DNA of 64,000 nucleotides from an uncultured Alphaproteobacteria bacterium. GTDB taxonomy: Bacteria > Pseudomonadota > Alphaproteobacteria > HIMB59. Shown piece by piece: positions 1 through 64,000 of the stretch (within the stretch, counting starts at the first letter, position 1; each line of letters begins with the position of its first letter). The DNA is taken from NCBI GenBank assembly GCA_902613845.1, contig CACMIW010000001.1, positions 1 to 64,000 on the forward strand, read 5' to 3'. A program made the translations under genes and the position numbers. The notes beneath the pieces were generated by a model. It searched no databases. It was given only the letters and a program-made list of their open reading frames with translations, and was not told the origin of the DNA.

Positions 1-1
1 A

Positions 2-595
2 AATGACAGACAAAGGATTGAACTTTCATCAGAGCCAAATCAACCAATATCTGGTAAACAATGTTATGGTTACAGTATAAAACTATCTAATGATTTTACT
101 GATATTAGAAAAGTAAGTACAACATTAGGTCAGATACATCAAAAGGGTGGCCCGTCTGGGAAAGCAAATAGTTTGTCTTCCTTCCCGCCATTGATACAAA
201 TTGATGCAAGAAAAGGAAATTTGTATTTAAATTGGCATCAACTAAGTGGCTCTAAAGACAATGTTAAAGATGAATCAAAATATTATAAATTAAAAACATT
301 AAAAAGTATGAAAGGTGTGTGGACAGATATCTCTTTGTGTTTAGATTTTGAAAATAAAAGAATAGATGCTTGGATTGATGGGGCTAACATTGTTAAAATT
401 TTAAAGTCACCAATTTTTTTTGAGCCAGAGTCAATTTACTTTAAACACGGTATATATCAGTCATTCATAAGTAACTACACGTCATTCAAAGGTAAAACAC
501 CTACACAAATTGTATATTATGATGAAGTGAGAAGAGGTAATTCTATTGAAGATGTAGATATCAACGTAAACCCTAATTTAAAATTTGTTGATTAA
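2..595 (+). CDS. Polysaccharide lyase-like protein, 3' part only
   Basis: The reading frame is open from the left edge (codons from position 2) to a TAA at 593-595, so the true start lies outside the window. The visible 197 residues fit a jelly-roll glycan-binding or lyase fold of the heparin-lyase-I-like type (Pfam 'Polysacc_lyase'). They show an early R-x-E-L-S segment, a G-x-x-Y-x-I strand, a Q-I-H-Q strand, a P-x-x-x-I-D-A strand and a closing 'DEVRRG' strand. Such proteins are normally secreted and cleave acidic polysaccharides, but the signal peptide region is missing here. It lies just beyond the 3' end of the neighbouring tRNA-Gly gene, a common island boundary. The family call is by pattern only, and the substrate is unknown. 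Confidence 0.55.
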   Translation, partial: NDRQRIELSSEPNQPISGKQCYGYSIKLSNDFTDIRKVSTTLGQIHQKGGPSGKANSLSSFPPLIQIDARKGNLYLNWHQLSGSKDNVKDESKYYKLKTLKSMKGVWTDISLCLDFENKRIDAWIDGANIVKILKSPIFFEPESIYFKHGIYQSFISNYTSFKGKTPTQIVYYDEVRRGNSIEDVDINVNPNLKFVD

Positions 596-609
596 ATAGT
601 TATGTGATT

Positions 610-684
610 TGGAGCGGGCGAAGGGATTCGAACCCTCGACTTCAACCTTGGCAAGGTTGCGCTCTACCCCTGAGCTACGCCCGC
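610..684 (-). tRNA. tRNA-Gly (anticodon GCC)
   Basis: Reading the minus strand from 684 gives a full cloverleaf. The acceptor stem is GCGGGCG paired with CGCCCGC, and the D-arm is GCTC...GAGC. The anticodon stem is CAACC/GGTTG with loop TTGCCAA (anticodon GCC). The T-loop is TTCGAAT, the discriminator is T and CCA is encoded at 610-612. No intron is present. The 3' end faces the polysaccharide-lyase gene, which stops 14 nt away. Confidence 0.97.
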
Positions 685-704
685 AAAATTTTTTTTGAAT
701 TTAT

Positions 705-733
705 CTTATAAACTTCCTTTTTGTAGCTATCAA
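705..733 (-). promoter_or_regulatory. Sigma-70 promoter of tRNA-Gly
   Basis: On the minus strand TTGATA (733-728) is followed by a 17-nt spacer and TATAAG (710-705). This is close to the TTGACA-N17-TATAAT consensus. Transcription would start about 14 nt before the tRNA 5' end at 684. Confidence 0.6.
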
Positions 734-794
734 GATAAAAGGTTGCATATAAGCAGTTTGTTGAAAAAACAATATTTAATACTATTTATAATAT

Positions 795-1661
795 ATGAGT
801 TTTGTAATTGATATAAATCAAGACGAGTTCGTTGAAGAAGTAATCGAAAAATCCAAAACCACTCCAGTTATTGTAGATTTTTGGGCACCATGGTGTGGAC
901 CCTGTAAACAATTAACACCCGTTTTAGAAAGTGTGGTTAACCAAAAAAATGGTAAAGTAATTCTTGCTAAAATTAATGTTGATGAAAATCAAGGAATTGC
1001 ATCGCAATTAAATATTCAATCAATACCTACTGTTTATGCATTTATTAACGGAAAGCCTTTTGATGCTTTTCAAGGTGCTCAACCAGAAAGCAAAATAAAT
1101 GAAATAGTTAATAAATTAATTGATGCAACACCTGGTAATGAAATACCTAAGCTCATTGAAGAAGCAAATCAATTTTTTAAGGATCAAAAATTTGAAGAGT
1201 CAATTAAAATTTATGAAAAACTTATTGGATTAGACTCAAGTAATATAAAAATAATTTGTGGTTTTTTAAGATGTCTAATTCAATTAAAAAGGTTTGATGA
1301 TGCTAAAGAAATGTTTAACTCTATTGAAGAGAAGTTATTAGATGATGGTGAGTTAAAAAAAATTAAAAAACTTTTAGATAATTCAGCAAATGAAATGGAC
1401 GTTTCTTTTGAGGAATTATTGAAGAATTTAAATGAAAAACCAAAAGACATAAATTTGAGATATAAGTTAGCAGAGAGTTATTTATCCTCTAACGAAACAG
1501 AAAAGGGTTTTAACGAACTACTCAAAATATTTGAGCAAGATCCTAATTGGAATGAAAGTGCAGCTAAAAAAAAACTTTTGGAATTTTTTGACTTATTAGG
1601 ATTTAGTGATCCAAATGTTATCGAAGCTCGAAAAAAATTATCAAGTATGATGTTTAAATAA
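795..1661 (+). CDS. cnoX: Thioredoxin-TPR co-chaperone (CnoX/YbbN family)
   Basis: The protein has 288 residues. An N-terminal thioredoxin domain (about 1-110) carries the redox motif WCGPC at 33-37. A C-terminal helical, TPR-like half (about 115-288) follows. This two-part layout is that of CnoX/YbbN, a holdase that protects proteins under oxidative stress and hands them to DnaK or GroEL. The intact CxxC suggests that it is also an active oxidoreductase, unlike the E. coli homologue (family knowledge). No Shine-Dalgarno is visible before the ATG, and an AT-rich TATTTA lies 6 nt upstream, so a leaderless mRNA is possible. The next gene starts inside its stop codon (TAATG), so the two are translationally coupled. 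Confidence 0.9.
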   Translation: MSFVIDINQDEFVEEVIEKSKTTPVIVDFWAPWCGPCKQLTPVLESVVNQKNGKVILAKINVDENQGIASQLNIQSIPTVYAFINGKPFDAFQGAQPESKINEIVNKLIDATPGNEIPKLIEEANQFFKDQKFEESIKIYEKLIGLDSSNIKIICGFLRCLIQLKRFDDAKEMFNSIEEKLLDDGELKKIKKLLDNSANEMDVSFEELLKNLNEKPKDINLRYKLAESYLSSNETEKGFNELLKIFEQDPNWNESAAKKKLLEFFDLLGFSDPNVIEARKKLSSMMFK

Positions 1662-2320
1662 TGGATGATAATATAAAAAAAATTTTTGAAATTGAGCCTA
1701 ACTCCATACCGAGCTCTATACCGATATTCCCCTTGGATAATGTTTTACTTTTGCCATTTGGCAAACTCCCTTTAAATATTTTTGAAGAAAGATATATCAA
1801 AATGACTTTAGACAGTCTTAAAACAAATAGAATGATTGGAATTATTCAACCTAAAAATAATAATAATGAATTATTTCAGATGGGATGTATCGGGAAAATT
1901 ACATCTTATATTGAAACACCTGATTACAGAATTGTTTTGAATCTTGAGGGTGTTTGTCGTTTTGTTCTTTACGAGAGAAATCTTACACCTCAAGGATATT
2001 ACAAGGCTACAATAGACTGCCAGGATTATTTTGAAGATCTTAATGACATGGAGCCAAAAATTGATCGAAAAAATTTAATTCAGAAATATTCAAATTTTTT
2101 CAAGATGAAGAAGTTAGATATTGATAAAGAGGTTCTTGCGGAAACATCTAACCTACAACTTCTGTCTACTTTAGCAATGCTGGCACCTTTTAACAAAATT
2201 GATAAACAGGCAATTCTTGAATCGCCAAATATCTTATCCAGAATTAATACTATAAACTCTATTCTTGACCTAAATACCTTTCAAGTAATAGATAGTAAAG
2301 GACCAAATAATTTAAATTAA
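1661..2320 (+). CDS. Lon protease N-terminal (substrate-binding) domain protein
   Basis: A 219-residue protein consisting of only the LON_SB domain. It begins with the typical strand 'IPIFPLDNVLLLPFGKLPL' (about 20-38), followed by the F-E-x-R-Y turn and a G-x-I-x-x-Y strand. It has no AAA+ or protease domain, so it is a stand-alone LON-domain protein as found in many proteobacteria. Its role is thought to be substrate or chaperone-linked binding but is not established. The ATG overlaps the stop of the thioredoxin gene by 1 nt, and the same pair of genes is adjacent in many alphaproteobacteria. The 3' end overlaps the convergent ubiH-type gene by 9 nt. Confidence 0.88.
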   Translation: MDDNIKKIFEIEPNSIPSSIPIFPLDNVLLLPFGKLPLNIFEERYIKMTLDSLKTNRMIGIIQPKNNNNELFQMGCIGKITSYIETPDYRIVLNLEGVCRFVLYERNLTPQGYYKATIDCQDYFEDLNDMEPKIDRKNLIQKYSNFFKMKKLDIDKEVLAETSNLQLLSTLAMLAPFNKIDKQAILESPNILSRINTINSILDLNTFQVIDSKGPNNLN

Positions 2321-3430
2321 ATTAGATCTTCCCATTGCTTGCTTAATAAAAAAATCTCTTAGAGGCTTCAAACTTCTTAAACCAAAGTATCCTAATTTAA
2401 TTACTTTATTATTTATTGGGAATTTATTTTCATATAAAAAATTTAATAGAGAGGTAAAGCCTAAGTAAATTGAGCTTTCAAGGATTCTATTAGAGTAATA
2501 AATTGAATTAAATATTTTATCATCTATTGAATAGTTTTTAGATAACTTAATTAATTTTTGTATATCCTTAATTCCTAAATTCCAACCCTGGCCAGCAACT
2601 GGGTGAATTGATTTAAGGCTATCACCAATGTAAATAAAATCTTTGTTATCTTTTGTTAAATTAGGTTTTATTGGAAATTTGTATATAGATTTTTCAAAAT
2701 TTATTTGCCCGTGGGATTTTTCAAATTTTTTTTTAATTAACAATTTTATTTTATTTGGGGAAATTTTTTTCTTTGTTGTATAAATAAAGGTGGACTTATT
2801 TTTATATTTTGATGGTGATGGTAGAATGGCAAGCGGTCCATCAGGATTAAAAATTTCATATGCAAAATTTTGATGATTTTTGTAATGATTAAAAAAACCA
2901 ACGAACGAATTATGACCTTGGTCAAATTTAATACTCCTATGGCTGGGATTTAAATTATTATTCTTACCAATGCTAATTATTATTTTTTTAAATTTATAGC
3001 TATTTTTATCGATGAAAGTGATTTTGTTTGGTTGAATATTATTAAAGTTTATATTTATATCTGTTTTCAAGATACTTAATTCTTTGAGCTTAGCTCTTAC
3101 TATTTGAACCATCTCATAATTGAATATCACATTGCCCATAGCCTCAGAATTATTTTCAAATATAAGTGGTTTATGATTGATATAGTCAGATATAATAATT
3201 TTTTCTATAGACTGGGGTTTAGTTTTCAATTTACCCCAAATACCTAAATTTATTAGAAATTCTCTTGAGTTTGCATTTACTGCTAAAGTTCTTTTATCAG
3301 GAATTATTTTTTTTTCCTTATCAATAACCAAGACTTTGAAATTATTTTTGTGCAAAGCAAGAGCTGCAATAGAGCCTATTAAGCCAGCACCGACAATTAA
3401 AAAGTCGCATTTATGTATTTTATTTTTCAT
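2312..3430 (-). CDS. ubiH: FAD-dependent monooxygenase, UbiH/UbiF/Coq6 family
   Basis: The protein has 372 residues. The N-terminal FAD-binding fold shows V-G-A-G-L-I-G at 13-19 and an acidic end of beta-2 ('VIDKEKK'). The second FAD motif is 'YIGDSLKSIHPVAGQGWNLG', about residues 265-285, and is diagnostic for the UbiH family. These flavoproteins hydroxylate the ring of ubiquinone precursors at the inner membrane. Which ring position this one modifies cannot be told from sequence. It is divergent from ftsK with only 22 nt between start codons, so both promoters must be very short or lie inside coding sequence. At its 3' end it overlaps the LON-domain gene. Confidence 0.87.
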   Translation of the reverse strand: MKNKIHKCDFLIVGAGLIGSIAALALHKNNFKVLVIDKEKKIIPDKRTLAVNANSREFLINLGIWGKLKTKPQSIEKIIISDYINHKPLIFENNSEAMGNVIFNYEMVQIVRAKLKELSILKTDININFNNIQPNKITFIDKNSYKFKKIIISIGKNNNLNPSHRSIKFDQGHNSFVGFFNHYKNHQNFAYEIFNPDGPLAILPSPSKYKNKSTFIYTTKKKISPNKIKLLIKKKFEKSHGQINFEKSIYKFPIKPNLTKDNKDFIYIGDSLKSIHPVAGQGWNLGIKDIQKLIKLSKNYSIDDKIFNSIYYSNRILESSIYLGFTSLLNFLYENKFPINNKVIKLGYFGLRSLKPLRDFFIKQAMGRSNLI

Positions 3431-3452
3431 TAAGACGCATATATTTAAAACA

Positions 3453-5528
3453 ATGAAGAATAACTATATTCCAGATATCTTTAAAGAAAAAATCTATTTA
3501 TCAATAAAGTATATTTATTCTTTATTTTTTTTCATATTATTTGTTCTATCAGCATTAGCTTTATTTACTTTTGACATAAATGATAATTCTTTTTTAACTA
3601 GTACTAGTAATGTATCTAATAATCTATTAGGTGATTTTGGATCATATTTTGCAAGCTTTGTTTTTTATACGTTTGGGGTCTTAGGTTACTTAACCTCTCT
3701 TTTTTTCTTAATATCTTCTGTATTAATTTTAATTAGTAAATTGCCTAAATACATATTTATAAGACTATTATTGTTTTTCATAAGTCTAATCTTAATACCG
3801 CAAACTTTTTTATTGTACGGGATTGAATTTACATTTATTGAATCAATACAAATTTGGGGTATCTTTGCCTTACAATTATATACAATTCACGAACTTGAAT
3901 ATGTGAGCTATTTATTATCATTTTTTGGGATGGTCATTTATTTTTATTCACAAAATATTTTTAATCTACTTAAAATTCCCAAAATTAGTATTGGTAATAG
4001 TTTTAAATTTAATAAAAAAGAAACATATAATTATAATAAAGTTAAAAAAGAACCTTTTATAAACAGTATTCCTGGAACTACTATTGAAGGTAGAGACAAA
4101 ATTGAAAACGAAAGTGACAATAAAAGTCAAAAATTAAAAAATGATTATCACTCTCCTTCACTTGAAATTTTAGATAGAGAAGAAACTGTTGATAAAAAAA
4201 GGCAAGGCAAGGATAGTATAAAATTTAATTCAGATTTATTAGAGAAAGTATTCGAAGATTTTAATATTGAGATAGAGGTTGTTAATGTAAAACTTGGTCC
4301 TGTTGTAACTTTATTTGAAATTTTACCAGCTGCAGGAATAAAAATTAATACAATCATAAATCTTGCTGATGATATATCTAGGAGTATGGGTGTCGGGGCC
4401 GTAAGAATATCTCAAATATTTGGCACACAATATTTGGGTGTTGAAGTTCCAAATGATCAACGAGAAACTGTAACTATTAGAGAATTGCTGAGTGATGAAA
4501 ATTTTAAAAAAACTTCATCCAAAATCCCTATTTGTATTGGAAAAGATATTTCAGGAAAAATAGAAGTTATTGATTTAAGCAAAACACCACATCTTTTAGT
4601 CGCAGGCACTACAGGTTCTGGAAAGTCTGTATTTATAAATACTTTGCTAGCAAGTATTTTGTACAAATTTTCACCTAAAGAATTACGATTAATACTTATT
4701 GACCCGAAGATGCTTGAACTAAGTGTTTATAATGACATTGCACATTTGCTAACACCAGTTGTTACTGAGCCAAAAAAAGCAATTATTGCCCTAAAATGGG
4801 TATGTAAAGAAATGGAAAGAAGGTATTCACTTATGAATGAGGAGAATACAAGAAGCTTAGAGGGGTACAATGAAAAGTCGATTGAAAAGCTTCCTTATAT
4901 AGTTGTTTTCATTGATGAGATGGCTGATTTGATGATGACTGCTGGTAAAGAAGTTGAACATTATGTTCAAAGACTTGCGCAAATGGCTAGGGCATGTGGA
5001 ATACATTTAGTCATGGCAACTCAAAGACCAAGTGTTGATATTATTACAGGGAGTATTAAAGCAAACTTTCCATCGAGAATAAGTTTTCAGGTTGCTAGCA
5101 AATATGATAGCAGAACAGTCTTAGGAGAAATAGGTGCGGAACAGTTACTTGGAAACGGTGACATGCTTATGTCTAAAAATGGAGGAAACATCATCCGTTA
5201 TCAATCAGCCTTTATATCAGATAATGAAGTAAACAAATTAATAAATGAAATTAAAAAAAGTCAATCTGTCGAGTATCTAGATGAATTAGATGAAATAATT
5301 AAAAACAATGATGAAAACTTTGATAGCCTAAGTGACGAAGATGAAGCTTTAATATCAAAATCTATAGATCTCATTAAATCAACAAATAAAGCATCAACTA
5401 GTTTTCTCCAGAGAAATTTTCAAGTTGGTTATAACAAAGCTGCTAGAATAATGGAGGCGCTTGAACAAAGAGGTGTTGTTTCTCCACCAAATCACGCTGG
5501 AAAAAGGGAAATTTTAATCAATCAATAA
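3453..5528 (+). CDS. ftsK: DNA translocase FtsK
   Basis: The protein has 691 residues from ATG 3453. An upstream in-frame ATG at 3336 was rejected because it lies inside ubiH. Four hydrophobic segments fill the first ~175 residues, then a short linker. The motor carries Walker A GTTGSGKS (about 385-392) and Walker B 'IVVFIDEMADLM'. The C-terminal winged-helix gamma domain ('FQVGYNKAARIMEALEQRG') reads KOPS. FtsK pumps DNA at the septum and activates XerCD at dif. The linker is short for the family, as expected in a small genome. TATATT at 3440-3445 lies 7 nt before the ATG, so the mRNA may be leaderless. The 3' end overlaps the convergent winged-helix gene by 15 nt. Confidence 0.96.
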   Translation: MKNNYIPDIFKEKIYLSIKYIYSLFFFILFVLSALALFTFDINDNSFLTSTSNVSNNLLGDFGSYFASFVFYTFGVLGYLTSLFFLISSVLILISKLPKYIFIRLLLFFISLILIPQTFLLYGIEFTFIESIQIWGIFALQLYTIHELEYVSYLLSFFGMVIYFYSQNIFNLLKIPKISIGNSFKFNKKETYNYNKVKKEPFINSIPGTTIEGRDKIENESDNKSQKLKNDYHSPSLEILDREETVDKKRQGKDSIKFNSDLLEKVFEDFNIEIEVVNVKLGPVVTLFEILPAAGIKINTIINLADDISRSMGVGAVRISQIFGTQYLGVEVPNDQRETVTIRELLSDENFKKTSSKIPICIGKDISGKIEVIDLSKTPHLLVAGTTGSGKSVFINTLLASILYKFSPKELRLILIDPKMLELSVYNDIAHLLTPVVTEPKKAIIALKWVCKEMERRYSLMNEENTRSLEGYNEKSIEKLPYIVVFIDEMADLMMTAGKEVEHYVQRLAQMARACGIHLVMATQRPSVDIITGSIKANFPSRISFQVASKYDSRTVLGEIGAEQLLGNGDMLMSKNGGNIIRYQSAFISDNEVNKLINEIKKSQSVEYLDELDEIIKNNDENFDSLSDEDEALISKSIDLIKSTNKASTSFLQRNFQVGYNKAARIMEALEQRGVVSPPNHAGKREILINQ

Positions 5529-6038
5529 ACGAAGTTTTTTTTCGTGTGACTGGAAATTTACATCTAAATTTAAATCCTCATTTAATTTGTTTTTTAAATT
5601 TGTTAAGTGAGTATCTAATTTATTGATTTGAATAGATTTATCTCTTTTCCAAATTCTTTTATATAAGAGATCTTTATTAACACCATGCTTAGATAATAAA
5701 ATATTATTTAAGATAATATTTTGAATTTCACTTAATAGAGACCTTTTTTTGGAGTTTTCAACTAATCGTTGATAAGGATAATAATTGTAATTACTAATTG
5801 GTATATGGATATCTACAATTGATTTTAAAATTTCAGACATTAGATAATTTATGTCAACTGGAGTTGAAATTTCTTTTTTAAAATCATCGATAAAAAGGTT
5901 AATATTTTTTGTAGATTCATTTATCTTTATAGTAGTGAAATAAGCCTCATTTTCTGAGGCTAAAGAAAATTTTTTATTTTCTAAATAGTTTTTTAAAGTT
6001 TTATAAATTAAATAGTTTTCACAATCTAATTTTATCAA
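5514..6038 (-). CDS. Winged-helix DNA-binding protein (OmpR-type C-terminal domain)
   Basis: The protein has 174 residues. The C-terminal ~70 residues fit the OmpR/PhoB effector fold: 'GVNKDLLYKRIWKR' followed by 'LDTHLTNLKNKL' matches the usual v-x-R-x-x-L-x-x-x-V-W ... T-H-x-x-x-L-R-x-K-L pattern. The basic recognition residues are partly replaced by Asn and Lys. The N-terminal part is not a recognisable receiver domain, so no phosphorylation input is evident. It is the last gene of a minus-strand run (sulfotransferase-like, yggS, LolA-like, this gene). Target genes are unknown. A stand-alone winged-helix protein of this kind occurs near these genes in other alphaproteobacteria (recalled, not checked). 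Confidence 0.55.
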   Translation of the reverse strand: MIKLDCENYLIYKTLKNYLENKKFSLASENEAYFTTIKINESTKNINLFIDDFKKEISTPVDINYLMSEILKSIVDIHIPISNYNYYPYQRLVENSKKRSLLSEIQNIILNNILLSKHGVNKDLLYKRIWKRDKSIQINKLDTHLTNLKNKLNEDLNLDVNFQSHEKKLRLLID

Positions 6039-6050
6039 TACATCACCATA

Positions 6051-6521
6051 TTAAGAATATTCTACAAAATTAAAATGCCAGAAATATTTTTTATTTATTG
6101 TATCAAAATTACAATTAAAAATATTTACACTTAAATTTACATCTTCTGATTTGATAGAAAGCCTTTTTATGAAATTATTTTTACTTTTTTCTACCTTAAT
6201 ATAGAGATCATTGTCTTTATAGTATTCCTTTATATTTGGATAATCAGAAGCTAATTTCATAAATTTCTCTAAGGACTCGGTATTATCTGTAAGCTTTTGA
6301 ACAAATTTAGTATCATTTCTTATTAAATAAAATTTATTTTCTTTAGCTATGATTGTGAAGAGATCCTGTTTTATATACTGATATCTTAAAGATTGGTCTT
6401 TTAACATTAGTATACCTTCTTGTACTTCTCCATTTTTATAAACTTCTTCAAAGTTACATTTGACTTCGACAGCAAATAAACTATTAAAATAGAAAGAAAA
6501 TAATAAAATTAATTTTTTCAA
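6051..6521 (-). CDS. lolA: Probable LolA-like periplasmic lipoprotein carrier
   Basis: The protein has 156 residues with a short signal peptide ending near Ala17. The mature part follows the LolA pattern in outline: an early 'FEEVYKNGEVQEG' (F-x-Q-x-x...G-x-F), 'LRYQYIKQDLFTII' (L-R-W-x-Y-x-x-P...I) and a 'KFYLIRND' strand. LolA ferries lipoproteins from the inner to the outer membrane. In alphaproteobacteria lolA is typically beside ftsK; here it is close but on the opposite strand. The protein is shorter than usual LolA (about 200) and strongly diverged, so a DUF-type secreted protein is an alternative. Its start overlaps the yggS stop by 4 nt. Confidence 0.5.
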   Translation of the reverse strand: MKKLILLFSFYFNSLFAVEVKCNFEEVYKNGEVQEGILMLKDQSLRYQYIKQDLFTIIAKENKFYLIRNDTKFVQKLTDNTESLEKFMKLASDYPNIKEYYKDNDLYIKVEKSKNNFIKRLSIKSEDVNLSVNIFNCNFDTINKKYFWHFNFVEYS

Positions 6522-7147
6522 CTAAATATTTTAGACCCCACTCTTATTAAATTGGATCCGCATTTTAAAGAAATTTCGTAATCGCCACTCATTCCCATGC
6601 TTAATTTTAAGTTTGGATTTAGTTCATCTCTAATGTTTTTTAGTTTTTCAAAATGAATTTTAGCTTTATCATCAAAAGGAGGTATACACATTAATCCGAT
6701 TATATTTAAATTTTGTTTTAAACAAATCTGATACAAATTATTTAAATTGTCAGGTAGAACTCCTGATTTTTGTTCTTCTTCTCCAATATTTACTTGAATA
6801 TAAAAATTCTTTGTTTTTATTTTAGACTTATTTTTTACTTTGGCTATTTCATTGACTAATTTTTCTCTATCAATGCTCTGTATTGTATTAAATAGATTTA
6901 ATGCTAATTTTACTTTGTTTGTTTGAAGTGGGCCAATTAGATGTAAGTCTAAAATATGGTTTGAAAAATTCTTGAATTTCTCATTTGCTTCTTGAACCTT
7001 ATTTTCACCAAACAAACTATACCCTTTCTCAATAAGTTCTTTAATTGTATGAACATCCCTATTTTTAGTGACTATTTGCAATTTAGCAAAAGGGAATGAT
7101 TCAAGTGTTTTGTTTATTTTTTCGAGTTGAGCATAATTAACTGTCAT
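6518..7147 (-). CDS. yggS: YggS/PROSC family PLP homeostasis protein
   Basis: The protein has 209 residues in a TIM-barrel, alanine-racemase-N-type fold. The PLP lysine is in 'QIVTKNRD' (Lys28). It is followed by 'FGENKVQEANEK', 'HLIGPLQTNKVK' (usual GxLQxNK), 'QVNIGEEEQKSGV' and the C-terminal 'LSMGMSGDYEISLKCGSNLIRVGS' phosphate-binding stretch, all hallmarks of the family. The protein binds pyridoxal phosphate and buffers its level; it is not an enzyme in the usual sense. It sits second in a four-gene minus-strand run, 6 nt after the sulfotransferase-like gene and overlapping the LolA-like gene by 4 nt. Confidence 0.93.
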   Translation of the reverse strand: MTVNYAQLEKINKTLESFPFAKLQIVTKNRDVHTIKELIEKGYSLFGENKVQEANEKFKNFSNHILDLHLIGPLQTNKVKLALNLFNTIQSIDREKLVNEIAKVKNKSKIKTKNFYIQVNIGEEEQKSGVLPDNLNNLYQICLKQNLNIIGLMCIPPFDDKAKIHFEKLKNIRDELNPNLKLSMGMSGDYEISLKCGSNLIRVGSKIFS

Positions 7148-7153
7148 AATTAA

Positions 7154-8095
7154 TTAAATATCATATGTTTCAACCAATTCGTCTACATAATTACCGAGAA
7201 ATTTTTTTTCCTTATTTGACAGTTCGACATCTTCTTTATGAATTGCGATTGGGTTTTTTTTGATGAATAATTCAATCAAATCATAGTTTAATTCCATTTC
7301 AACACCTGACTGTATTAAATGTAGAATAACAGAACTTAATGTTTCAAAGGTATTATTATAAATATCTTTTTTTGAAATAATTTTACCTCTCAGAGAAGTT
7401 AATACATTTGGATCTGACCAACTTTCTGTATGAATATGCCAACCTTTGGTTGGGAATTTAAAATTAGCTTTTGAAAAAGATTCATTTTGTTCTTTTTGAT
7501 CTAAATTTAAAAATATATTTCTTGCAACTTCTTGATCTTGATTAACAGTTTTTTTGATACTTGAATAGACCTCATAGGGGTTATTCAATATTAGTATATA
7601 AGATTGTGAAAGAGATTGTTTTGTAAAATTATAATTATTTTCGCTTGAAAAAAAGGGTATTTCATTTTGTAAAAATTTAAATTTAACATTTGATTTATTT
7701 AAAATCATCCACTGAAAAAAATAAGATTGATTTACAAGAGTGTTAAAATTGATATTTTCACTATATTGAATAGTATTATTAATTTCATATTTGTAGGATT
7801 TTATTTCTTGTTTTAAATATTTGTTATTCTCAATGTAATACTGAATAAAAAAAATTAGGTATTTACTATCATCTTCTAAAAAAGTATTTATCCAGACAAT
7901 TTTATTATTTGATGCATCTTGATTATAGTTGCTTATAGAATTTGAAATATATTTCACTGATATTTCATAAAATGCCTTTTCATCATTTTTAATTTTCTGA
8001 AGATACTCGAAGATTTCTTTAAACTTTTGATCCAAAAACAAATTATCTATATGTTTTAAATGGTAATGATATTTAAATTTGTTTAAAAAAGACAT
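7154..8095 (-). CDS. Divergent sulfotransferase-like protein without a visible PAPS loop
   Basis: The protein has 313 residues. The second half resembles the end of bacterial sulfotransferases: 'LILNNPYEVYSSIKK' is like the 3'-phosphate motif R-x-P-x-x-x-x-x-S, and 'GWHIHTESWSDPNV' plus a downstream helix is like the W-x-x-x-x-x-S-W segment before the R-Y-E-D-L motif (here 'LRGKIISKKDI'). The 5' PAPS loop (G-x-P-R-S-G-T-T) was not found, and the N-terminal 130 residues are helical and unrecognised. It may therefore be an inactive or altered homologue. It diverges from the TPR-sulfotransferase gene with 27 nt between starts, which suggests a functional pair. Function unknown. Confidence 0.45.
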   Translation of the reverse strand: MSFLNKFKYHYHLKHIDNLFLDQKFKEIFEYLQKIKNDEKAFYEISVKYISNSISNYNQDASNNKIVWINTFLEDDSKYLIFFIQYYIENNKYLKQEIKSYKYEINNTIQYSENINFNTLVNQSYFFQWMILNKSNVKFKFLQNEIPFFSSENNYNFTKQSLSQSYILILNNPYEVYSSIKKTVNQDQEVARNIFLNLDQKEQNESFSKANFKFPTKGWHIHTESWSDPNVLTSLRGKIISKKDIYNNTFETLSSVILHLIQSGVEMELNYDLIELFIKKNPIAIHKEDVELSNKEKKFLGNYVDELVETYDI

Positions 8096-8122
8096 TATAT
8101 TAAATATCTATATATTAAATTT

Positions 8123-9754
8123 ATGCAAAATGAAATTTTAGAACTATATAAGCTTATACAAAATAAAAATATTGAAAAAGCATATTCTATTACGAAAAAA
8201 CATTACTCAAATAATAAAAATAATAAGGATATTATTAAAATATTGGCCTATCTTCACATTCAAAAAACTCAATATGATGCGGCTATTAGAGTTCTTAATG
8301 AATTTTACAATGACAATTCAGAGGAAAAAGATTTTGACTATTTTATTAATATGGGAGTTTGTCACAAAGCAAACGAAGATTATGAGAAATCTTTAATGAT
8401 GTATGAACAAGCGATCAAAATCAATCCTGACTCCCACATGTGTTATACTGTGCCAGCAGAGATATATTTAAAATTAAGAGATTTTAAAAAGGCAATGGAA
8501 TTTCTCGACACTGCTTTAGATAAAATGAAAATTATAGGTGAAGAGACTATAAATTTTCCAAATACTATTAAACTCAAAACTGAAGTTTATGTTGCTTTAA
8601 ATAAAGATAAAGAAAATGAAAATATGTTATTAGAAATCTTAAAAGGAAAATTTCATCCAGATATTTTTTATTTATTATCTATCGTAAATTCAAAACTCAT
8701 CGATGACGCTCTACTAGATACGGCCGAAAGGCAATTAGAAGAATATGATAAAAAATATGAAAATAAATTAGATAGATTTTGGTATGTTCATCCGCTTTAT
8801 TTTGGTTTAGCTATATTTTATAATCAAAGAAATAAACAAAAATCTGAAAAATTTTATGAACTTGGAAATAAAGAAATAATGAGTTCGCTAAGATATAATT
8901 CTTTTGAGTACCAAACAGACATTGTGAACATAATGGACTCCTATAGTAAAAATTTTTTAGATAAAAAACAAATTATAGATGAGACTGAAGGTGGTAGTAA
9001 TTTTTTTATATTAGGTACACCTCGATCTGGAACAACATTAATTGAGTCATTCATTGCATCTAATAATGAGGTGACTAGCGGTGGTGAGCTTCTAAGTGCA
9101 AGAAATTTAATTTCCGACTTCGTAAAAAATTTGAATAACCAAAGCACTGAAGAATTTATGGAGCACTTTAGAAGAACTTATTTAAATAGAACAGATTTTT
9201 TAAGAGGGAAACATAAAAACATAGTTGACAAACTTCCAGATAATTTTTTGTACATAGGTTTTTTATTTAAATTACTTCCTAAAACAAAAATTATACGAAC
9301 TTTTAGAGACCCTTGGGACGTAGCAGTATCCATGTTTAAACAAAGATATGTCACAAATATTCCATACAGCGCAAGCTTTTTTAATATAGGGGTATTTATG
9401 GCAAACTTTGAGGCAATCAACGTTTTTTGGAACAAAATTTTAGAAGAAAAAAATGATTTACTGGACATAAGATATGAAGAGCTTGTTGAAGATCCTGAAA
9501 ATCATCAAAAAAAAATTTATGAATTCTTAAACATTAATTCTGATTTCGACGAGAGTAGAAGAAAATCATTCTTCTCTCAAACAGCTAGCATCCGTCAGAT
9601 AGGATCAAATATTCATAAAAAATCTGTAAAAAAAGAGGAGTTTTTAGCTCACAAAAACGAATTCTTTGAGTCAATTCACATGCAAAGAGGTTATTGGGAA
9701 AAAAGGGGTATAGTAAGTAAAAATAGTGATTTTTTTGGTTATAAATTAAGCTAA
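8123..9754 (+). CDS. TPR repeat-containing sulfotransferase
   Basis: The protein has 543 residues. About the first 200 are TPR-type helical pairs ('INMGVCHKANEDYEKSLMMY' and the following repeat are clear). The C-terminal half is a sulfotransferase domain, with 5' PAPS-binding loop GTPRSGTT (about 298-305) and 3'-phosphate motif 'TFRDPWDVAVS' (about 392-402), then 'DIRYEELVEDPE'. It should transfer sulfate from PAPS to a hydroxyl or amine; the acceptor is unknown. TATATT at 8111-8116 lies 6 nt before the ATG and no Shine-Dalgarno is seen, so the mRNA may be leaderless. It shares a 27-nt gap with the divergent sulfotransferase-like gene. Confidence 0.88.
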   Translation: MQNEILELYKLIQNKNIEKAYSITKKHYSNNKNNKDIIKILAYLHIQKTQYDAAIRVLNEFYNDNSEEKDFDYFINMGVCHKANEDYEKSLMMYEQAIKINPDSHMCYTVPAEIYLKLRDFKKAMEFLDTALDKMKIIGEETINFPNTIKLKTEVYVALNKDKENENMLLEILKGKFHPDIFYLLSIVNSKLIDDALLDTAERQLEEYDKKYENKLDRFWYVHPLYFGLAIFYNQRNKQKSEKFYELGNKEIMSSLRYNSFEYQTDIVNIMDSYSKNFLDKKQIIDETEGGSNFFILGTPRSGTTLIESFIASNNEVTSGGELLSARNLISDFVKNLNNQSTEEFMEHFRRTYLNRTDFLRGKHKNIVDKLPDNFLYIGFLFKLLPKTKIIRTFRDPWDVAVSMFKQRYVTNIPYSASFFNIGVFMANFEAINVFWNKILEEKNDLLDIRYEELVEDPENHQKKIYEFLNINSDFDESRRKSFFSQTASIRQIGSNIHKKSVKKEEFLAHKNEFFESIHMQRGYWEKRGIVSKNSDFFGYKLS

Positions 9755-9762
9755 AATTTATA

Positions 9763-9780
9763 TGTTGCAAAAATGCAACA
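9763..9780 (+). terminator. Short stem-loop after the TPR-sulfotransferase gene
   Basis: TGTTGCA (9763-9769) and TGCAACA (9774-9780) pair with a 4-nt AAAA loop, followed by an AT-rich but interrupted T stretch (ATTTTCTAATTTG). It is the right place for a terminator, but the U-tract is weak, so it could also be a protein-binding palindrome upstream of the porin. Confidence 0.4.
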
Positions 9781-9884
9781 ATTTTCTAATTTGTTCGAAA
9801 TCATTAAGTAATTTGCATATTTAGCTGGGAATTTAAGTATTATCCATTTCAGTATTAGATCTAATAATAAGAAAGGATTTTATT

Positions 9885-10853
9885 ATGAAAAAGATACTAT
9901 TAGCGATCTCTGCTTTATCAGCTGCATTATTTTCTACAGCTGCAAACGCAGATATCTCAGTAGGCGGCTCAATGACAGCTGCTTACGTTGATGCAGAAGG
10001 TAATGCAGACGCTCATATCGGTGGTGCAATTTCTTTCTCAATGTCAACAACAACAGACGGTGGTGTAACAATCTCTGCTGGTGGTTCAATCTCAAATGAT
10101 AATGACGCTACAGGTAACAACACTGCTGCAACTGGTTTGACAGCATTAACATTTGGTTTTGCAAATGGTTCAATTACAGTAGCTAACGACGTTGCTGTTC
10201 CTAACGGAACAGGTCTAGTTGGTGAGCTTGTTGCACATGCTGACTCAAACAGAGTTACACATACTAATGATGTTGCTATTAACGTTGACGATGGTTCAGG
10301 TATTAGTGGTACAACAACTCTTGGTGATATGACTATTACTGCAACACACTTCTATGATGGTACTGCAGGAACTAAGGGTCACACAGACTCAGTAAGTGAT
10401 GGAACAATATCAGGTTCTGGTATTAGCATTACTATGCCTTTAGGTGACATGTCATTAACAGCTTCTTCAGCTGAAACTGACGAGAACGGTGTTAATTACG
10501 CATCAACTGGTGCTGCTCTAACAATGACTATGGGTGGCGGTTCATTAGGTGTTGGTTTTGAATCAACAAGCAATGATACTACAGGTGCTGCAACTGAAGG
10601 TGAAGCATACTCAGTAACTTACTCTACAACAATGGGTACTGCTGCTGTTGCTATCGGTTACACTGGTTTTGACGCTGGTACAACTGCTTCAGGCGGAACT
10701 TCATCAAAAACTGACGTTACATTATCACAATCTTTAGGTGGTGGTGCTTCAGTATTTGCAGAGATGAGTAGCTTGACAGGTGCTGGTGCTGCTGCACCAA
10801 CAAACACTACAAGTGAGACTGTTATTGCAATTGGAACAAGCGTAAGCTTCTAA
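9885..10853 (+). CDS. Outer-membrane porin, marine alphaproteobacterial type
   Basis: The protein has 322 residues with a classic signal peptide cleaved after Ala22 ('TAANA'). The mature part is built from alternating Gly/Ser/Thr/Ala strands and ends in Phe ('GTSVSF'), the usual terminal residue of outer-membrane beta-barrels inserted by the BAM complex. It should allow passive diffusion of small solutes. Aromatic residues are scarce, Cys and Trp are absent, and the coding sequence is visibly less AT-rich than its neighbours. These are signs of a highly expressed gene. A strong AAGGA ribosome-binding site lies 8 nt before the ATG. A possible promoter is TTGCAT at 9813 with AT-rich -10 candidates near 9835-9843. 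It is monocistronic with its own terminator. Confidence 0.82.
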   Translation: MKKILLAISALSAALFSTAANADISVGGSMTAAYVDAEGNADAHIGGAISFSMSTTTDGGVTISAGGSISNDNDATGNNTAATGLTALTFGFANGSITVANDVAVPNGTGLVGELVAHADSNRVTHTNDVAINVDDGSGISGTTTLGDMTITATHFYDGTAGTKGHTDSVSDGTISGSGISITMPLGDMSLTASSAETDENGVNYASTGAALTMTMGGGSLGVGFESTSNDTTGAATEGEAYSVTYSTTMGTAAVAIGYTGFDAGTTASGGTSSKTDVTLSQSLGGGASVFAEMSSLTGAGAAAPTNTTSETVIAIGTSVSF

Positions 10854-10876
10854 TCGTAAAATAATTTTACTTTTAT

Positions 10877-10909
10877 AAACCAGGGGTTAATAACCCCTGG
10901 TTTTTTTTT
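10877..10909 (+). terminator. Rho-independent terminator of the porin gene
   Basis: A 9-bp perfect GC-rich stem, CCAGGGGTT/AACCCCTGG (10880-10888 with 10892-10900), closes a 3-nt loop. It is followed by nine T residues (10901-10909), and three A residues before the stem extend the pairing. This is the strongest intrinsic terminator seen in the window. Confidence 0.95.
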
Positions 10910-10936
10910 GTTTATTTTTGATTAAATTGATCTAAT

Positions 10937-11533
10937 TTGTTGATGATGCTTAAGTACATATCGCCAATTACTTTGTCTCTAGTATTATTTCTTCAGTCCT
11001 GCTCGGGTAATTATGATAGTAATATGAGCAAATTAGATGAAATATATGGTGAATGTGATAACCCAGCTAATCAATCCAGATATAAATATGGCTCAAAAAG
11101 ATGGGAGAGTTGTAAGGCGCGCGAAAGATCACAAGGCGAAAAACTTTTTGACATTGGGGGTGAAATCAATGATTTAATAAAAGGAGATCGCCAGAATGTT
11201 GTGTTCCAAAGTAATGTAAACCCATATTTGTGGGGTGCGTCCTTAGAGGTTACCAAAAAATATCCCTTAAAAATTGCAGACAATCAAGGAGGCTACATTG
11301 AAACTGACTGGATTTACTCTCCTGATTTTAAAAATCAAAGATGTCTTATAAAAATACAAGTTCTGTCAACTGAGCTTATTACTTCAGGAGTATCCTCTAG
11401 TTTTTTATGTGAAGATAAAAACAACAATACATGGATATCAGATAATAAAAATTACCCTGATGAAGAAAAAAAAATTGTCTTGAAAATTCTTGAGATAGCT
11501 GGTGGTTTAGCTAGCTCAAACTCTCAGAAGTGA
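10937..11533 (+). CDS. DUF3576-type lipoprotein
   Basis: The protein has 198 residues with a hydrophobic signal and lipobox LQSC (Cys22), so it is a predicted lipoprotein. The core matches the alphaproteobacterial DUF3576 protein that sits directly before leuS: '[17 protein letters not shown]' then '[12 protein letters not shown]'. Its function is unknown; the position next to lptE may hint at envelope work but proves nothing. Its TGA overlaps the GTG start of leuS (GTGA), so translation is probably coupled. The ATG at 10937 is followed by two more Met codons at 10943 and 10946, so the exact start is uncertain by three codons. Confidence 0.75.
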
Positions 11534-13896
11534 AATCTAAAAACTATATTTTAGAAATGTTTCCCTACCCATCGGGCAATATTCATATGGGGCATGTAAG
11601 AAATTATGTAATTGGAGATATATGTGCCAGATACCATAAGCTAAAAGGTGATGATGTTATTCATCCTATGGGATGGGATGCATTTGGTCTTCCAGCTGAG
11701 AATGCTGCTATTCAATTTAAAACTCACCCTAAAGATTGGACGCTCGAAAATATAAAGAATATGAAGTCACAATTAAAAAAACTCAATTTGGATCTAGATT
11801 GGGATAGAGAACTAGCTACATGTAATAGCGATTATTACAGATATCAACAAGAATTATTTATTGATCTTTATAATGCTGGTTTAGCTTATAAAAAAGATGC
11901 TCTTGTTAACTGGGATCCTATTGATCAAACAGTACTAGCTAACGAGCAAGTTATAGACGGCAAAGGATGGAGAACTGGAGCAGAAGTTGAAAAGAAAAAC
12001 TTATCACAATGGTTTTTTAAAATCACTCATTATGCTGAAGAACTTTTAAGTGGACTAGAAAAATTGGACCTATGGCCTGAAAAAGTCAAAACTATGCAAA
12101 AGAATTGGATTGGCAGATCAGTAGGAGCTGAAATAAAATTTAAAATAGCTGGTAAAGATAATTTTTTAAATATTTTTACAACCAGACCAGATACTATTTA
12201 TGGTGCTACTTTTATTGCTGTTTCAATAAATCATAAAATAGTCAGAGATTGCTTGGGCGATAGTGAAATTAAAAAAATTAAAAATGAATTTGACCAGATC
12301 AGCGATGAAAAAGAAAAACTTGGTTTTTCATTAAAACTCAATTGTATTCACCCAATTTTAGACAAAGAGATACCGATTTATGTTGCTAACTTTGTGTTAG
12401 ATACTTATGGAGAGGGAGCAATTTTTGGGTGCCCCGCTCATGATGAGAGAGACTATGATTTTGCCAAAAAATATTCTTTGCCGATTATAAAAGTGATTGA
12501 GTGCAATGATGACGAGTTGCCATATATTGGTAATGGAAAAGTTATTAACTCACCGATGTTGAATGGATTTGAAAAGGATGAAGCTATAGATAAGATTACG
12601 AATTATTTTAAGAAAACAGGAATTGGTTCAGAAAAAGTTAATTATAAAATTAGAGATTGGGGTGTTTCACGACAAAGATATTGGGGCTGCCCTATTCCTG
12701 TCATATATTATGAAGATGGTTCATACAGGGTTTTAGATAAGTCTGAGTTACCTGTGTTTCTACCTTATGATGTCAAGCTAGAGGGAAAAGGAAATGCATT
12801 ACTTAAAAATGATGAATGGAGAAATATCATTTGCTCAAAGACCAAAAAACCGGCTTTCAGAGAAACAGACACTCTTGACACTTTCGTTGACTCATCTTGG
12901 TACTATATACGTTTTCTAAACAATAAATTAGAAAAACCATTTGAACCAAATAACGTAAATAATTTTCTTCCTGTAGATAAATATATCGGTGGTATTGAAC
13001 ACGCTATTTTACATCTTTTATATTCAAGGTTCTTTATGAAAGCATTAAGGGATATTTATAAGTTAAAAGTAGACGAACCATTTAAGCAATTATTTACTCA
13101 AGGAATGATTACACACAAAACTTATAAAACTCAGAAAAATGAGTGGGTGATGCCGAAAGATGTATATTTAGAAAATGGAAATTTATACAAATTAAAAACA
13201 AAAGAGATTGTTTTAGAAGGACCCTCTGAAAAAATGTCTAAATCGAAAAAAAATGTAATAGAACCAGACGAAATACTAAAAGAATACGGTATCGATGCGA
13301 CAAGAATTTTTATGATATCTGACTCTCCTCCTGATAGAGAGCTTGAATGGACAGAAGAGGGAATACAAAGTTCTAAAAACTTAACCCATAGGATAGTGAA
13401 ATATTTTTCTCAAGAGCAAAGTCAAATAGATCAATCTACAAAAAAAAAAGTTGAAAAATTTATACATGATATTGAAATGAATATATTAAATTTTTCTTTG
13501 AACAAATGTGTGGCTGATATTTACACTCTATTTAATTTTTTAGAAAGAAAAAAAATATATCTTTATAATCATGATTTAAGTAAGAAAATACTAACCTGCC
13601 TTTTCCCGATAATGCCAAATTTATCTATTTCATTAAATAAATCGATCTTCAATGCAAATGATTTTGACACTTGGCCAATTGTTGATCTTGAACTTTTGAA
13701 AGAAAATGAAATTAGACTGCCGGTTCAAATTCAAGGCAAATTAGTAACAACTATTGATACGTTAAAAGGCTACAAAGAAAATGAAATACTTAAAGAAATA
13801 TATAAATTAGATAAAATTAAAAATAAAATTGTTAATAAAAAAATTGTAAAGGTTATAAATGTTCAAGATAAAATTATTAATATTATCACTAGCTAG
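11530..13896 (+). CDS. leuS: Leucyl-tRNA synthetase
   Basis: The protein has 788 residues and charges tRNA-Leu. The class I signatures are present: HMGH (19-22) and KMSKS (about 568-572). The CP1 editing domain has 'TTRPDTIYG' and '[13 protein letters not shown]'. It starts at GTG 11530, and the first in-frame codon upstream that could interfere is a TAG at 11512. The frame therefore cannot reach the usual ~35 residues that precede the '[12 protein letters not shown]' motif; here that motif begins at residue 6. The C-terminal anticodon-binding and tail regions are present. It is coupled to the upstream lipoprotein gene (4-nt overlap) and overlaps lptE by 38 nt, as in other alphaproteobacteria. 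Confidence 0.97.
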
Positions 13897-14350
13897 TCTC
13901 CTTCTTATTTCTTGTACCAATAATAAAAGGGATAGTAATATTCGTTTATCAGTATCGTATATTGGCGGAGAATATGATGGATTACAGTTATATAAAAAAC
14001 TAAAAAGTCATTTAAATAACTTTGGAATTTTAGATGATCAATCTGATTATCAAATACAGGCTAGCGTGTCACATTCTACAAATCTTTTTATAACTAATAT
14101 AGATAATACATCCGACAGGGAAAGAGTAACAAGCAATGTTCAATTAAAAATCTATAATACAGAATTATCTTGTTTTACATATTCGTTTGAAGATCAACTT
14201 TCACAGTTTTACATTTTGGCTCCAGGAGACAAATTTGTAAGTAACAAAAGTGCTGTAGAGGAAATAAAAGAGGACAATATTGACTACTTTGTGAAGAAAT
14301 TTATAAGTGGCTTAACTATTAGTGACCTAGATTGTGATGAAATCAAATAA
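13859..14350 (+). CDS. lptE: LPS-assembly lipoprotein LptE (by position and lipobox)
   Basis: The protein has 163 residues with lipobox LISC (Cys19). In alphaproteobacteria the small lipoprotein between leuS and holA is LptE, which plugs the LptD barrel that inserts lipopolysaccharide into the outer membrane. The mature sequence has the expected short alpha/beta outline, with alternating strands such as '[12 protein letters not shown]' and '[12 protein letters not shown]', but low identity. The call rests mainly on synteny. The ATG lies inside the end of leuS, and its own 3' end overlaps holA by 17 nt. Confidence 0.7.
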
Positions 14351-14972
14351 TATAAAATTGATTGAAAACTTCTTCGAAGAAAAAAAAAACAAGACAATAT
14401 TAATTAATAAAGTCGATGATGAAAAAGCATACTTTTACGAGTTAGTTATTAAAAAGTTATCTAAAAAATATAATACGAAATTAATATATAATTTTAATAT
14501 TAGTGAAAATTTAATTTCTGACGATCTTTTTGATAATAGAAGTGAGGTCTTTATCCATTACCTAACTAATATTAAACACATAAATGAAGTTTTAAAAAAA
14601 AATTGTAAAAGCATAATTTTTACCGATTATAAAAACTATAAAAAGTATGCAGGTAAATATCAGACTATAAATGGTTATAATTTTGTTAGTGACATAGATA
14701 TTTTTATTAAAAATTTCTTTAACATTGATAATCAATATTTGATTAATTATTGTATGGAACATCCTTATTTATTATTATCTGAGATGGAAAAGTTTAGGAT
14801 TAATGAAAATAATTACCATGTAGATCCGACAATAAACCAAGGTAATGATTTTATAATAGCTATTAGAAAGGATATTTTTAATTTAAAAAAAAAACAAATT
14901 GATATAAAAAAGATATTTTTAAAAATTAAAAATGAAGCAATGTATAAAAAATTTAGTTTTTTAGTTTATTAA
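14334..14972 (+). CDS. holA: Short DNA polymerase III delta-like subunit (HolA)
   Basis: The protein has 212 residues. The position after lptE and facing parB is the usual place of holA. 'DLFDNRSEVFIHYL' fits the s-L-F-x-x-R-x-x-x-I strand, and 'CKSIIFTDYKNYKK' and 'LLLSEMEKFRI' (usual E-x-x-K-L) follow in the right order. HolA is the clamp-loader wrench that opens the beta clamp. Family members have about 340 residues, and the C-terminal collar domain, which holds the loader together, is missing or reduced to ~40 residues. It is diverged enough that the call is tentative. The 3' end overlaps parB by 20 nt on the opposite strand. Confidence 0.55.
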   Translation: MMKSNNIKLIENFFEEKKNKTILINKVDDEKAYFYELVIKKLSKKYNTKLIYNFNISENLISDDLFDNRSEVFIHYLTNIKHINEVLKKNCKSIIFTDYKNYKKYAGKYQTINGYNFVSDIDIFIKNFFNIDNQYLINYCMEHPYLLLSEMEKFRINENNYHVDPTINQGNDFIIAIRKDIFNLKKKQIDIKKIFLKIKNEAMYKKFSFLVY

Positions 14973-15783
14973 TTAAAAAATTATATTGCTCTAAGTTTTC
15001 ATAAAATATTTTAATATTTCCTTTACCTTTTTTATTGTATGTAATCTTGGTTTTGAATCCGATGATATCACTAAGATTTTTTTCTTCTTGTATTAAGTTT
15101 GGTTCATGGCTTGATGTTTTTCTTTTATTTTTCTCTAAGTCTCTGACTGAAATTTTTCCAGAGGAAATTAGAGCTAAGGTTTTTTCATCAAAATTAACTG
15201 GGGTTTTACCAACTAAAGCTCTTGCGTGACCCATTGATATTATTTCCTTGTCTAAAAGGCTAAAAAAAAACGCATCCAAATTTAATATTCTTAGAAGATT
15301 TGTTATATGAGATCTACTCTTACCAACTATTTTTGAGAGGTTTTCGTGTGTATAGTCGTTTTTATCAATCAGTCTTTGATAAGCATGTGCCTCTTCAGAA
15401 ATTTTAAGATCCTCTCTTTGGATATTCTCTATAAGTGATATTTCATCTTTATCAAGGTCTTCAGGCAATAAAAGGGATGGAAGTATTTTCAAATCAGCAA
15501 TTTGAGCTGCTCTCCATCTACGTTCTCCAGCAACTATTGTAAAGTTATCGTTATCTCTTTTTCTTAAAATTAATGGCTGAATTAAACCATTTTTTTTAAT
15601 TGATTGAGCTAGTTCTTTTATTTTCTCAGGATCAAATTCTCTTCGTGGTTGTCCTTGATCTCTAAAGATCTTTTCTAATGGAACAAGCAATAGGCCACTG
15701 TTATCCTTTTTGTTTTTCATTAAGTCTTCCTTTTTGCCAAGAAGTGATGAAAGACCTTTACCTAATTTTTTATTTGTTACCAT
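14953..15783 (-). CDS. parB: Chromosome partitioning protein ParB
   Basis: The protein has 276 residues. The N-terminal basic 'LGKGLSSLLG' motif, which contacts ParA, comes first, then 'QPRREFD', 'LAQSIKKNGLIQPLI' and the CTP-binding 'AGERRWRAAQ'. A helix-turn-helix for parS binding follows ('NLSKIVGKSRSHITNLLR'), then a C-terminal dimerisation segment. ParB loads on parS as a CTP-dependent sliding clamp and organises the origin region for segregation. It is the last gene of the mnmE-mnmG-rsmG-parA-parB minus-strand run and overlaps parA by 14 nt. A parS site lies 3 kb upstream at 18972-18987. Confidence 0.97.
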   Translation of the reverse strand: MVTNKKLGKGLSSLLGKKEDLMKNKKDNSGLLLVPLEKIFRDQGQPRREFDPEKIKELAQSIKKNGLIQPLILRKRDNDNFTIVAGERRWRAAQIADLKILPSLLLPEDLDKDEISLIENIQREDLKISEEAHAYQRLIDKNDYTHENLSKIVGKSRSHITNLLRILNLDAFFFSLLDKEIISMGHARALVGKTPVNFDEKTLALISSGKISVRDLEKNKRKTSSHEPNLIQEEKNLSDIIGFKTKITYNKKGKGNIKIFYENLEQYNFLINKLKN

Positions 15784-16537
15784 CTATACTGTTCCTTTCT
15801 AAAAATTCTTTTGCTAATGCAATGTAAGCTTGAGACCCTGTACAATTGAGATCGTAAATTATTGCTGGTAGACCATGGCTTGGTGCTTCAGAGAGAGTAA
15901 CATTTCTTGGTACATTGAATCTGTAGACGTTTGTATCAAAATATTCTCTTGCTTCTTTTTCAATTAAAGATGAAAGTGAATTTCTCTTGTCATACATAGT
16001 TAAAATAATCCCATTTAATTTTAAATTTGAATTAAGGTTTGATTTAACAATTTCTATAGTCTTAATTAGTTTCGATAAACCCTCCAAAGCAAAAAATTCG
16101 CATTGTACTGGGATTAAAATCTCGTTACTAGCAGTCAAAGAACTTATCGTCAGTAAGCCAAGAGTAGGTGGAGTGTCAATAAAAATATAATCATAACTTT
16201 TTTTTATATTGCTGATATATTTTTTAAGTAAAAAGTTTCTATCTTCATCATCAGCAAGCTCATACTCTGCTGCGGCCAAATCTTCGCATGCGGAAATAAC
16301 ATCTAAATTTGGTATCATAGATTTTTGTATAGCATTATTTATATCAGTCTCATTACTGAAAACTTTATAAATTGATCTGTTAGAATCATAAGCATTAAAA
16401 GACATAGAAGAATTGTATTGGGGGTCCATATCAACAACCAAAACATTTTTATCAATTGAAGCTAAAGCAGTTGCTAAATTAACAACTGTTGTAGTTTTAC
16501 CAACACCCCCTTTTTGATTTGCTATAGTAATAATCAT
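15770..16537 (-). CDS. parA: Chromosome partitioning ATPase ParA
   Basis: The protein has 255 residues. It carries the deviant Walker A motif KGGVGKTT (9-16), with the signature Lys at the start of the motif, and Walker B in 'YIFIDTPPTLG'. There is no N-terminal DNA-binding extension, so it is the chromosomal (Soj-like) short type. ParA-ATP coats the nucleoid, and ParB-parS complexes are moved along its gradient. Its start overlaps the end of rsmG by 4 nt and its end overlaps parB by 14 nt, so the genes are surely co-translated. Confidence 0.97.
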   Translation of the reverse strand: MIITIANQKGGVGKTTTVVNLATALASIDKNVLVVDMDPQYNSSMSFNAYDSNRSIYKVFSNETDINNAIQKSMIPNLDVISACEDLAAAEYELADDEDRNFLLKKYISNIKKSYDYIFIDTPPTLGLLTISSLTASNEILIPVQCEFFALEGLSKLIKTIEIVKSNLNSNLKLNGIILTMYDKRNSLSSLIEKEAREYFDTNVYRFNVPRNVTLSEAPSHGLPAIIYDLNCTGSQAYIALAKEFLERNSIDGNK

Positions 16538-17139
16538 TTAGAAGCCATGATTATTATCTTAGATTCACTTGATGTAATGCTTGGGTGTGTCTCCCAACTA
16601 TACTTTTGTGAATTAATAGCTTTGAGTTCTGTTAAATAAGATCTTCCCTTTAGCAGTATGAATTTTGTTTTTTTATTTATTATGTTCTTGGTCATAGATA
16701 TGATTTTTTCTATTGAAGCAAAAGCACGCGCGGTTATACAGTCAACATTAAGATCAAATATTTCTGTTATAGATTTATTGTGCAAATTATAATTTAAATC
16801 TAGTCGCAATTTGCAATTCTCTAGAAAGAGAGATTTTTTTGGTGATTTTTCAACTAAATGAAGGTTTTTAAATCCAATAATTGATAGTATTATTCCTGGA
16901 AGCCCAGCGCCTGTTCCTATATCCATCAAAGACCTCTCATGATTAGGTAGAAACTTAACTATCTGTATGCAATCTAAAAGATGTCTTTCGTCTAAATCGT
17001 CGATAGTGCTTTTTCCAATTAAGTTCATAGACTCATTTTCTTTAATTAATATTTTTTTATATTCAAAAAGTTTGTTTAGAATTGTTTTTGGATCATCAAA
17101 ATTCTCATTGCAAAACTTTACTAATTTTTCATTAAGCAA
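16534..17139 (-). CDS. rsmG: 16S rRNA (guanine-527-N7) methyltransferase RsmG
   Basis: The protein has 201 residues. It has a Rossmann methyltransferase fold with the SAM motif 'LMDIGTGAGLPGI' and the preceding 'NLIGKSTIDDLDERHLLDCIQI' segment typical of GidB/RsmG. A later 'ARAFASIEKI' stretch is also conserved. The enzyme methylates G527 in the 530 loop of 16S rRNA; its loss gives low-level streptomycin resistance in other bacteria. It overlaps mnmG by 8 nt and parA by 4 nt. Confidence 0.95.
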   Translation of the reverse strand: MLNEKLVKFCNENFDDPKTILNKLFEYKKILIKENESMNLIGKSTIDDLDERHLLDCIQIVKFLPNHERSLMDIGTGAGLPGIILSIIGFKNLHLVEKSPKKSLFLENCKLRLDLNYNLHNKSITEIFDLNVDCITARAFASIEKIISMTKNIINKKTKFILLKGRSYLTELKAINSQKYSWETHPSITSSESKIIIMASK

Positions 17140-18988
17140 CTTTTTTTCCCTTATCTTTTTTGTGTTTGACTATTTGAAATAGTGCGCTGGGTGTGATGCC
17201 TGATATTTTACCAGCATCATATAAATTTTCAGGTTTGTGTTTATTTAATTTTTCAAGAATTTCTTTAGATAAAGAAGGTATCTTATTAAAATCAATATTC
17301 GTCAATTTCATATTTTTATTCTTACTCAGTTGATCAAATGACTTTTTTTCTCTCTCATAAAAAACATCATACTTTGAGTCAAAATAAATTTTAGTTAACA
17401 ATTTTTGACTTATTTTAATATTGAAGAATTGATAAAAATTATTTGGAGAAGGGTATAAGAATTTTAGAACTTCAAAGCCATTTCTTACTTTGCCATCTTT
17501 TTTCACTTTTATATTTTTTTTCATTAAATTATTAGGTGAATATTTAAGTTTTTTTAATTGGTCTAATATTTTTTTTTCATTGACTATATTTTTTGAAATT
17601 AAAGAATATTCGGCTTTGTTAAAAGCTTTAGGGGTGATAATTGTTGAAAATCGTTCATAAGAATTATCAGTTCTGAGCTTTAACCTATTTTCTGCCCTAG
17701 ATGTAAACATTCGATATGGCTCTGTCACTCCAAGTTTAGTTAGGTCATCAACTAGGACACCGATATAACTGTTATCTCTCTCAAAAACCTTTGTGTTGAA
17801 TTTTATTTTTTTTATTTTTATTGCAGCATGAATAGCGGCATAGACACCCTGCCCTGCTGCTTCTTCATATCCTGTTGTTCCATTTATTTGACCTGCTAAA
17901 AAAAAGTTTTCTATTTTTTTTGTTTCAAAATTATTTTTTAATTCCCTAGGGTCAACAGAGTCATACTCAACTGCGTATCCAAATTGATCTACTTCACATT
18001 TTTCTAAACCTTTTATTGACCTTAAAAATTTTAATTGGATTTTTTTATCTAAAGAATTTGATATACCGTTTGGATAGACAAGATCAGAGTTTAAGCCCTC
18101 TGGTTCTAAAAAAATATTGTGACCGTTTCTATCTCCAAACTTTGTTATTTTATCTTCAATTGAAGGGCAGTACCTCACACCTTGAGATTTAATTATACCT
18201 GAGTACATCGCAGACTTATCAAGATTATCTCTAATTATTTTATGGGTCTTGTTATTAGTTTTGGTAATGAAACAATTAATTTTTTTGTTCGTATTTTGTT
18301 TTGTAAAATATGATAAAAAAATACCATTGTTTTCAGATATCTGAGGTTCTAAAACATCGTAATTAATAGATTGAGCATATATTCTTGGAGGTGTTCCTGT
18401 TTTCAGCCTCATTGTTTTAAAATTCTTATTAATAAACTTTGCGAGTGCTTTTGAAGAGCTATTTCCTATTCTTCCTGCCTCTTGCGACTCATTACCAAAA
18501 TAAATTTTTCCATTAAGAAAGGTTCCTGTCGTAAGAATAACCGCCTTTGATTTTATTTTTCCAATATTAGACAGTTCAACACCTATAATTTTATTATTTT
18601 TTTCTAATATATTAGTAGCTTCGTCTTCAATTAGGTCAATTTTAGAGGATTTAATAAATTTTTTCATGTTTTGAGAGTATAAATCTCTATCAATTTGAGC
18701 TCTTACGCCCCATACTGCTGGACCTTTAGAAAGATTTAACACTCTATAATGTATAGCTGATTTATCGCCAATTTTACAAATAACACCTCCAAGAATATCA
18801 ACTTCGCTAGCTATATGTGTCTTACCAACCCCTCCAATACTAGGATTGCATGATAATTTACCTAAATCTGAGTAATTTTTTGTTATAAGTGCAGTTTTAA
18901 GGCCATATTTTTCAGAAATATTAGCTGCCTCTATACCAGCGTGGCCAGCCCCAATAACTACAACATCATAATGTTCCACGTGAAACAA
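17132..18988 (-). CDS. mnmG: tRNA uridine-34 5-carboxymethylaminomethyl modification enzyme MnmG
   Basis: The protein has 618 residues. FAD-binding 'VIGAGHAGIEAA' starts near residue 11, and 'SCNPSIGGVGK' holds the conserved catalytic Cys. 'GTFLNGKIYFG' and 'AGQINGTTGYEEAAGQG' follow, with the helical C-terminal MnmE/tRNA-binding domain ending 'GITPSALFQIVKHKK'. With MnmE it installs cmnm5U at the wobble base. Its first codons (M-F-H-V-E-H) are encoded by a parS site, so the N-terminus is constrained by DNA function. The gene begins 1 nt after mnmE ends. Confidence 0.97.
   Translation of the reverse strand: MFHVEHYDVVVIGAGHAGIEAANISEKYGLKTALITKNYSDLGKLSCNPSIGGVGKTHIASEVDILGGVICKIGDKSAIHYRVLNLSKGPAVWGVRAQIDRDLYSQNMKKFIKSSKIDLIEDEATNILEKNNKIIGVELSNIGKIKSKAVILTTGTFLNGKIYFGNESQEAGRIGNSSSKALAKFINKNFKTMRLKTGTPPRIYAQSINYDVLEPQISENNGIFLSYFTKQNTNKKINCFITKTNNKTHKIIRDNLDKSAMYSGIIKSQGVRYCPSIEDKITKFGDRNGHNIFLEPEGLNSDLVYPNGISNSLDKKIQLKFLRSIKGLEKCEVDQFGYAVEYDSVDPRELKNNFETKKIENFFLAGQINGTTGYEEAAGQGVYAAIHAAIKIKKIKFNTKVFERDNSYIGVLVDDLTKLGVTEPYRMFTSRAENRLKLRTDNSYERFSTIITPKAFNKAEYSLISKNIVNEKKILDQLKKLKYSPNNLMKKNIKVKKDGKVRNGFEVLKFLYPSPNNFYQFFNIKISQKLLTKIYFDSKYDVFYEREKKSFDQLSKNKNMKLTNIDFNKIPSLSKEILEKLNKHKPENLYDAGKISGITPSALFQIVKHKKDKGKKVA
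18972..18987. other. parS centromere site at the mnmG start codon
   Basis: The 16-mer TGTTCCACGTGAAACA differs at one position from the palindromic ParB-binding consensus TGTTTCACGTGAAACA. It covers the second and third bases of the mnmG start codon and the following four codons or so. ParB is encoded 3 kb away in the same operon. No second copy was noticed while reading the window. Confidence 0.85.
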
Positions 18989-18989
18989 T

Positions 18990-20315
18990 CTACTTCCCTA
19001 TACAAAAATTGCTAAAAACTCTATCATATATATCTTCGTTGTTAATATAACCAAATTCATAAGAAAAATCATCAAGTATATTTCTTATTAGCTGTGCGAT
19101 TATCAAAATGTCCTTTTCTTTTGTGATATCTTGCTCATACTTTAATATATCCTCCAAGAACTCTATCTCGTTTATATCAAAATTAAGCTCAATCTTTTTA
19201 TTGTTCACATATTTTTTGTGAATTGAAGATAATTTAATTTTCTTAAGAACATTATCTCTATCAAGATGGTGATTAATTTTAATATCTTTGGTATTATAGT
19301 TATATAAATCCGATTTTGTCTTTATTAAAGAATAGTTGTTTTTTACGGAAAAGTCATAAAATAACTGTTTTAAATCAACACTTTTAGTATTTTTATCAGA
19401 TAATATAAGAAAGTGATCAATTTCTCTTGATAAACTTTGAGCTCTTTTATAACCATATTTCTCAATTTTTCCCTGTTTAGATCTTTGACCTGCTGTATCA
19501 AATAATTCAAATTTTTTCCCATCAATAATTACGAGATTTGAGAGAAAGTCCCTAGTGGTGCCTTTAATTTCAGTAACAATAGCTCTGTCTTTATCGATTA
19601 TTTTATTAAATAAAGTCGATTTACCAACATTTACTGCTCCAATTAACATAATTTTACAAATGCTTTTTTGTTCTATTTTTGTTCTATTTTTATGTAATAA
19701 ATTATTACAATAGTTGAAAAAAAATCTTATTTTTTTCATAATATTTTTAAAATTAAAATCCTCATCATCAACAAAATCAATTGATGCTGTAATTTCAGAG
19801 AATATGTTAATAATTTCCTCTCTTAATGGGGCCAATCCACTTACCTTATCCCCCTCAAAAAGTAGTCTTTTGTTATATTCAAGTAAAGAAAAAGACTCGT
19901 TACTAATGATTGAGTTGACTGCTTTAGCTTGTTTAAGAGAATTTTTATTATTTAGAACAGAACGATATGAGAACTCTCCATTCTTGGCTATTCTAAAACC
20001 TGGTATCTTGTAGCTTTTAAGAGTTTTCTCTAGTTGACTTGCTATTAAAGGAGAGCCGTGTATAAAAATTTCACAAACATCCTCCCCCGTGAAGGATTTA
20101 GGTGATTTAAAATATACTACGCTGCATTTATCTAAAATTGTGCCATCATAATTATACAAATCTACTAACTTAAGCAATGAGTGGTTATTTTTAAAATTTT
20201 TGTTGGTTAATTTCTTTAAAATAAATAATACATCTTCGCCGGATATTCTGTAACCAATAATAGGAGACTTCACTATCGGAGTAATATTAGCGTATATGGT
20301 TCCCTCATTAAACAA
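18990..20315 (-). CDS. mnmE: tRNA modification GTPase MnmE
   Basis: The protein has 441 residues. The N-terminal formyl-THF-binding domain starts with the recognisable but diverged 'GTIYANITP'; canonical proteins have DTI-x-A-x-ATP. The G domain carries G1 'GAVNVGKST' (about 228-236), G2 'GTTRD', G3 'DTAGQR' and a G4-like 'TKSD' in place of NKxD. The C-terminal C-I-G-K supplies the conserved Cys. It forms the MnmEG complex with the next gene product. It is the first gene of the minus-strand run to parB. Only 40 nt separate its start from the divergent TPR-methyltransferase gene. Confidence 0.95.
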   Translation of the reverse strand: MFNEGTIYANITPIVKSPIIGYRISGEDVLFILKKLTNKNFKNNHSLLKLVDLYNYDGTILDKCSVVYFKSPKSFTGEDVCEIFIHGSPLIASQLEKTLKSYKIPGFRIAKNGEFSYRSVLNNKNSLKQAKAVNSIISNESFSLLEYNKRLLFEGDKVSGLAPLREEIINIFSEITASIDFVDDEDFNFKNIMKKIRFFFNYCNNLLHKNRTKIEQKSICKIMLIGAVNVGKSTLFNKIIDKDRAIVTEIKGTTRDFLSNLVIIDGKKFELFDTAGQRSKQGKIEKYGYKRAQSLSREIDHFLILSDKNTKSVDLKQLFYDFSVKNNYSLIKTKSDLYNYNTKDIKINHHLDRDNVLKKIKLSSIHKKYVNNKKIELNFDINEIEFLEDILKYEQDITKEKDILIIAQLIRNILDDFSYEFGYINNEDIYDRVFSNFCIGK

Positions 20316-20355
20316 CAGTTGCTAAGTATAAATTGAAAACTAACATAGCGCCAGT

Positions 20356-22302
20356 ATGGAAAATATAGAAAAACTTATAAATTTAATTAATAAAGCTGAA
20401 TATTCAAAAGCTTATGACCTTTCATATCAGCTATTAAAAAAGGATAAAAAGTCCTATATCTTGCATAACTTACAAGGAATAGTTAATATTCATATTTCCA
20501 AATATGACGAGGCAATCTTAAATTTTCGTGAAGCAATAAAATTAAACAGAAATTTTTTTGACCCACATAATAATCTCGGACAGGCTTATTTTAAAAAAGG
20601 TAAATTAGATCTTGCAATTGAAAATTACAAAAATGCGCTATCAATAAACAAGAATTCTTACATTGCCTATACAAATTTAGCAAAAATATATTATCTCAGA
20701 AAAGAATTTTCAAATTCATTCGAATGTTTGAATAAATCTTTAGCGATAGAACCTGGGTTTGAAGAGTCTTTAAATTTACTAAGGGAATTTCTAATTTTAA
20801 GATTGCAATTTTCACAAGCAAATAAAGATTTATACGAACCAATAATAAACCTAATTATAAAACAACAGCTAGTACAACCTAAATATATTGCACACAGTGT
20901 TGTAAATTTGCTGAAGAAGGATAATGATCTCGTTGAATTAATCTATAAAGAATTAAATAATACACACGATACTCAATTAATTGAAGATCTATCAAAATTA
21001 TCAAATATATCTTTATTAAATAAATTTATCAGAATTTGCACACTTCCAGACATTGATATTGAAAATTATTTTAAATTAATAAGAAGCAAAATTTTATTTT
21101 ATGATTTTAATGAAATGGAGTATCTAAAAGTAAAAACGTTTATTATTTCTCTATCTATCCAGTGTTTGCTTAATGAATTTTTATACGAAGAAGATGAAAG
21201 CGAGGTTGGCTTTATCAGCGATATAGAAAAAAAGATTTGTGAAAATATAAATGATGGAAAAAATGATATTGAGGTCAATGTGGTGAAATTGAGCTTATAT
21301 AGAAATTTAGTGAGTTATTCCTGGGTTGATAAAATTTTGAAACTAAAAATCAATAAAGAGTTTAAAAAAATTATTGAAGAACTTATGTACGAAAAGGAGC
21401 TTTCGAGTAAAATTAAATCATTTGGAAATTTGAATAATGGGGTATCTAAATTAGTTAAATGCCAATATGAGGAAAACCCTTATCCAAGATGGTTTAAACC
21501 CACTATCCTAAAAAAAGGAATGTCAATAAACGAATTTGTTAAAAATCTAGATTTAAATGTAAGTGATGACTATGAAGCAATTGAGTATCCAGAAGTTTTA
21601 ATTGCAGGGTGTGGGACCGGTCAGCATGCTATCAACACTGCTTCTAGGTTTTCCAGAAGTAATGTTACAGCATTTGATTTAAGTTATAACAGTGTTTCAT
21701 ACGGACTAAGAAAAAGCATAGAACACAATATTGATAACATAAATTTTATGCAGGGAGATATACTCAATATAAAAAAATTAAATAAAGAATTTGATATAAT
21801 TGAATGCAGTGGGGTATTACATCATATGGAAAAGCCCAAAGATGGGCTTCGTGAATTAACGGGCGTATTAAGAAAAAGGGGATTAATAAAAATTGGCTTG
21901 TATAGCAGTTTAGCAAGGAGAAATATTACTAAATTTAGAAATCAATATTTAAATTCTGGGGACAATATAGATATTAAAACTTTAAAATCTCTCAGAAAAG
22001 TAATCATTAATTCTTCAGATGATAACATTAAAAATTTTACTAGATATTTAGATTTTTATAGCTCTAGTGAAGTTAGGGACATGCTATTTAACACCCAAGA
22101 ACACACTTTTAACATAAACGAGATTGAGGAATTATTATTTGAAATGGGTTTAAAATTTTGTGGGTTTACTGGCTTTGGAAACTCAGTCAATAAAAAAAAT
22201 GATAATTTTGACAAATTTAATCTTACAAAATGGGGCTCAATAGAAAAAGAAAATCCTGATATGTTTATTGGTATGTATCAATTATGGTGTCAAAAAAATT
22301 AG
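20356..22302 (+). CDS. TPR repeat protein with C-terminal SAM methyltransferase domain
   Basis: The protein has 648 residues. About three TPR units fill residues 25-140 (for example 'FFDPHNNLGQAYFKKGKLDLAI'). A long helical middle follows, then a class I methyltransferase domain with motif I 'LIAGCGTGQH' (about 415-424), an acidic end of beta-2 ('VTAFDLS') and 'DIIECSGVLHHM'. Such fusions occur in marine alphaproteobacteria; the substrate (protein, lipid or small molecule) is not known. It is the first of three plus-strand genes that interrupt the leftward mnmE/rho gene order. TTGCTA-N16-TAACAT just upstream is a possible promoter. Confidence 0.85.
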   Translation: MENIEKLINLINKAEYSKAYDLSYQLLKKDKKSYILHNLQGIVNIHISKYDEAILNFREAIKLNRNFFDPHNNLGQAYFKKGKLDLAIENYKNALSINKNSYIAYTNLAKIYYLRKEFSNSFECLNKSLAIEPGFEESLNLLREFLILRLQFSQANKDLYEPIINLIIKQQLVQPKYIAHSVVNLLKKDNDLVELIYKELNNTHDTQLIEDLSKLSNISLLNKFIRICTLPDIDIENYFKLIRSKILFYDFNEMEYLKVKTFIISLSIQCLLNEFLYEEDESEVGFISDIEKKICENINDGKNDIEVNVVKLSLYRNLVSYSWVDKILKLKINKEFKKIIEELMYEKELSSKIKSFGNLNNGVSKLVKCQYEENPYPRWFKPTILKKGMSINEFVKNLDLNVSDDYEAIEYPEVLIAGCGTGQHAINTASRFSRSNVTAFDLSYNSVSYGLRKSIEHNIDNINFMQGDILNIKKLNKEFDIIECSGVLHHMEKPKDGLRELTGVLRKRGLIKIGLYSSLARRNITKFRNQYLNSGDNIDIKTLKSLRKVIINSSDDNIKNFTRYLDFYSSSEVRDMLFNTQEHTFNINEIEELLFEMGLKFCGFTGFGNSVNKKNDNFDKFNLTKWGSIEKENPDMFIGMYQLWCQKN

Positions 22303-22312
22303 TCATATTAAA

Positions 22313-23224
22313 TTGATTCTATCGAAACCAAACCACGTTAAAATTTATGGCCACAGAGGGGCTAGGGGCGATTTACCAGAAAATACACTGGATAGTTTTG
22401 AGTTTTTATTTGAGAATAAAATTACAGCTTACGAAGCTGACATCTTACTTACTAAAGACTTAGTGCCAGCCATAAATCATGATTTTAGATTAAATCCAGA
22501 CCTCACAAAGGATGCTCAGGGTAATTGGATTGAAGATAATGATATTAAAATTTTGGATTTAACTTATGAAGAATTATCTAAATTTAAAGTTGGGTCAATT
22601 GATAAAAAATCTAAATATGGTATGAAATTTGATGATCAGAAAAGTTTAGGTGAAAAAAACATACCTAAATTATCAGAGCTTCTTGAATTAACATCTAATT
22701 ATATTTCAGGTGATTTAATAATTAATTTAGAAATTAAATCAACACCTGTTGAAGACAACTTAACGCCTCCTCCGGATGTAATGGCAAATTTAATAATTGA
22801 TGAGGTCAATAAAACAGTGTTAAAAGATAAAGTAATCTACTCGTCTTTTGATTGGAGAGTTTTAAGAGAAATAAAAAATATAGACTCCAAGATTTCAAGA
22901 GCCTATTTAACATCTGAGCTTAAAGGAAAAATCTATGATAAATCACCTTGGTTAGACTTCATGCCTTTATACGATAGCGATAGCAGAGAGTTACCCAGGC
23001 TTATCAAAACATTAGGTGGAGAGGCATGGCATCCTAAACGTAAAGATATAGATAAAGACATGGTAAGAATTTCTCATGAGGAAGGCCTTCCAGTGAACGT
23101 TTGGACTGTTAATGAAAAATATGAGATGTTGAAAATGATAGAATACGGTGTTGATGGAATTATAACAGATTATCCTTTGAGGTTAAAAGAGCTATGTAAG
23201 AAAGAAGGTGTGAATTGGTTTTAA
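22313..23224 (+). CDS. Glycerophosphodiester phosphodiesterase
   Basis: About 303 residues from TTG 22313. An ATG at 22268 in the same frame would add 15 residues that merely reread the previous gene's end. The GDPD TIM-barrel signature is clear: 'GHRGARGDLPENT' with the catalytic His-Arg and Glu-Asn, 'YEADILLTKDLVPAINHD' with metal-binding E-x-D and H-D, and the closing 'VNVWTVNE' and 'GVDGIITDYP'. The enzyme releases glycerol-3-phosphate from deacylated phospholipids and so can recover phosphate. No signal peptide is visible, so it acts in the cytoplasm. The domain call is secure but the start is not. Confidence 0.9.
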   Translation: MILSKPNHVKIYGHRGARGDLPENTLDSFEFLFENKITAYEADILLTKDLVPAINHDFRLNPDLTKDAQGNWIEDNDIKILDLTYEELSKFKVGSIDKKSKYGMKFDDQKSLGEKNIPKLSELLELTSNYISGDLIINLEIKSTPVEDNLTPPPDVMANLIIDEVNKTVLKDKVIYSSFDWRVLREIKNIDSKISRAYLTSELKGKIYDKSPWLDFMPLYDSDSRELPRLIKTLGGEAWHPKRKDIDKDMVRISHEEGLPVNVWTVNEKYEMLKMIEYGVDGIITDYPLRLKELCKKEGVNWF

Positions 23225-23324
23225 TTTTTGAAATTATATTATTTATGAATTGTAAAGATAAGACGAAGAAAATAAATTGGACAACAAAATAGTTAATAGA
23301 AAGTTAATTTATTTTTTATAAAAA

Positions 23325-25481
23325 TTGATGAAAATAATATTAATCTTATTATTCCTACTTCCCTGCATTTCTAATGGATTGACTTTTAAAGACGGTGAAG
23401 AAGTGGATAATTCTCAGTCTAATAAAACATCTCAAAATTCAACTAATATAGAAACCTTGAAAAGTGAAAATAAATCATTCAAGCCATTTGAATGTAGTAA
23501 ATTAGATACTGAACACTTAAGAATAAACAATCTTAATAATTGCCTAATTGTTCAAGAACTTTCTAATAAATACGAGGTGAAATCACAGGATTTTGATACC
23601 AACACGTGGAACAGTCCACTTCTTTTAAGATATATTGATATTAATGGCGAAGTAAAAATTTTAGCTCATACTTGGAATAATGTAGTTGAGTGGGGGCAAA
23701 GCTCAAACAAACAACCATTTTCACATTTAGCAATTATAGATATTCCGAACCTAAGCATGATTTTCGAAAAAAAAATAAATCAGATAGACTCTTACCACTA
23801 TACTCTTCCATTAACAGCACGGAGAGTTGACACAATTGATACAGATAATGATGGTAACAAAGAAATAATTTATTTATCTAACAAAGAAGATGGCAGAAAT
23901 AGAAATAGTAGCTGGAAAGACGTTAACTACATATTTGACTTAAATGACAATAGCTTAAGTAAATTTGGGTCTTCCCATTTTTCTCATGACTTAATGTACA
24001 CTGACTTTAATAATGACGGATTTCTTGAAGTGATTGATTATTTCTACGATCCAGGTGGGCAGATTGAGATTTGTGATTTAAAAAATAGTAAATGCACAAA
24101 AGCTAAAAATTCAAATCAATTTATCGAAATTGGCTTTAATCATATTTTGCCATCAAAAGATGGGGCAATTATTTTTGGTGGATGTCCAAATTTAGGTGAT
24201 ACATCATTTTGTTGGTCAAAAATAAATTACAAAAATAATAAAATTAGTTTTCAAAAACTTGATAGTTATGAACTAAAGCCTAAGCCTCAGGATGAGGCTC
24301 AGTTCTTAATATGGACAGGAGATGTTACTAAAAAGCCTGGTTACTGGGTTAAGGGTTCAGATAAAAAAGAATTTAAACAGGCAGATAGAGCATGGATGTC
24401 TACCACAATAGATTTTAATGATGATGGTTTTATGGATAGTATTGGTATTGAAAAAGAGGTTGTCTGTAAAAGAAAAGACTCGACTAAGCCTTTTAACCGA
24501 AGTGGTGGTGATTGCAAAGAGGAAGCATTCTTATATATTTTTGAGAATAAGGATAATAGTAATTTCGAGAAACATCAAATTATTCCAACAACAATTAACG
24601 ATGCATTTAGAATAGAGAAAGCTGATATAAACAAAGATGGAACGGTTGATTTGTATGGATTTAGAGAAGGTTATTTTAATCCATGGAGTGTTTGTAGTAG
24701 ACCACAATTAAATTCAATTTACTTAAATAAAAATAATGAGTATTTTGTTCATGCTTCAAGTAAATTAATTGAAGAAAATTTTGGTCTTTATGGTTGCGAA
24801 AGAGCTTCCAGTTTTTTTGAGAAAGACGGACAATATTACCGTTTATTTTTGACAACCCCTAATGAAAAGGCTGATGTCGCTTATATTGGCATAGAAAATT
24901 ATACAGGTAAATTTTTATCTAATAAAACAGATATCGTAAATATTAAACGGCAAGATACTAACAATAAAGTAAATGATGAAAAAAATATTTCTGAGGAATT
25001 TTTATCAATAGTTAGTATTTTAAATAATGTTAATCCATTAAATAAAACAGGGGTTAATTCATTTAAACCCATGTTAAAGCCAGTTTATTTTGACTCACTT
25101 GGTATTAATTTAACAGGGGCGAAGCTAATTACTTTTGAGAAAGATTATGTAATGTATGAAGGATTATTCAATTATAAAGAGATTGAATTTTCCATAACAC
25201 TTTGTGCACAATACTGGGAAGAACATAAGTTTCTTGGTAATCTTGTTGGTTTTAATTATGCGAATGGTTTTGGTAATATCGAAAAGTTAAAAAAATATGG
25301 AATAGGTTGGTGTGGAAATACGATTGGCTTTGTTGGACATTGGGATGGAGATGAAACAATAAAAACTGAAACTGAATTATTCCCTTTTTTAAAGGAAATA
25401 GAAAAAAACTGGCCTAAAATATTAAGGAATTTCTCGATATTAGACGAAAGTCAAAATAAAATCGTAAAGGGTTGGAAATAA
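23325..25481 (+). CDS. Secreted FG-GAP/VCBS-type beta-propeller protein
   Basis: The protein has 718 residues with an N-terminal signal peptide. It contains at least four calcium-binding-type loops of the FG-GAP/integrin-alpha kind: 'DTDNDGN' (about 172), 'DFNNDGF' (about 226), 'DFNDDGF' (about 362) and 'DINKDGT' (about 434). Each is followed by a short strand, which suggests a beta-propeller. The C-terminal ~180 residues form a separate unrecognised domain with several Cys residues, consistent with export. Its role may be adhesion or ligand binding, but no specific family was recognised. TATAAA lies 5 nt before the ATG, so the mRNA may be leaderless. It faces rho, with 2 nt between stops. 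Confidence 0.7.
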   Translation: MMKIILILLFLLPCISNGLTFKDGEEVDNSQSNKTSQNSTNIETLKSENKSFKPFECSKLDTEHLRINNLNNCLIVQELSNKYEVKSQDFDTNTWNSPLLLRYIDINGEVKILAHTWNNVVEWGQSSNKQPFSHLAIIDIPNLSMIFEKKINQIDSYHYTLPLTARRVDTIDTDNDGNKEIIYLSNKEDGRNRNSSWKDVNYIFDLNDNSLSKFGSSHFSHDLMYTDFNNDGFLEVIDYFYDPGGQIEICDLKNSKCTKAKNSNQFIEIGFNHILPSKDGAIIFGGCPNLGDTSFCWSKINYKNNKISFQKLDSYELKPKPQDEAQFLIWTGDVTKKPGYWVKGSDKKEFKQADRAWMSTTIDFNDDGFMDSIGIEKEVVCKRKDSTKPFNRSGGDCKEEAFLYIFENKDNSNFEKHQIIPTTINDAFRIEKADINKDGTVDLYGFREGYFNPWSVCSRPQLNSIYLNKNNEYFVHASSKLIEENFGLYGCERASSFFEKDGQYYRLFLTTPNEKADVAYIGIENYTGKFLSNKTDIVNIKRQDTNNKVNDEKNISEEFLSIVSILNNVNPLNKTGVNSFKPMLKPVYFDSLGINLTGAKLITFEKDYVMYEGLFNYKEIEFSITLCAQYWEEHKFLGNLVGFNYANGFGNIEKLKKYGIGWCGNTIGFVGHWDGDETIKTETELFPFLKEIEKNWPKILRNFSILDESQNKIVKGWK

Positions 25482-25483
25482 AA

Positions 25484-26740
25484 CTACTGATTCATACTGC
25501 TGAAAAACTCTTCGTTGGTTTTACAGTCTTTCATTTTATCTAGAAGGAACTCCATAGCATCAACTGTGCCCATAGAGGATAGAATTTTCCTCAAAATAAA
25601 GACTTTTTGAAGATCTCCAGCATCTAAGAGTAAATCTTCCTTTCTGGTGCCTGACTTTTGTACATCAATAGCAGGATATGTTCTTTTATCAGATAATTTT
25701 CTGTCGAGTACAATTTCTGAATTACCAGTACCTTTAAATTCTTCAAAGATAACCTCATCCATTCTACTACCTGTTTCTATCAATGCAGTGGCAATAATAG
25801 TTAGTGAACCACCTTCTTCTATATTTCTAGCTGCACCAAAAAATCTTTTAGGTCTTTGAAGTGCGTTGGCATCCACACCACCTGTTAAAACTTTACCACT
25901 TGATGGTACAACTGTATTATATGCTCTACCTAATCTTGTAATGGAGTCTAAAAGAATTACAACATCATATTTATTTTCAGCTAGTCTTTTAGCTTTTTCA
26001 ATAACCATTTCAGCAACTTGAACGTGTCTTGCAGCTGGTTCATCAAATGTTGAGCTAATTACTTCACCTTTGACAGATCGTTGCATATCTGTAACTTCCT
26101 CTGGTCTTTCATCTATTAAAAGAACCATTAGATAAACATCAGGAAAATTTTCAGCAATTGACTTCGCTATTTTTTGTAAAATTACTGTTTTACCTGATCT
26201 TGGTGGTGCAACAATTAAAGATCTTTGACCAGCACCAACTGGTGCAATAATATCTATAATTCTTGATGATAAATCTGTGTCTGGTTTTTCTGTTTCTAGA
26301 TTAAATTTTTTCTCTGGATAAAGAGGGGTTAAATTATCGAAATTTGTTTTAAATTTATTGTTTTTAGCTATTTCAATAAAATTTACTTTATTGGTTTCCA
26401 CTAGTGCAAAGTATCTTTCACCATCTTTAGGAGGTCGGATAGGTCCCTCAAGTGTATCACCTTTTCTAAGACCATATTTCTTTATCTGATTTGGACTGAC
26501 ATATATATCATCTGGTCCTGGAAGATAATTAGAGTTTGCTGATCTTAAAAATCCAAAACCATCTTGCATTGTTTCTAAGACACCTTCGCCTATTATTTCT
26601 TCATTTTTTTCAGCGAATTTCTTTAAAACAGAAAAATATATGTCTTGCTTCTTTAAACCAGAGGCATTTTCTATTCCTAAAGACTCAGCATAGTCTAATA
26701 GTTCTTGAGGTTTTTTATCTTTTAGTTCGTTTAAATGCAT
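25484..26740 (-). CDS. rho: Transcription termination factor Rho
   Basis: The protein has 418 residues. It has the N-terminal Rho helical domain and the cold-shock-like RNA-binding domain ('GFGFLRS' near 61-67). The ATPase has P-loop 'APPRSGKT' (about 177-184), '[14 protein letters not shown]' and the Q-loop/R-loop region '[10 protein letters not shown]'. It works as a hexameric RNA helicase that ends transcription. It is transcribed leftward, away from the proposed origin at 26.8 kb, as in Caulobacter where rho lies on the parAB side of oriC. Confidence 0.97.
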
Positions 26741-26974
26741 GTTGGAAATTACCTAGATAGTTAGATATATTGAATAGGTATATAACAAAAAAAAAAGAGA
26801 AAATATATATATTTATATATAGGTATGTTGTTGTATGTCGAATGACGGGGATTAACAACTTCTTATTTAAAAAAACCCATATTTAAGTACTTTTTTAGTT
26901 ATTTAATAACAAATGTTGATAACTTAATATTTATAAATTAATGGTAATTTCGTTGTTTAAAACTCACAAATTTT
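26741..26974. other. Candidate replication origin (oriC) between rho and maf
   Basis: This is a 234-nt non-coding gap between divergent genes. It contains a very AT-rich unwinding-type stretch (26784-26822), a DnaA-box-like TGTTGATAA (26914-26922; complement TTATCAACA) and many further A/T runs. A second DnaA-like TAATCCACA lies just inside maf (26989-26997). Each box has one mismatch to TTATCCACA. The flanking order (parAB...rho on the left, maf-aroE-coaE-dnaQ on the right) is the gene order around oriC in Caulobacter, and transcription diverges from here. The role is inferred; boxes this short can occur by chance in AT-rich DNA. Confidence 0.55.
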
Positions 26975-27568
26975 ATGAATAAGTCACTTAATCCACAATT
27001 AACTAAACAGGTTATTATTGGCACAAAAAGCCAATCTAGGAGAAAAATTTTTAAATTAATGAACCTAAAATTTCAGTACAGATCACCCAACATAAATGAA
27101 AAAAAGGTAAAAGATTTAAATAATGATAGATATGATGCATTAAAAATTGCAAAAGCTAAAGCTGAATATCTTTCTAAAAAATATAGTAATAAAATTATTG
27201 TAACTTTTGATACAACAATCTTATTTAAAAAAAAAACTATTTATAAATGTGCCAGTCCCGAATGCTGTAAAAGAACCCTTAAAGCATTTAATGATAAATC
27301 TCACGATCTTTACACAGCCATGATTTTTATGATAAATAACAATCTAATAAAAAGCACGCTTACGAAAACAAAAATAACTTTTAAAAATACTAGAGTAAAA
27401 GATATCAATATTTACGTTGATAAGAACTTTAAACAGGTATCGAAGGCCGTAGGTTGTTATAACATAGAAGGAAAAGGAAATTTTTTCTTTGAAGATATAT
27501 ACGGTAGTTATTTCAATATTATTGGAATGGACGTTATTAATTTTTTAAAGACACTAAGAAGTATCTAA
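26975..27568 (+). CDS. maf: Maf-like nucleotide pyrophosphatase
   Basis: The protein has 197 residues. It shows 'IIGTKSQSRRKIF' (usual S-x-S-x-R-R), 'VTFDTTILFK' (usual A-D-T-V-V), 'HDLYTAMIF', and 'VGCYNIEGKGNFFFEDIYGSYFNIIGM', which fits the conserved A-G-x-Y-x-I-Q-G...G-S-Y-x-N-V-x-G end. Maf proteins hydrolyse non-canonical NTPs and may curb septum formation. The usual G-K-P after the ADTVV strand is not visible and several positions are altered, so activity is uncertain. Position before aroE-coaE-dnaQ supports the call. The aroE ATG follows its stop directly. Confidence 0.82.
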   Translation: MNKSLNPQLTKQVIIGTKSQSRRKIFKLMNLKFQYRSPNINEKKVKDLNNDRYDALKIAKAKAEYLSKKYSNKIIVTFDTTILFKKKTIYKCASPECCKRTLKAFNDKSHDLYTAMIFMINNNLIKSTLTKTKITFKNTRVKDINIYVDKNFKQVSKAVGCYNIEGKGNFFFEDIYGSYFNIIGMDVINFLKTLRSI

Positions 27569-28384
27569 ATGAATAAAAAAAAAATAGGCATTGTAGCAAA
27601 AAAACTAAACCATTCATTATCCCCACTCATACATAATCATTGGGCAAAAAATAATAATAATAAATTTATTTATAGAAAATACGAAGTACAGGAAAAAAAA
27701 TTAAATAAATTTTTCGATAATTATAGAAGTGATAAACAATTTGTTGGGTTTAATATTACTATACCATATAAAGAAATTTTTATTAATTTTTGTGATAAAG
27801 TCACAACAAGAGCAAATAAAATCGGTTCTGTAAATTTAATTTACAAAAAAAATAAAACGATTTTTGGAGATAACACAGATGTTATTGGTTTCAGTAAGAC
27901 TTTTAATTCCTTAAAAATTAAAAATACAAAATCTGTATTATTAGTTGGTGCAGGGGGCGCCGCAAGAGCAATTTTATATTTTCTAAATAAAAAAAGTATT
28001 AAAAATATTGATATTTTTGCAACATCAATGAGAAGGGAAGAAAATCTTAGAAAAAAATTTAAATTTAATCGTTTCCTGATCAGATCAACTCGTCTGAGGA
28101 AGAGATATGATTTGATTATCAATGCATCCAGTGCAGGGATGACCAAAAAAAATAAAATCAACAGAAATATTTTGAATTTAGTTAAGAAAGCAAAGGGAGT
28201 AATTGATATAGTTTATAATCCAATTGAAACAGATCTGTTAAAAAAAGCAAAAAAAAATGACATAAAATGCTCAGGTGGATTGAAGATGCTTGTAGAACAA
28301 GCAAAACCATCTTTCGAAATATGGTCAGGTAATAAAATAGGAATAGACAGAAAAATTTATCAAATGCTTATAAACAATATATGA
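27569..28384 (+). CDS. aroE: Shikimate dehydrogenase
   Basis: The protein has 271 residues. 'GIVAKKLNHSLSPLIHN' holds the shikimate-binding S-L-S-P, 'FNITIPYKE' holds the catalytic Lys, and 'GDNTDVIGF' holds the catalytic Asp. The NADP-binding loop is 'VLLVGAGGAARAIL', and 'INASSAGM' follows. The enzyme reduces 3-dehydroshikimate in aromatic amino acid synthesis. It directly abuts maf and overlaps coaE by 4 nt (ATGA), forming the conserved maf-aroE-coaE-dnaQ set. Confidence 0.95.
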   Translation: MNKKKIGIVAKKLNHSLSPLIHNHWAKNNNNKFIYRKYEVQEKKLNKFFDNYRSDKQFVGFNITIPYKEIFINFCDKVTTRANKIGSVNLIYKKNKTIFGDNTDVIGFSKTFNSLKIKNTKSVLLVGAGGAARAILYFLNKKSIKNIDIFATSMRREENLRKKFKFNRFLIRSTRLRKRYDLIINASSAGMTKKNKINRNILNLVKKAKGVIDIVYNPIETDLLKKAKKNDIKCSGGLKMLVEQAKPSFEIWSGNKIGIDRKIYQMLINNI

Positions 28385-28938
28385 TTAAAGTTGCAGTTAC
28401 AGGAAATATAGGATCAGGTAAAACTGAATTTATTAAATTTATCTCTAAGCTAGGTTTTTGTTGTATATCATCTGATGCTATAATTTCAAAATTATACAAA
28501 GATGACCGTACTAGAAAAATAATTTTAGAAAAATTAAAACTTAATGATCATAATTATAAACAAGAAATAATTAAAATGTTACAGAATGAAGAGTTCAACA
28601 GGAAACTTAAGAGAGCAATATATCCACTTCTATATTCAAAAAAAAAATTAGTAGCCCAGAAACATCAGTCTTATCAGCCAGTATTTTATGAAATTCCATT
28701 ACTTTACGAAGAAAATTTGTTCAATAATTTTAATGTCACTGTATTCGTAAACACGGATACTACAAAGAGAAAACATAGGGTTTTAAACAGAGGTGTCTCC
28801 GAAAATTATTTTAAATTAATGAACAATAAGCAGATTAAAGAGAATATAAAAAAGAATAAATCAACTTTTACAATAAACAATAATGGTTCAATCTTGAACT
28901 TACGTCTAAATATAATTAAATTATTAAATAAATTATGA
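28381..28938 (+). CDS. coaE: Dephospho-CoA kinase
   Basis: The protein has 185 residues. P-loop 'VTGNIGSGKTEF' begins at residue 5, followed by the 'SSDAIISKLY' CoA-domain start (usual D-A-D) and 'YEIPLLYEENLFNNF' (usual P-L-L-F-E). It phosphorylates dephospho-CoA in the last step of CoA synthesis. It is slightly short for the family (about 200). It overlaps aroE and dnaQ by 4 nt on each side. Confidence 0.92.
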   Translation: MIKVAVTGNIGSGKTEFIKFISKLGFCCISSDAIISKLYKDDRTRKIILEKLKLNDHNYKQEIIKMLQNEEFNRKLKRAIYPLLYSKKKLVAQKHQSYQPVFYEIPLLYEENLFNNFNVTVFVNTDTTKRKHRVLNRGVSENYFKLMNNKQIKENIKKNKSTFTINNNGSILNLRLNIIKLLNKL

Positions 28939-29615
28939 GAGAAATTATACTTGATATTGAAACCACAGGCTTAGAATTTAAAGAGGGACATCGTATTATT
29001 GAAATTGGCTGTATTGAACTTAACAAAAAAGAAGTCGGGGCAAATTATCACGAATATATAAATCCCTCTAAAACTCTTACTGAGGACAATATTAAAATAC
29101 ACGGAATAACTAATGAATATTTGACAGATAAGCCAATTTTTAAAGAAATTGCAGACAGTTTCTTAGAATTTATTCAAGATAGTTTCATTGTCGCTCATAA
29201 TGCATCTTTCGACATCGGTTTCTTAAACTTTGAGCTTGAGAAACTATCTAAACCAACAATATCTAAGGAGAGAGTTATAGACACAATTAAAATTGCGAGA
29301 CAACGGTTTCCAGGGCAGCAAGTATCATTAGACGCACTTATAAAGAAATTAAAAATCAATACTCTTATTAACAGAGATCAACACGGTGCTTTAAAAGACG
29401 CTAAAATCTTGACTGATGTATATTTGGAATTACAAGGCATTAACCAAATCGGATTAGAATTAAATATGGCAAAATCAGAAAAAATTAACTTAGCTAGTGA
29501 GCCGAATTACGCATCGATCGTATTAACAAAAGAAGAGACAGAAGCCCATAAAGAGTTTATAAAAAATAAAATACCTAATTCAAATTGGGCCAAAATGTTG
29601 AAAAATTATGAGTAG
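28935..29615 (+). CDS. dnaQ: DNA polymerase III epsilon subunit (proofreading exonuclease)
   Basis: The protein has 226 residues. All three DEDDh exonuclease motifs are present: Exo I 'LDIETTGLE' near residue 6, Exo II 'HNASFDIGFLN' and Exo III 'HGALKDAKIL' with catalytic His and Asp. It removes misincorporated bases during replication. The C-terminal tail after ~180 is short and should bind the alpha polymerase. It overlaps the Tim44-domain gene by 8 nt. secB, often next to dnaQ in related genomes, is absent here. Confidence 0.95.
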   Translation: MREIILDIETTGLEFKEGHRIIEIGCIELNKKEVGANYHEYINPSKTLTEDNIKIHGITNEYLTDKPIFKEIADSFLEFIQDSFIVAHNASFDIGFLNFELEKLSKPTISKERVIDTIKIARQRFPGQQVSLDALIKKLKINTLINRDQHGALKDAKILTDVYLELQGINQIGLELNMAKSEKINLASEPNYASIVLTKEETEAHKEFIKNKIPNSNWAKMLKNYE

Positions 29616-30120
29616 TGAATTTATAGATATTGTGCTTTTTGGAGCAATTGCGATATTTTTAGTGTATCGCCTAAGGAGTATTCTTGGATCTTCTGACGGA
29701 AAAATTGTGAATATTAGAACAAAAAAAAACCCTCAATCGAAGTTTAAACCTAAAATAGTTCCTAAAAATGATAATAGCGAATTTTTAGAAGGTGCTAATA
29801 AAGCATATGAAATGATCGTTCAGGCTTATCAAAGTAACAGTATCGAAAAAGTCAAAGATTTACTTACACCTGAAGCAATGCAAGCAATGGAACAAGCAAA
29901 AGCGCCAAAAGAAATAAAATTTTCAGAAGTTAAAAATAGTTCTATCCTGGATGATAAATCTGATGACTTGAGACTAGTTAAATCTGTGAAATTTGAAACT
30001 GAACATTACAATGTTGCAAACAACGAAACTTTAAATGTTGTCGAAGAATGGGGTTTTGAAAAAGATAAAAAATCCTCTGATCCTAATTGGAAGCTTTTTT
30101 CTATTAAACTTGTCTCATAA
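29608..30120 (+). CDS. Tim44-like domain protein
   Basis: The protein has 170 residues. One N-terminal membrane helix (about 5-22) is followed by a polar linker and a Tim44-like domain: 'FLEGANKAYEMIVQAYQ' at the start and 'VVEEWGFEKDKKSSDPNWKL' near the end match the family (usual W-x-F-x-R...D-P-N-W-x-L). Bacterial members sit at the inner membrane. In Caulobacter one (TimA) has been studied, but the general role is unclear. It is shorter than usual (about 220) because the middle of the domain is trimmed. It lies in the conserved dnaQ-Tim44-Smr order. Confidence 0.85.
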   Translation: MSSEFIDIVLFGAIAIFLVYRLRSILGSSDGKIVNIRTKKNPQSKFKPKIVPKNDNSEFLEGANKAYEMIVQAYQSNSIEKVKDLLTPEAMQAMEQAKAPKEIKFSEVKNSSILDDKSDDLRLVKSVKFETEHYNVANNETLNVVEEWGFEKDKKSSDPNWKLFSIKLVS

Positions 30121-30610
30121 AATTAAATTTAATTTAAATAAACAACAAAATAAAAAACCATTAGAGGAACAACCTAATGAAAAAATTAGTATTTCAATCA
30201 ACAGTTCTAGAGAGACCAAAAAAAAAATTGAGAATATAGATAATAAAAATATAAAAGCTAAAAAAATTCTTGTTAAATCAGTTCTTTTAGATGCCAATCT
30301 TCATAAACAATTTAAAAATCATCATTTTAGTAAAATCGATTTACACGGACTAACCGTTGACCAAGCACACCAAAAATTAATCGAATATTTTTCAATAAAT
30401 TACAAAAAGAAAAACTTATTTCATATTGTAGTAACAGGGCTTGGCAATAAGACTAATGGTGAGGAATTTTTTACTGGAAAAATAAGAAGACAATTTCCCT
30501 TTTGGTTAGATACAGAAAAATTTCAATTTATGATAAAATCATATTCCCCTTGTAAAATACAACATGGTGGTTTGGGTGCTTTTTATATTAAGCTAAAATC
30601 TAAAGAATAA
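30110..30610 (+). CDS. Smr domain protein
   Basis: About 166 residues if it starts at TTG 30110. The frame is open back to an ATG at 30035, but that would reread the Tim44 gene. The C-terminal Smr domain is clear: 'IDLHGLTVDQAHQKL', 'HIVVTGLGNK', 'FWLDTE' and 'HGGLGAFYIKL' (usual T-G-K-G and H-G-G-x-G-A-x-Y-V-x-L). Smr domains have nuclease activity in several proteins; the precise task of this short form is unknown. The N-terminal ~70 residues are Lys/Asn-rich and unstructured. The 3' end overlaps hslU by 11 nt on the opposite strand. mltA, usual between Tim44 and Smr, is absent. Confidence 0.85.
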   Translation: MSHKIKFNLNKQQNKKPLEEQPNEKISISINSSRETKKKIENIDNKNIKAKKILVKSVLLDANLHKQFKNHHFSKIDLHGLTVDQAHQKLIEYFSINYKKKNLFHIVVTGLGNKTNGEEFFTGKIRRQFPFWLDTEKFQFMIKSYSPCKIQHGGLGAFYIKLKSKE

Positions 30611-31913
30611 ATTTCTTTTCGTCGGTAGGTTTGATTTCTGATTTAACAGCATCTGTAACCCAGGCTTTATTTACTACTTCAGTTTTTTGATCACTTAGAT
30701 TTGCATCAAAACTAATTCTTTCAAGAATTTTTTCAAACATTGTTTGTAATCGTCGTGCACCAATATTTTCAACCTCAGTATTTATTTGTTCAGTGAGAGT
30801 TGCTATCTCTTCTAAAGCCTCATCTTCAAACTTTAATTCAATATTTTCTGTTGCAAATAATGACTTATATTGTTTGGTTAAGCTGTTATCAGTTTCTTTT
30901 AAAATTCTAATAAAATCATCTTTTTTAAGCGCATTTAACCTTACTCTCACAGGTAACCTTCCTTGAAGTTCCGGGAGTAAATCGCTTGGTTTGGATTGAT
31001 GAAAAGCACCAGACGCAATAAATAAAATATGATTTGTTTCAATTGTCCCATATTTTGTACTTACAACTGTACCCTCAATAAGAGGTAGTAAATCTCTTTG
31101 CACACCTTCTCTTGAAACATCCCCACCTCGTCTCTCACTATTGGGCGCAATTTTGTCAATTTCATCTATGAAAACTATTCCACTTTCCTGGACACTTTTA
31201 ATTGCATTTTGAACAACATTTTGTTTTTCAGCAATTTTCTCAATTTCTTCTTGAATAAGCGGCTCATAAGCTTCACCTATTTTAAGTTTTGTTTTCTTTT
31301 TATTTTTTAAACCTTTACCAAATATATCATTCATATTAATCATTCCCATTTGAGCACCAGGCATTCCTGGTATGTCCAATGATTGAAAAGGATTAGATTT
31401 TTGATCTAACGCTATTTCGATCTCTTTATCATTAAGTTGATTATCTCTGAGCATTAAACGAAATTTTTCCTTAGTTTCTTCACTTGGATTGTCACCAAGC
31501 AGTGCTTTTAAAACAATTTCCTCTGCGTTTGTTTTGGCTTCATCTATAAAACGATCTCTTATCTTTTTCTTTTCTAAATTAATTGCAACTTCAATTAAAT
31601 CCCTAATTATTTGTTCGACATCTCTTCCAACGTATCCAATTTCTGTAAATTTAGTTGCCTCTACTTTTATAAACGGTGACTGTGTAAGTTTTGCTAATTT
31701 TCTTGCAATCTCAGTTTTACCGCAACCTGTTGGCCCAATCATTAATATATTTTTTGGGATGATATCATCTCTGAGAGTTTCGTCTTTTACATTTAACCTT
31801 CTCCAACGATTTCGCAGGGCTATGGCGACTGCTTTTTTTGCATCATCTTGACCAATTACATAGCGGTCAAGTTCTTCTTTAATAACTTTTGGTGTAAGAG
31901 ATTGGCTATCCAT
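30600..31913 (-). CDS. hslU: HslU ATPase subunit of the HslUV protease
   Basis: The protein has 437 residues. AAA+ Walker A GPTGCGKT is at 60-67. The 'IGYVGRDVEQIIRDL' pore/I-domain entry, Walker B 'GIVFIDEIDKI' and sensor 'NIGARRLQTMFEKIL' follow. The last residues 'KKFIL' resemble the C-terminal tail that docks into HslV. HslU unfolds substrates and feeds them to HslV. The ATG lies at the last base of the hslV stop (1-nt overlap), so the two are coupled. Confidence 0.97.
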   Translation of the reverse strand: MDSQSLTPKVIKEELDRYVIGQDDAKKAVAIALRNRWRRLNVKDETLRDDIIPKNILMIGPTGCGKTEIARKLAKLTQSPFIKVEATKFTEIGYVGRDVEQIIRDLIEVAINLEKKKIRDRFIDEAKTNAEEIVLKALLGDNPSEETKEKFRLMLRDNQLNDKEIEIALDQKSNPFQSLDIPGMPGAQMGMINMNDIFGKGLKNKKKTKLKIGEAYEPLIQEEIEKIAEKQNVVQNAIKSVQESGIVFIDEIDKIAPNSERRGGDVSREGVQRDLLPLIEGTVVSTKYGTIETNHILFIASGAFHQSKPSDLLPELQGRLPVRVRLNALKKDDFIRILKETDNSLTKQYKSLFATENIELKFEDEALEEIATLTEQINTEVENIGARRLQTMFEKILERISFDANLSDQKTEVVNKAWVTDAVKSEIKPTDEKKFIL

Positions 31914-32464
31914 TAAATTTTAATCTCTGAGATGTTTAGAGTATCATTTGTATAAATACAAAGCTCTGCTGCAACTTTAAGTGACTCTGCTGCAATTTCT
32001 TTTGCAGACAAATTAGATTTTCTTTTTAGAGCCCTTGCTGCGCTCAGGGCAAAGTTGCCGCCTGATCCAATTGCAACTATACCTTCTTGAGGTTCCAGAA
32101 CGTCTCCTGTTCCACTAATAAGATATGTTTCACTTTTATCAGCTGCAATAATCATTGATTCTAATCTTCTAAGATACCTATCGGTTCTCCAATCTTTAGC
32201 TAGTTCGACACAAGCTCTTTTTAGATTATATGAAAATTCTTCGCACTTTTTCTCTAGTCTATCAAAAAGAGTCAGTGCATCAGCGGTTGATCCAGCAAAC
32301 CCAACAATAATTTGATCATTATGAAATGTTCTAATCTTATTGGCGTTTGACTTAATTACAGATGTTCCCAAAGTTACTTGTCCGTCAGATGCTATAACAA
32401 CACTCTGATCGTCACGAACACAAACAACAGTTGTAGAGCGTATTATTGTTTTATTTTTATCCAT
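31913..32464 (-). CDS. hslV: HslV peptidase subunit of the HslUV protease
   Basis: The protein has 183 residues. A 10-residue propeptide precedes the catalytic N-terminal Thr (T11 in 'RSTTVVCVR'). It is followed by 'DGQVTLG' and the 'AGSTADALTLFDRLE' helix typical of HslV. A dodecamer of HslV forms the proteolytic chamber capped by HslU. AGGA lies 5 nt before the ATG. A heat-shock-type promoter candidate is placed directly upstream (32475-32503). hslV is divergent from hisB with 38 nt between start codons. Confidence 0.97.
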   Translation of the reverse strand: MDKNKTIIRSTTVVCVRDDQSVVIASDGQVTLGTSVIKSNANKIRTFHNDQIIVGFAGSTADALTLFDRLEKKCEEFSYNLKRACVELAKDWRTDRYLRRLESMIIAADKSETYLISGTGDVLEPQEGIVAIGSGGNFALSAARALKRKSNLSAKEIAAESLKVAAELCIYTNDTLNISEIKI

Positions 32465-32474
32465 TATTCCTATA

Positions 32475-32503
32475 AATATAGGTACTAAATAGCTGATTAC
32501 AAA
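32475..32503 (-). promoter_or_regulatory. Candidate promoter of hslVU, sigma-32-like
   Basis: On the minus strand TTTGTA (32503-32498) is followed by 15 nt and CCTATATT (32482-32475). This resembles the alphaproteobacterial RpoH pattern CTTGAA-N15-CCTATNT and has the same spacer as the dnaK promoter. The same DNA can also be read as sigma-70 (TTGTAA-N16-TATATT), so the sigma factor is uncertain. Confidence 0.5.
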
Positions 32504-33087
32504 TGCGTGAATTTACATTTAATAGAGACACAAAAGAAACAAAAATATCATTAAAACTTAACCTTGATGGTTCTGGAGTAAATAAAATTGACACTGGGAT
32601 TGCTTTTTTTGATCATATGCTTCAACAAATAAGCACCCACAGTTTGATTGATATAGAGTTAAAATGTGATGGCGACCTAAAAGTAGATATGCACCATACT
32701 GTTGAAGATGTAGGCATAGCTTTAGGTGAGGGTATAAAAAACGCACTCGGTGATAAAAAAGGCATAACACGATTTGCTTACTCTTATGTTTCTTTTGATG
32801 AAACATTAACAAGATCAGTTTTAGATTTGTGTAACCGCCCGTATTTTATTTGGAATGTAAAAACATCTTTAGAAAAAGTCGGTGAAATGGACCAAGAGTT
32901 ATTTTCAGAATTTTTTAAATCTATAGTTACTGAGTCAAGAATGAATTGTCATATTGAAACATTATATGGAAAAAATAATCACCATATTATTGAAAGCTGC
33001 TTTAAATCATTTGCACTATCCTTGAAAAAAGCAATATCTATTGATCCAAGAAAAACAAATATTCCGAGCTCTAAAGGGAAACTTTGA
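32503..33087 (+). CDS. hisB: Imidazoleglycerol-phosphate dehydratase
   Basis: The protein has 194 residues, the monofunctional IGPD type without the phosphatase domain seen in enterobacteria. The metal-binding repeats are 'FFDHMLQQ' with 'DMHHTVEDVGIALG' in the first half and 'ESRMNCHIETLYGKNNHHIIESCFKSFA' in the second. It performs the sixth step of histidine synthesis. It starts the hisB-hisH-hisA-hisF run, each overlapping the next by 4-8 nt. Confidence 0.96.
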   Translation: MREFTFNRDTKETKISLKLNLDGSGVNKIDTGIAFFDHMLQQISTHSLIDIELKCDGDLKVDMHHTVEDVGIALGEGIKNALGDKKGITRFAYSYVSFDETLTRSVLDLCNRPYFIWNVKTSLEKVGEMDQELFSEFFKSIVTESRMNCHIETLYGKNNHHIIESCFKSFALSLKKAISIDPRKTNIPSSKGKL

Positions 33088-33713
33088 AAAAAAAAGTCAT
33101 AGGACTTATTGACGGGCAATCTGGAAATATTGGATCAATTAATAAAGCAATCAAAGATATTATTAAAGGAAGGCCTTATCAATTAAAGATTATTAAAAGT
33201 CATTTCAATTATACTTCGTTTGATAAAATCATTTTACCTGGACAAGGCGCTTATGCCACTCTTATGTCAAATTTGAAGAAATTAAAAATAATTCAGCCAT
33301 TAAAGAGATACTTAGAAAATAATTCTTCATACTTAGGTATATGCGTCGGTATGCAAATTTTATCTGATTGGGGCTATGAAGATAAGACTACAAGAGGATT
33401 AGGAATTATCAGTGGAGATATTAAAAAATTTAGAAATAAAAAACTTATAATTCCTCATATGGGATGGAATACTATTAACTTAAACAAAGATGACACTATT
33501 ATTACAAATAGTTTTGACAAGAAGGATTTTTATTTTGTTCATAGTTACATTTTCCAAAACATTAAAAAATCAGATGTTTTAGCTTTCACTCTTTATGGTC
33601 AAAAATTCCCTTCTATTGTAAAAAAAGGCAATATTTACGGAGTGCAATTTCATCCTGAAAAAAGCCACAAACACGGACTAAATTTGATAAAAAATTATAT
33701 TTTGAAATCATGA
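33084..33713 (+). CDS. hisH: Imidazole glycerol phosphate synthase, glutaminase subunit
   Basis: The protein has 209 residues. Its class I glutamine amidotransferase triad is visible: Cys in 'LGICVGMQIL', and His and Glu in 'VQFHPEKSH'. The oxyanion strand 'ILPGQGAY' is also present. It releases ammonia to HisF. It starts at TTG 33084 overlapping hisB by 4 nt, and 'MKKKVIGLIDGQSGNIGS' has the expected N-terminal outline. Confidence 0.95.
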   Translation: MKKKVIGLIDGQSGNIGSINKAIKDIIKGRPYQLKIIKSHFNYTSFDKIILPGQGAYATLMSNLKKLKIIQPLKRYLENNSSYLGICVGMQILSDWGYEDKTTRGLGIISGDIKKFRNKKLIIPHMGWNTINLNKDDTIITNSFDKKDFYFVHSYIFQNIKKSDVLAFTLYGQKFPSIVKKGNIYGVQFHPEKSHKHGLNLIKNYILKS

Positions 33714-34420
33714 ATATATTCCCAGCAATTGACATAATAGATGGAAAATGTGTGAGACTAACAAAAGGTATCGCCGATGATAAAACAATCTATCAGTATT
33801 CCCCTCTTGATATGGCTAAAACATATCAAGATGCAGGTTTCAATACTATTCACGTTGTCGACTTAGATGCTACTTTAGGCAAAGGAAATAATAATCAGGT
33901 TTTAAGTCAGATTAGAAGAAAAATTGATATTAATATTGAAGTTGCTGGCGGTATAAGAAGTAAAGATGCTATTATTGATAAAATTAATGAGGGTTTTAAT
34001 ACAATTGTAATTGGAACCTTTGCAATAAAGAATATTGACGACGTTTTAAATTTTGACGACTCTTTAATGGAAAAACTATCCATTGCTTTGGATATAAAAG
34101 ATAATCAAATTGCTTCTCATGGCTGGCAAGAAACAACCAATCAATCTTTAAAGCACATTATAGATAAATATAACAAACGGCCCATTCATTCCTACTTTGT
34201 CACAGATGTTGCCAATGATGGAATGCTCTCTGGCTTAAATATGGAAACGTTTAATTCTATAAAGAAATTAACTGATAAGCATATTACTATCGGAGGAGGA
34301 GTTAAGGACCTTAACGATATTGAATTGAGTAGATCAAACGGTTTCAAGAATGTTGTTGTAGGTAAAGCTATATACGAAAATAAAATATCTATAAATAGTC
34401 TGGTCCAGTTTAATGCTTAA
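33710..34420 (+). CDS. hisA: ProFAR isomerase
   Basis: The protein has 236 residues in a (beta-alpha)8 barrel. It starts with 'IFPAIDIIDGKCVRLTKG', which has the catalytic Asp, and carries two phosphate-binding Gly-rich strands ('VAGGIRS' and 'TIGGGVKD') and 'VTDVANDGMLSG' with the second catalytic Asp. It isomerises the ProFAR intermediate of histidine synthesis. It overlaps hisH by 4 nt and hisF by 8 nt. Confidence 0.96.
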   Translation: MNIFPAIDIIDGKCVRLTKGIADDKTIYQYSPLDMAKTYQDAGFNTIHVVDLDATLGKGNNNQVLSQIRRKIDINIEVAGGIRSKDAIIDKINEGFNTIVIGTFAIKNIDDVLNFDDSLMEKLSIALDIKDNQIASHGWQETTNQSLKHIIDKYNKRPIHSYFVTDVANDGMLSGLNMETFNSIKKLTDKHITIGGGVKDLNDIELSRSNGFKNVVVGKAIYENKISINSLVQFNA

Positions 34421-35165
34421 GACAAGAATAATTCCATGCCTTGATGTTATAAAAAATAAAGTTGTTAAGGGTGTTAATTTTAAAAACATAAGAGTCATGG
34501 GCAACGCAGTCGAAATGGCAAAATATTACTCTTTATCAGGGGCTGATGAACTTTGTATGCTTGATATAAATGCATCATATCAAAATAGAAAAACATTTAT
34601 TAAAACTGTTGAATCAATAGCTAAGGTTATAAATATCCCTTTAACTGTGGGTGGAGGAGTTTCAGATTTGAGCGATATAACAGATTTGCTTAACGCAGGA
34701 GCAGATAAAGTATCAATTAATTCCGCAGCAGTAAAAAATCCAAAATTAATAAGACAAGCTTCATTGAGACATGGATCTCAATGCATAGTCGTAGCTATTG
34801 ATGGAAAAAGACATAAAAATAAAATGAAAGTTGTCATCAAAGGTGGAAGAGAAATTACCAAAAATGAACTTATTACATGGGCAAAACAAGTACAATCTCT
34901 TGGTGCTGGAGAAATATTAATGACTTCAATGGATACAGATGGCGTTCAAAATGGTTTCGATAGCAATATGCTAAAAAAAGTAACTAGTAATGTTGGTATT
35001 CCTGTAATTGCTAGTGGCGGTGTTGGAAGTCTTGAACATTTTTATTTAGGTTATTTGACAAAATCCACTGGTTTGTTAGCTGCGAGCGTATTTCACTCTA
35101 GAAAATATAAAATAAAGACTGTAAAAAAATATCTTAGTAGTAAAGGTGTTCCTGTCAGATTATGA
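34413..35165 (+). CDS. hisF: Imidazole glycerol phosphate synthase, cyclase subunit
   Basis: The protein has 250 residues. It starts 'IIPCLDVIKNKVVKGVNF', with catalytic Asp in 'CLDV', then 'PLTVGGGVS', 'ILMTSMDTDG' with the second Asp, and 'PVIASGGVGS'. With HisH it makes imidazole glycerol phosphate and AICAR. The next gene overlaps by 4 nt. hisE, which often follows hisF in alphaproteobacteria, is not here. Confidence 0.96.
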   Translation: MLKTRIIPCLDVIKNKVVKGVNFKNIRVMGNAVEMAKYYSLSGADELCMLDINASYQNRKTFIKTVESIAKVINIPLTVGGGVSDLSDITDLLNAGADKVSINSAAVKNPKLIRQASLRHGSQCIVVAIDGKRHKNKMKVVIKGGREITKNELITWAKQVQSLGAGEILMTSMDTDGVQNGFDSNMLKKVTSNVGIPVIASGGVGSLEHFYLGYLTKSTGLLAASVFHSRKYKIKTVKKYLSSKGVPVRL

Positions 35166-35497
35166 ACTATGATAAAGAAAATATTTTTGCAAAAATTTTA
35201 AAAGGTGAAATTCCTTGTGATAAGGTTTTTGAAAATGAGTACGTGCTTTCATTCAAAGATATTAGCCCAAAAGCAAAAACACATATCTTAATTATACCTA
35301 AGAAACCTTTAGTTGATATTTCTGATTTCTTACAAAATGCAGATAGCTTATATCAAACTAATTTTTGGAAATCCGTCGATGAAATTATAGATATTTTAGG
35401 TTTAAGAGATAAAGGTTTTCAAATTAAAACACATAAAGGCAAAGATGGTGGTCAAGAGGTTTTTCATTTCCATTTACATTTGCTATCGAATGCTTAA
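35162..35497 (+). CDS. HIT family nucleotide hydrolase
   Basis: The protein has 111 residues. It shows 'NIFAKILKGEIPCDKVFE', 'SFKDISPKAKTHILIIPKKP' and the histidine triad 'VFHFHLHLLSN' near the end. It is an Hint-type protein that hydrolyses purine nucleoside phosphoramidates; the physiological substrate is unknown. It is translationally linked to hisF (4-nt overlap). A HIT gene at the end of the his cluster is common in alphaproteobacteria. Its stop touches the stop of the convergent BON gene with no gap. Confidence 0.93.
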   Translation: MNYDKENIFAKILKGEIPCDKVFENEYVLSFKDISPKAKTHILIIPKKPLVDISDFLQNADSLYQTNFWKSVDEIIDILGLRDKGFQIKTHKGKDGGQEVFHFHLHLLSNA

Positions 35498-36061
35498 CTA
35501 CCTAGCTTGAATATAATTTATGATATCTAAAACACCTTTAATATCTTTTGCATGATCGATAACTCTATTGATCTCTTGCTCATCACTTGACACCCCAAAT
35601 AGATAAACAATTTGTTTTTGTACTTCAAAATCATACTTAAACTTCTTTATATTCGAGTCAGTAAATATTTTTGTATAAAGTTGTGTGCTAATAAACTTAT
35701 CTTTAGCTATATCGTCAAGTCCATATCCCGTATCAATTGAAATTTCATTAAGAACTTCAATAACGCCATCTTGTTTCCAAGCCAGTCTCACAGCTTCTAA
35801 CCTCATATCCCCATAAGGAACAACTCCTGTTAGCAATACCTTTCCTAGCTCGACTTCAACATCAATTCTAGTAAATAGAGTTGCATCATATGAAAAGTAT
35901 TTTTCTTTAATACCAAGTTTAATTGTGGCATCGTCCCAACTTTCACTAAATGTTTTTTCATCTTCGTTTTCCTTAATAACAGTTTTTGCGCCTGTAGATA
36001 CAAGTGAAGGACCGCAGCCAATAAAAAATATTGATAGTAGAATTATAAAATACTTAGTCAT
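35498..36061 (-). CDS. BON-domain lipoprotein (OsmY/DolP-like)
   Basis: The protein has 187 residues with lipobox 'FIGC' (Cys16). Two BON domains follow (about 45-115 and 120-187), each with the typical G-x-V pattern ('VLLTGVV' and 'VYLFGVSS'). Such dual-BON lipoproteins bind phospholipid at the outer membrane and help keep envelope integrity (DolP family). It is co-transcribed after rsmI, overlapping it by 8 nt. In gammaproteobacteria dolP also lies close to rsmI and the LpoA/LppC gene, which supports the call. Confidence 0.82.
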   Translation of the reverse strand: MTKYFIILLSIFFIGCGPSLVSTGAKTVIKENEDEKTFSESWDDATIKLGIKEKYFSYDATLFTRIDVEVELGKVLLTGVVPYGDMRLEAVRLAWKQDGVIEVLNEISIDTGYGLDDIAKDKFISTQLYTKIFTDSNIKKFKYDFEVQKQIVYLFGVSSDEQEINRVIDHAKDIKGVLDIINYIQAR

Positions 36062-36872
36062 CTTTTAAATCGATTGATAATTTGTAAAAATCATTTCTAG
36101 ATATTTTATACTTACTTTTAAGCTGTTGATAAGCCTTTTTTACACCTAGCTCTCTAATTATCTTCTTAATCTCTTTTAAATCGAAATCTTTAATCTTGTC
36201 AGTCTCTTTTTCAACACTAACAGCTAAAACTAACTCACCTTTAATTCCAGAGTAATTAAAATTTTCATAATTTTTTTGATCTATATGTATTCTTTGCTCA
36301 AATAGTTTTGTCATTTCTTTAAGTATTACAATTTCAAATGTTTCAGAAATAGAGGCAATAGCATAAACGTCTTTACGTAATTGTTGTTTAGTTGAGTAAA
36401 TAATTAAATTATTAATTTTATTCTCTAAGAGGGTTTTTTCTTTATGTTCTTTTTTTTTGGGAAGAAAACCAACAAAGGTAAATTTCTTTTTATTTAAAAA
36501 ACCACTCAGTTGAATACCTGAGATTAAGGCGCTAGCACCAGGTATTGAATATACATTTACCTGATTTTCAAACAAAAAATTTATTAATTGGTTTCCAGGA
36601 TCGGATATAAGTGGAGAACCAGAGTCTGATATCAATGATATCACTTGATTAGATTTTAATAATTTATATATGTAATCTTTCTTTTTGTTAAAGTCGTGAT
36701 CAGTGTATTTAGATAATGATGTTTTGATATCATATCTTTTCAAAAGCTTTTTACTATTAGTAGTGTTCTCACATAAAATTAAATTAGAATTTTTTAAAAC
36801 ATTTATAGCTCTTAATGTGATATCATCTAAATTTCCTATGGGAGTTGAAACTAAATAGAGACCAGGGTTCAT
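36054..36872 (-). CDS. rsmI: 16S rRNA (cytidine-1402 2'-O) methyltransferase RsmI
   Basis: About 272 residues from the ATG at 36872, which gives the canonical N-terminus 'PGLYLVSTPIGNLDDITLRA'. An upstream in-frame ATG at 36908 would add 12 residues inside the divergent gene. SAM-dependent tetrapyrrole-methylase fold: 'LCENTTNSKKLL' (usual E-D-T-R), 'LISDSGSPLISDPG' and 'IPGASALI' are all present. It methylates C1402 in the ribosomal P-site. Its start codon is separated by one nucleotide from the start codon of the divergent LppC gene. Confidence 0.94.
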   Translation of the reverse strand: MNPGLYLVSTPIGNLDDITLRAINVLKNSNLILCENTTNSKKLLKRYDIKTSLSKYTDHDFNKKKDYIYKLLKSNQVISLISDSGSPLISDPGNQLINFLFENQVNVYSIPGASALISGIQLSGFLNKKKFTFVGFLPKKKEHKEKTLLENKINNLIIYSTKQQLRKDVYAIASISETFEIVILKEMTKLFEQRIHIDQKNYENFNYSGIKGELVLAVSVEKETDKIKDFDLKEIKKIIRELGVKKAYQQLKSKYKISRNDFYKLSIDLKDD

Positions 36873-36873
36873 T

Positions 36874-37950
36874 ATGAGTTTATTTAAAAATATAATTATA
36901 TTAGTCACATTAATATCATTTTTTAGTTGTGCCCCAACAACAATCGAGAAAAAAAAGCCGATTGAAAAGGCACCAGAAAAAGTTGGAGAGATAGAAATTG
37001 TTGAAGAGAAAGAGGAGGAAATAGAGAAAGTTGAGACAATTAAGAAGCCATCAAAACCCGGAGATAAAGTAATTGATTTTAATAATATCGATAAAATAAT
37101 TGTTTTTTTATCAGAAGACGAAATTTTAACATCCTTGTTTTATGATGTTTTTATAAAAGAAATCGATAACTTTCCTGATATCAAAAAAATAGAATTTATC
37201 TATTCAATTGATGAAATACAGAACTCAATCAATAACTCTCTCATTATAGGCCCCACCAATTCAAAAGATTTGTTCGACTTGCCAAATAAACTCGGTGAAA
37301 ATACATTTACGATTTCTTTATCAAATGACTTTTCTATAATGAATAAGTATGCAGATAATGAAATCATTTTCGTATTTAGTAGCCCTTACCAACACGTTGA
37401 AATACTTAGGGATTATATCAATTCATCAAACTCACTTGGTGTATTATACAAACAAAACGAATATGGATTGAAATTATTTGAATATTTTAAAGATACCTAC
37501 CCATTAAAATATATTAAATCATCCCCATTTGGAGACAGCGCAGTAGATTTGGAATTATCAGTGAAGTTGATGGGAGATTTAAATACATATGACAACATAA
37601 TTATTTTTGATGATACTTTTAGTTATAAAGATTTAGTGGGATATTTAGCAACAGAGGACGGAACTTATCCTCTTGAGAGAACATTCTTAATTGACAATTT
37701 TTTAGAGCAAAGAAAGAATTTAGAAAATTATTATAAGCCTATTAATCGGACTTTCTTACAAAATATCGATTTGGCAGCTATGGATGAACCGCATCGGGAA
37801 TTCTTCTTCAAGACCTCAGTAAAAATATCACTTACTATTGCTAACCAAATTCTAAAAAACAATTTTTTACCTAGCGCTATTGATTATGAGGATTTTGGAA
37901 GATTGCCATTAGAAAATATGATGATTAGTTATCCTGTAATATTTGATTAG
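36874..37950 (+). CDS. LppC/LpoA-type penicillin-binding protein activator lipoprotein
   Basis: The protein has 358 residues with lipobox 'FFSC' (Cys19). A Lys/Glu-rich linker (about 25-65) is followed by a type 1 periplasmic-binding fold ('IIVFLSEDE', 'SLIIGPTNSKDL', 'LGVLYKQNEYGLKLFEYF'). LppC/LpoA proteins reach from the outer membrane to activate peptidoglycan synthases. The position beside rsmI is conserved in proteobacteria. The TPR half found in E. coli LpoA is absent, as in other alphaproteobacterial forms. It overlaps rdgB by 26 nt at the 3' end. Confidence 0.8.
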   Translation: MSLFKNIIILVTLISFFSCAPTTIEKKKPIEKAPEKVGEIEIVEEKEEEIEKVETIKKPSKPGDKVIDFNNIDKIIVFLSEDEILTSLFYDVFIKEIDNFPDIKKIEFIYSIDEIQNSINNSLIIGPTNSKDLFDLPNKLGENTFTISLSNDFSIMNKYADNEIIFVFSSPYQHVEILRDYINSSNSLGVLYKQNEYGLKLFEYFKDTYPLKYIKSSPFGDSAVDLELSVKLMGDLNTYDNIIIFDDTFSYKDLVGYLATEDGTYPLERTFLIDNFLEQRKNLENYYKPINRTFLQNIDLAAMDEPHREFFFKTSVKISLTIANQILKNNFLPSAIDYEDFGRLPLENMMISYPVIFD

Positions 37951-38524
37951 ATAGTCTCTTAAAAGCTTCATACCTGTGAGAGTTTAATAATTTTTGCTTC
38001 TCATTCATTTCAGCGAATGTCTTATTGTTATCTGTAGGAATAAAATATGGATCATAACCAAAGCCGCCATTACCTCTTTTATATTTTATTATAAAACCTG
38101 GTATGGACCCTGATACTATATATCTTTGGTTTTTTCCTAAAACGCAAATAGAACAAAAAAAAGTCGCATCAATATAACTTAAGTTCTCAAATTTGCTAAA
38201 AATAAAATCTATAACCTTTTGCTCTCCACCTAATTTTTTTGCCTCTCTTGCTGTTTTTATTCCTGGATAGTTATTTAATTTATTTATAACAAATCCACTA
38301 TCATCACATAATACGAGTGTATTTGTTTTATCTAAAAAATATTTCGATTTAATTTCACAATTTTCTTCAAAAGTTTTACCATCTTCAGTAGGTTCACCAA
38401 TATTGTTTAATTCATTTAGATTTAAAACTTCATATTCACTAAATAGATTGAAGTGCTTTAAATAAAAAATAAATTCTTTTAATTTTCCAGTATTATTAGT
38501 GCCAAGTAATAAATTATTTTTCAA
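37925..38524 (-). CDS. rdgB: Non-canonical purine NTP pyrophosphatase (RdgB/HAM1)
   Basis: About 199 residues from TTG 38524, which puts 'LLLGTNNTGKLKEF' (usual A-T-x-N-x-G-K-x-x-E) right at the N-terminus. An ATG at 38569 would add 15 residues and overlap rph by 56 nt. The catalytic 'LCDDSGF', 'YPGIKTARE' and 'GNGGFGYDPYFIP' motifs are intact. It removes dITP and XTP from the nucleotide pool. The rdgB-rph-hrcA-grpE neighbourhood is standard for alphaproteobacteria, with rph upstream in the same direction. Confidence 0.93.
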   Translation of the reverse strand: MKNNLLLGTNNTGKLKEFIFYLKHFNLFSEYEVLNLNELNNIGEPTEDGKTFEENCEIKSKYFLDKTNTLVLCDDSGFVINKLNNYPGIKTAREAKKLGGEQKVIDFIFSKFENLSYIDATFFCSICVLGKNQRYIVSGSIPGFIIKYKRGNGGFGYDPYFIPTDNNKTFAEMNEKQKLLNSHRYEAFKRLSNQILQDN

Positions 38525-39239
38525 TTGCCAAGTTTTGAATATTGAAAATTTCTGGCATCGATCCTTCAACTAGTTCTATAAAACTCATAATAGTTTTTTT
38601 ACTAAATTTAGCCTCTTCACCAGTAGATTGAAACTCAATAAATTGACCATCATTTGCCATTACCACATTGCAATCTACCTCAGCACTCGAGTCTTCAATA
38701 TAATTTAAATCTATGCATGATGTTCCTTTAACAACACCAACCGATATTGCTGCAACTTGATTTACTATAATTGCCTTTGATAAATTAAATTTATTTTTGA
38801 ACTCATTAATTGATCGAACAAGACTAACGTATCCGCCAATGATAGAAGCTGTCCTAGTTCCTCCATCAGCACTAATCACATCACAATCAATCTTGATAGT
38901 TTTTTCGCCAAGTATATCTAAATTGACAGCACACCTTAAACTTCTTCCAATAAGTCTCTGAATTTCTTGTGTTCTTCCAGACTGCCTACCTTTGGCTGCC
39001 TCTCTGTCCATTCTTTCAGATGTAGAAGAAGGTAACATACCATATTCTGCAGTTAACCAACCTTTCCCAGAATTTCTTAAAAATCCAGGAACTCTATCTT
39101 CAATAATCGCTGAGCAACAGACATGAGTATTTCCTAACTTAACTAAACATGATGATTGATTATTTGGTTGAAAGCCTGGAATTATTTCTAAATTTCTAAT
39201 TTTAGAGAGTTCTCTATCATTTCTTGTATATCCAGACAT
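38514..39239 (-). CDS. rph: Ribonuclease PH
   Basis: The protein has 241 residues. It starts 'YTRNDRELSKIRNLEI', then 'LLPSSTSERMDREAAKGRQSGRTQEIQRLIGRSLR', which includes the RNA- and phosphate-binding Arg residues, and 'DCDVISADGGTRTASIIGG' with catalytic Asp. It trims tRNA 3' ends by phosphorolysis. It is divergent from hrcA with 41 nt between start codons and overlaps rdgB at its end. Note 'MLPSSTSERMDREA' is essentially unaltered from the family, unlike many diverged genes nearby. Confidence 0.96.
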   Translation of the reverse strand: MSGYTRNDRELSKIRNLEIIPGFQPNNQSSCLVKLGNTHVCCSAIIEDRVPGFLRNSGKGWLTAEYGMLPSSTSERMDREAAKGRQSGRTQEIQRLIGRSLRCAVNLDILGEKTIKIDCDVISADGGTRTASIIGGYVSLVRSINEFKNKFNLSKAIIVNQVAAISVGVVKGTSCIDLNYIEDSSAEVDCNVVMANDGQFIEFQSTGEEAKFSKKTIMSFIELVEGSMPEIFNIQNLAIEK

Positions 39240-39280
39240 TTATGATTTATTATTTTAAATTATAAGATTAATTAAGATTA

Positions 39281-40303
39281 ATGAATAAAAAAATTACAGA
39301 TATTGGAGCACGATCAAAGCTTATATTCAAGTCACTTGTCGAAAGTTACTTGAAAACAAGCGAGCCTATGGGCTCCAAAGCACTTAGTTCAAAAATTTCT
39401 TATAAACTCTCACCAGCCACAATAAGAAATGTTTTAAACGAAATAAATTTTCACGGACTTATACAAAAAGGTCATTTCTCTGCAGGCAGTATACCAACTG
39501 ATTTAGGTTTACAATTTTATACTCACGCACTTTTAGAGCCAGGATCAATTAGTAAAAGTGAAAAAGAGATTATCGAAAAGTCATCTAAAATGAATAATCT
39601 TTTAAATGAACAAGAAATAATTACTAACACTTTAAATGGTCTATCTAAACAAGCTAGCCTTGTTATTAATAATGAAAAAATAACAAAAATTAGAAAAATT
39701 GACTTTCACAAAATCGATAATCATAAAGTAATATTCATCATCGAGCATGAAGATGGGTATACATCAAATAGAATAGTAGAAATTGATGAAAATATTCAAA
39801 CAGAAGATTTAAATAGTATTAGCAACTTTATAAATAAGTTTTCAAAATCTATGTCTCCTACAGAAATTCAAAATAATATAAAAATTTTTATAAGATCTGC
39901 AAAAAATCAAATAACCAATACTTCAAAAAAATTATTGCTTAAAGGAATAAAAATTGAAAAATCTCAAAACACAGAAACCTTCTTTGTTAGAGGCCTGCCA
40001 AATTTAATTAAGAATAATTTAGAAACAGACTTAGACAGCATAAATGAGCTTTTGAGTGATATTGAAACAGGTAAAATGGCAAACAAAATGATTAAGGCCT
40101 TGAAAAAATCAAAAGGAGTGCAAATATTTATTGGAAGTAACACAAATTTTTTTAAAAATACAAACCTATCTATGATTTTATCAAATTATAAAACTAAAAA
40201 TGGACTCACCGGTGCCATTGGTGTCATAGGTCCAAAAAGAATTGATTATCAGCGAATTGTTCCTATTGTGAGCTATATGTCTGAAACAATATCAAAAAAA
40301 TAA
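39281..40303 (+). CDS. hrcA: Heat-inducible transcription repressor HrcA
   Basis: The protein has 340 residues. An N-terminal winged helix ('LKTSEPMGSKALS', 'LSPATIRNVLNEI', 'GHFSAGSIPTDLG') is followed by the GAF-like domain and the closing 'TGAIGVIGPKRIDYQRIVPIVSYM'. HrcA represses chaperone genes by binding CIRCE inverted repeats. No CIRCE (TTAGCACTC-N9-GAGTGCTAA) is visible upstream of hrcA, grpE or dnaK here, so its target is probably groESL elsewhere. grpE follows 10 nt later with its own AAGGA. Confidence 0.95.
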   Translation: MNKKITDIGARSKLIFKSLVESYLKTSEPMGSKALSSKISYKLSPATIRNVLNEINFHGLIQKGHFSAGSIPTDLGLQFYTHALLEPGSISKSEKEIIEKSSKMNNLLNEQEIITNTLNGLSKQASLVINNEKITKIRKIDFHKIDNHKVIFIIEHEDGYTSNRIVEIDENIQTEDLNSISNFINKFSKSMSPTEIQNNIKIFIRSAKNQITNTSKKLLLKGIKIEKSQNTETFFVRGLPNLIKNNLETDLDSINELLSDIETGKMANKMIKALKKSKGVQIFIGSNTNFFKNTNLSMILSNYKTKNGLTGAIGVIGPKRIDYQRIVPIVSYMSETISKK

Positions 40304-40313
40304 AGGAATTATT

Positions 40314-40940
40314 ATGGAAGAAGAAAAAAAATACGAAGATCAAGCCCAACACCAAGAAGAAGATGTTACAGAAAATCAAGAAACCACTGAGACTGATTTA
40401 GATGAAAATTCAGATACAAATGAAGATGAAATCCAAAAACTCAAAGAGGAAATTGAGAGCTTAAAAGACCAAAGGTTGAGAGCTGTTGCTGAACTAGAAA
40501 ACTTTAGAAAAAGGGCAGAAAAAGATCAATCAGATGCACTTAAATATGGTATGGCTAATTTTGCAAAAGAAATAATTAATATCGGTGACAATATAGAGAG
40601 AGCAAAATCAAGTATTTCAGAAGAAGTGAGATCTAATGAAAGCATAAAGTCTGTTGTTGATGGTTTAGATCTAATTGCACAATCCACTATGGCCACTTTC
40701 GAAAAAATTGGCATCAAAAAAATTGAAAGTATAAACCAAAAATTTGACCATAATTTACACCAAGCCATGATGGAAATTGAAAAAAATGACTGCGAGCCCG
40801 GAACTATTGTTCAAGAACTAATACCAGGCTACACATTGCATGATAGATTACTAAGACCAGCAATGGTAGGGGTATCAAAAAAATCTCAAGAAAATCAAGA
40901 CGATAAAGCCATCAAAGAAGAAGAGAAATCCGAAAAGTAA
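40314..40940 (+). CDS. grpE: GrpE nucleotide exchange factor
   Basis: The protein has 208 residues. An acidic, Glu/Gln-rich N-terminal ~45 residues is followed by the long coiled coil ('LKEEIESLKDQRLRAVAELENFRKRAEKD') and the beta-domain with 'ALIxG'-type segments, here 'FDHNLHQAMMEIEKNDCEPGTIVQELIPGYTLHDRLLRPAMV'-like spacing. It exchanges ADP for ATP on DnaK. It is in an operon with hrcA (10-nt gap). A good ribosome site AAGGA precedes the ATG. Confidence 0.96.
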   Translation: MEEEKKYEDQAQHQEEDVTENQETTETDLDENSDTNEDEIQKLKEEIESLKDQRLRAVAELENFRKRAEKDQSDALKYGMANFAKEIINIGDNIERAKSSISEEVRSNESIKSVVDGLDLIAQSTMATFEKIGIKKIESINQKFDHNLHQAMMEIEKNDCEPGTIVQELIPGYTLHDRLLRPAMVGVSKKSQENQDDKAIKEEEKSEK

Positions 40941-40963
40941 GAAAATTCAATAGTTTTAATGCT

Positions 40964-40992
40964 CTTGAATTAAGCAAGTATCAACCCATATA
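40964..40992 (+). promoter_or_regulatory. Sigma-32 (RpoH) promoter of dnaK
   Basis: CTTGAA (40964-40969), a 15-nt spacer and CCCATATA (40985-40992) match the heat-shock consensus CTTGAAA-N13/14-CCCCATNT (reading ACCCATAT for the -10 gives 7 of 8). It lies 40 nt before the dnaK ATG, which has its own AGGA. Confidence 0.75.
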
Positions 40993-41031
40993 AATATAAG
41001 ATTATTTAATTTTTAAAGTAGGAAAAACAAA

Positions 41032-42963
41032 ATGGCTAAAGTAATTGGAATTGATTTAGGTACCACAAACTCTTGTGTGGCAATAATGGATGGAAAGAAT
41101 CCAAAGGTAATAGAGAATTCTGAAGGTGCTAGAACAACACCTTCTGTTGTAGCTTTTACTGAAAGCGAAAAACTAATTGGTCAATCTGCAAAAAGACAAG
41201 CCGTCACCAATCCTGAAAATACACTTTATGCTGTAAAAAGATTTATTGGTAGAAGCTTTGAAGACGACACTGTCCAAAAAGATGTAGGCTTATCTCCATT
41301 TAAAATTATTAAAGGTAATAACGGTGATGCATGGGTTGAAGCTCAGGGTGAAAAATATAGCCCAAGTCAAATCTCTGCTTTTATTCTTCAAAAAATGAAA
41401 GAGACAGCCGAGTCTTATACAGGAGAAACTATTACACAAGCAGTGATAACTGTTCCTGCTTATTTCAATGATGCACAAAGGCAAGCAACTAAAGATGCTG
41501 GCAAAATTGCTGGCTTAGAAGTTTTAAGAATTATTAATGAACCAACCGCTGCTTCATTAGCATATGGACTAGATAAAAAACAATCAGGCACTGTAGTTGT
41601 TTACGATTTAGGTGGTGGTACATTTGATGTATCAATTTTAGAAGTTGGCGATGGTGTGTTCGAAGTTAAGTCAACAAATGGTGACACACACTTGGGTGGC
41701 GAAGACTTTGATTTAAGAATTATTGATTTTTTAGCTAGCGAATTTAAAAAAGAGCAAGGTATAGATTTAAAAAATGACAAATTAGCATTACAACGTTTAA
41801 AAGAGGCTGCTGAAAAAGCAAAAATAGAATTGTCAAGTTCAACTCAAACTGATGTAAATTTACCTTTTATTACAGCTGATCAATCTGGGCCTAAACACTT
41901 AAATGTAAAACTTACCAGAGCTAAGCTTGAAGAGTTGGTTGACGACTTGCTTCAAAATACAATTGAACCTTGTAAAAAAGCTCTTAGTGACGCTGGCCTC
42001 TCAGCAAGTGACATAAACGATGTCATTTTAGTTGGTGGAATGACAAGAATGCCAAAAGTAACAGAAATTGTTAAAAACTTTTTTGGAAAAGACCCCAGTA
42101 AAGGCGTTAATCCTGATGAAGTTGTGGCTATGGGAGCAGCTATTCAGGCAGGTGTTTTACAAGGTGATGTAAAAGATGTCTTACTTTTAGACGTAACCCC
42201 GCTTTCTTTGGGTATTGAAACACTGGGCGGAGTATTTACAAAGTTAATTGAAAGAAATACGACTGTTCCTACAAAAAAAAGCCAAGTATTCTCAACAGCA
42301 GAGGACAATCAGAATGCCGTCACTATCAGGGTCTTTCAGGGAGAAAGAGAAATGGCTGCTGATAACAAGCTTTTAGGTCAATTCGATTTAGTTGGCATAC
42401 CTCCTGCTCCAAGAGGAACACCACAAATCGAGGTAACTTTCGATATTGACGCTAATGGTATTGTCAATGTATCTGCAAAAGATAAATCTACAGGAAAAGA
42501 GCAACAAATTAAAATCCAAGCATCTGGTGGTCTATCAGATGAAGAGATTGACAAAATGGTTAAAGATGCTGAAGCCAATGCTGAAACAGATAAGAAGAAA
42601 AGAGAAGAGGTTGATGTTAAAAATCAAGCCGATAGTCTTGTCTTCCAAGTGGAAAAAAATATAAAAGAGCATGGCGATAAAATTAGTCCCGAAGATAAGT
42701 CTAAAATAGAAGCAGACTTAAAAGATTTAAAAGAAGCGCTCGAAAAAAATGAGATTGAGACCATAAAACAAAAAACACAAGAACTAACTCAATCATCTAT
42801 GAAAATGGGCGAAGCTATGTACAAAGATCAACAATCATCTGAGGCTCCTGGCGCAGAACAACCTAAGCAAGAAGATAACACTAGTGAAACTAAAAGCGAT
42901 GATGATGTTATAGACGCAGACTACGAAGAAGTAGACGACGATAAAAAAGCAAGCGGACAGTAA
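41032..42963 (+). CDS. dnaK: Chaperone DnaK (Hsp70)
   Basis: The protein has 643 residues. The nucleotide-binding domain starts '[12 protein letters not shown]' (5-16), with '[14 protein letters not shown]' and '[12 protein letters not shown]'. The linker '[16 protein letters not shown]' and the substrate-binding domain follow, and the disordered tail ends in an Asp/Glu-rich '[14 protein letters not shown]' segment. It is the central Hsp70 working with DnaJ and GrpE. It is preceded by a sigma-32-type promoter and by AGGA 8 nt before the ATG. dnaJ follows after 23 nt. Confidence 0.98.
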
Positions 42964-42986
42964 CTCTTAGCTTGGTTTAAAATATT

Positions 42987-44066
42987 ATGGCTGAGGATTT
43001 TTATGACACTCTTGGTATATCCCGTGAAGCTAGTGACTCTGAAATAAAAAGTGCTTACCGAAAATTAGCAATGAAATATCATCCTGATCGAAACCAGGGT
43101 GACTCTGCTGCTGAACAAAAATTTAAGGATGTGAGTCAAGCATATGAAATTTTAAAAGATCCAAAAAAAAGACAAACTTATGATCAATTTGGCCATGCTG
43201 CTTTTGAACAAGGCGGTGGTGGAGCCGGTGGATTTGGCCAACAAGGCTTTGGCGGTTTTTCAGATATTTTTGAAGATATTTTTGGTGCATTTGGAGAGGG
43301 CGGTCAGCGCGAAAGTAGAGGGGATGATTTGCGCTACGATGTTACTATTGACCTAGAAGAGGCTTTTACTGGAAAATCACTAGAAGTAACAATACCCAAA
43401 ATGATTAATTGCCCTGAACAGCATAGTTATAAAAGTTGTTCTACTTGCCAAGGTTACGGAAAGGTTAGGACTCAGAGCGGGTTTTTTTCTATGGAAAGGA
43501 CCTGTGGTAGATGTGGTGGAACTGGGCAAGAAATGAAGGGTCGATGCTCAAAATGCAGTAACACTGGACGAATTAAACAAAATAAAAAAATTCAGATCAA
43601 AATACCTGCTGGAGTTGAAACAGGTAACAGGATTAGAATGAGCGGAGAAGGAGAGGCTGGAGAAAGAGGCGGCTCCTATGGAGACCTTTACGTTTTTATA
43701 AATATAAATAACCACAAACTTTTCCAGAGAGAACGAGATAACATTATTTGTGATGTTGCTATACCTTTTACTACAGCAACTTTGGGCGGAAATATAGAAG
43801 TTCCTACTATAGAAAAAAAAATGGTTAATGTCTCCATACCAAAAGGAATGCAGTCAGGTCATAAACTCAGAATCAAAGGCAAGGGAATGAGTATTCTGAG
43901 AACAAACACAAGAGGTGATATGATTGTTAAAGTACATGCTGAAACACCAGTAAACTTATCTTCAGATCAAGAAAAACTTTTAAATCAATTTAATGAAACC
44001 CTTACTAAGAAAAACTCTAAAATGACGGAAGGGTTTTTTGATAAAGTAAAAAAAATGTTTAATTAA
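42987..44066 (+). CDS. dnaJ: Chaperone DnaJ (Hsp40) with an incomplete zinc motif I
   Basis: The protein has 359 residues. The J domain has HPD at 32-34. The Gly/Phe region ('GGGGAGGFGQQGFGGF') and two C-terminal beta-sandwich domains are normal. In the zinc region (about 140-195), motifs II-IV are present as CSTC, CGRC and CSKC. Motif I (usual CxxCxGxG) is reduced to a single Cys in 'INCPEQHSYKSC', with about nine residues missing. Zinc centre 1 therefore lacks one ligand. DnaJ delivers substrates and stimulates DnaK ATPase. It overlaps ogt by 1 nt (TAATG). Confidence 0.97.
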   Translation: MAEDFYDTLGISREASDSEIKSAYRKLAMKYHPDRNQGDSAAEQKFKDVSQAYEILKDPKKRQTYDQFGHAAFEQGGGGAGGFGQQGFGGFSDIFEDIFGAFGEGGQRESRGDDLRYDVTIDLEEAFTGKSLEVTIPKMINCPEQHSYKSCSTCQGYGKVRTQSGFFSMERTCGRCGGTGQEMKGRCSKCSNTGRIKQNKKIQIKIPAGVETGNRIRMSGEGEAGERGGSYGDLYVFININNHKLFQRERDNIICDVAIPFTTATLGGNIEVPTIEKKMVNVSIPKGMQSGHKLRIKGKGMSILRTNTRGDMIVKVHAETPVNLSSDQEKLLNQFNETLTKKNSKMTEGFFDKVKKMFN

Positions 44067-44581
44067 TGAATTATTGTTTTGATTTTATCGAAACACCAAT
44101 AATTAAACTTTTTGTCCTAGATAGTTCAGAGGGAGTTCACTTTCTTATAAAAGATAATGATAAAAGAATTAAAAACATACTTAATTTATATAACCCAACT
44201 AAAGGTTTAAAATTAAAAAAAGCAAAAATATTAATAAACAATTTATTGAAAGGTAAAATTTCTAAACAAAAAAATATAAAAATAAAATTCCTCGATGGAA
44301 CTACACTACAAAAAAAAGTTTGGACAGAAATTACTAAAATTCCCTATGGTCAAACAATTTCCTACAGCGAGCTTGCTAAAAAAATAAAGAGACCAGATGC
44401 AGTAAGAGCTATTGCTTCAGCGGTTGGTAAAAATCCTGTTGGATTATTGGTTCCTTGTCACAGAGTAGTAAAAAAAAATGGAGATTTCGGAAGATATATG
44501 TGGGGTGATAAAATTAAGAGAAAAATACTAGATATAGAGGGTAGAGGAACGGCTGACTCGACATATAGAGGAGGAAAGTGA
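44066..44581 (+). CDS. ogt: Methylated-DNA-[protein]-cysteine S-methyltransferase (Ogt/MGMT)
   Basis: The protein has 171 residues. The DNA-binding domain has 'FLDGTTLQKKVWTEITKIPYGQTISYSELA', then 'VRAIASAVGKNP' and the active site PCHR (130-133, Cys131). It removes methyl groups from O6-methylguanine in a suicide reaction. The family normally ends near 'RKILDIEG'; here 11 more residues ('RGTADSTYRGG') are encoded by a GC-rich segment that forms the left arm and loop of a hairpin (44551-44596). It is translationally coupled to dnaJ. Confidence 0.94.
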   Translation: MNYCFDFIETPIIKLFVLDSSEGVHFLIKDNDKRIKNILNLYNPTKGLKLKKAKILINNLLKGKISKQKNIKIKFLDGTTLQKKVWTEITKIPYGQTISYSELAKKIKRPDAVRAIASAVGKNPVGLLVPCHRVVKKNGDFGRYMWGDKIKRKILDIEGRGTADSTYRGGK

Positions 44582-44596
44582 GATACCGAATCAGCC
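44551..44596. ncRNA. GC-rich hairpin with a TCCTCC/GGAGGA loop at the ogt 3' end
   Basis: GGCTGACTCG (44551-44560) pairs with CGAATCAGCC (44587-44596), 9 of 10 positions, around a 26-nt loop. Read on the minus strand the loop presents CTTTCCTCCTCTA; on the plus strand it presents an SD-like GAGGAGGAAAG. There is no T-run after it, so it is not an intrinsic terminator. It stands out in an AT-rich surrounding and resembles the element at 47837-47886. Strand and function are unknown. Confidence 0.35.
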
Positions 44597-44671
44597 CCCG
44601 CATGAATGCTAACTGAACACTAATAAATATTTTGATATAGTCAAAGTTGTTCAAGTATTAAATATCCAAAA

Positions 44672-45943
44672 ATGAGTTTAAAATCGATTTTATCCTATAG
44701 TTTTCAGTCATTTTACCTTGCTGGGAGTTTTTTATTATTATTTATTTTTTTGCCCACATTTTACAATTTATCAATTGGTATCTCTTTAAGTGTTATCGGT
44801 CTAGTAATACTGATATCCAGATTTTTTGATGTCTTTTCAGACTTTTTAATTGGTTATTTAACAGAAAAAAGAATTATTTCAGGTCGATCAAGAAAAAATC
44901 AAATTCTTTTAGGAATAATAATATTTATTTTCTCCTTATTTGGCCTTTACGTTTTCCAATCTTCTAATATTTATTATTTTATTTTTTTTTATAACTTAGC
45001 ATTGATAAGTTACTCAATTGCAATCATTCCTTACGACTCTATAGTTATCGATCAAAAAAAAATTTTAAAAAAAAGATTTCGTTTGGCAGCAGTCAAAGAA
45101 GTATTTGCAATTTTAGGAGTTCTTGCAGCTCTTATTATTCCAACGACTATTTCAAATTTAAATAATGTTGAGCTATTAAACCCAGACGTTATAAAAACAA
45201 GTGGTTTTATTTTTATTTCTCTTGCAATTATAGGGGGATTAATTTTTTATTTTTTCTATGATGATGAACTGAATTACAAGCCAAATGAAATTTCTTGGAT
45301 AAAATTAAAAACTTTCATTAAAAAAAATAAAAAAATCTTACCTTTTTCTTACATTACATTTTTTAATTTACTTGCTAATAATTTTACTGCAAATTTATTT
45401 ATTATATTTGTATCTGAATATCTGGGTCTTAGTGATTATGCAGGCCATTTATTAATTTTGTATTTTCTTATAACATTAATTTCCACGCCATTTTGGTATT
45501 TTTTTGGAAAAAAATTTTCAAATATGTTTTTATTACAGATTGGAACCAGTATAACTATTTTTGGTTTCTTATTTGTTATTTTCACTAGCAGTGACTATTG
45601 GCAAATATATATATTTGTCATACTTATTACAGGAATTGGAATTGGAATTGATCTTATAATACCCCAGATTGAGTTAGCTGACATATTAGATGTAAATAAT
45701 GAAAATCGTTTATCACAGTTTTTTACCTCATTTTTCTCAATTATAAGAAAAGCTGCTATAGGAATTGCTGCTGGTATAGCACTAACGGGATATGGTTATT
45801 TACAATCAATAAATTTTACAATTCACCCAAATATTCCAAATATTATGATTTTTTATTTTTTTATACCGCTTACCATTAAATTGTTCGTATTAATCTTAGT
45901 AATGAGATATAGAAGTAAATTCAATGTCTCAATTAGAGAGTAA
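44672..45943 (+). CDS. MFS transporter, GPH/MelB-like
   Basis: The protein has 423 residues with about 11-12 hydrophobic helices. The loop 'SRFFDVFSDFLIGYLTEKRIISGRSRK' is the GPH-type A-x-x-D-x-x-x-D-x-x-x-G...G-R-R-x motif, and 'IIPYDSIVIDQ' matches the conserved P-Y-x-A/S region. The family moves sugars, glycosides or related solutes with a cation; this substrate is unknown. No Shine-Dalgarno is visible, and TAAATA ends 7 nt before the ATG, so the mRNA may be leaderless. It overlaps the next transporter gene by 20 nt. Confidence 0.85.
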   Translation: MSLKSILSYSFQSFYLAGSFLLLFIFLPTFYNLSIGISLSVIGLVILISRFFDVFSDFLIGYLTEKRIISGRSRKNQILLGIIIFIFSLFGLYVFQSSNIYYFIFFYNLALISYSIAIIPYDSIVIDQKKILKKRFRLAAVKEVFAILGVLAALIIPTTISNLNNVELLNPDVIKTSGFIFISLAIIGGLIFYFFYDDELNYKPNEISWIKLKTFIKKNKKILPFSYITFFNLLANNFTANLFIIFVSEYLGLSDYAGHLLILYFLITLISTPFWYFFGKKFSNMFLLQIGTSITIFGFLFVIFTSSDYWQIYIFVILITGIGIGIDLIIPQIELADILDVNNENRLSQFFTSFFSIIRKAAIGIAAGIALTGYGYLQSINFTIHPNIPNIMIFYFFIPLTIKLFVLILVMRYRSKFNVSIRE

Positions 45944-46796
45944 AAAACACGTAATTTACATACTAGGCACTGTTGCCTTTTTCTTATTTTCAATTGCAGA
46001 CACTATTATAAAGTTAATTGGAGATTTATATAAAGACACAGTTATATTTTCCATAGCAAGTTTCTCCGCAATAATCCCAGTGCTCTTTTATTTACTGTAC
46101 AGAAAGAGCTTAGAAGAAATAAAAACAAGCAATTATAAACTTCATTTTATAAGAGGTATTTTAATGACTTTGACCTATTATTTTGTTGTAAAAGGCATCA
46201 TTTTATTACCTTTATCTATTGCTTATCCAATAATTTTGTCAGCTCCTGTGTTACTTTCAATTATGGGAATAGTAATTTTAAAGGAGTCAATTTACCTATC
46301 CAAAATAATTTCTTTAATACTAGCTATGATTGCTGTTTTTATGGTCTCAGGTTTTAGTTTAAACGCAGGTTTTAATGCTTTGGGAGTAATATTTCTTATA
46401 TTAGGAGTAATTTCATTAGCGTGTCTAGATTTTACAGTGCGAGTTTATGGGAAATCTGAAAGAACTATGGCTTTGACTTTTTATAGTATGGGAATTACTG
46501 GCATAATTTTCACAGTATTTTCAATCAACCATTACAAAGATATCGCTTTGTACGATTTTTTAATAATGGTAGGTGCAGGGCTTATTGATGGTGTGGCCAT
46601 GATGATCTTAATCTATTCTCTTAGAAGAATAGAAGCTTCATTTTTTAGCATCACACATTATTCACAGATCATTTTTGGAATAGTAATTAGTATTTTTGTT
46701 TTCAATCACTACCCCTCAATTATAGAATTATGCGGAGCTATTTTAATAATAATTTCTGGATATCTTGTTTATTCTAAATTAAAAAAGCTAAATTGA
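45924..46796 (+). CDS. DMT-superfamily (EamA) transporter
   Basis: The protein has 290 residues with about ten hydrophobic helices in two EamA repeats. The end of repeat one shows 'YYFVVKGIILLPLSIAYPIILSAPVLLSIMGIVILKE', typical of drug/metabolite transporters, and repeat two ends 'EASFFSITHYSQIIFGIVISIFVF'. Substrate unknown; family members export amino acids or metabolites. It is translationally coupled to the MFS gene and overlaps the convergent DUF4864 gene by 9 nt. Confidence 0.88.
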   Translation: MSQLESKKHVIYILGTVAFFLFSIADTIIKLIGDLYKDTVIFSIASFSAIIPVLFYLLYRKSLEEIKTSNYKLHFIRGILMTLTYYFVVKGIILLPLSIAYPIILSAPVLLSIMGIVILKESIYLSKIISLILAMIAVFMVSGFSLNAGFNALGVIFLILGVISLACLDFTVRVYGKSERTMALTFYSMGITGIIFTVFSINHYKDIALYDFLIMVGAGLIDGVAMMILIYSLRRIEASFFSITHYSQIIFGIVISIFVFNHYPSIIELCGAILIIISGYLVYSKLKKLN

Positions 46797-47213
46797 TTGC
46801 TTTTCCATTGGGTAAATAGAGCAACCTGAAATTTTCCACTCTCCCTTGTCTTTAATGAGTGAGTACATTGCTAAATAAGAAACATTATCTTGCGAGACGA
46901 TTTGTAGTTGATGATATATAGCTCCTTCAAAAAATTTTGATTCCATAAAATAGTAATTTTTAGGGTTATAAACAGGCTCATAATAGTTTTTAACCATACT
47001 CATAAAATCTTGAGGATTATTGAACCTCATCTTGATGTAAGGTGAGGCATGAAAGAAAGCTCCTTCAGCATCTTTGTTAATGAAGGCCTTTAGTTGACTT
47101 TCAATCACTGCTTGCGTTTCACTAAACTCATTTTTATCAATAGTTTCTGCAATAGATATGGTGTTAAAAAGTAAAAGGCATAAACTTGTGTAAATTAATT
47201 TTTTAAACTGCAT
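46788..47213 (-). CDS. DUF4864-type secreted protein
   Basis: The protein has 141 residues with a signal peptide ending near Ala22. The mature part fits DUF4864, a small SnoaL/ketosteroid-isomerase-like fold: 'VIESQLKAFINKDAEGAFFHASPYIKMRFNN' followed by 'FMSMVKNYYEPVYNP' and a final 'EWKISGCSIYP'. Function unknown. It is divergent from the small TPR gene, with 30 nt between start codons. Confidence 0.78.
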   Translation of the reverse strand: MQFKKLIYTSLCLLLFNTISIAETIDKNEFSETQAVIESQLKAFINKDAEGAFFHASPYIKMRFNNPQDFMSMVKNYYEPVYNPKNYYFMESKFFEGAIYHQLQIVSQDNVSYLAMYSLIKDKGEWKISGCSIYPMEKQSI

Positions 47214-47243
47214 ACTATTTATATGCGTAATTAAACAATATAG

Positions 47244-47786
47244 ATGAAAATCATTTTAATTATATTCGCCTTGTTTTTGAACATATCCTATAGTTACGCA
47301 GATCAAAATAGCCCAAAACTTGATGAATTATTCAATCAGCTCTCCGAGGTAAAGGACTCAAAAGAACAAAGTCTAATTATATCAAAAATATGGGGAGAAT
47401 GGATGAAAATTGAAAATCCAGATGTAAAAATAGTAATGGATAATATTTCAGATTTTTTTAAATCTAAAAATTACCAATCTGCGATATCAGCTTTAACTCT
47501 TGCTATTGAGTTAGAGCCAAATTACGCGGAGGCCTACAACAAAAGGGCAACTTTTTATTTTATGATGGGAGACTATGAAAACTCTATGAGAGATATTGAA
47601 GTTACATTGTATCTTGAACCAAGACATTTTGGTGCATTAGATGGTTTGAGTAGAATTCTTATAAGCTACAAAAATTATGATGGAGCACTTAAGGTTTATC
47701 AAGAAATGAAAAAGTTAATGCCAAATGATTTGTCTGTTGATATGAAAATTGAAAATCTAAATCAAATGGTGTCAAAGGAAACTTAA
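47244..47786 (+). CDS. Small periplasmic TPR protein
   Basis: The protein has 180 residues with a signal peptide (about 1-20, ending 'SYA'). It then has two or three TPR units: 'YQSAISALTLAIELEPNYAEAYNKRATFYFMMGDYENSMRDIEVTLYLEP' is textbook in spacing, with conserved W/L/G/Y/A/P positions. Such proteins act as scaffolds; no partner is evident. Similar short secreted TPR proteins are common in alphaproteobacteria. It is followed by 223 nt without a gene that holds a GC-rich hairpin. Confidence 0.82.
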   Translation: MKIILIIFALFLNISYSYADQNSPKLDELFNQLSEVKDSKEQSLIISKIWGEWMKIENPDVKIVMDNISDFFKSKNYQSAISALTLAIELEPNYAEAYNKRATFYFMMGDYENSMRDIEVTLYLEPRHFGALDGLSRILISYKNYDGALKVYQEMKKLMPNDLSVDMKIENLNQMVSKET

Positions 47787-47836
47787 ATTAACCAATTGGT
47801 TAAGAATATAGTTTAACGAAATAATGAAATTTATTG

Positions 47837-47886
47837 CCCCTTGCCACCTTCCTCCTCGACAATGTCTCAACCCAAGCGGCTAGGGG
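47837..47886. ncRNA. GC-rich hairpin with a TTCCTCCTC loop upstream of the transsulfuration gene
   Basis: CCCCTTGCC (47837-47845) pairs with GGCTAGGGG (47878-47886), 8 of 9 positions, around a 32-nt loop that begins ACCTTCCTCCTCGAC. The element is sharply more GC-rich than the gap around it (47787-48009), a typical mark of a structured RNA in AT-rich genomes. No T-run follows on either strand. TCCTCC mimics the anti-Shine-Dalgarno of 16S rRNA. It could be an independent small RNA or part of the leader of the next gene. Confidence 0.4.
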
Positions 47887-48009
47887 ACGGGTATAATATT
47901 CGAATTTTGGTTGATATGAAACAGATTTCTTATAATTTAAAAAGCCTATCAAATAAGAAAAATATCGTTATAGATGTTATTTAAAAATTAATTAGTTATA
48001 AATTGAGCT

Positions 48010-49149
48010 GTGAAAAAAAAATTTAACACAAAAGTAATTCATTCTGGACATGGCCCAGATAAAGAAACGGGAGCCGTTATGCCACCGATACATCTTTCAT
48101 CAACCTTCAAACAAATGGAGCCCGGAAATTTTGAGTATGAATATGCTAGAACCAAAAATCCTTCTAGAGATGTACTAGAAAAATTACTAGCACAAATTGA
48201 GTCTGGAGATAAAGCTTTTGCATTTGCATCGGGCATGTCAGCAATTAATACAGTTTGTGACCTATTTGGCACAAACTACCATATAGTTTGTTCTGATGAT
48301 GTATATGGGGGTACTCGTAGGTTATTTGATAAAGTTAAATCAAATATTGACGTAACTTACATCGACTTTGATAAAAATATAAACTGGAATGATGAAATAA
48401 AAGAAAACACAAAATTTATATGGATTGAAACACCATCAAATCCTTTAATGAAAATTATTGATATTAAAAACACTGTTAATATTGCAAGTGAGTTTAAATT
48501 ACCTGTGATATGTGATAACACATTTGCCTCTCCATATAATCAGAGACCACTTGAATTAGGTGCAGATATGGTAGTGAGTTCTTCAACAAAATATTTAGGA
48601 GGCCACTCAGATATTGTTGGCGGGTCTATTGTTATTAAAGAGAATAAGGAATACGCTGAAAAAATTTCTTTTATTCAAAATGCAGTTGGGGCTATCCCCT
48701 CTCCCTTTGATTGTTATTTATTAACAAGAAGCATTAAAACACTTTCTGTAAGAATGAAGCAACATAATGAAAATGCTATTGCTGTGTCTAATTATTTATC
48801 CAATCATCCTAAGATAGAAAAAGTTTTTTTTCCAGGTAATGATAAAAGGCACAAGGAAATTGCAGAAAAACAAATGGATGGTTTTGGTGGAATGATGTCT
48901 TTTGTAATTGACTCAGATATTAATGGGGTAAAAACTTTTCTAAAAAATTTAAATTTATTTACACTCGCGGAAAGCCTAGGAGGAGTCGAAAGTTTGATCG
49001 AGCATCCAGCCATCATGACCCATGCTTCTATAGATCCATCAATTAGAGAAAAATTAGGCATATCAGAAACATTACTAAGAATATCTGTGGGTATTGAAGA
49101 TGTAGATGATTTGATATCAGATTTAGACCAAGCCCTATCAAAGATTTAA
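48010..49149 (+). CDS. Cys/Met-metabolism PLP enzyme (cystathionine gamma-lyase/synthase family)
   Basis: The protein has 379 residues from GTG 48010. The fold-type I transsulfuration signature is present: 'IHLSSTFKQ', 'YEYARTKNPSRDVLEKLLA', 'AFASGMSAI', 'DDVYGGTRRL' and the PLP lysine in 'SSSTKYLGGHSDIVGG', followed by 'GGVESLIEHPAIMTHAS'. Family members make or split cystathionine; the exact reaction cannot be read from sequence. The next gene, 1 nt downstream, is cysteine synthase, so a sulfur amino acid role is likely. TATAAA (47997-48002) lies 7 nt before the GTG and no Shine-Dalgarno is visible, so the mRNA may be leaderless. Confidence 0.88.
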   Translation: MKKKFNTKVIHSGHGPDKETGAVMPPIHLSSTFKQMEPGNFEYEYARTKNPSRDVLEKLLAQIESGDKAFAFASGMSAINTVCDLFGTNYHIVCSDDVYGGTRRLFDKVKSNIDVTYIDFDKNINWNDEIKENTKFIWIETPSNPLMKIIDIKNTVNIASEFKLPVICDNTFASPYNQRPLELGADMVVSSSTKYLGGHSDIVGGSIVIKENKEYAEKISFIQNAVGAIPSPFDCYLLTRSIKTLSVRMKQHNENAIAVSNYLSNHPKIEKVFFPGNDKRHKEIAEKQMDGFGGMMSFVIDSDINGVKTFLKNLNLFTLAESLGGVESLIEHPAIMTHASIDPSIREKLGISETLLRISVGIEDVDDLISDLDQALSKI

Positions 49150-49150
49150 G

Positions 49151-50143
49151 ATGAGAGACATAGTTGATTTTATTGGCAATACGCCACTTATTAAGCTCAA
49201 ATATCCATCTGAAATTACGGGTTGTAATATTTATGGTAAAGCAGAATTTATGAATCCAGCTGGTTCTATCAAAGATAGAACGGCATTGGGTATAATCCTT
49301 GATGCTGAAGAGAATAATTTAATTGAACCAGGCGGCACTGTCGTTGAGGGTACCTTTGGAAACACAGGTATTGCTTTAACAATGATTAACAATGCTAGAG
49401 GATACAAAACTATAATTGTAATGCCTGACGGTGCATCAGAGGAGAAGCAAAGTATTTTAAGGAATATGGGGGCAAAGCTAAAAGTTGTACCAACTAAACC
49501 CTATTCTGATCCAGGTAATTATCAGCATGTATCAAAGAGGTTAGTTGAAGATTTACAATCAAAAGGAAAGACTTCAGTTATGTGGGCAAACCAATTTGAC
49601 AATACAGCAAATTACAAATTTCACTCAAAAACCACAGCTAAAGAAATATTCAATCAGCTTGATGGAAAAGTTGACGGATTTACTTGTGCAATTGGGTCGG
49701 GTGGAACATTAGCAGGCACATCTATTGGACTCAAAGAATTAAATTCAAATATAAAAATAGCTTGTACAGATCCACAAGGTGCTCAAATGTATAATTATTT
49801 TAAATATTCTAAATTGGAAGTTAAAGGCGAGCCATCAGAAACGGAGGGAATAGGCCAGTATAGAGTGACAAAAAATGTTGAACCTTCCCTTATTGATTTC
49901 TCATACCATATTACTGATTATGATGCGTTTGAACTTTTATATAAAATGGTCAAAACAGAAGGCTTATTTCTTGGCTCCAGTTCTGGAGTAAATGTAGCAG
50001 GGGCTATCGAAATGGCTAAAGAAATGGGACCAGGTAAAAACATTGTTACAATTCTGTGTGATGATGCTAACAAGTATTTTAGTAAGTTGTATAACAAAGA
50101 ATATCTGTTATCAAAAAAACTTCCTGTTCCCGAGTGGCTTTAA
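49151..50143 (+). CDS. cysK: Cysteine synthase A (O-acetylserine sulfhydrylase family)
   Basis: The protein has 330 residues. PLP fold-type II: 'FIGNTPLIKLKYPSEITGCNIYGKAEFMNPAGSIKDRTA' in outline, with the PLP lysine in 'GSIKDRTA'. It also has 'GTFGNTGIALT', 'IGSGGTLAGTSIG' and 'TEGIGQYRVT'. It ends with the alphaproteobacterial tail 'LPVPEWL'. It makes cysteine from O-acetylserine and sulfide. A cystathionine beta-synthase role is possible because of the partner upstream gene. It converges with cytochrome b561, with 4 nt between stops. Confidence 0.9.
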   Translation: MRDIVDFIGNTPLIKLKYPSEITGCNIYGKAEFMNPAGSIKDRTALGIILDAEENNLIEPGGTVVEGTFGNTGIALTMINNARGYKTIIVMPDGASEEKQSILRNMGAKLKVVPTKPYSDPGNYQHVSKRLVEDLQSKGKTSVMWANQFDNTANYKFHSKTTAKEIFNQLDGKVDGFTCAIGSGGTLAGTSIGLKELNSNIKIACTDPQGAQMYNYFKYSKLEVKGEPSETEGIGQYRVTKNVEPSLIDFSYHITDYDAFELLYKMVKTEGLFLGSSSGVNVAGAIEMAKEMGPGKNIVTILCDDANKYFSKLYNKEYLLSKKLPVPEWL

Positions 50144-50147
50144 AATT

Positions 50148-50693
50148 TTAATCACTACCAAAAGTCATTCTTTTTAAAGTTCTATCTTTTAATACAAAAT
50201 GGTGCATAAGTGCAGCTCCTGAATGTATAAAAAATAAAACTAATAAAACATTACTAGAATATTCATGGAAACTTTTGAACAAGTACCTTAAATCACTGTT
50301 GTGATCCAATAAATTTATTAATTCAAAATTTAAAAACATTACTGTGTCACCTTGTAAGTTTGTAAGGATGTATCCAGATATTGGTTGTAAAAAAAATATT
50401 GAGTAAAATAAAAAATAGTTAGTTTTAGCAACATAAATTAATATTTTATTTTTTAAGATGGGCTTGGGCCTAATATTGATAAATTTCCAACTTAATCTAA
50501 ATATTGCTAGGACAAGAATTGAAAGACCTAGTGTGTTGTGTATCATCAATATTTCATAATAATACTCAAAATTATTCTCTAAATTTTTACCTAATATGTA
50601 TGTTGCAATTATAAGAGCAGCCATAATCCAATGAAATAACTTGCTAATTAAACCGTAATTATCTGCGCTGTTTGCTAACTTCATTATCTTCAA
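50148..50693 (-). CDS. Cytochrome b561
   Basis: The protein has 181 residues with four hydrophobic helices. Candidate haem-ligating His residues lie in 'KLFHWIMAALI' (helix 1), 'MIHNTLGLSILVLAIFR' (helix 2) and 'FFIHSGAALMHHFVLKD' (helix 4), the standard CybB pattern including 'ALMHH...KD'. It moves electrons between quinone and periplasmic partners, often as a superoxide:ubiquinone oxidoreductase. It is divergent from tupA with 28 nt between starts. Confidence 0.9.
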   Translation of the reverse strand: MKIMKLANSADNYGLISKLFHWIMAALIIATYILGKNLENNFEYYYEILMIHNTLGLSILVLAIFRLSWKFINIRPKPILKNKILIYVAKTNYFLFYSIFFLQPISGYILTNLQGDTVMFLNFELINLLDHNSDLRYLFKSFHEYSSNVLLVLFFIHSGAALMHHFVLKDRTLKRMTFGSD

Positions 50694-50721
50694 TTATGTA
50701 TGTTAATATTGTTGTTAATAA

Positions 50722-51516
50722 ATGAAATTAAAAAATTTATTTTTATCGTTATTTTTATTTTTTTCCATCAGTGTTTATTCTAAAGATTTTATAGTCATTC
50801 AATCTACTACTAGCATTGCTAATACGGGCTTACTTGATCTCTTAGCATCAGAATTTAAAAATAAAACTGGAATTAGCGTAAGACCTATTGCAGTTGGAAC
50901 CGGTAATGCTATTGCAAACGCAAAAAGGGGCGACGGAGATTTATTATTTGTTCATTCAAAAAAAGATGAATTAGAATTTATAGACGAGGGCTACGGTGTT
51001 CAAAGATATGAAATTATGTACAATAAGTTTATTTTAATTGGTCCAAAATCTGACCCGCTGAAAATATCACAAGAGGAAGATATTTTATCCGCATTAAAAA
51101 AAATATATAACTCAGAATACAAATTTATTTCAAGAGATGATAATTCTGGAACTCATAAAAAAGAACAAGAATTATGGAGTTTGGCAAATATAAAAAAATT
51201 TGACTCTGATAGATATATAAAAACTGGGACAAGCATGGCCAATACATTAAATATTGCCTCTGAAATTGATGCCTATACCATAAGTGACAAAGGCACCTGG
51301 CTATCTTTTAAAAATAAAAATAATTTAAAAATTCTTTTTGAGGGTGGTGATGAATTACATAATCCTTATGGAATTATTGCGGTCAATCCAGAAAAATTCC
51401 CTCATGTCGAGTATAAAAAATCTCAGAAGTTCATTGAATGGTTGATTACAGGTGAGGGCAAAGATGTTATTAATAGGTTTACATATAACGGTGAAAAGTT
51501 GTTTCATACCAATTAA
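50722..51516 (+). CDS. tupA: Tungstate ABC transporter, substrate-binding protein
   Basis: The protein has 264 residues with a signal peptide ending near 'VYS'. The TupA signature is present: 'IQSTTSIANTGLLDLLASEF' and 'VGTGNAIANAKRGDGDLLFVHSKKDE', then 'SRDDNSGTHKKEQELW'. TupA binds tungstate with high selectivity in the periplasm; molybdate is a possible alternative ligand. It is followed by permease and ATPase genes, giving a complete importer. Tungsten would serve W-dependent oxidoreductases encoded elsewhere. Confidence 0.9.
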   Translation: MKLKNLFLSLFLFFSISVYSKDFIVIQSTTSIANTGLLDLLASEFKNKTGISVRPIAVGTGNAIANAKRGDGDLLFVHSKKDELEFIDEGYGVQRYEIMYNKFILIGPKSDPLKISQEEDILSALKKIYNSEYKFISRDDNSGTHKKEQELWSLANIKKFDSDRYIKTGTSMANTLNIASEIDAYTISDKGTWLSFKNKNNLKILFEGGDELHNPYGIIAVNPEKFPHVEYKKSQKFIEWLITGEGKDVINRFTYNGEKLFHTN

Positions 51517-51526
51517 TACTATCTAA

Positions 51527-52183
51527 ATGTTAACTTTTGAAAAAATACAATCCGCAGTTTTTATTACAATTTATGTAAGTATTTTCTCAACTTTAATTGC
51601 ATTTTTTTTATCAATGATCTTTGGCTATTTAATTGCTATTTATCAATTCCAATTAAAAAAACCAATTGTAATTTTCTTAAGCTCTCTTACCTCTATCCCT
51701 CCCGTATGTGCAGGGCTATTAGTCTATATACTTATAAGTAGATCTGGCCCCTTAGGTTGGATGGAAATTCTATATTCACCTTTAGCAATGATCATTGCTC
51801 AGATCGTAATTATCTTCCCAATTATGATAACTTTAATTATTAAAAACATTGAAGAGGATTATCCAATTTATAGAGATGAATTAATGTCTTATGGAGCCTC
51901 CAAAAAAGATATAATTTTCGTACTCTTTTCAAATAAAACAAATATTTACATCACTGTCTTTTTACTAGGTTTTGGCAGGGCTATTAGCGAGTATGGTGCA
52001 GCTGCAATTGTAGGAGGCTCAATTGATCATTTCACAAGAAACATGACAGCGACAATTGCTTTAGAAACTTCTAAAGGGAATGTTTCATTAGGTATAGTTT
52101 TAGGAACGATATTAATTTCCCTCACACTTTTAATATCAATATCCCTTAATTTTTTAAATAAAAATAATGATCAAAGTAAATAA
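51527..52183 (+). CDS. tupB: Tungstate ABC transporter, permease
   Basis: The protein has 218 residues with five to six hydrophobic helices. The cytoplasmic EAA-type loop 'DELMSYGASKKDIIFVLF' precedes 'LLGFGRAISEYGAAAIVGG', a conserved stretch of the TupB/ModB permease family. It should form a homodimeric channel. It starts 10 nt after tupA and overlaps tupC by 17 nt. Confidence 0.92.
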   Translation: MLTFEKIQSAVFITIYVSIFSTLIAFFLSMIFGYLIAIYQFQLKKPIVIFLSSLTSIPPVCAGLLVYILISRSGPLGWMEILYSPLAMIIAQIVIIFPIMITLIIKNIEEDYPIYRDELMSYGASKKDIIFVLFSNKTNIYITVFLLGFGRAISEYGAAAIVGGSIDHFTRNMTATIALETSKGNVSLGIVLGTILISLTLLISISLNFLNKNNDQSK

Positions 52184-52772
52184 TATTTCATATACGATTG
52201 ATGGAAAAAATATTCTCTCGAATATTAATCTAAATATCATACGAAATAAAATTACAGTTATTACTGGAAAAAATGGTTCTGGTAAAAGCTCTCTAATAAA
52301 AATTATAAATAAAATTATTATTCCTAATAAAGGAACAATTAACTCTGATTATTGTGAACCTATACCGATGCTTTTTCAAAAACCTATTTCTTTAAATAAA
52401 AGTTTAGAGGATAATTTTCTGCTATTAAGCAAATTAAAGAAATCCAAGGTAAATAAGTTCTACTTTAATTTATTTAAATTAAATAAATTAAAAAAACGGA
52501 AATTTCAAAATTTATCAGAAGGAGAAAAACAGAAAGTATTCATTTCTAGATTAATGAGCTATGAACAAGATTTAATCATTTTAGACGAACCTAATCAGAA
52601 CCTTGACTTAGAAAGTGAAAAGATTTTTTTTACTTCTTTGTCTAAAGTTAAAAATAAAACTATTCTTTTATCTCTCCACAATATGAGTCTTGTAAAAAAA
52701 TTTGCAGATTACGTGATAGTTTTAGATTCAGGAAAAATTGTATTTAACGATATTTCTTCAAAATTTTTTTAA
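52167..52772 (+). CDS. tupC: Tungstate ABC transporter, ATPase
   Basis: The protein has 201 residues. Walker A 'ITGKNGSGKSSL' (about 33-42), signature 'NLSEGEKQKVFISRL' and Walker B 'LIILDEPNQNLD' are followed by the switch His in 'LLSLHNMSL'. It powers the Tup importer. The short length without a regulatory C-terminal domain matches TupC rather than ModC. It overlaps tupB by 17 nt. Confidence 0.92.
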   Translation: MIKVNNISYTIDGKNILSNINLNIIRNKITVITGKNGSGKSSLIKIINKIIIPNKGTINSDYCEPIPMLFQKPISLNKSLEDNFLLLSKLKKSKVNKFYFNLFKLNKLKKRKFQNLSEGEKQKVFISRLMSYEQDLIILDEPNQNLDLESEKIFFTSLSKVKNKTILLSLHNMSLVKKFADYVIVLDSGKIVFNDISSKFF

Positions 52773-52813
52773 TGTTCCATACATAATTTACTGATATTCT
52801 AAAAATACATATT

Positions 52814-53227
52814 ATGATTAAAAGTTTACTTGCCTTAATATTTTTATTCCCATTTTTAGCTTATTCTAACCCTGTGCTTGATCGGCAAGAGTCCATGAGA
52901 GACTTCAATAAACTAATGAGAGCTGCAAACAATTTAATTAAAGACGATGTGATTAACGATGACTTGGCAGGAATTTATGAAGAAATCGAAAATATAATGA
53001 GAGTTTACCCTACTTTATTTCCTGATGATTCATTTGGAGGTAAGTCAAAAGCTAGTACTGACATAATTGACAATAGAGAATTGTTTAATCAAATTGCAAA
53101 AGAGACAGAAGACAACGCAGCACTTGCAAAATTATCCTCATTAGAGGGTGATATTGAAAGTGTTCAACAATTTCACCAAAATCTATTTGGAAGCTGTAAG
53201 AGTTGCCACTCTCGTTTCAGAGATTAA
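52814..53227 (+). CDS. Cytochrome c'-type protein
   Basis: The protein has 137 residues with a signal peptide (about 1-18). A four-helix-bundle-like mature part ends with the haem motif C-K-S-C-H near residues 129-133 ('SCKSCHSRFRD'). A C-terminal CxxCH after an Asn/Leu-rich helix is the cytochrome c' arrangement. These periplasmic cytochromes bind NO or shuttle electrons. A rhodanese gene follows directly and may be co-transcribed. Confidence 0.82.
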   Translation: MIKSLLALIFLFPFLAYSNPVLDRQESMRDFNKLMRAANNLIKDDVINDDLAGIYEEIENIMRVYPTLFPDDSFGGKSKASTDIIDNRELFNQIAKETEDNAALAKLSSLEGDIESVQQFHQNLFGSCKSCHSRFRD

Positions 53228-53232
53228 TAAGA

Positions 53233-53631
53233 GTGAATTTTTTAAAAAAATTTTTTCTATTTTTTTTTCTGCTAACTAATTTATTATTTGCTCAGAGTAA
53301 TACAATGAACTACACACCTATAGATACTGAAGAATCATTTAAAAGAATTCAAGAGGGTGCAATTGTAATTGATGTTAGATATCCAAAAGAACACAATATG
53401 ATTCGAATTGAGAACTCACACAATATTCCTTTTAATGAAATATCTGTTGAAAAAATCAACTCCATAAACCCCGATAATAAGGATATTATTATTCACTGTA
53501 CCGCAGGCATTACATCTAAAAAGGTTGCAGATTATCTAGTTTCTGAAGGGTATCAGGGAAGTATTTATGAAATGGACAAAGGTTTAATTGATTGGATTAA
53601 TTTAGGTTTTAAAACCGAGCAAGGTACATAA
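53233..53631 (+). CDS. Secreted rhodanese-domain protein
   Basis: About 132 residues from GTG 53233. This start gives a clean signal peptide ('NFLKKFFLFFFLLTNLLFA'); the longer frame from 53203 would begin inside the cytochrome gene. The rhodanese domain shows 'AIVIDVRYPKEHNMIRIENSHNIPF' and the active-site loop 'IIHCTAGITSKKVADYL' with the catalytic Cys. It may carry sulfane sulfur in the periplasm. It stands 5 nt after the cytochrome c' stop. Confidence 0.87.
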   Translation: MNFLKKFFLFFFLLTNLLFAQSNTMNYTPIDTEESFKRIQEGAIVIDVRYPKEHNMIRIENSHNIPFNEISVEKINSINPDNKDIIIHCTAGITSKKVADYLVSEGYQGSIYEMDKGLIDWINLGFKTEQGT

Positions 53632-53649
53632 CTCATAATTTTAAAAACT

Positions 53650-53820
53650 CTAAGAAAAATAGTTAGTACTGAACATATAGTAAATCATATACCCAATAAG
53701 TCCTACAACTAATAAGACTAGGGGTATTACTGATATTGTAAAAGCCTCTCTAAATTTCTTATTAAATATTAATAAACTAGCTAGTAATAAAATAAGAAGA
53801 ATTAATGCAAGTCTAATCAT
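53650..53820 (-). CDS. Predicted 56-residue membrane protein
   Basis: An ATG at 53820 opens a 56-codon frame to TAG at 53652-53650. The product has two hydrophobic stretches (about 3-19 and 28-49) separated by a short basic loop 'NKKFREAF', as in a helical hairpin. It fills most of the 263-nt gap between the rhodanese gene and dapB. No Shine-Dalgarno is clear and no family was recognised. The ordered layout (hydrophobic, positive loop, hydrophobic) makes it more likely real than random, but it is unproven. Confidence 0.45.
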   Translation of the reverse strand: MIRLALILLILLLASLLIFNKKFREAFTISVIPLVLLVVGLIGYMIYYMFSTNYFS

Positions 53821-53894
53821 AAGTTAATTTTAGCATAAAATTTAATAATTTTGCTATTCCATATCTACTAATTTATGTATAACAAGTCTTAATC

Positions 53895-54674
53895 ATGTCT
53901 AGAACAAAAATAGCTATCGCAGGGGCATTAGGAAGAATGGGAAATAATCTCATAAATTCCGCTCTATCGAATAATAACGTTGAACTCGTTGGAGTATTTG
54001 ATGTTAAAGATATTGACTCTAGCTTTATTAATAAAAATCAAATTCAAGAAAATGTTTTTACCACTAGGGAAGAGTCATTTGAAAAAGCAGATATAGTTAT
54101 AGATTTTACAACACCTAAGGCCTTATTTAATTTCGCCGAAGCTGCCGTTTCTAATAATACTGGTTTAGTTATTGGAACGACCGGACTAGATGAGAGTCAT
54201 TTTAACCTCTTAAAGCAAACAAGTAATTCAACAAAAGTATTTTACGCACCAAATATGAGTTATGGAGTTAATACATTTTTTGAAATAGCAAGAAAAGCCG
54301 CAAAACACTTAAAAGATTTCGATATAGAAATAATCGAAACACACCACCGACACAAAAAGGATGCACCTAGTGGAACAGCTTTAAAGCTTGGAGAGGAGAT
54401 TGTAGCAGAGCTTGGGCTATCCAAATCAAATTTTAATTTTAAACGTCAGGATCAAGAAGGCCAAAGAAAAGAAAATGAAATTGGTTTCTCGTCTATTAGA
54501 GGTGGAAATATTCCAGGAGAACATACGGTCATATTTCACGGTGACAATGAGTCTGTAGAATTAACACACAAGGCCCTCAACAGAAAAATTTTTTCTGACG
54601 GCGCTATTCAAGCAGCAGTATGGTTATCATCAAAGGAAAAAGGCTTTTACACCTTCAAAGATATGATTAGCTAG
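53895..54674 (+). CDS. dapB: 4-hydroxy-tetrahydrodipicolinate reductase
   Basis: The protein has 259 residues. The NAD(P)-binding 'AIAGALGRMGNNLI' is followed by 'VVIDFTTP', 'GTTGL' and the catalytic 'IETHHRHKKDAPSGTAL'. The C-terminal 'FHGDNESVELTHKALNR' is typical. It performs the second step of the diaminopimelate/lysine pathway. It overlaps the convergent DUF2244 gene by 8 nt. Confidence 0.96.
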   Translation: MSRTKIAIAGALGRMGNNLINSALSNNNVELVGVFDVKDIDSSFINKNQIQENVFTTREESFEKADIVIDFTTPKALFNFAEAAVSNNTGLVIGTTGLDESHFNLLKQTSNSTKVFYAPNMSYGVNTFFEIARKAAKHLKDFDIEIIETHHRHKKDAPSGTALKLGEEIVAELGLSKSNFNFKRQDQEGQRKENEIGFSSIRGGNIPGEHTVIFHGDNESVELTHKALNRKIFSDGAIQAAVWLSSKEKGFYTFKDMIS

Positions 54675-55101
54675 ACGAGGAGCTGTACTTCTCAATAATT
54701 CTTTTTAATTTTTTCCTTCTATCCTCACTCAAAAAACTGGCGAAGAATTTTTTCTTTCCAGCATAATTTACACTTAATGAATTTTTTTCATTCTTTATTT
54801 TCAACCAATTTAAATTATAACTGTTTTGTTCAATAACCTCATCTCCATCAAGCCGCTCTAATTGCATAGATTTTGATTCTAAAGAAATTTTTTCTGTTTT
54901 TTTTAAACTCTTTACAAAAAAATAAGTACATACGACCAAAATAGAAAATTCAACAATACCAAATATAATTATCGGCCAAGCACCGACTAATAAAAATCTT
55001 CCACCAATAAAAATGATCAAGAAACCTGTAATGAATAAAAAAAATAGAATTTGAAGATTTGTCAGACTCCTATTTGGTTTGATATGAAGCTTTCTTGTCA
55101 T
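54667..55101 (-). CDS. DUF2244 membrane protein
   Basis: The protein has 144 residues with two adjacent hydrophobic helices (about 18-62) followed by a soluble beta-rich tail ('LSVNYAGKKKFFASFLSEDRRKKL'). The start 'IKPNRSLT' and the tail 'FLSEDRRKKL' fit DUF2244, an integral membrane family found next to nth and dapB in alphaproteobacteria. Function unknown. It is divergent from nth with 63 nt between start codons. Confidence 0.82.
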   Translation of the reverse strand: MTRKLHIKPNRSLTNLQILFFLFITGFLIIFIGGRFLLVGAWPIIIFGIVEFSILVVCTYFFVKSLKKTEKISLESKSMQLERLDGDEVIEQNSYNLNWLKIKNEKNSLSVNYAGKKKFFASFLSEDRRKKLKRIIEKYSSSSS

Positions 55102-55164
55102 TTGTATAAGTTTATAAAATTATATTTATATTTATAATAGTTTTAATAGCACACCAATAATAAT

Positions 55165-55818
55165 ATGAAAAAACAAGAAAGAGCAAATGTGGTATTGGAT
55201 AATTTAAACAAATTTTATCCAAATATCCCAATCCCTCTTAAACATAAAAATGTATATGAGCTTTTAATAGCAGTTTTATTAAGTGCTCAATGCACAGACG
55301 AACGTGTGAATAAGATTACACCTTTACTATTTAAAACGGCAAATAATCCTTATGATATGGCAAAGGTGCCTGTTAATAAAATTTATAAAATCATTAAACC
55401 ATGTGGACTTGCACCTAAAAAATCAAAAGCTATTTCTAAACTCTCAAAAATATTAATTAAAAAATACAATGGCAGGGTCCCAGAGACTTTTGAAGATTTA
55501 GAAAATTTACCAGGAGTTGGTCATAAAACAGCAAGTGTAGTAATGTCCCAAGGTTTTGGTCACCCTGCATTCCCTGTAGATACACATATTCATCGTCTAG
55601 CACAAAGGTGGGGTCTGACAAATGGTAAAAATGTAGTCCAAACTGAATTAGATATTAAAAAATTATTTCCTAAGGCAACTTGGAACAGACTTCACTTACA
55701 AATGATTTTTTATGGAAGAGAATATTGCAAAGCTAGAAGCTGCTTTGGTGTTGAATGTAAAATTTGCAAAGACTGTTATCCAAACAGAAGAAAGGCTATA
55801 AAAGTAAAAAAACCCTAA
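55165..55818 (+). CDS. nth: Endonuclease III
   Basis: The protein has 217 residues. 'LLSAQCTDERVN', the helix-hairpin-helix 'LPGVGHKTASVV' with the catalytic Lys, and 'PVDTHIHRLAQR' with the catalytic Asp are present. The [4Fe-4S] cluster Cys residues come at the C-terminus ('CKARSC' and 'CKICKDC'). It is a bifunctional glycosylase/AP lyase for oxidised pyrimidines. pyc follows 63 nt downstream. Confidence 0.96.
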   Translation: MKKQERANVVLDNLNKFYPNIPIPLKHKNVYELLIAVLLSAQCTDERVNKITPLLFKTANNPYDMAKVPVNKIYKIIKPCGLAPKKSKAISKLSKILIKKYNGRVPETFEDLENLPGVGHKTASVVMSQGFGHPAFPVDTHIHRLAQRWGLTNGKNVVQTELDIKKLFPKATWNRLHLQMIFYGREYCKARSCFGVECKICKDCYPNRRKAIKVKKP

Positions 55819-55881
55819 TTTTCTATAGATTGTCTATGAAAAAAAACAGAATAATGTATAAAAATAAACTTATTTAGCATT

Positions 55882-58800
55882 ATGAAACAAATTAAGAAAA
55901 TATTAATTGCTAACAGAAGTGAAATTGCAATTAGAATATCTCGTGCAGCAACTGAATTGGGCTTTAGGACTGTATCCATTTACTCGTACGAGGATCGTTT
56001 TGCATTGCACCGTTTCAAAACAGACGAAAGCTATCTTGTTGGATCAGGATTAGGTCCTATTCAGGCTTACCTAGATTACAAAGGAATCGTACAAATTGCT
56101 GTTAATTCAGGTTGTGATGCCATCCATCCAGGTTACGGCTTCTTATCTGAAAACCCAGAATTTGCTGATGAATGTGCAAAACATAATATTATTTTTGTTG
56201 GACCCACTCCAAAGATTATGCGATCACTTGGAAATAAAGTAGAAGCTAAAAAAACTGCAAGCAAAGCTAAAGTACCAACCATACCTTCCACAGGACCCTT
56301 ACCAAAAGATTTAAAAAAATGTAAAGATCTTGCAAAAAAAATTGGTTATCCAATTATGCTCAAAGCATCTTGGGGTGGCGGCGGTCGTGGAATGCGAGTG
56401 ATCAGAAAAGAAACAGAATTAGAAAATCAAATCAACACCGCTAGGAGAGAAGCTAAGAGTGCCTTTGGAAAAGATGATGTATTTTTTGAAAAGTTAATCG
56501 AAAAAGCTTTTCATGTTGAAGTTCAGATAATTGGCGATACGCATGGCAATATAGTTCACCTTTTTGAAAGAGATTGTTCTCTTCAAAGACGACATCAAAA
56601 GGTAGTAGAAAGAGCTCCTGCTGCCTACCTATCTGACAAAGAGAGAAATGAGATTTGTAACGCAGGTGTTAGAATAGGAAAACAAGTTAATTATTCATGT
56701 GCTGGAACTGTAGAGTTTTTAATGGATGCTAAATCTAGAGATTTTTTCTTCATTGAAGTTAATCCAAGAGTTCAAGTTGAACACACTGTAACAGAAGAAA
56801 TTACTGGTATTGATATAGTAAAAGCTCAGTTCCTCTTGGCAGCTGGTGCTAAAATTGGAGATGATATATGTGGTGTGCCAACTCAAAAAGACATTCATAT
56901 GAAAGGACATGCTATCCAATCAAGGGTTACAACAGAAGATGCCGCTAATGATTTTGCTCCAGATTACGGTAAAATTAATGTTTATAGATCTGCAAGTGGC
57001 CTGGGAATAAGACTAGATGCTGGAACTGCATCTACTGGTACGGTTATTACTCCTTATTATGACTCTCTTTTAGTTAAAGTAACTGCAAAAGGTCAAACCC
57101 CTATTGAAGCAAAGAGACGAATGAATAGAGCATTGAGTGAATTTCGTGTCAGAGGTGTAAAAACAAACATACCTTTTTTATTAAAGTTAATTAACCATAA
57201 AGGTTTCGATGTTTTCAAATACCATACAAAATTTATAGATAGTGAAAAAAGTTTGTTTCAATTCTCTGGTCGAAAAGATAGGGCAACCAAAACATTAAAC
57301 TTCTTAGCTGAAGTTATTGTCAACGGCAACCCAGAAGTCGCTAATAGACCAAAATTAAGAGAGACAACACCAGCAAAACTCTCAGACTATGGAATATCTA
57401 GATCAAAAAAAGCTCAAGAGACTGTCAATAAAACATATAAACAAATTTTAGATACTAATGGTCCATCTGCTGTTGCTGAGACTGTGCTAAAAGAAAAACA
57501 ATTATTGATTACAGATACTACCTTTAGAGACGCTCATCAATCTTTGATTGCAACTCGAATGAGAACACAAGATATGTTAGGCATAACTGACCTATATGAA
57601 GAAAGACTTAAAAATTTATTCTCAATTGAGTGTTGGGGTGGTGCAACTTTTGATGTTGCATTAAGATTTTTAAAAGAGGACCCATGGGAACGTCTAGAAA
57701 AGTTACGTGAACAAATGCCCTCAGCCCTATTACAAATGTTATTCAGAGGATCGAATGCTCTTGGATATACAAACTATCCTGATAATGTTTTAAGAAGGTT
57801 TATACAACTTTCCGCTCAGTCTGGGATTGACGTTTTTAGAATATTTGATGCACTAAACTGGATTGAAAATATGAGAGTCTCTATTGACGAAGTATTAAAA
57901 TCTGGAAAAATTTGTGAAGCTTCTATTTGTTACTCTGGCGATTTATCGTCTCCAGCAGAGAAAAAATATACACTTGATTATTACTTAAAAATGGCGCAAA
58001 AGCTTGAGAAAATGGGAGTCCACTTTCTTGCAATCAAAGATATGGCAGGTTTGTGTAAACCCAAGGCAGCAAAAATTTTATTTAAAGAATTAAAGAAAAG
58101 TATAAAAATTCCAATCCATTTCCATACTCACGATACAAGTGGAAATGGTGTTGCAACATTGCTTAATGCCTCGGAAGCAGGGGTAGATATTGTTGATGTA
58201 GCAATTGACTCTTGGTCTGGCTTTACATCGCAACCTAGTTTTGGTGCAGTTTTAGAGTCTCTTGATGGCAATAAAAGAGATCCAAAAATTTCTTCTGCTG
58301 TTGTCAGGACTGCTGCAAATTATTGGGAAGGTGTTAGAAAACAATACCAACCTTTCGAAAGCAAAACTCGCACTAGTATGTCAGAAGTATATTTACATCA
58401 AATGCCAGGTGGTCAATACACTAATCTAAGAGAGCAAGCAAGGTCAATGGGCATTACAGACGAGAGATGGCCAGAACTTGCGTCAATGTATGCCGAAGTG
58501 AACAAAATATTTGGTGATGTAATTAAAGTTACACCTATATCTAAGGTTGTTGGTGATATGGCAATTTATATGTTGGCAAATAATATTCAAATTCAAGATG
58601 TTTTAGACCCTAAAAAGGATGTTGGCTTTCCTGCATCAGTCATCGAATTCTTTAGTGGCCGATTAGGTCAACCATATAAAGGTTTCCCAAAAGCACTCCA
58701 AAAGAAAATTTTAAAAGGAAAAAAACCAATTAATTATAGATTTGGATCAAAGCTACCCTCATTAAAAATCAAAAATAGAACGAAGGATTTGGAAAAGAAG

Positions 58801-59346
58801 TATAGTGAGACTATTTCAGAGAAAGATACAATTTCACAAATATTTTTTCCTGAGGTTTTTGATGAGTATATAAAACACAAAAAGAAATTTGGTAATACTA
58901 GTGTTATCCCAACATCAAACTATTTCTTTGGGATGAACACAGGGGAAGAGATATATGTTTCTATAGAACCTGGTAAGACACTTATAATAAGATATTTCAC
59001 TTTAAGTGAACCAAACGAAAAAGGTTACAGAACAGTATATTTTGAATTGAATGGCCAGGCCAGGTCAGTTGACATTAAAGATAATTCTATTGCAGTTGAC
59101 GATTTAGCTAAAGAAATTGCCGATCCTAGCAACAAAGATCATGTTTCAGCCCCTATACCTGGTTTACTTGTAGACGTTGCTGTTACTGAGGGAATTAAAG
59201 TGCCAAAGGGTGCTAAATTATGCACTATTGAGGCCATGAAAATGGAAACAGTTATTTACGCAGACCAACCTGGAATAGTTGAGAGACTTTGCGTAAAAGC
59301 TGGTGAAAATATTGAGGCTCAGCAACTTTTATTAATTATAAAATAA
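55882..59346 (+). CDS. pyc: Pyruvate carboxylase
   Basis: The protein has 1154 residues and the whole enzyme is on one chain. The biotin carboxylase domain (1-450) has 'WGGGGRGMRV' and 'EVNPRVQVEHTVTEE'. The carboxyltransferase domain starts at 'DTTFRDAHQSL' with 'HFHTHDTSGN' as a metal site. The allosteric region is followed by the biotinyl domain at the C-terminus with 'EAMKMET' (biotin on the Lys). It makes oxaloacetate from pyruvate and bicarbonate, and can support CO2 fixation in rhodopsin-bearing marine bacteria (context inference). It is monocistronic by spacing. Confidence 0.98.
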   Translation: MKQIKKILIANRSEIAIRISRAATELGFRTVSIYSYEDRFALHRFKTDESYLVGSGLGPIQAYLDYKGIVQIAVNSGCDAIHPGYGFLSENPEFADECAKHNIIFVGPTPKIMRSLGNKVEAKKTASKAKVPTIPSTGPLPKDLKKCKDLAKKIGYPIMLKASWGGGGRGMRVIRKETELENQINTARREAKSAFGKDDVFFEKLIEKAFHVEVQIIGDTHGNIVHLFERDCSLQRRHQKVVERAPAAYLSDKERNEICNAGVRIGKQVNYSCAGTVEFLMDAKSRDFFFIEVNPRVQVEHTVTEEITGIDIVKAQFLLAAGAKIGDDICGVPTQKDIHMKGHAIQSRVTTEDAANDFAPDYGKINVYRSASGLGIRLDAGTASTGTVITPYYDSLLVKVTAKGQTPIEAKRRMNRALSEFRVRGVKTNIPFLLKLINHKGFDVFKYHTKFIDSEKSLFQFSGRKDRATKTLNFLAEVIVNGNPEVANRPKLRETTPAKLSDYGISRSKKAQETVNKTYKQILDTNGPSAVAETVLKEKQLLITDTTFRDAHQSLIATRMRTQDMLGITDLYEERLKNLFSIECWGGATFDVALRFLKEDPWERLEKLREQMPSALLQMLFRGSNALGYTNYPDNVLRRFIQLSAQSGIDVFRIFDALNWIENMRVSIDEVLKSGKICEASICYSGDLSSPAEKKYTLDYYLKMAQKLEKMGVHFLAIKDMAGLCKPKAAKILFKELKKSIKIPIHFHTHDTSGNGVATLLNASEAGVDIVDVAIDSWSGFTSQPSFGAVLESLDGNKRDPKISSAVVRTAANYWEGVRKQYQPFESKTRTSMSEVYLHQMPGGQYTNLREQARSMGITDERWPELASMYAEVNKIFGDVIKVTPISKVVGDMAIYMLANNIQIQDVLDPKKDVGFPASVIEFFSGRLGQPYKGFPKALQKKILKGKKPINYRFGSKLPSLKIKNRTKDLEKKYSETISEKDTISQIFFPEVFDEYIKHKKKFGNTSVIPTSNYFFGMNTGEEIYVSIEPGKTLIIRYFTLSEPNEKGYRTVYFELNGQARSVDIKDNSIAVDDLAKEIADPSNKDHVSAPIPGLLVDVAVTEGIKVPKGAKLCTIEAMKMETVIYADQPGIVERLCVKAGENIEAQQLLLIIK

Positions 59347-59378
59347 TTTTTCTCTTAATAATATGATAACAATTTACC

Positions 59379-60317
59379 GTGGTTAAAAAGATTATAACTG
59401 CCAAACACAGAGGTTTTTGTGCTGGAGTTGAGAGAGCCGTTGAAATGGTCGAAAAAAGCCTTTTGAAATATGGAGCTCCAGTTTATGTCCGTCATGAGAT
59501 TGTTCATAATAAATTTGTTGTCAATAATTTGAGAGAAAAAGGCGTTGTATTCGTAGACTCGCTAGAAGAAATTCCTAAAAATACAAAACAACCAGTAATT
59601 TTTTCTGCACACGGTGTTGCACAAAGAGTAATTAACAAAGCCAAAGATTATAATCTATTATTTTATGATGCCATCTGCCCATTAGTCAGTAAGATTCATA
59701 AAGAAATAATTCAATTAGAAAAAAACAAATATAAGATAATTATGATCGGCCATGAACATCACCCAGAAGTTGACGGGACAGCTGGACAGCTCAAGGATAT
59801 TAGCAATTTAACTTTAGTTCAAAATATTGAAGATGTTGAGAAATTATATTTCTCATCAAATCAAAAACTTGCCTACATTACACAAACAACCTTATCGGTT
59901 TTTGATACACAAAGTATTGTTGATGCTTTAGAAAAAAAATTTCCTTCAATTCTAGCTCCTAAAAAATCCGATATTTGCTATGCAACTTCAAATAGACAAT
60001 TATCTGTACAAGAAATGTCTAAAAATGTTGATGCTTTTTATGTGATTGGTGCCCACAATAGCTCCAATTCAATTAGGTTAGTCGAAACCGCTAAAAGATT
60101 TGGTTGTAAACATAGTGAACTAGTTGAAAATATAAACGACTTTGATTACTCAAATTTATCAGAATTTAATACAATAGGTTTGACAGCTAGTGCATCTGCT
60201 CCTGAAGAACAATTAAATTTATTTATTGATCAGATAAAAAAAGTTTATGCAATCGAAGTTTTAAATTTTAAAGAGGATGAAAACATCACCTTTAAAATAC
60301 CTAATTTTCTCAATTAA
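59379..60317 (+). CDS. ispH: 4-hydroxy-3-methylbut-2-enyl diphosphate reductase
   Basis: The protein has 312 residues from GTG 59379. The three cluster-binding Cys sites are 'HRGFCAGVERA' (C14), 'DAICPLVSK' and 'DICYATSNRQ', with 'GHEHHPEVDGT' and 'TASASAPEE'. It makes IPP and DMAPP in the MEP pathway. Its place beside the carotenoid genes is metabolically fitting, since it supplies their precursors, but it is on the opposite strand. It overlaps blh by 8 nt. Confidence 0.97.
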   Translation: MVKKIITAKHRGFCAGVERAVEMVEKSLLKYGAPVYVRHEIVHNKFVVNNLREKGVVFVDSLEEIPKNTKQPVIFSAHGVAQRVINKAKDYNLLFYDAICPLVSKIHKEIIQLEKNKYKIIMIGHEHHPEVDGTAGQLKDISNLTLVQNIEDVEKLYFSSNQKLAYITQTTLSVFDTQSIVDALEKKFPSILAPKKSDICYATSNRQLSVQEMSKNVDAFYVIGAHNSSNSIRLVETAKRFGCKHSELVENINDFDYSNLSEFNTIGLTASASAPEEQLNLFIDQIKKVYAIEVLNFKEDENITFKIPNFLN

Positions 60318-61125
60318 ATTTTCTTCTATAAAAGATATCTACTAAAGTCATATGGGGAAGAGTTAATGCCGCTAATCCAATAAACAGTGTCTTTATAAAA
60401 GACTCATCAAAAGAAAAACTCTTATGAAGGTAGATAATTGCTAAGCTGCCGCCGACCCACGTTAAGATAGTAAAAGAGATGGTAGTTATAGTTATAAATT
60501 TGTTATTTGATAAATATTTTGATGTATCCTTTAGTATTGATTTAACATGTTTAAAGGTATGAATGAAACAAAAATAGATAGAAAATGCCACGAGCGGTTC
60601 TGTTAAAAATATTACCAATAAAATAATAGACATTTCTAATATCCCCCATCTTAATCTTGTAAATTTAATTGCCAAATATGCATATCTAATCAAAAGAAAA
60701 AAGTAACAAATGTAAACAATATATAGATATTCTTGAAATTGATTAAAAGATAGATTTGATAAAAAAGTAAATATCTCAAATGTTTCGTTAGTGTGAAAAA
60801 AAATAATCCCAAATACGATATTTAAACCATGCGTTAAAGAAACAGACCATTTATATTTCTTCAAACCTAGATAGGACCAGTCACACAATCCAAAATGAAT
60901 GACACTCATTAAAATGAATAAAATTAAAGCAATTACGGAAAAGTAAATCCAAAATATAATCACTGCGGCAGAGATAATTAAATATAAGAATACAAATATA
61001 AAAAAATCTTTTCTCGTCTTATACCCTAACAGGGCAGCTACAGCTCCGTCAAATGAACCATGCGGCACACCTATAAATGAAACCATGCAAAGAGCAAGTA
61101 AAGATATAAAGCTTAATTCATACAT
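60310..61125 (-). CDS. blh: Brp/Blh family 15,15'-beta-carotene dioxygenase
   Basis: The protein has 271 residues and multiple membrane helices. 'FIGVPHGSFDGAVA' (about 18-31) carries the conserved P-H-G-x-x-D motif with iron-ligating His. Further His residues lie in 'MSVIHFGLCDW', 'LTHGLNIVFG', 'FIHTFKHVKS' and 'LTLPHMTLVD', matching the family pattern. It cleaves beta-carotene to two retinal molecules, the chromophore of proteorhodopsin. It is the last gene of the crt run and starts directly after the crtY stop. Confidence 0.92.
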   Translation of the reverse strand: MYELSFISLLALCMVSFIGVPHGSFDGAVAALLGYKTRKDFFIFVFLYLIISAAVIIFWIYFSVIALILFILMSVIHFGLCDWSYLGLKKYKWSVSLTHGLNIVFGIIFFHTNETFEIFTFLSNLSFNQFQEYLYIVYICYFFLLIRYAYLAIKFTRLRWGILEMSIILLVIFLTEPLVAFSIYFCFIHTFKHVKSILKDTSKYLSNNKFITITTISFTILTWVGGSLAIIYLHKSFSFDESFIKTLFIGLAALTLPHMTLVDIFYRRKFN

Positions 61126-62211
61126 TTAATCACGAATGGTGCTTAAGGCGCTTTTTATAAATTTAATTTTTGGCATTGACATAATGACCTTTAATTTTGT
61201 GGAAAAATCAGCTACACCCATCATAAATGATGCAAATTCATTGCCATTTAAAGAGTAAGCCATATTAATAAAAATCTTCTCTGTTCCACTATTATTTTTC
61301 AGATAATTCACAAATACCTTATCCATCCATTTATCAAAATATGAGTGATGAGTTTTATTAATATTTTCAAAATTTAACATTATGCTTTTTAGAAAAAAGG
61401 AAAAAGCATACCCTGTTGATATTTTGGTGGCACCACCTCTTGAACCGATATTAATATAATTTTCACTTGATTTGTTTTCAATATCATACATTGGTAACGC
61501 CCCTTTTTCTTCATCAATTATTTTATATTCGGATAAATTTAATTTTGTCTCAATGTATTCTAATATCTGTTTTTGATACCAATCATCCTTTTGGATTTCT
61601 GAAGAAAAAACTGTTGACTCAACTAACATTCTATTTTCATCTATTGGTAAACAATACATAAAATGTAATCCCATTTTTTGTTCAACGCGAAAATCCATTA
61701 AGGTCACACTATTACTATTTATTATTTGTTTTGTTTCTATTAGGTATCCAAAAAAATGCTGTTTTACTTTTTCATTTTCTAATTTCGGAGTACGAGAATC
61801 ATAAATTTTCTTAGCAAAAATTTCCTCACCATTCTCTAGCTTGATTTCATAATATTTTTTTAAATTCGTAATACTTTGAACATTGAACTCTTTAATTGAT
61901 AAGTTTTCTAAACCTTTTAAGCAATAATTTTTCCAATCTTGGTATCTTATAATGCAATAGGGTAAGTCCTTAGTTTCATGTTTTATATGATTATTTGTTA
62001 AGTAAAAGTTCCAGCAAAACCATTTTTTTTGGGCAAGACTATCAAAATCTTTCATCCAATCTGTCAGCCAAAATGCAAAAAAATTATTTCTTTTGCTATG
62101 ATAATTTTTATCAATGCCAATTAAACTAATACTTGTTCCCTTATACTTTAATTTTGCAGTTGCAAGGGCACTGGCACCCATGCCTAAAAATGCTACATCA
62201 TATATTTTCAT
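61126..62211 (-). CDS. crtY: Lycopene beta-cyclase
   Basis: The protein has 361 residues. The N-terminal nucleotide-binding 'VAFLGMGASALATAKL' is typical of the CrtY/CrtL type. 'FFAFWLTDWM' and later 'GSRGGATKISTGYAFSFF' (usual G-x-x-G-G-x-x-x-x-x-T-G-Y-x-F) are also present. It closes both ends of lycopene to beta-carotene. It overlaps crtB by 14 nt and blh follows at once. Confidence 0.93.
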   Translation of the reverse strand: MKIYDVAFLGMGASALATAKLKYKGTSISLIGIDKNYHSKRNNFFAFWLTDWMKDFDSLAQKKWFCWNFYLTNNHIKHETKDLPYCIIRYQDWKNYCLKGLENLSIKEFNVQSITNLKKYYEIKLENGEEIFAKKIYDSRTPKLENEKVKQHFFGYLIETKQIINSNSVTLMDFRVEQKMGLHFMYCLPIDENRMLVESTVFSSEIQKDDWYQKQILEYIETKLNLSEYKIIDEEKGALPMYDIENKSSENYINIGSRGGATKISTGYAFSFFLKSIMLNFENINKTHHSYFDKWMDKVFVNYLKNNSGTEKIFINMAYSLNGNEFASFMMGVADFSTKLKVIMSMPKIKFIKSALSTIRD

Positions 62212-63073
62212 TTTTAAAAGAGCCCCTAATTGGTTTGTAGGATTTAAAAATATTTTTTAAAAATAAAAATTCAGGTATAGAAATTATTGTAATCCATAAT
62301 TTTTCTAATTTGTTTAAATAAATTCTTTCAAGCTTGTAAACATAACCACCGCTTTTAATCTTTTCCCCAATCCCTTTGTAAATTTTTGCTGCAAAAAATA
62401 TTGCTAGTCTGGTTCTAAGAGGAATAAATTTCATACCAGAAAAACCGTTCGCATAGAATTTATCAGAGAGTTCTATTAAATTTTTAATAGACAATTCAAT
62501 TAATCTTTTTTTTTGATGATCTAATTTATTATCTATCAGGTCACTTACTGACACTTGTCCTAACCATTCCTTTGGTAGATATAACCTATTCATTTTTGCG
62601 TCCTCGTAAACATCTCTTGCAATATTTGTTAGTTGCATAGCAATTCCTAAATCAATAGCATGCTTTCTTGCTTCAGCATCTTTGGTATTAATTATTGGTA
62701 ACATCATCAAACCCACTGTTCCAGCAACCTTGTATGAGTAATCTATTAATTCTTTCTCATCTGTAACTCTGACGTTCTGCTGATCGCTGATCAAACCATC
62801 TATTAGATCCTTTAAAATACCAAGGTTAATGTTATTTTTTTTAAAAAAGATATTTATCTCAGAGCTTTCATTTTCTTTTATTTGATTAAATATATTTTTT
62901 ATTTGAGAAGAGGTATCTAACTTCGAATTATCTGCCACATCATCTAGATATCGACATATGCTATAGAGCCTTGAAGCTGCAATTCTATTTTTTTTGGGTA
63001 AAAAAAAACTTGCCCAATAAAAACTTTTACCTTCCGATTTAATGCTATAGGTATTTGTTTTAAATGATGTCAC
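62198..63073 (-). CDS. crtB: Phytoene synthase
   Basis: The protein has 291 residues. Both Asp-rich Mg2+-binding motifs are present: 'YLDDVADNS' and 'DVYEDAKMNRLYLP'. The 'SFYWASFFLPKKNRIAASRLYSICR' start is typical of squalene/phytoene synthases. It joins two GGPP molecules to phytoene. The GGPP synthase crtE is not in the window. It starts 1 nt after the crtI stop and overlaps crtY by 14 nt. Confidence 0.96.
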   Translation of the reverse strand: MTSFKTNTYSIKSEGKSFYWASFFLPKKNRIAASRLYSICRYLDDVADNSKLDTSSQIKNIFNQIKENESSEINIFFKKNNINLGILKDLIDGLISDQQNVRVTDEKELIDYSYKVAGTVGLMMLPIINTKDAEARKHAIDLGIAMQLTNIARDVYEDAKMNRLYLPKEWLGQVSVSDLIDNKLDHQKKRLIELSIKNLIELSDKFYANGFSGMKFIPLRTRLAIFFAAKIYKGIGEKIKSGGYVYKLERIYLNKLEKLWITIISIPEFLFLKNIFKSYKPIRGSFKNENI

Positions 63074-63074
63074 C

Positions 63075-64000
63075 TTAATGACTAACTTTGAAATCCTTAA
63101 TTATAAGCTTCTCTATTACCTTAGCAGAGCACAATACACCAGGTATTCCGGCACCTGGATGTGATCCCGCAGCTGAAAAATATAAATTTGGTATTTTCTT
63201 ATCTTTGTTGTGATAGCGAAACCATGCCGATTGAGAAAAAATTGGTGCCACGGAAAATCCAGCTCCGTATTTTGATCTATAATCGTTTTTAAAATCCTCA
63301 GGAGTCATCCAGAATTCTGCCTCAATGTTTTCTTTTAGTCCTGGCATAATAGTTTTATCCAGTGCTTCAACTATTCTATCCTTAAGTTTCGGACCCTCTG
63401 AATTCCATTGAACATTTCCTTGAAGATTAGGAACAGGGCATAACACATAAAAACTATCACATCCTTCTGGTGCAAAAGTATCATCTGTAGCTGTTGGACG
63501 ATGAAGATAAAGTGAAAAATCCTCAGTCAAAATCTTTTTCTCAAAAATATCGTGAAGCAGTTCCTTATATCTTTCAGACATCCAAATAGTGTGGTGAGCG
63601 ACATCAGAGAATTTTTTCTTCGATCCAAAAAAAAGAACATAAAGTCCCATAGAGTAATGTGTAAATTTCTTAGGTTTGAGAAGACTATCTCTGGAGTATT
63701 CTGATGGTAACATTTCACTGTAAACTGTAGGGGGATCTGCATTACAAATCACAAGATCCGCAGGTATTTTTTTTCCGTTATTAAGCACCACGTTTTCTGC
63801 CTTACCATTTATAATGGAAATTTGCTCTACATCAGTTTCTTTATTAACAGTAATACCCTGTCTTAACATTAAATTTTCTAACTCTCTCACAATTTTACCT
63901 GTGCCTCCCATGCAAAAGTACACCCCCCACTTTCTTTCAAGATAGTGTATTAATGCATATATAGATGTTGTAGTGAACGGATTGCCCCCAACTAATAAAG
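63075..64000 (-). CDS. crtI: Phytoene desaturase, C-terminal part
   Basis: The minus-strand frame is open to the right edge, so the gene continues outside and only the last ~308 residues are visible. They include 'LLVGGNPFTTTSIYALIHYLE' in outline near the edge, then 'YFCMGGTGKIVREL', 'NADPPTVYSEML', 'NLYFSAAGSHPGAGIPGVLCSAKV' near the end. The last of these is the signature of CrtI-type desaturases. It converts phytoene to lycopene with FAD. It heads the visible crtI-crtB-crtY-blh run, whose promoter is out of view. Confidence 0.96.
   Translation of the reverse strand, partial: LLVGGNPFTTTSIYALIHYLERKWGVYFCMGGTGKIVRELENLMLRQGITVNKETDVEQISIINGKAENVVLNNGKKIPADLVICNADPPTVYSEMLPSEYSRDSLLKPKKFTHYSMGLYVLFFGSKKKFSDVAHHTIWMSERYKELLHDIFEKKILTEDFSLYLHRPTATDDTFAPEGCDSFYVLCPVPNLQGNVQWNSEGPKLKDRIVEALDKTIMPGLKENIEAEFWMTPEDFKNDYRSKYGAGFSVAPIFSQSAWFRYHNKDKKIPNLYFSAAGSHPGAGIPGVLCSAKVIEKLIIKDFKVSH

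Follow-up and report, generated by a model that had tools for sequence, protein, structure and literature searches.

A divergently encoded TPR-sulfotransferase and a putative pseudo-sulfotransferase in HIMB59-type Alphaproteobacteria

To our knowledge, protein sulfation in free-living bacteria has been little explored. Several described systems can be set beside the gene pair analyzed here. The tyrosine sulfotransferase RaxST of Xanthomonas depends on ATP sulfurylase and APS kinase for its PAPS, and its gene shares an operon with raxA and raxB; the available portion of that article mentions no pseudo-sulfotransferase there (PMC4216712). In trypanosomatids, deoxyhypusine synthase is activated by a catalytically dead relative, as excerpts of PMC3663545 describe. 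This is a precedent for joining an enzyme with a dead relative, but it concerns a different enzyme, and its dead subunit is a paralog, whereas the protein described below and its partner belong to different sulfotransferase branches. Human SULT4A1 (PDB 1ZD1), an orphan SULT, retains its PAPS domains and active-site His, and the title of PMC8803991 claims an activity for it. Enzyme-pseudoenzyme pairs are already known; what is new here is a family of pseudo-sulfotransferases. Our literature search, covering titles and the starts of abstracts among the matches listed, returned no pair of a sulfotransferase and a pseudo-sulfotransferase. It also returned no paper combining HIMB59 with sulfotransferase and nothing on topic for TPR-sulfotransferases of marine bacteria, and the word sulfotransferase was absent from two HIMB59 papers searched for it (PMC10734472, PMC10308909).

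The pair lies in a window of 64,000 nucleotides, the start of contig C1 of an uncultured alphaproteobacterial genome (1.28 Mb, 28 contigs, 92% completeness) from a group of marine bacteria with small genomes. According to the accessible text of PMC10734472, the order HIMB59 comprises two families, HIMB59 and GCA002718135, and that of PMC10308909 names HIMB59 and LSUCC0245 as cultured strains of the lineage. Two open reading frames diverge from a 27-nt spacing between their start codons, at the coordinates claimed by an earlier note made from the DNA letters. One encodes a 313-residue protein, which we call p313 (7154..8095, minus strand), and the other a 543-residue TPR-sulfotransferase (8123..9754, plus strand); the gap separating them is A+T-rich (8096..8122, no strand). 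The left border is a yggS-like gene (6518..7147, minus strand; Ala_racemase_N, 8.5e-12), 6 nt downstream of p313, and the right border a porin-like gene (9885..10853, plus strand; Porin_4, 5.2e-10). Two further open reading frames are 'lolA' (6051-6521), with no Pfam match, and 'winged' (5514-6038), which matched Trans_reg_C below the cut-off only; yggS and lolA are informal names given in this analysis. p313 is also carried by the uncultured alphaproteobacterial genomes of isolates AG-390-I07 and AG-895-J15. Our preferred reading, to which we assign a probability of roughly 55%, is that p313 is a pseudoenzyme working with the divergently encoded TPR-sulfotransferase, which has intact motifs and a TPST-like catalytic domain.

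Searches with the single p313 sequence gave no significant match in Pfam, NCBIfam or PDB sequences. The window protein did not match PF00685 at the curated cut-off, and the 40 family members gave 26 families, of which the 25 displayed included no sulfotransferase. The resemblance was thus unprovable from one sequence and became provable through the family profile and the fold. A profile of the 40 members matched a protein outside the family, in genome G156, at 6.7e-12, and no protein in the genus matches Sulfotransfer_1 better than this one (PF00685, 1.2e-24). The profile also matched proteins of the order's other family (best 1.5e-14), and the alignments to intact enzymes extended from the first strand through the YED region. 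A search of the PDB with the family profile found nothing, so the link to the PDB rests on the fold. Matches of p313 to a PETase (E 0.32) and, among PHROGs, to phrog_8299 (function unknown, E 0.011) were weak and were taken as chance or uninformative.

The AlphaFold (AF2) model of p313 had a mean pLDDT of 91.8 and a pTM of 0.90. In Foldseek, all 26 matches at E up to 0.001 were sulfotransferases, with modest TM-scores of 0.38-0.46 by query length over the first 26 matches; from rank 31 on (E no better than 4.6e-3), P-loop NTPases and kinases appeared, interspersed with some further sulfotransferases. The VIA structure comparison agreed: all 50 PDB matches listed were sulfotransferases (Z 13.2-16.0), the best listed being Teg14 (Z 16.0, rmsd 3.3, 198 residues). 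Teg12 and Teg14, which are among the matches, are sulfotransferases. These structural matches mostly cover residues 61-313, so that residues 1-60 are barely tested. Judged by profile and predicted fold, p313 is a sulfotransferase-fold protein that belongs to the Sulfotransfer_1 superfamily by descent. The resemblance proposed in the earlier note was thereby borne out, and structure prediction, which it had suggested as a check, gave a sulfotransferase fold; it had placed the sulfotransferase part in the C-terminal half, and in the predicted model this part is larger, spanning residues 61 to 313 or so. Residues 1-60 (window positions 7916-8095) form a predicted helical N-terminus that is missing from most intact relatives, which start at the first strand.

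The p313 family formed one clade with support of 100/100 in a tree that included 14 of the 40 members. When its profile was compared with that of the TPR-sulfotransferase, the sulfotransferase domains remained unmatched, and only 38 N-terminal columns aligned (probability 1.8). This comparison does not show p313 to be a copy of its partner, and by their profiles the two proteins are apparently members of different sulfotransferase branches.

How p313 differs from its intact relatives was assessed by aligning 40 p313 sequences, two of them truncated at a contig end, with 40 distinct intact relatives (46 profile hits minus one piece of a family member and five duplicates). Compared with Sulfotransfer_1 enzymes (PF00685; StaL, Teg12, Teg14, the cytosolic SULTs and alphaproteobacterial members), p313 shares the fold, the order of elements, the SW motif and the Pro of the 3' motif. 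It departs from them in its added helical N-terminus of about 60 residues, in its degenerate PAPS loop, KTH, 3' Arg/Ser and YED positions, and in its missing lid. In the intact relatives, the P, K, G, N and T of the loop, the K and H of KTH, the R and S of the 3' motif and the E and D of YED were each present in 40 of 40. In p313, the loop Gly was replaced by Asp (D76) in 34 of 40, and Lys and T were kept in four and three members, respectively. The catalytic His of KTH was found in 5/40 p313 sequences versus 40/40 intact ones, and the 3'-phosphate motif kept Arg in 7/40 and Ser in 3/40, the window protein having the Ser without the Arg. The YED positions, conserved in the 40 intact relatives, were degenerate. 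The columns of the C-terminal RxGxxG lid were gapped in all 40 p313 sequences (intact: first G 40/40, R 33/40); the approximate place of the absent RxGxxGxW lid is 7219..7226 (minus strand). The structural SW pair was kept in 40/40 and the Pro of the 3' motif in 37/40, and the place of the Trp held Tyr in 29/40.

The same pattern emerged from column entropies. Across 11 ligand and catalytic columns, the intact relatives averaged 0.17 bits, compared with 2.14 over all 234 shared columns, and none of 20,000 random column sets was as conserved. In p313 the same columns averaged 2.37 bits, compared with 2.02 over all columns, and 8% of random sets were equally or more variable. The alignment shows that p313 has lost its PAPS-binding and catalytic residues and its lid, and the protein should not bind PAPS. 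The earlier note had seen no PAPS loop in this protein; the ligand residues are indeed gone, but the place of the ancestral 5'-phosphosulfate loop is still recognizable at residues 71-79 (7859..7885, minus strand), where relatives have SYPKSGNTW. SULT4A1 is among the Foldseek matches of p313; p313 differs from it in having lost the active-site His along with the PAPS domains, and in that its gene is paired with that of an enzyme whose motifs are intact. One further intact relative (genome G056, stretch L186; 2.8e-14), outside the count of 40, has YPKSGNT, RDP, YEDL and the C-terminal lid, with KSH replacing KTH.

The TPR-sulfotransferase combines TPR repeats with a Sulfotransfer_3 domain (PF13469, 7e-29). 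Its AF2 model (pLDDT 91.0) is helical to about residue 280, with a tyrosylprotein-sulfotransferase-like domain at about 287-543. Seven entries for tyrosylprotein sulfotransferases of human and tick matched this domain with Z 22.0-22.6, the best match spanning 240 residues, ahead of the next sulfotransferase at Z 17.5. O-GlcNAc transferase and SPINDLY were among the structural matches of the TPR part. At the sequence level, agreement with TPST2 was weak (1.5e-4), followed by the 5x2b chains (mouse SULT7A1; 1e-3). The PAPS loop GTPRSGTT occupies residues 298-305 (9014..9037, plus strand); G298, P300, R301, G303 and T304 were invariant in 39 members, and S302, T305, R395 and S403 were at least 90% conserved, in line with the intact PAPS motifs that the earlier note had reported. 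E322, the Glu of a GGE motif (9086..9088, plus strand), was also invariant in the 39 members and aligns within the GEE stretch of human TPST2; the Glu at this place serves as catalytic base in TPST. Fold, PAPS loop and GE stretch together indicate that the enzyme is a TPST-like sulfotransferase. It resembles TPST1/2 in the fold of its catalytic domain (Z 22.6 over 240 residues), its PRSGTT loop and its GE stretch, and differs in being bacterial and in carrying a large N-terminal TPR domain. By description it can be set beside RaxST as a bacterial sulfotransferase.

In the window's genome, nothing besides the TPR-sulfotransferase matched PF00685 with an E of 0.001 or lower, and a search for viral relatives of this enzyme found none. 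An APS kinase match exceeded the cut-off in 42 of the 52 genomes of the genus and was present in each of the 10 genomes that are near-complete; the ORF concerned is mostly one of about 621 aa, which we take to be CysNC. Given this distribution, PAPS should be available in these cells. We rejected the idea that PAPS is reserved for this pair, as a PAPS-reductase family match was likewise over the cut-off in 42 of the 52 genomes.

We found p313 in 40 of the 52 genus genomes, or 41 when a contig-end piece of 47 positions is included (G135). In all 38 stretches holding both genes, which come from one HIMB59-type genus, the two were divergent; the partner genes of G122 and G128 were truncated by contig ends. 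The absence of p313 from the other 12 genomes was not accepted as real loss, since yggS was found in only 1 of them and leuS in 6. A match in G004 (6.2e-5, 51 residues) did not match the family profile. When each p313 was cut back to the alignment column in which the window's p313 starts, the intergenic gap measured 12-38 nt, apart from one value of -7 where the gene caller took an upstream start; the aligned start is not ATG in a few stretches. The short gap is weak evidence for a link, because genomes of this order have mean spacers of about 2-3 bp according to the accessible part of PMC10734472. The entire ftsK-leuS block is syntenic in the genus and its flanking genes are conserved too, so pairing there may be one inherited arrangement. 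Together with the single p313 clade, this synteny limits gain to at most a few events.

Comparison with the other family extends beyond that inherited arrangement. We sought leuS in 14 genomes, found it in 13, and fetched ten regions, nine of which span the site. In 9 of 9, neither gene lay between yggS and the divergent gene at the porin's place, which encodes 346-358 aa, lies 151-169 nt from yggS and matched Porin_4 over the cut-off in seven. This empty site is most simply read as a single event in which both genes were gained, or lost, jointly; instead of a joint gain, the site may have received them in two insertions, one after the other. The earlier note's pairing of an intact enzyme with a pseudo-enzyme thus held up: motifs are lost in one protein by comparison with intact controls and kept in the other, and a search of further genomes, the check it had proposed, returned the pair in 38/38 stretches and an empty site in 9/9 of the other family.

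Gene trees of the region pointed in the same direction. Among 21 gene pairs, the distance correlation of p313 and the TPR-sulfotransferase was the highest (raw 0.973, partial 0.957), and other pairs gave 0.944/0.892 (porin-partner), 0.929/0.872 (p313-porin) and 0.789/0.815 (yggS-p313); these values come from 26 of 41 rows (the window and 40 stretches), the rest having been dropped for missing or short genes, and adjacency and shared recombination confound them. Genomes G151 and G161 differed over about 4 kb at 67-72% identity (L079 7400-11400 against L080). The divergent block holds the TPR-enzyme, p313, yggS and 'lolA', and its flanks were 87-97% identical in 500-nt windows, apart from 81% in one transition window and in the last one. 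The block is likely an allelic replacement. Synonymous differences pointed the same way for G159, which is close to G151 and G161. Those of G149/G157 did so too, across a longer stretch, and those of G139/G160 pointed the opposite way. Over 47 genome pairs, p313 and its partner were on average not more divergent at synonymous sites than their neighbors (means of 0.64 and 0.63 against 0.56-0.69, porin apart). These patterns suggest that both genes are replaceable as a block, which also explains part of the high correlation between their trees.

We propose that p313 descends from a Sulfotransfer_1-type protein that kept its fold and lost PAPS binding, catalysis and the C-terminal lid. It would bind the TPR-enzyme as a non-catalytic subunit that activates or steers it; alternatively, it might present a protein substrate to it. 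Its substrate would be a peptide or a whole protein, which would receive sulfate in the cytoplasm from PAPS that the cell itself makes. A wider version of this proposal is tentative, and we hold it to be less likely than not: the TPST-like TPR enzyme would need a dedicated pseudo-sulfotransferase subunit from another branch, and marine HIMB59-type bacteria would exchange the two genes together as one allelic unit, perhaps to vary a sulfated envelope protein such as the adjacent porin. The pair offers a small system open to experiment: the lineage includes the cultured strains HIMB59 and LSUCC0245, and relatives with neither gene at the site add to its usefulness for testing.

Other explanations of p313 were weighed against this proposal. 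Its lost catalytic motifs would fit a decaying remnant of a sulfotransferase gene, but we found no internal stop in 40 genus matches, lengths of 313-327 aa among the 38 listed members that have a partner, and residues that stay invariant in members with as little as 21% identity to the window protein. Across nine close pairs its dN/dS was 0.096-0.184, rough in the three pairs with dS > 1, compared with 0.070-0.124 for the partner (eight pairs) and 0.079-0.148 for yggS (nine pairs). p313 is under purifying selection and is a working gene; its open frame, synteny across the genus and purifying selection together make it more than chance, and with ratios of 0.10-0.18 decay is scarcely credible. 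The same selection would suit an enzyme with a rebuilt active site, acting on a different donor or by different chemistry, as would the invariant F148, G237, H259, S293 and K298 and the D76 that 34/40 members have in place of Gly. Yet the former ligand columns are looser than the average column, which argues against a site rebuilt in place, with D76 as the chief exception, and no new conserved residue has taken the place of Lys, His, Arg or Ser in the 40 rows. We therefore regard a rebuilt enzyme as improbable.

A stronger contender, though we still think it unlikely, grants that p313 is non-catalytic but makes it functionally unrelated to the TPR-sulfotransferase: a fold repurposed for the yggS transcript that it heads or for some other partner, with the adjacency being synteny frozen since the insertion. 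The syntenic ftsK-leuS block agrees with this, as does the presence of yggS and 'lolA' within the same divergent block of G151/G161. Moreover, the p313 stop lies -11 to +44 nt from the yggS start at 39 loci, and with little or no gap p313 could serve the yggS transcript instead. Speaking for p313 as a partner of the TPR-enzyme, however, the other family has yggS at the same place without p313 (9/9), both sulfotransferase-fold genes together make the difference at the site, and the partial correlation of p313 is lower with yggS (0.815) than with the TPR-enzyme (0.957). The substrate is a separate matter. The earlier note had suggested surface glycans or proteins, and a glycan sulfation system would sit well with the adjoining porin gene and with alleles that differ sharply between some close genomes; sharp allele differences are common in surface-modifying genes. 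The catalytic domain, however, is closest to protein-tyrosine sulfotransferases and sits behind TPR repeats, and the nearby proteins scanned had no glycan-family match over the cut-off, glycosyltransferases being outside the search. The sole exception was the lyase-like ORF (173-595, plus strand; Polysacc_lyase, PF14099, 6.2e-10), which the note had tied to the pair as a speculation. It lies at the contig start, beyond a tRNA and several genes, and the link is not upheld. Overall, a glycan system seems quite improbable to us.

Several observations concern the surroundings of the pair. In the gap at 8096-8122, TATCTATATATTAAA was kept in six related stretches, and the p313 side varied; a near-palindromic -10-like element there could be shared by both genes. 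The porin (9885-10853 and its relatives) had a mean synonymous difference of 0.37, far below the 0.56-0.69 of its neighbors, perhaps reflecting codon bias from high expression. In one stretch of the other family (L241), a Trans_reg_C ORF (8042-8635, 9.6e-07) directly follows yggS, so the genes behind yggS differ from those in the window. Some relatives have intact Sulfotransfer_1 or extra TPR-sulfotransferase-like genes (L206 6926-7786, L207, L200 and L249). These lie close to the block's thioredoxin-TPR end or at other places and may mark a hot spot for sulfotransferase genes. In L207, the thioredoxin-TPR gene has a 286-aa ORF next to it, which matches a window ORF that begins at base 2.
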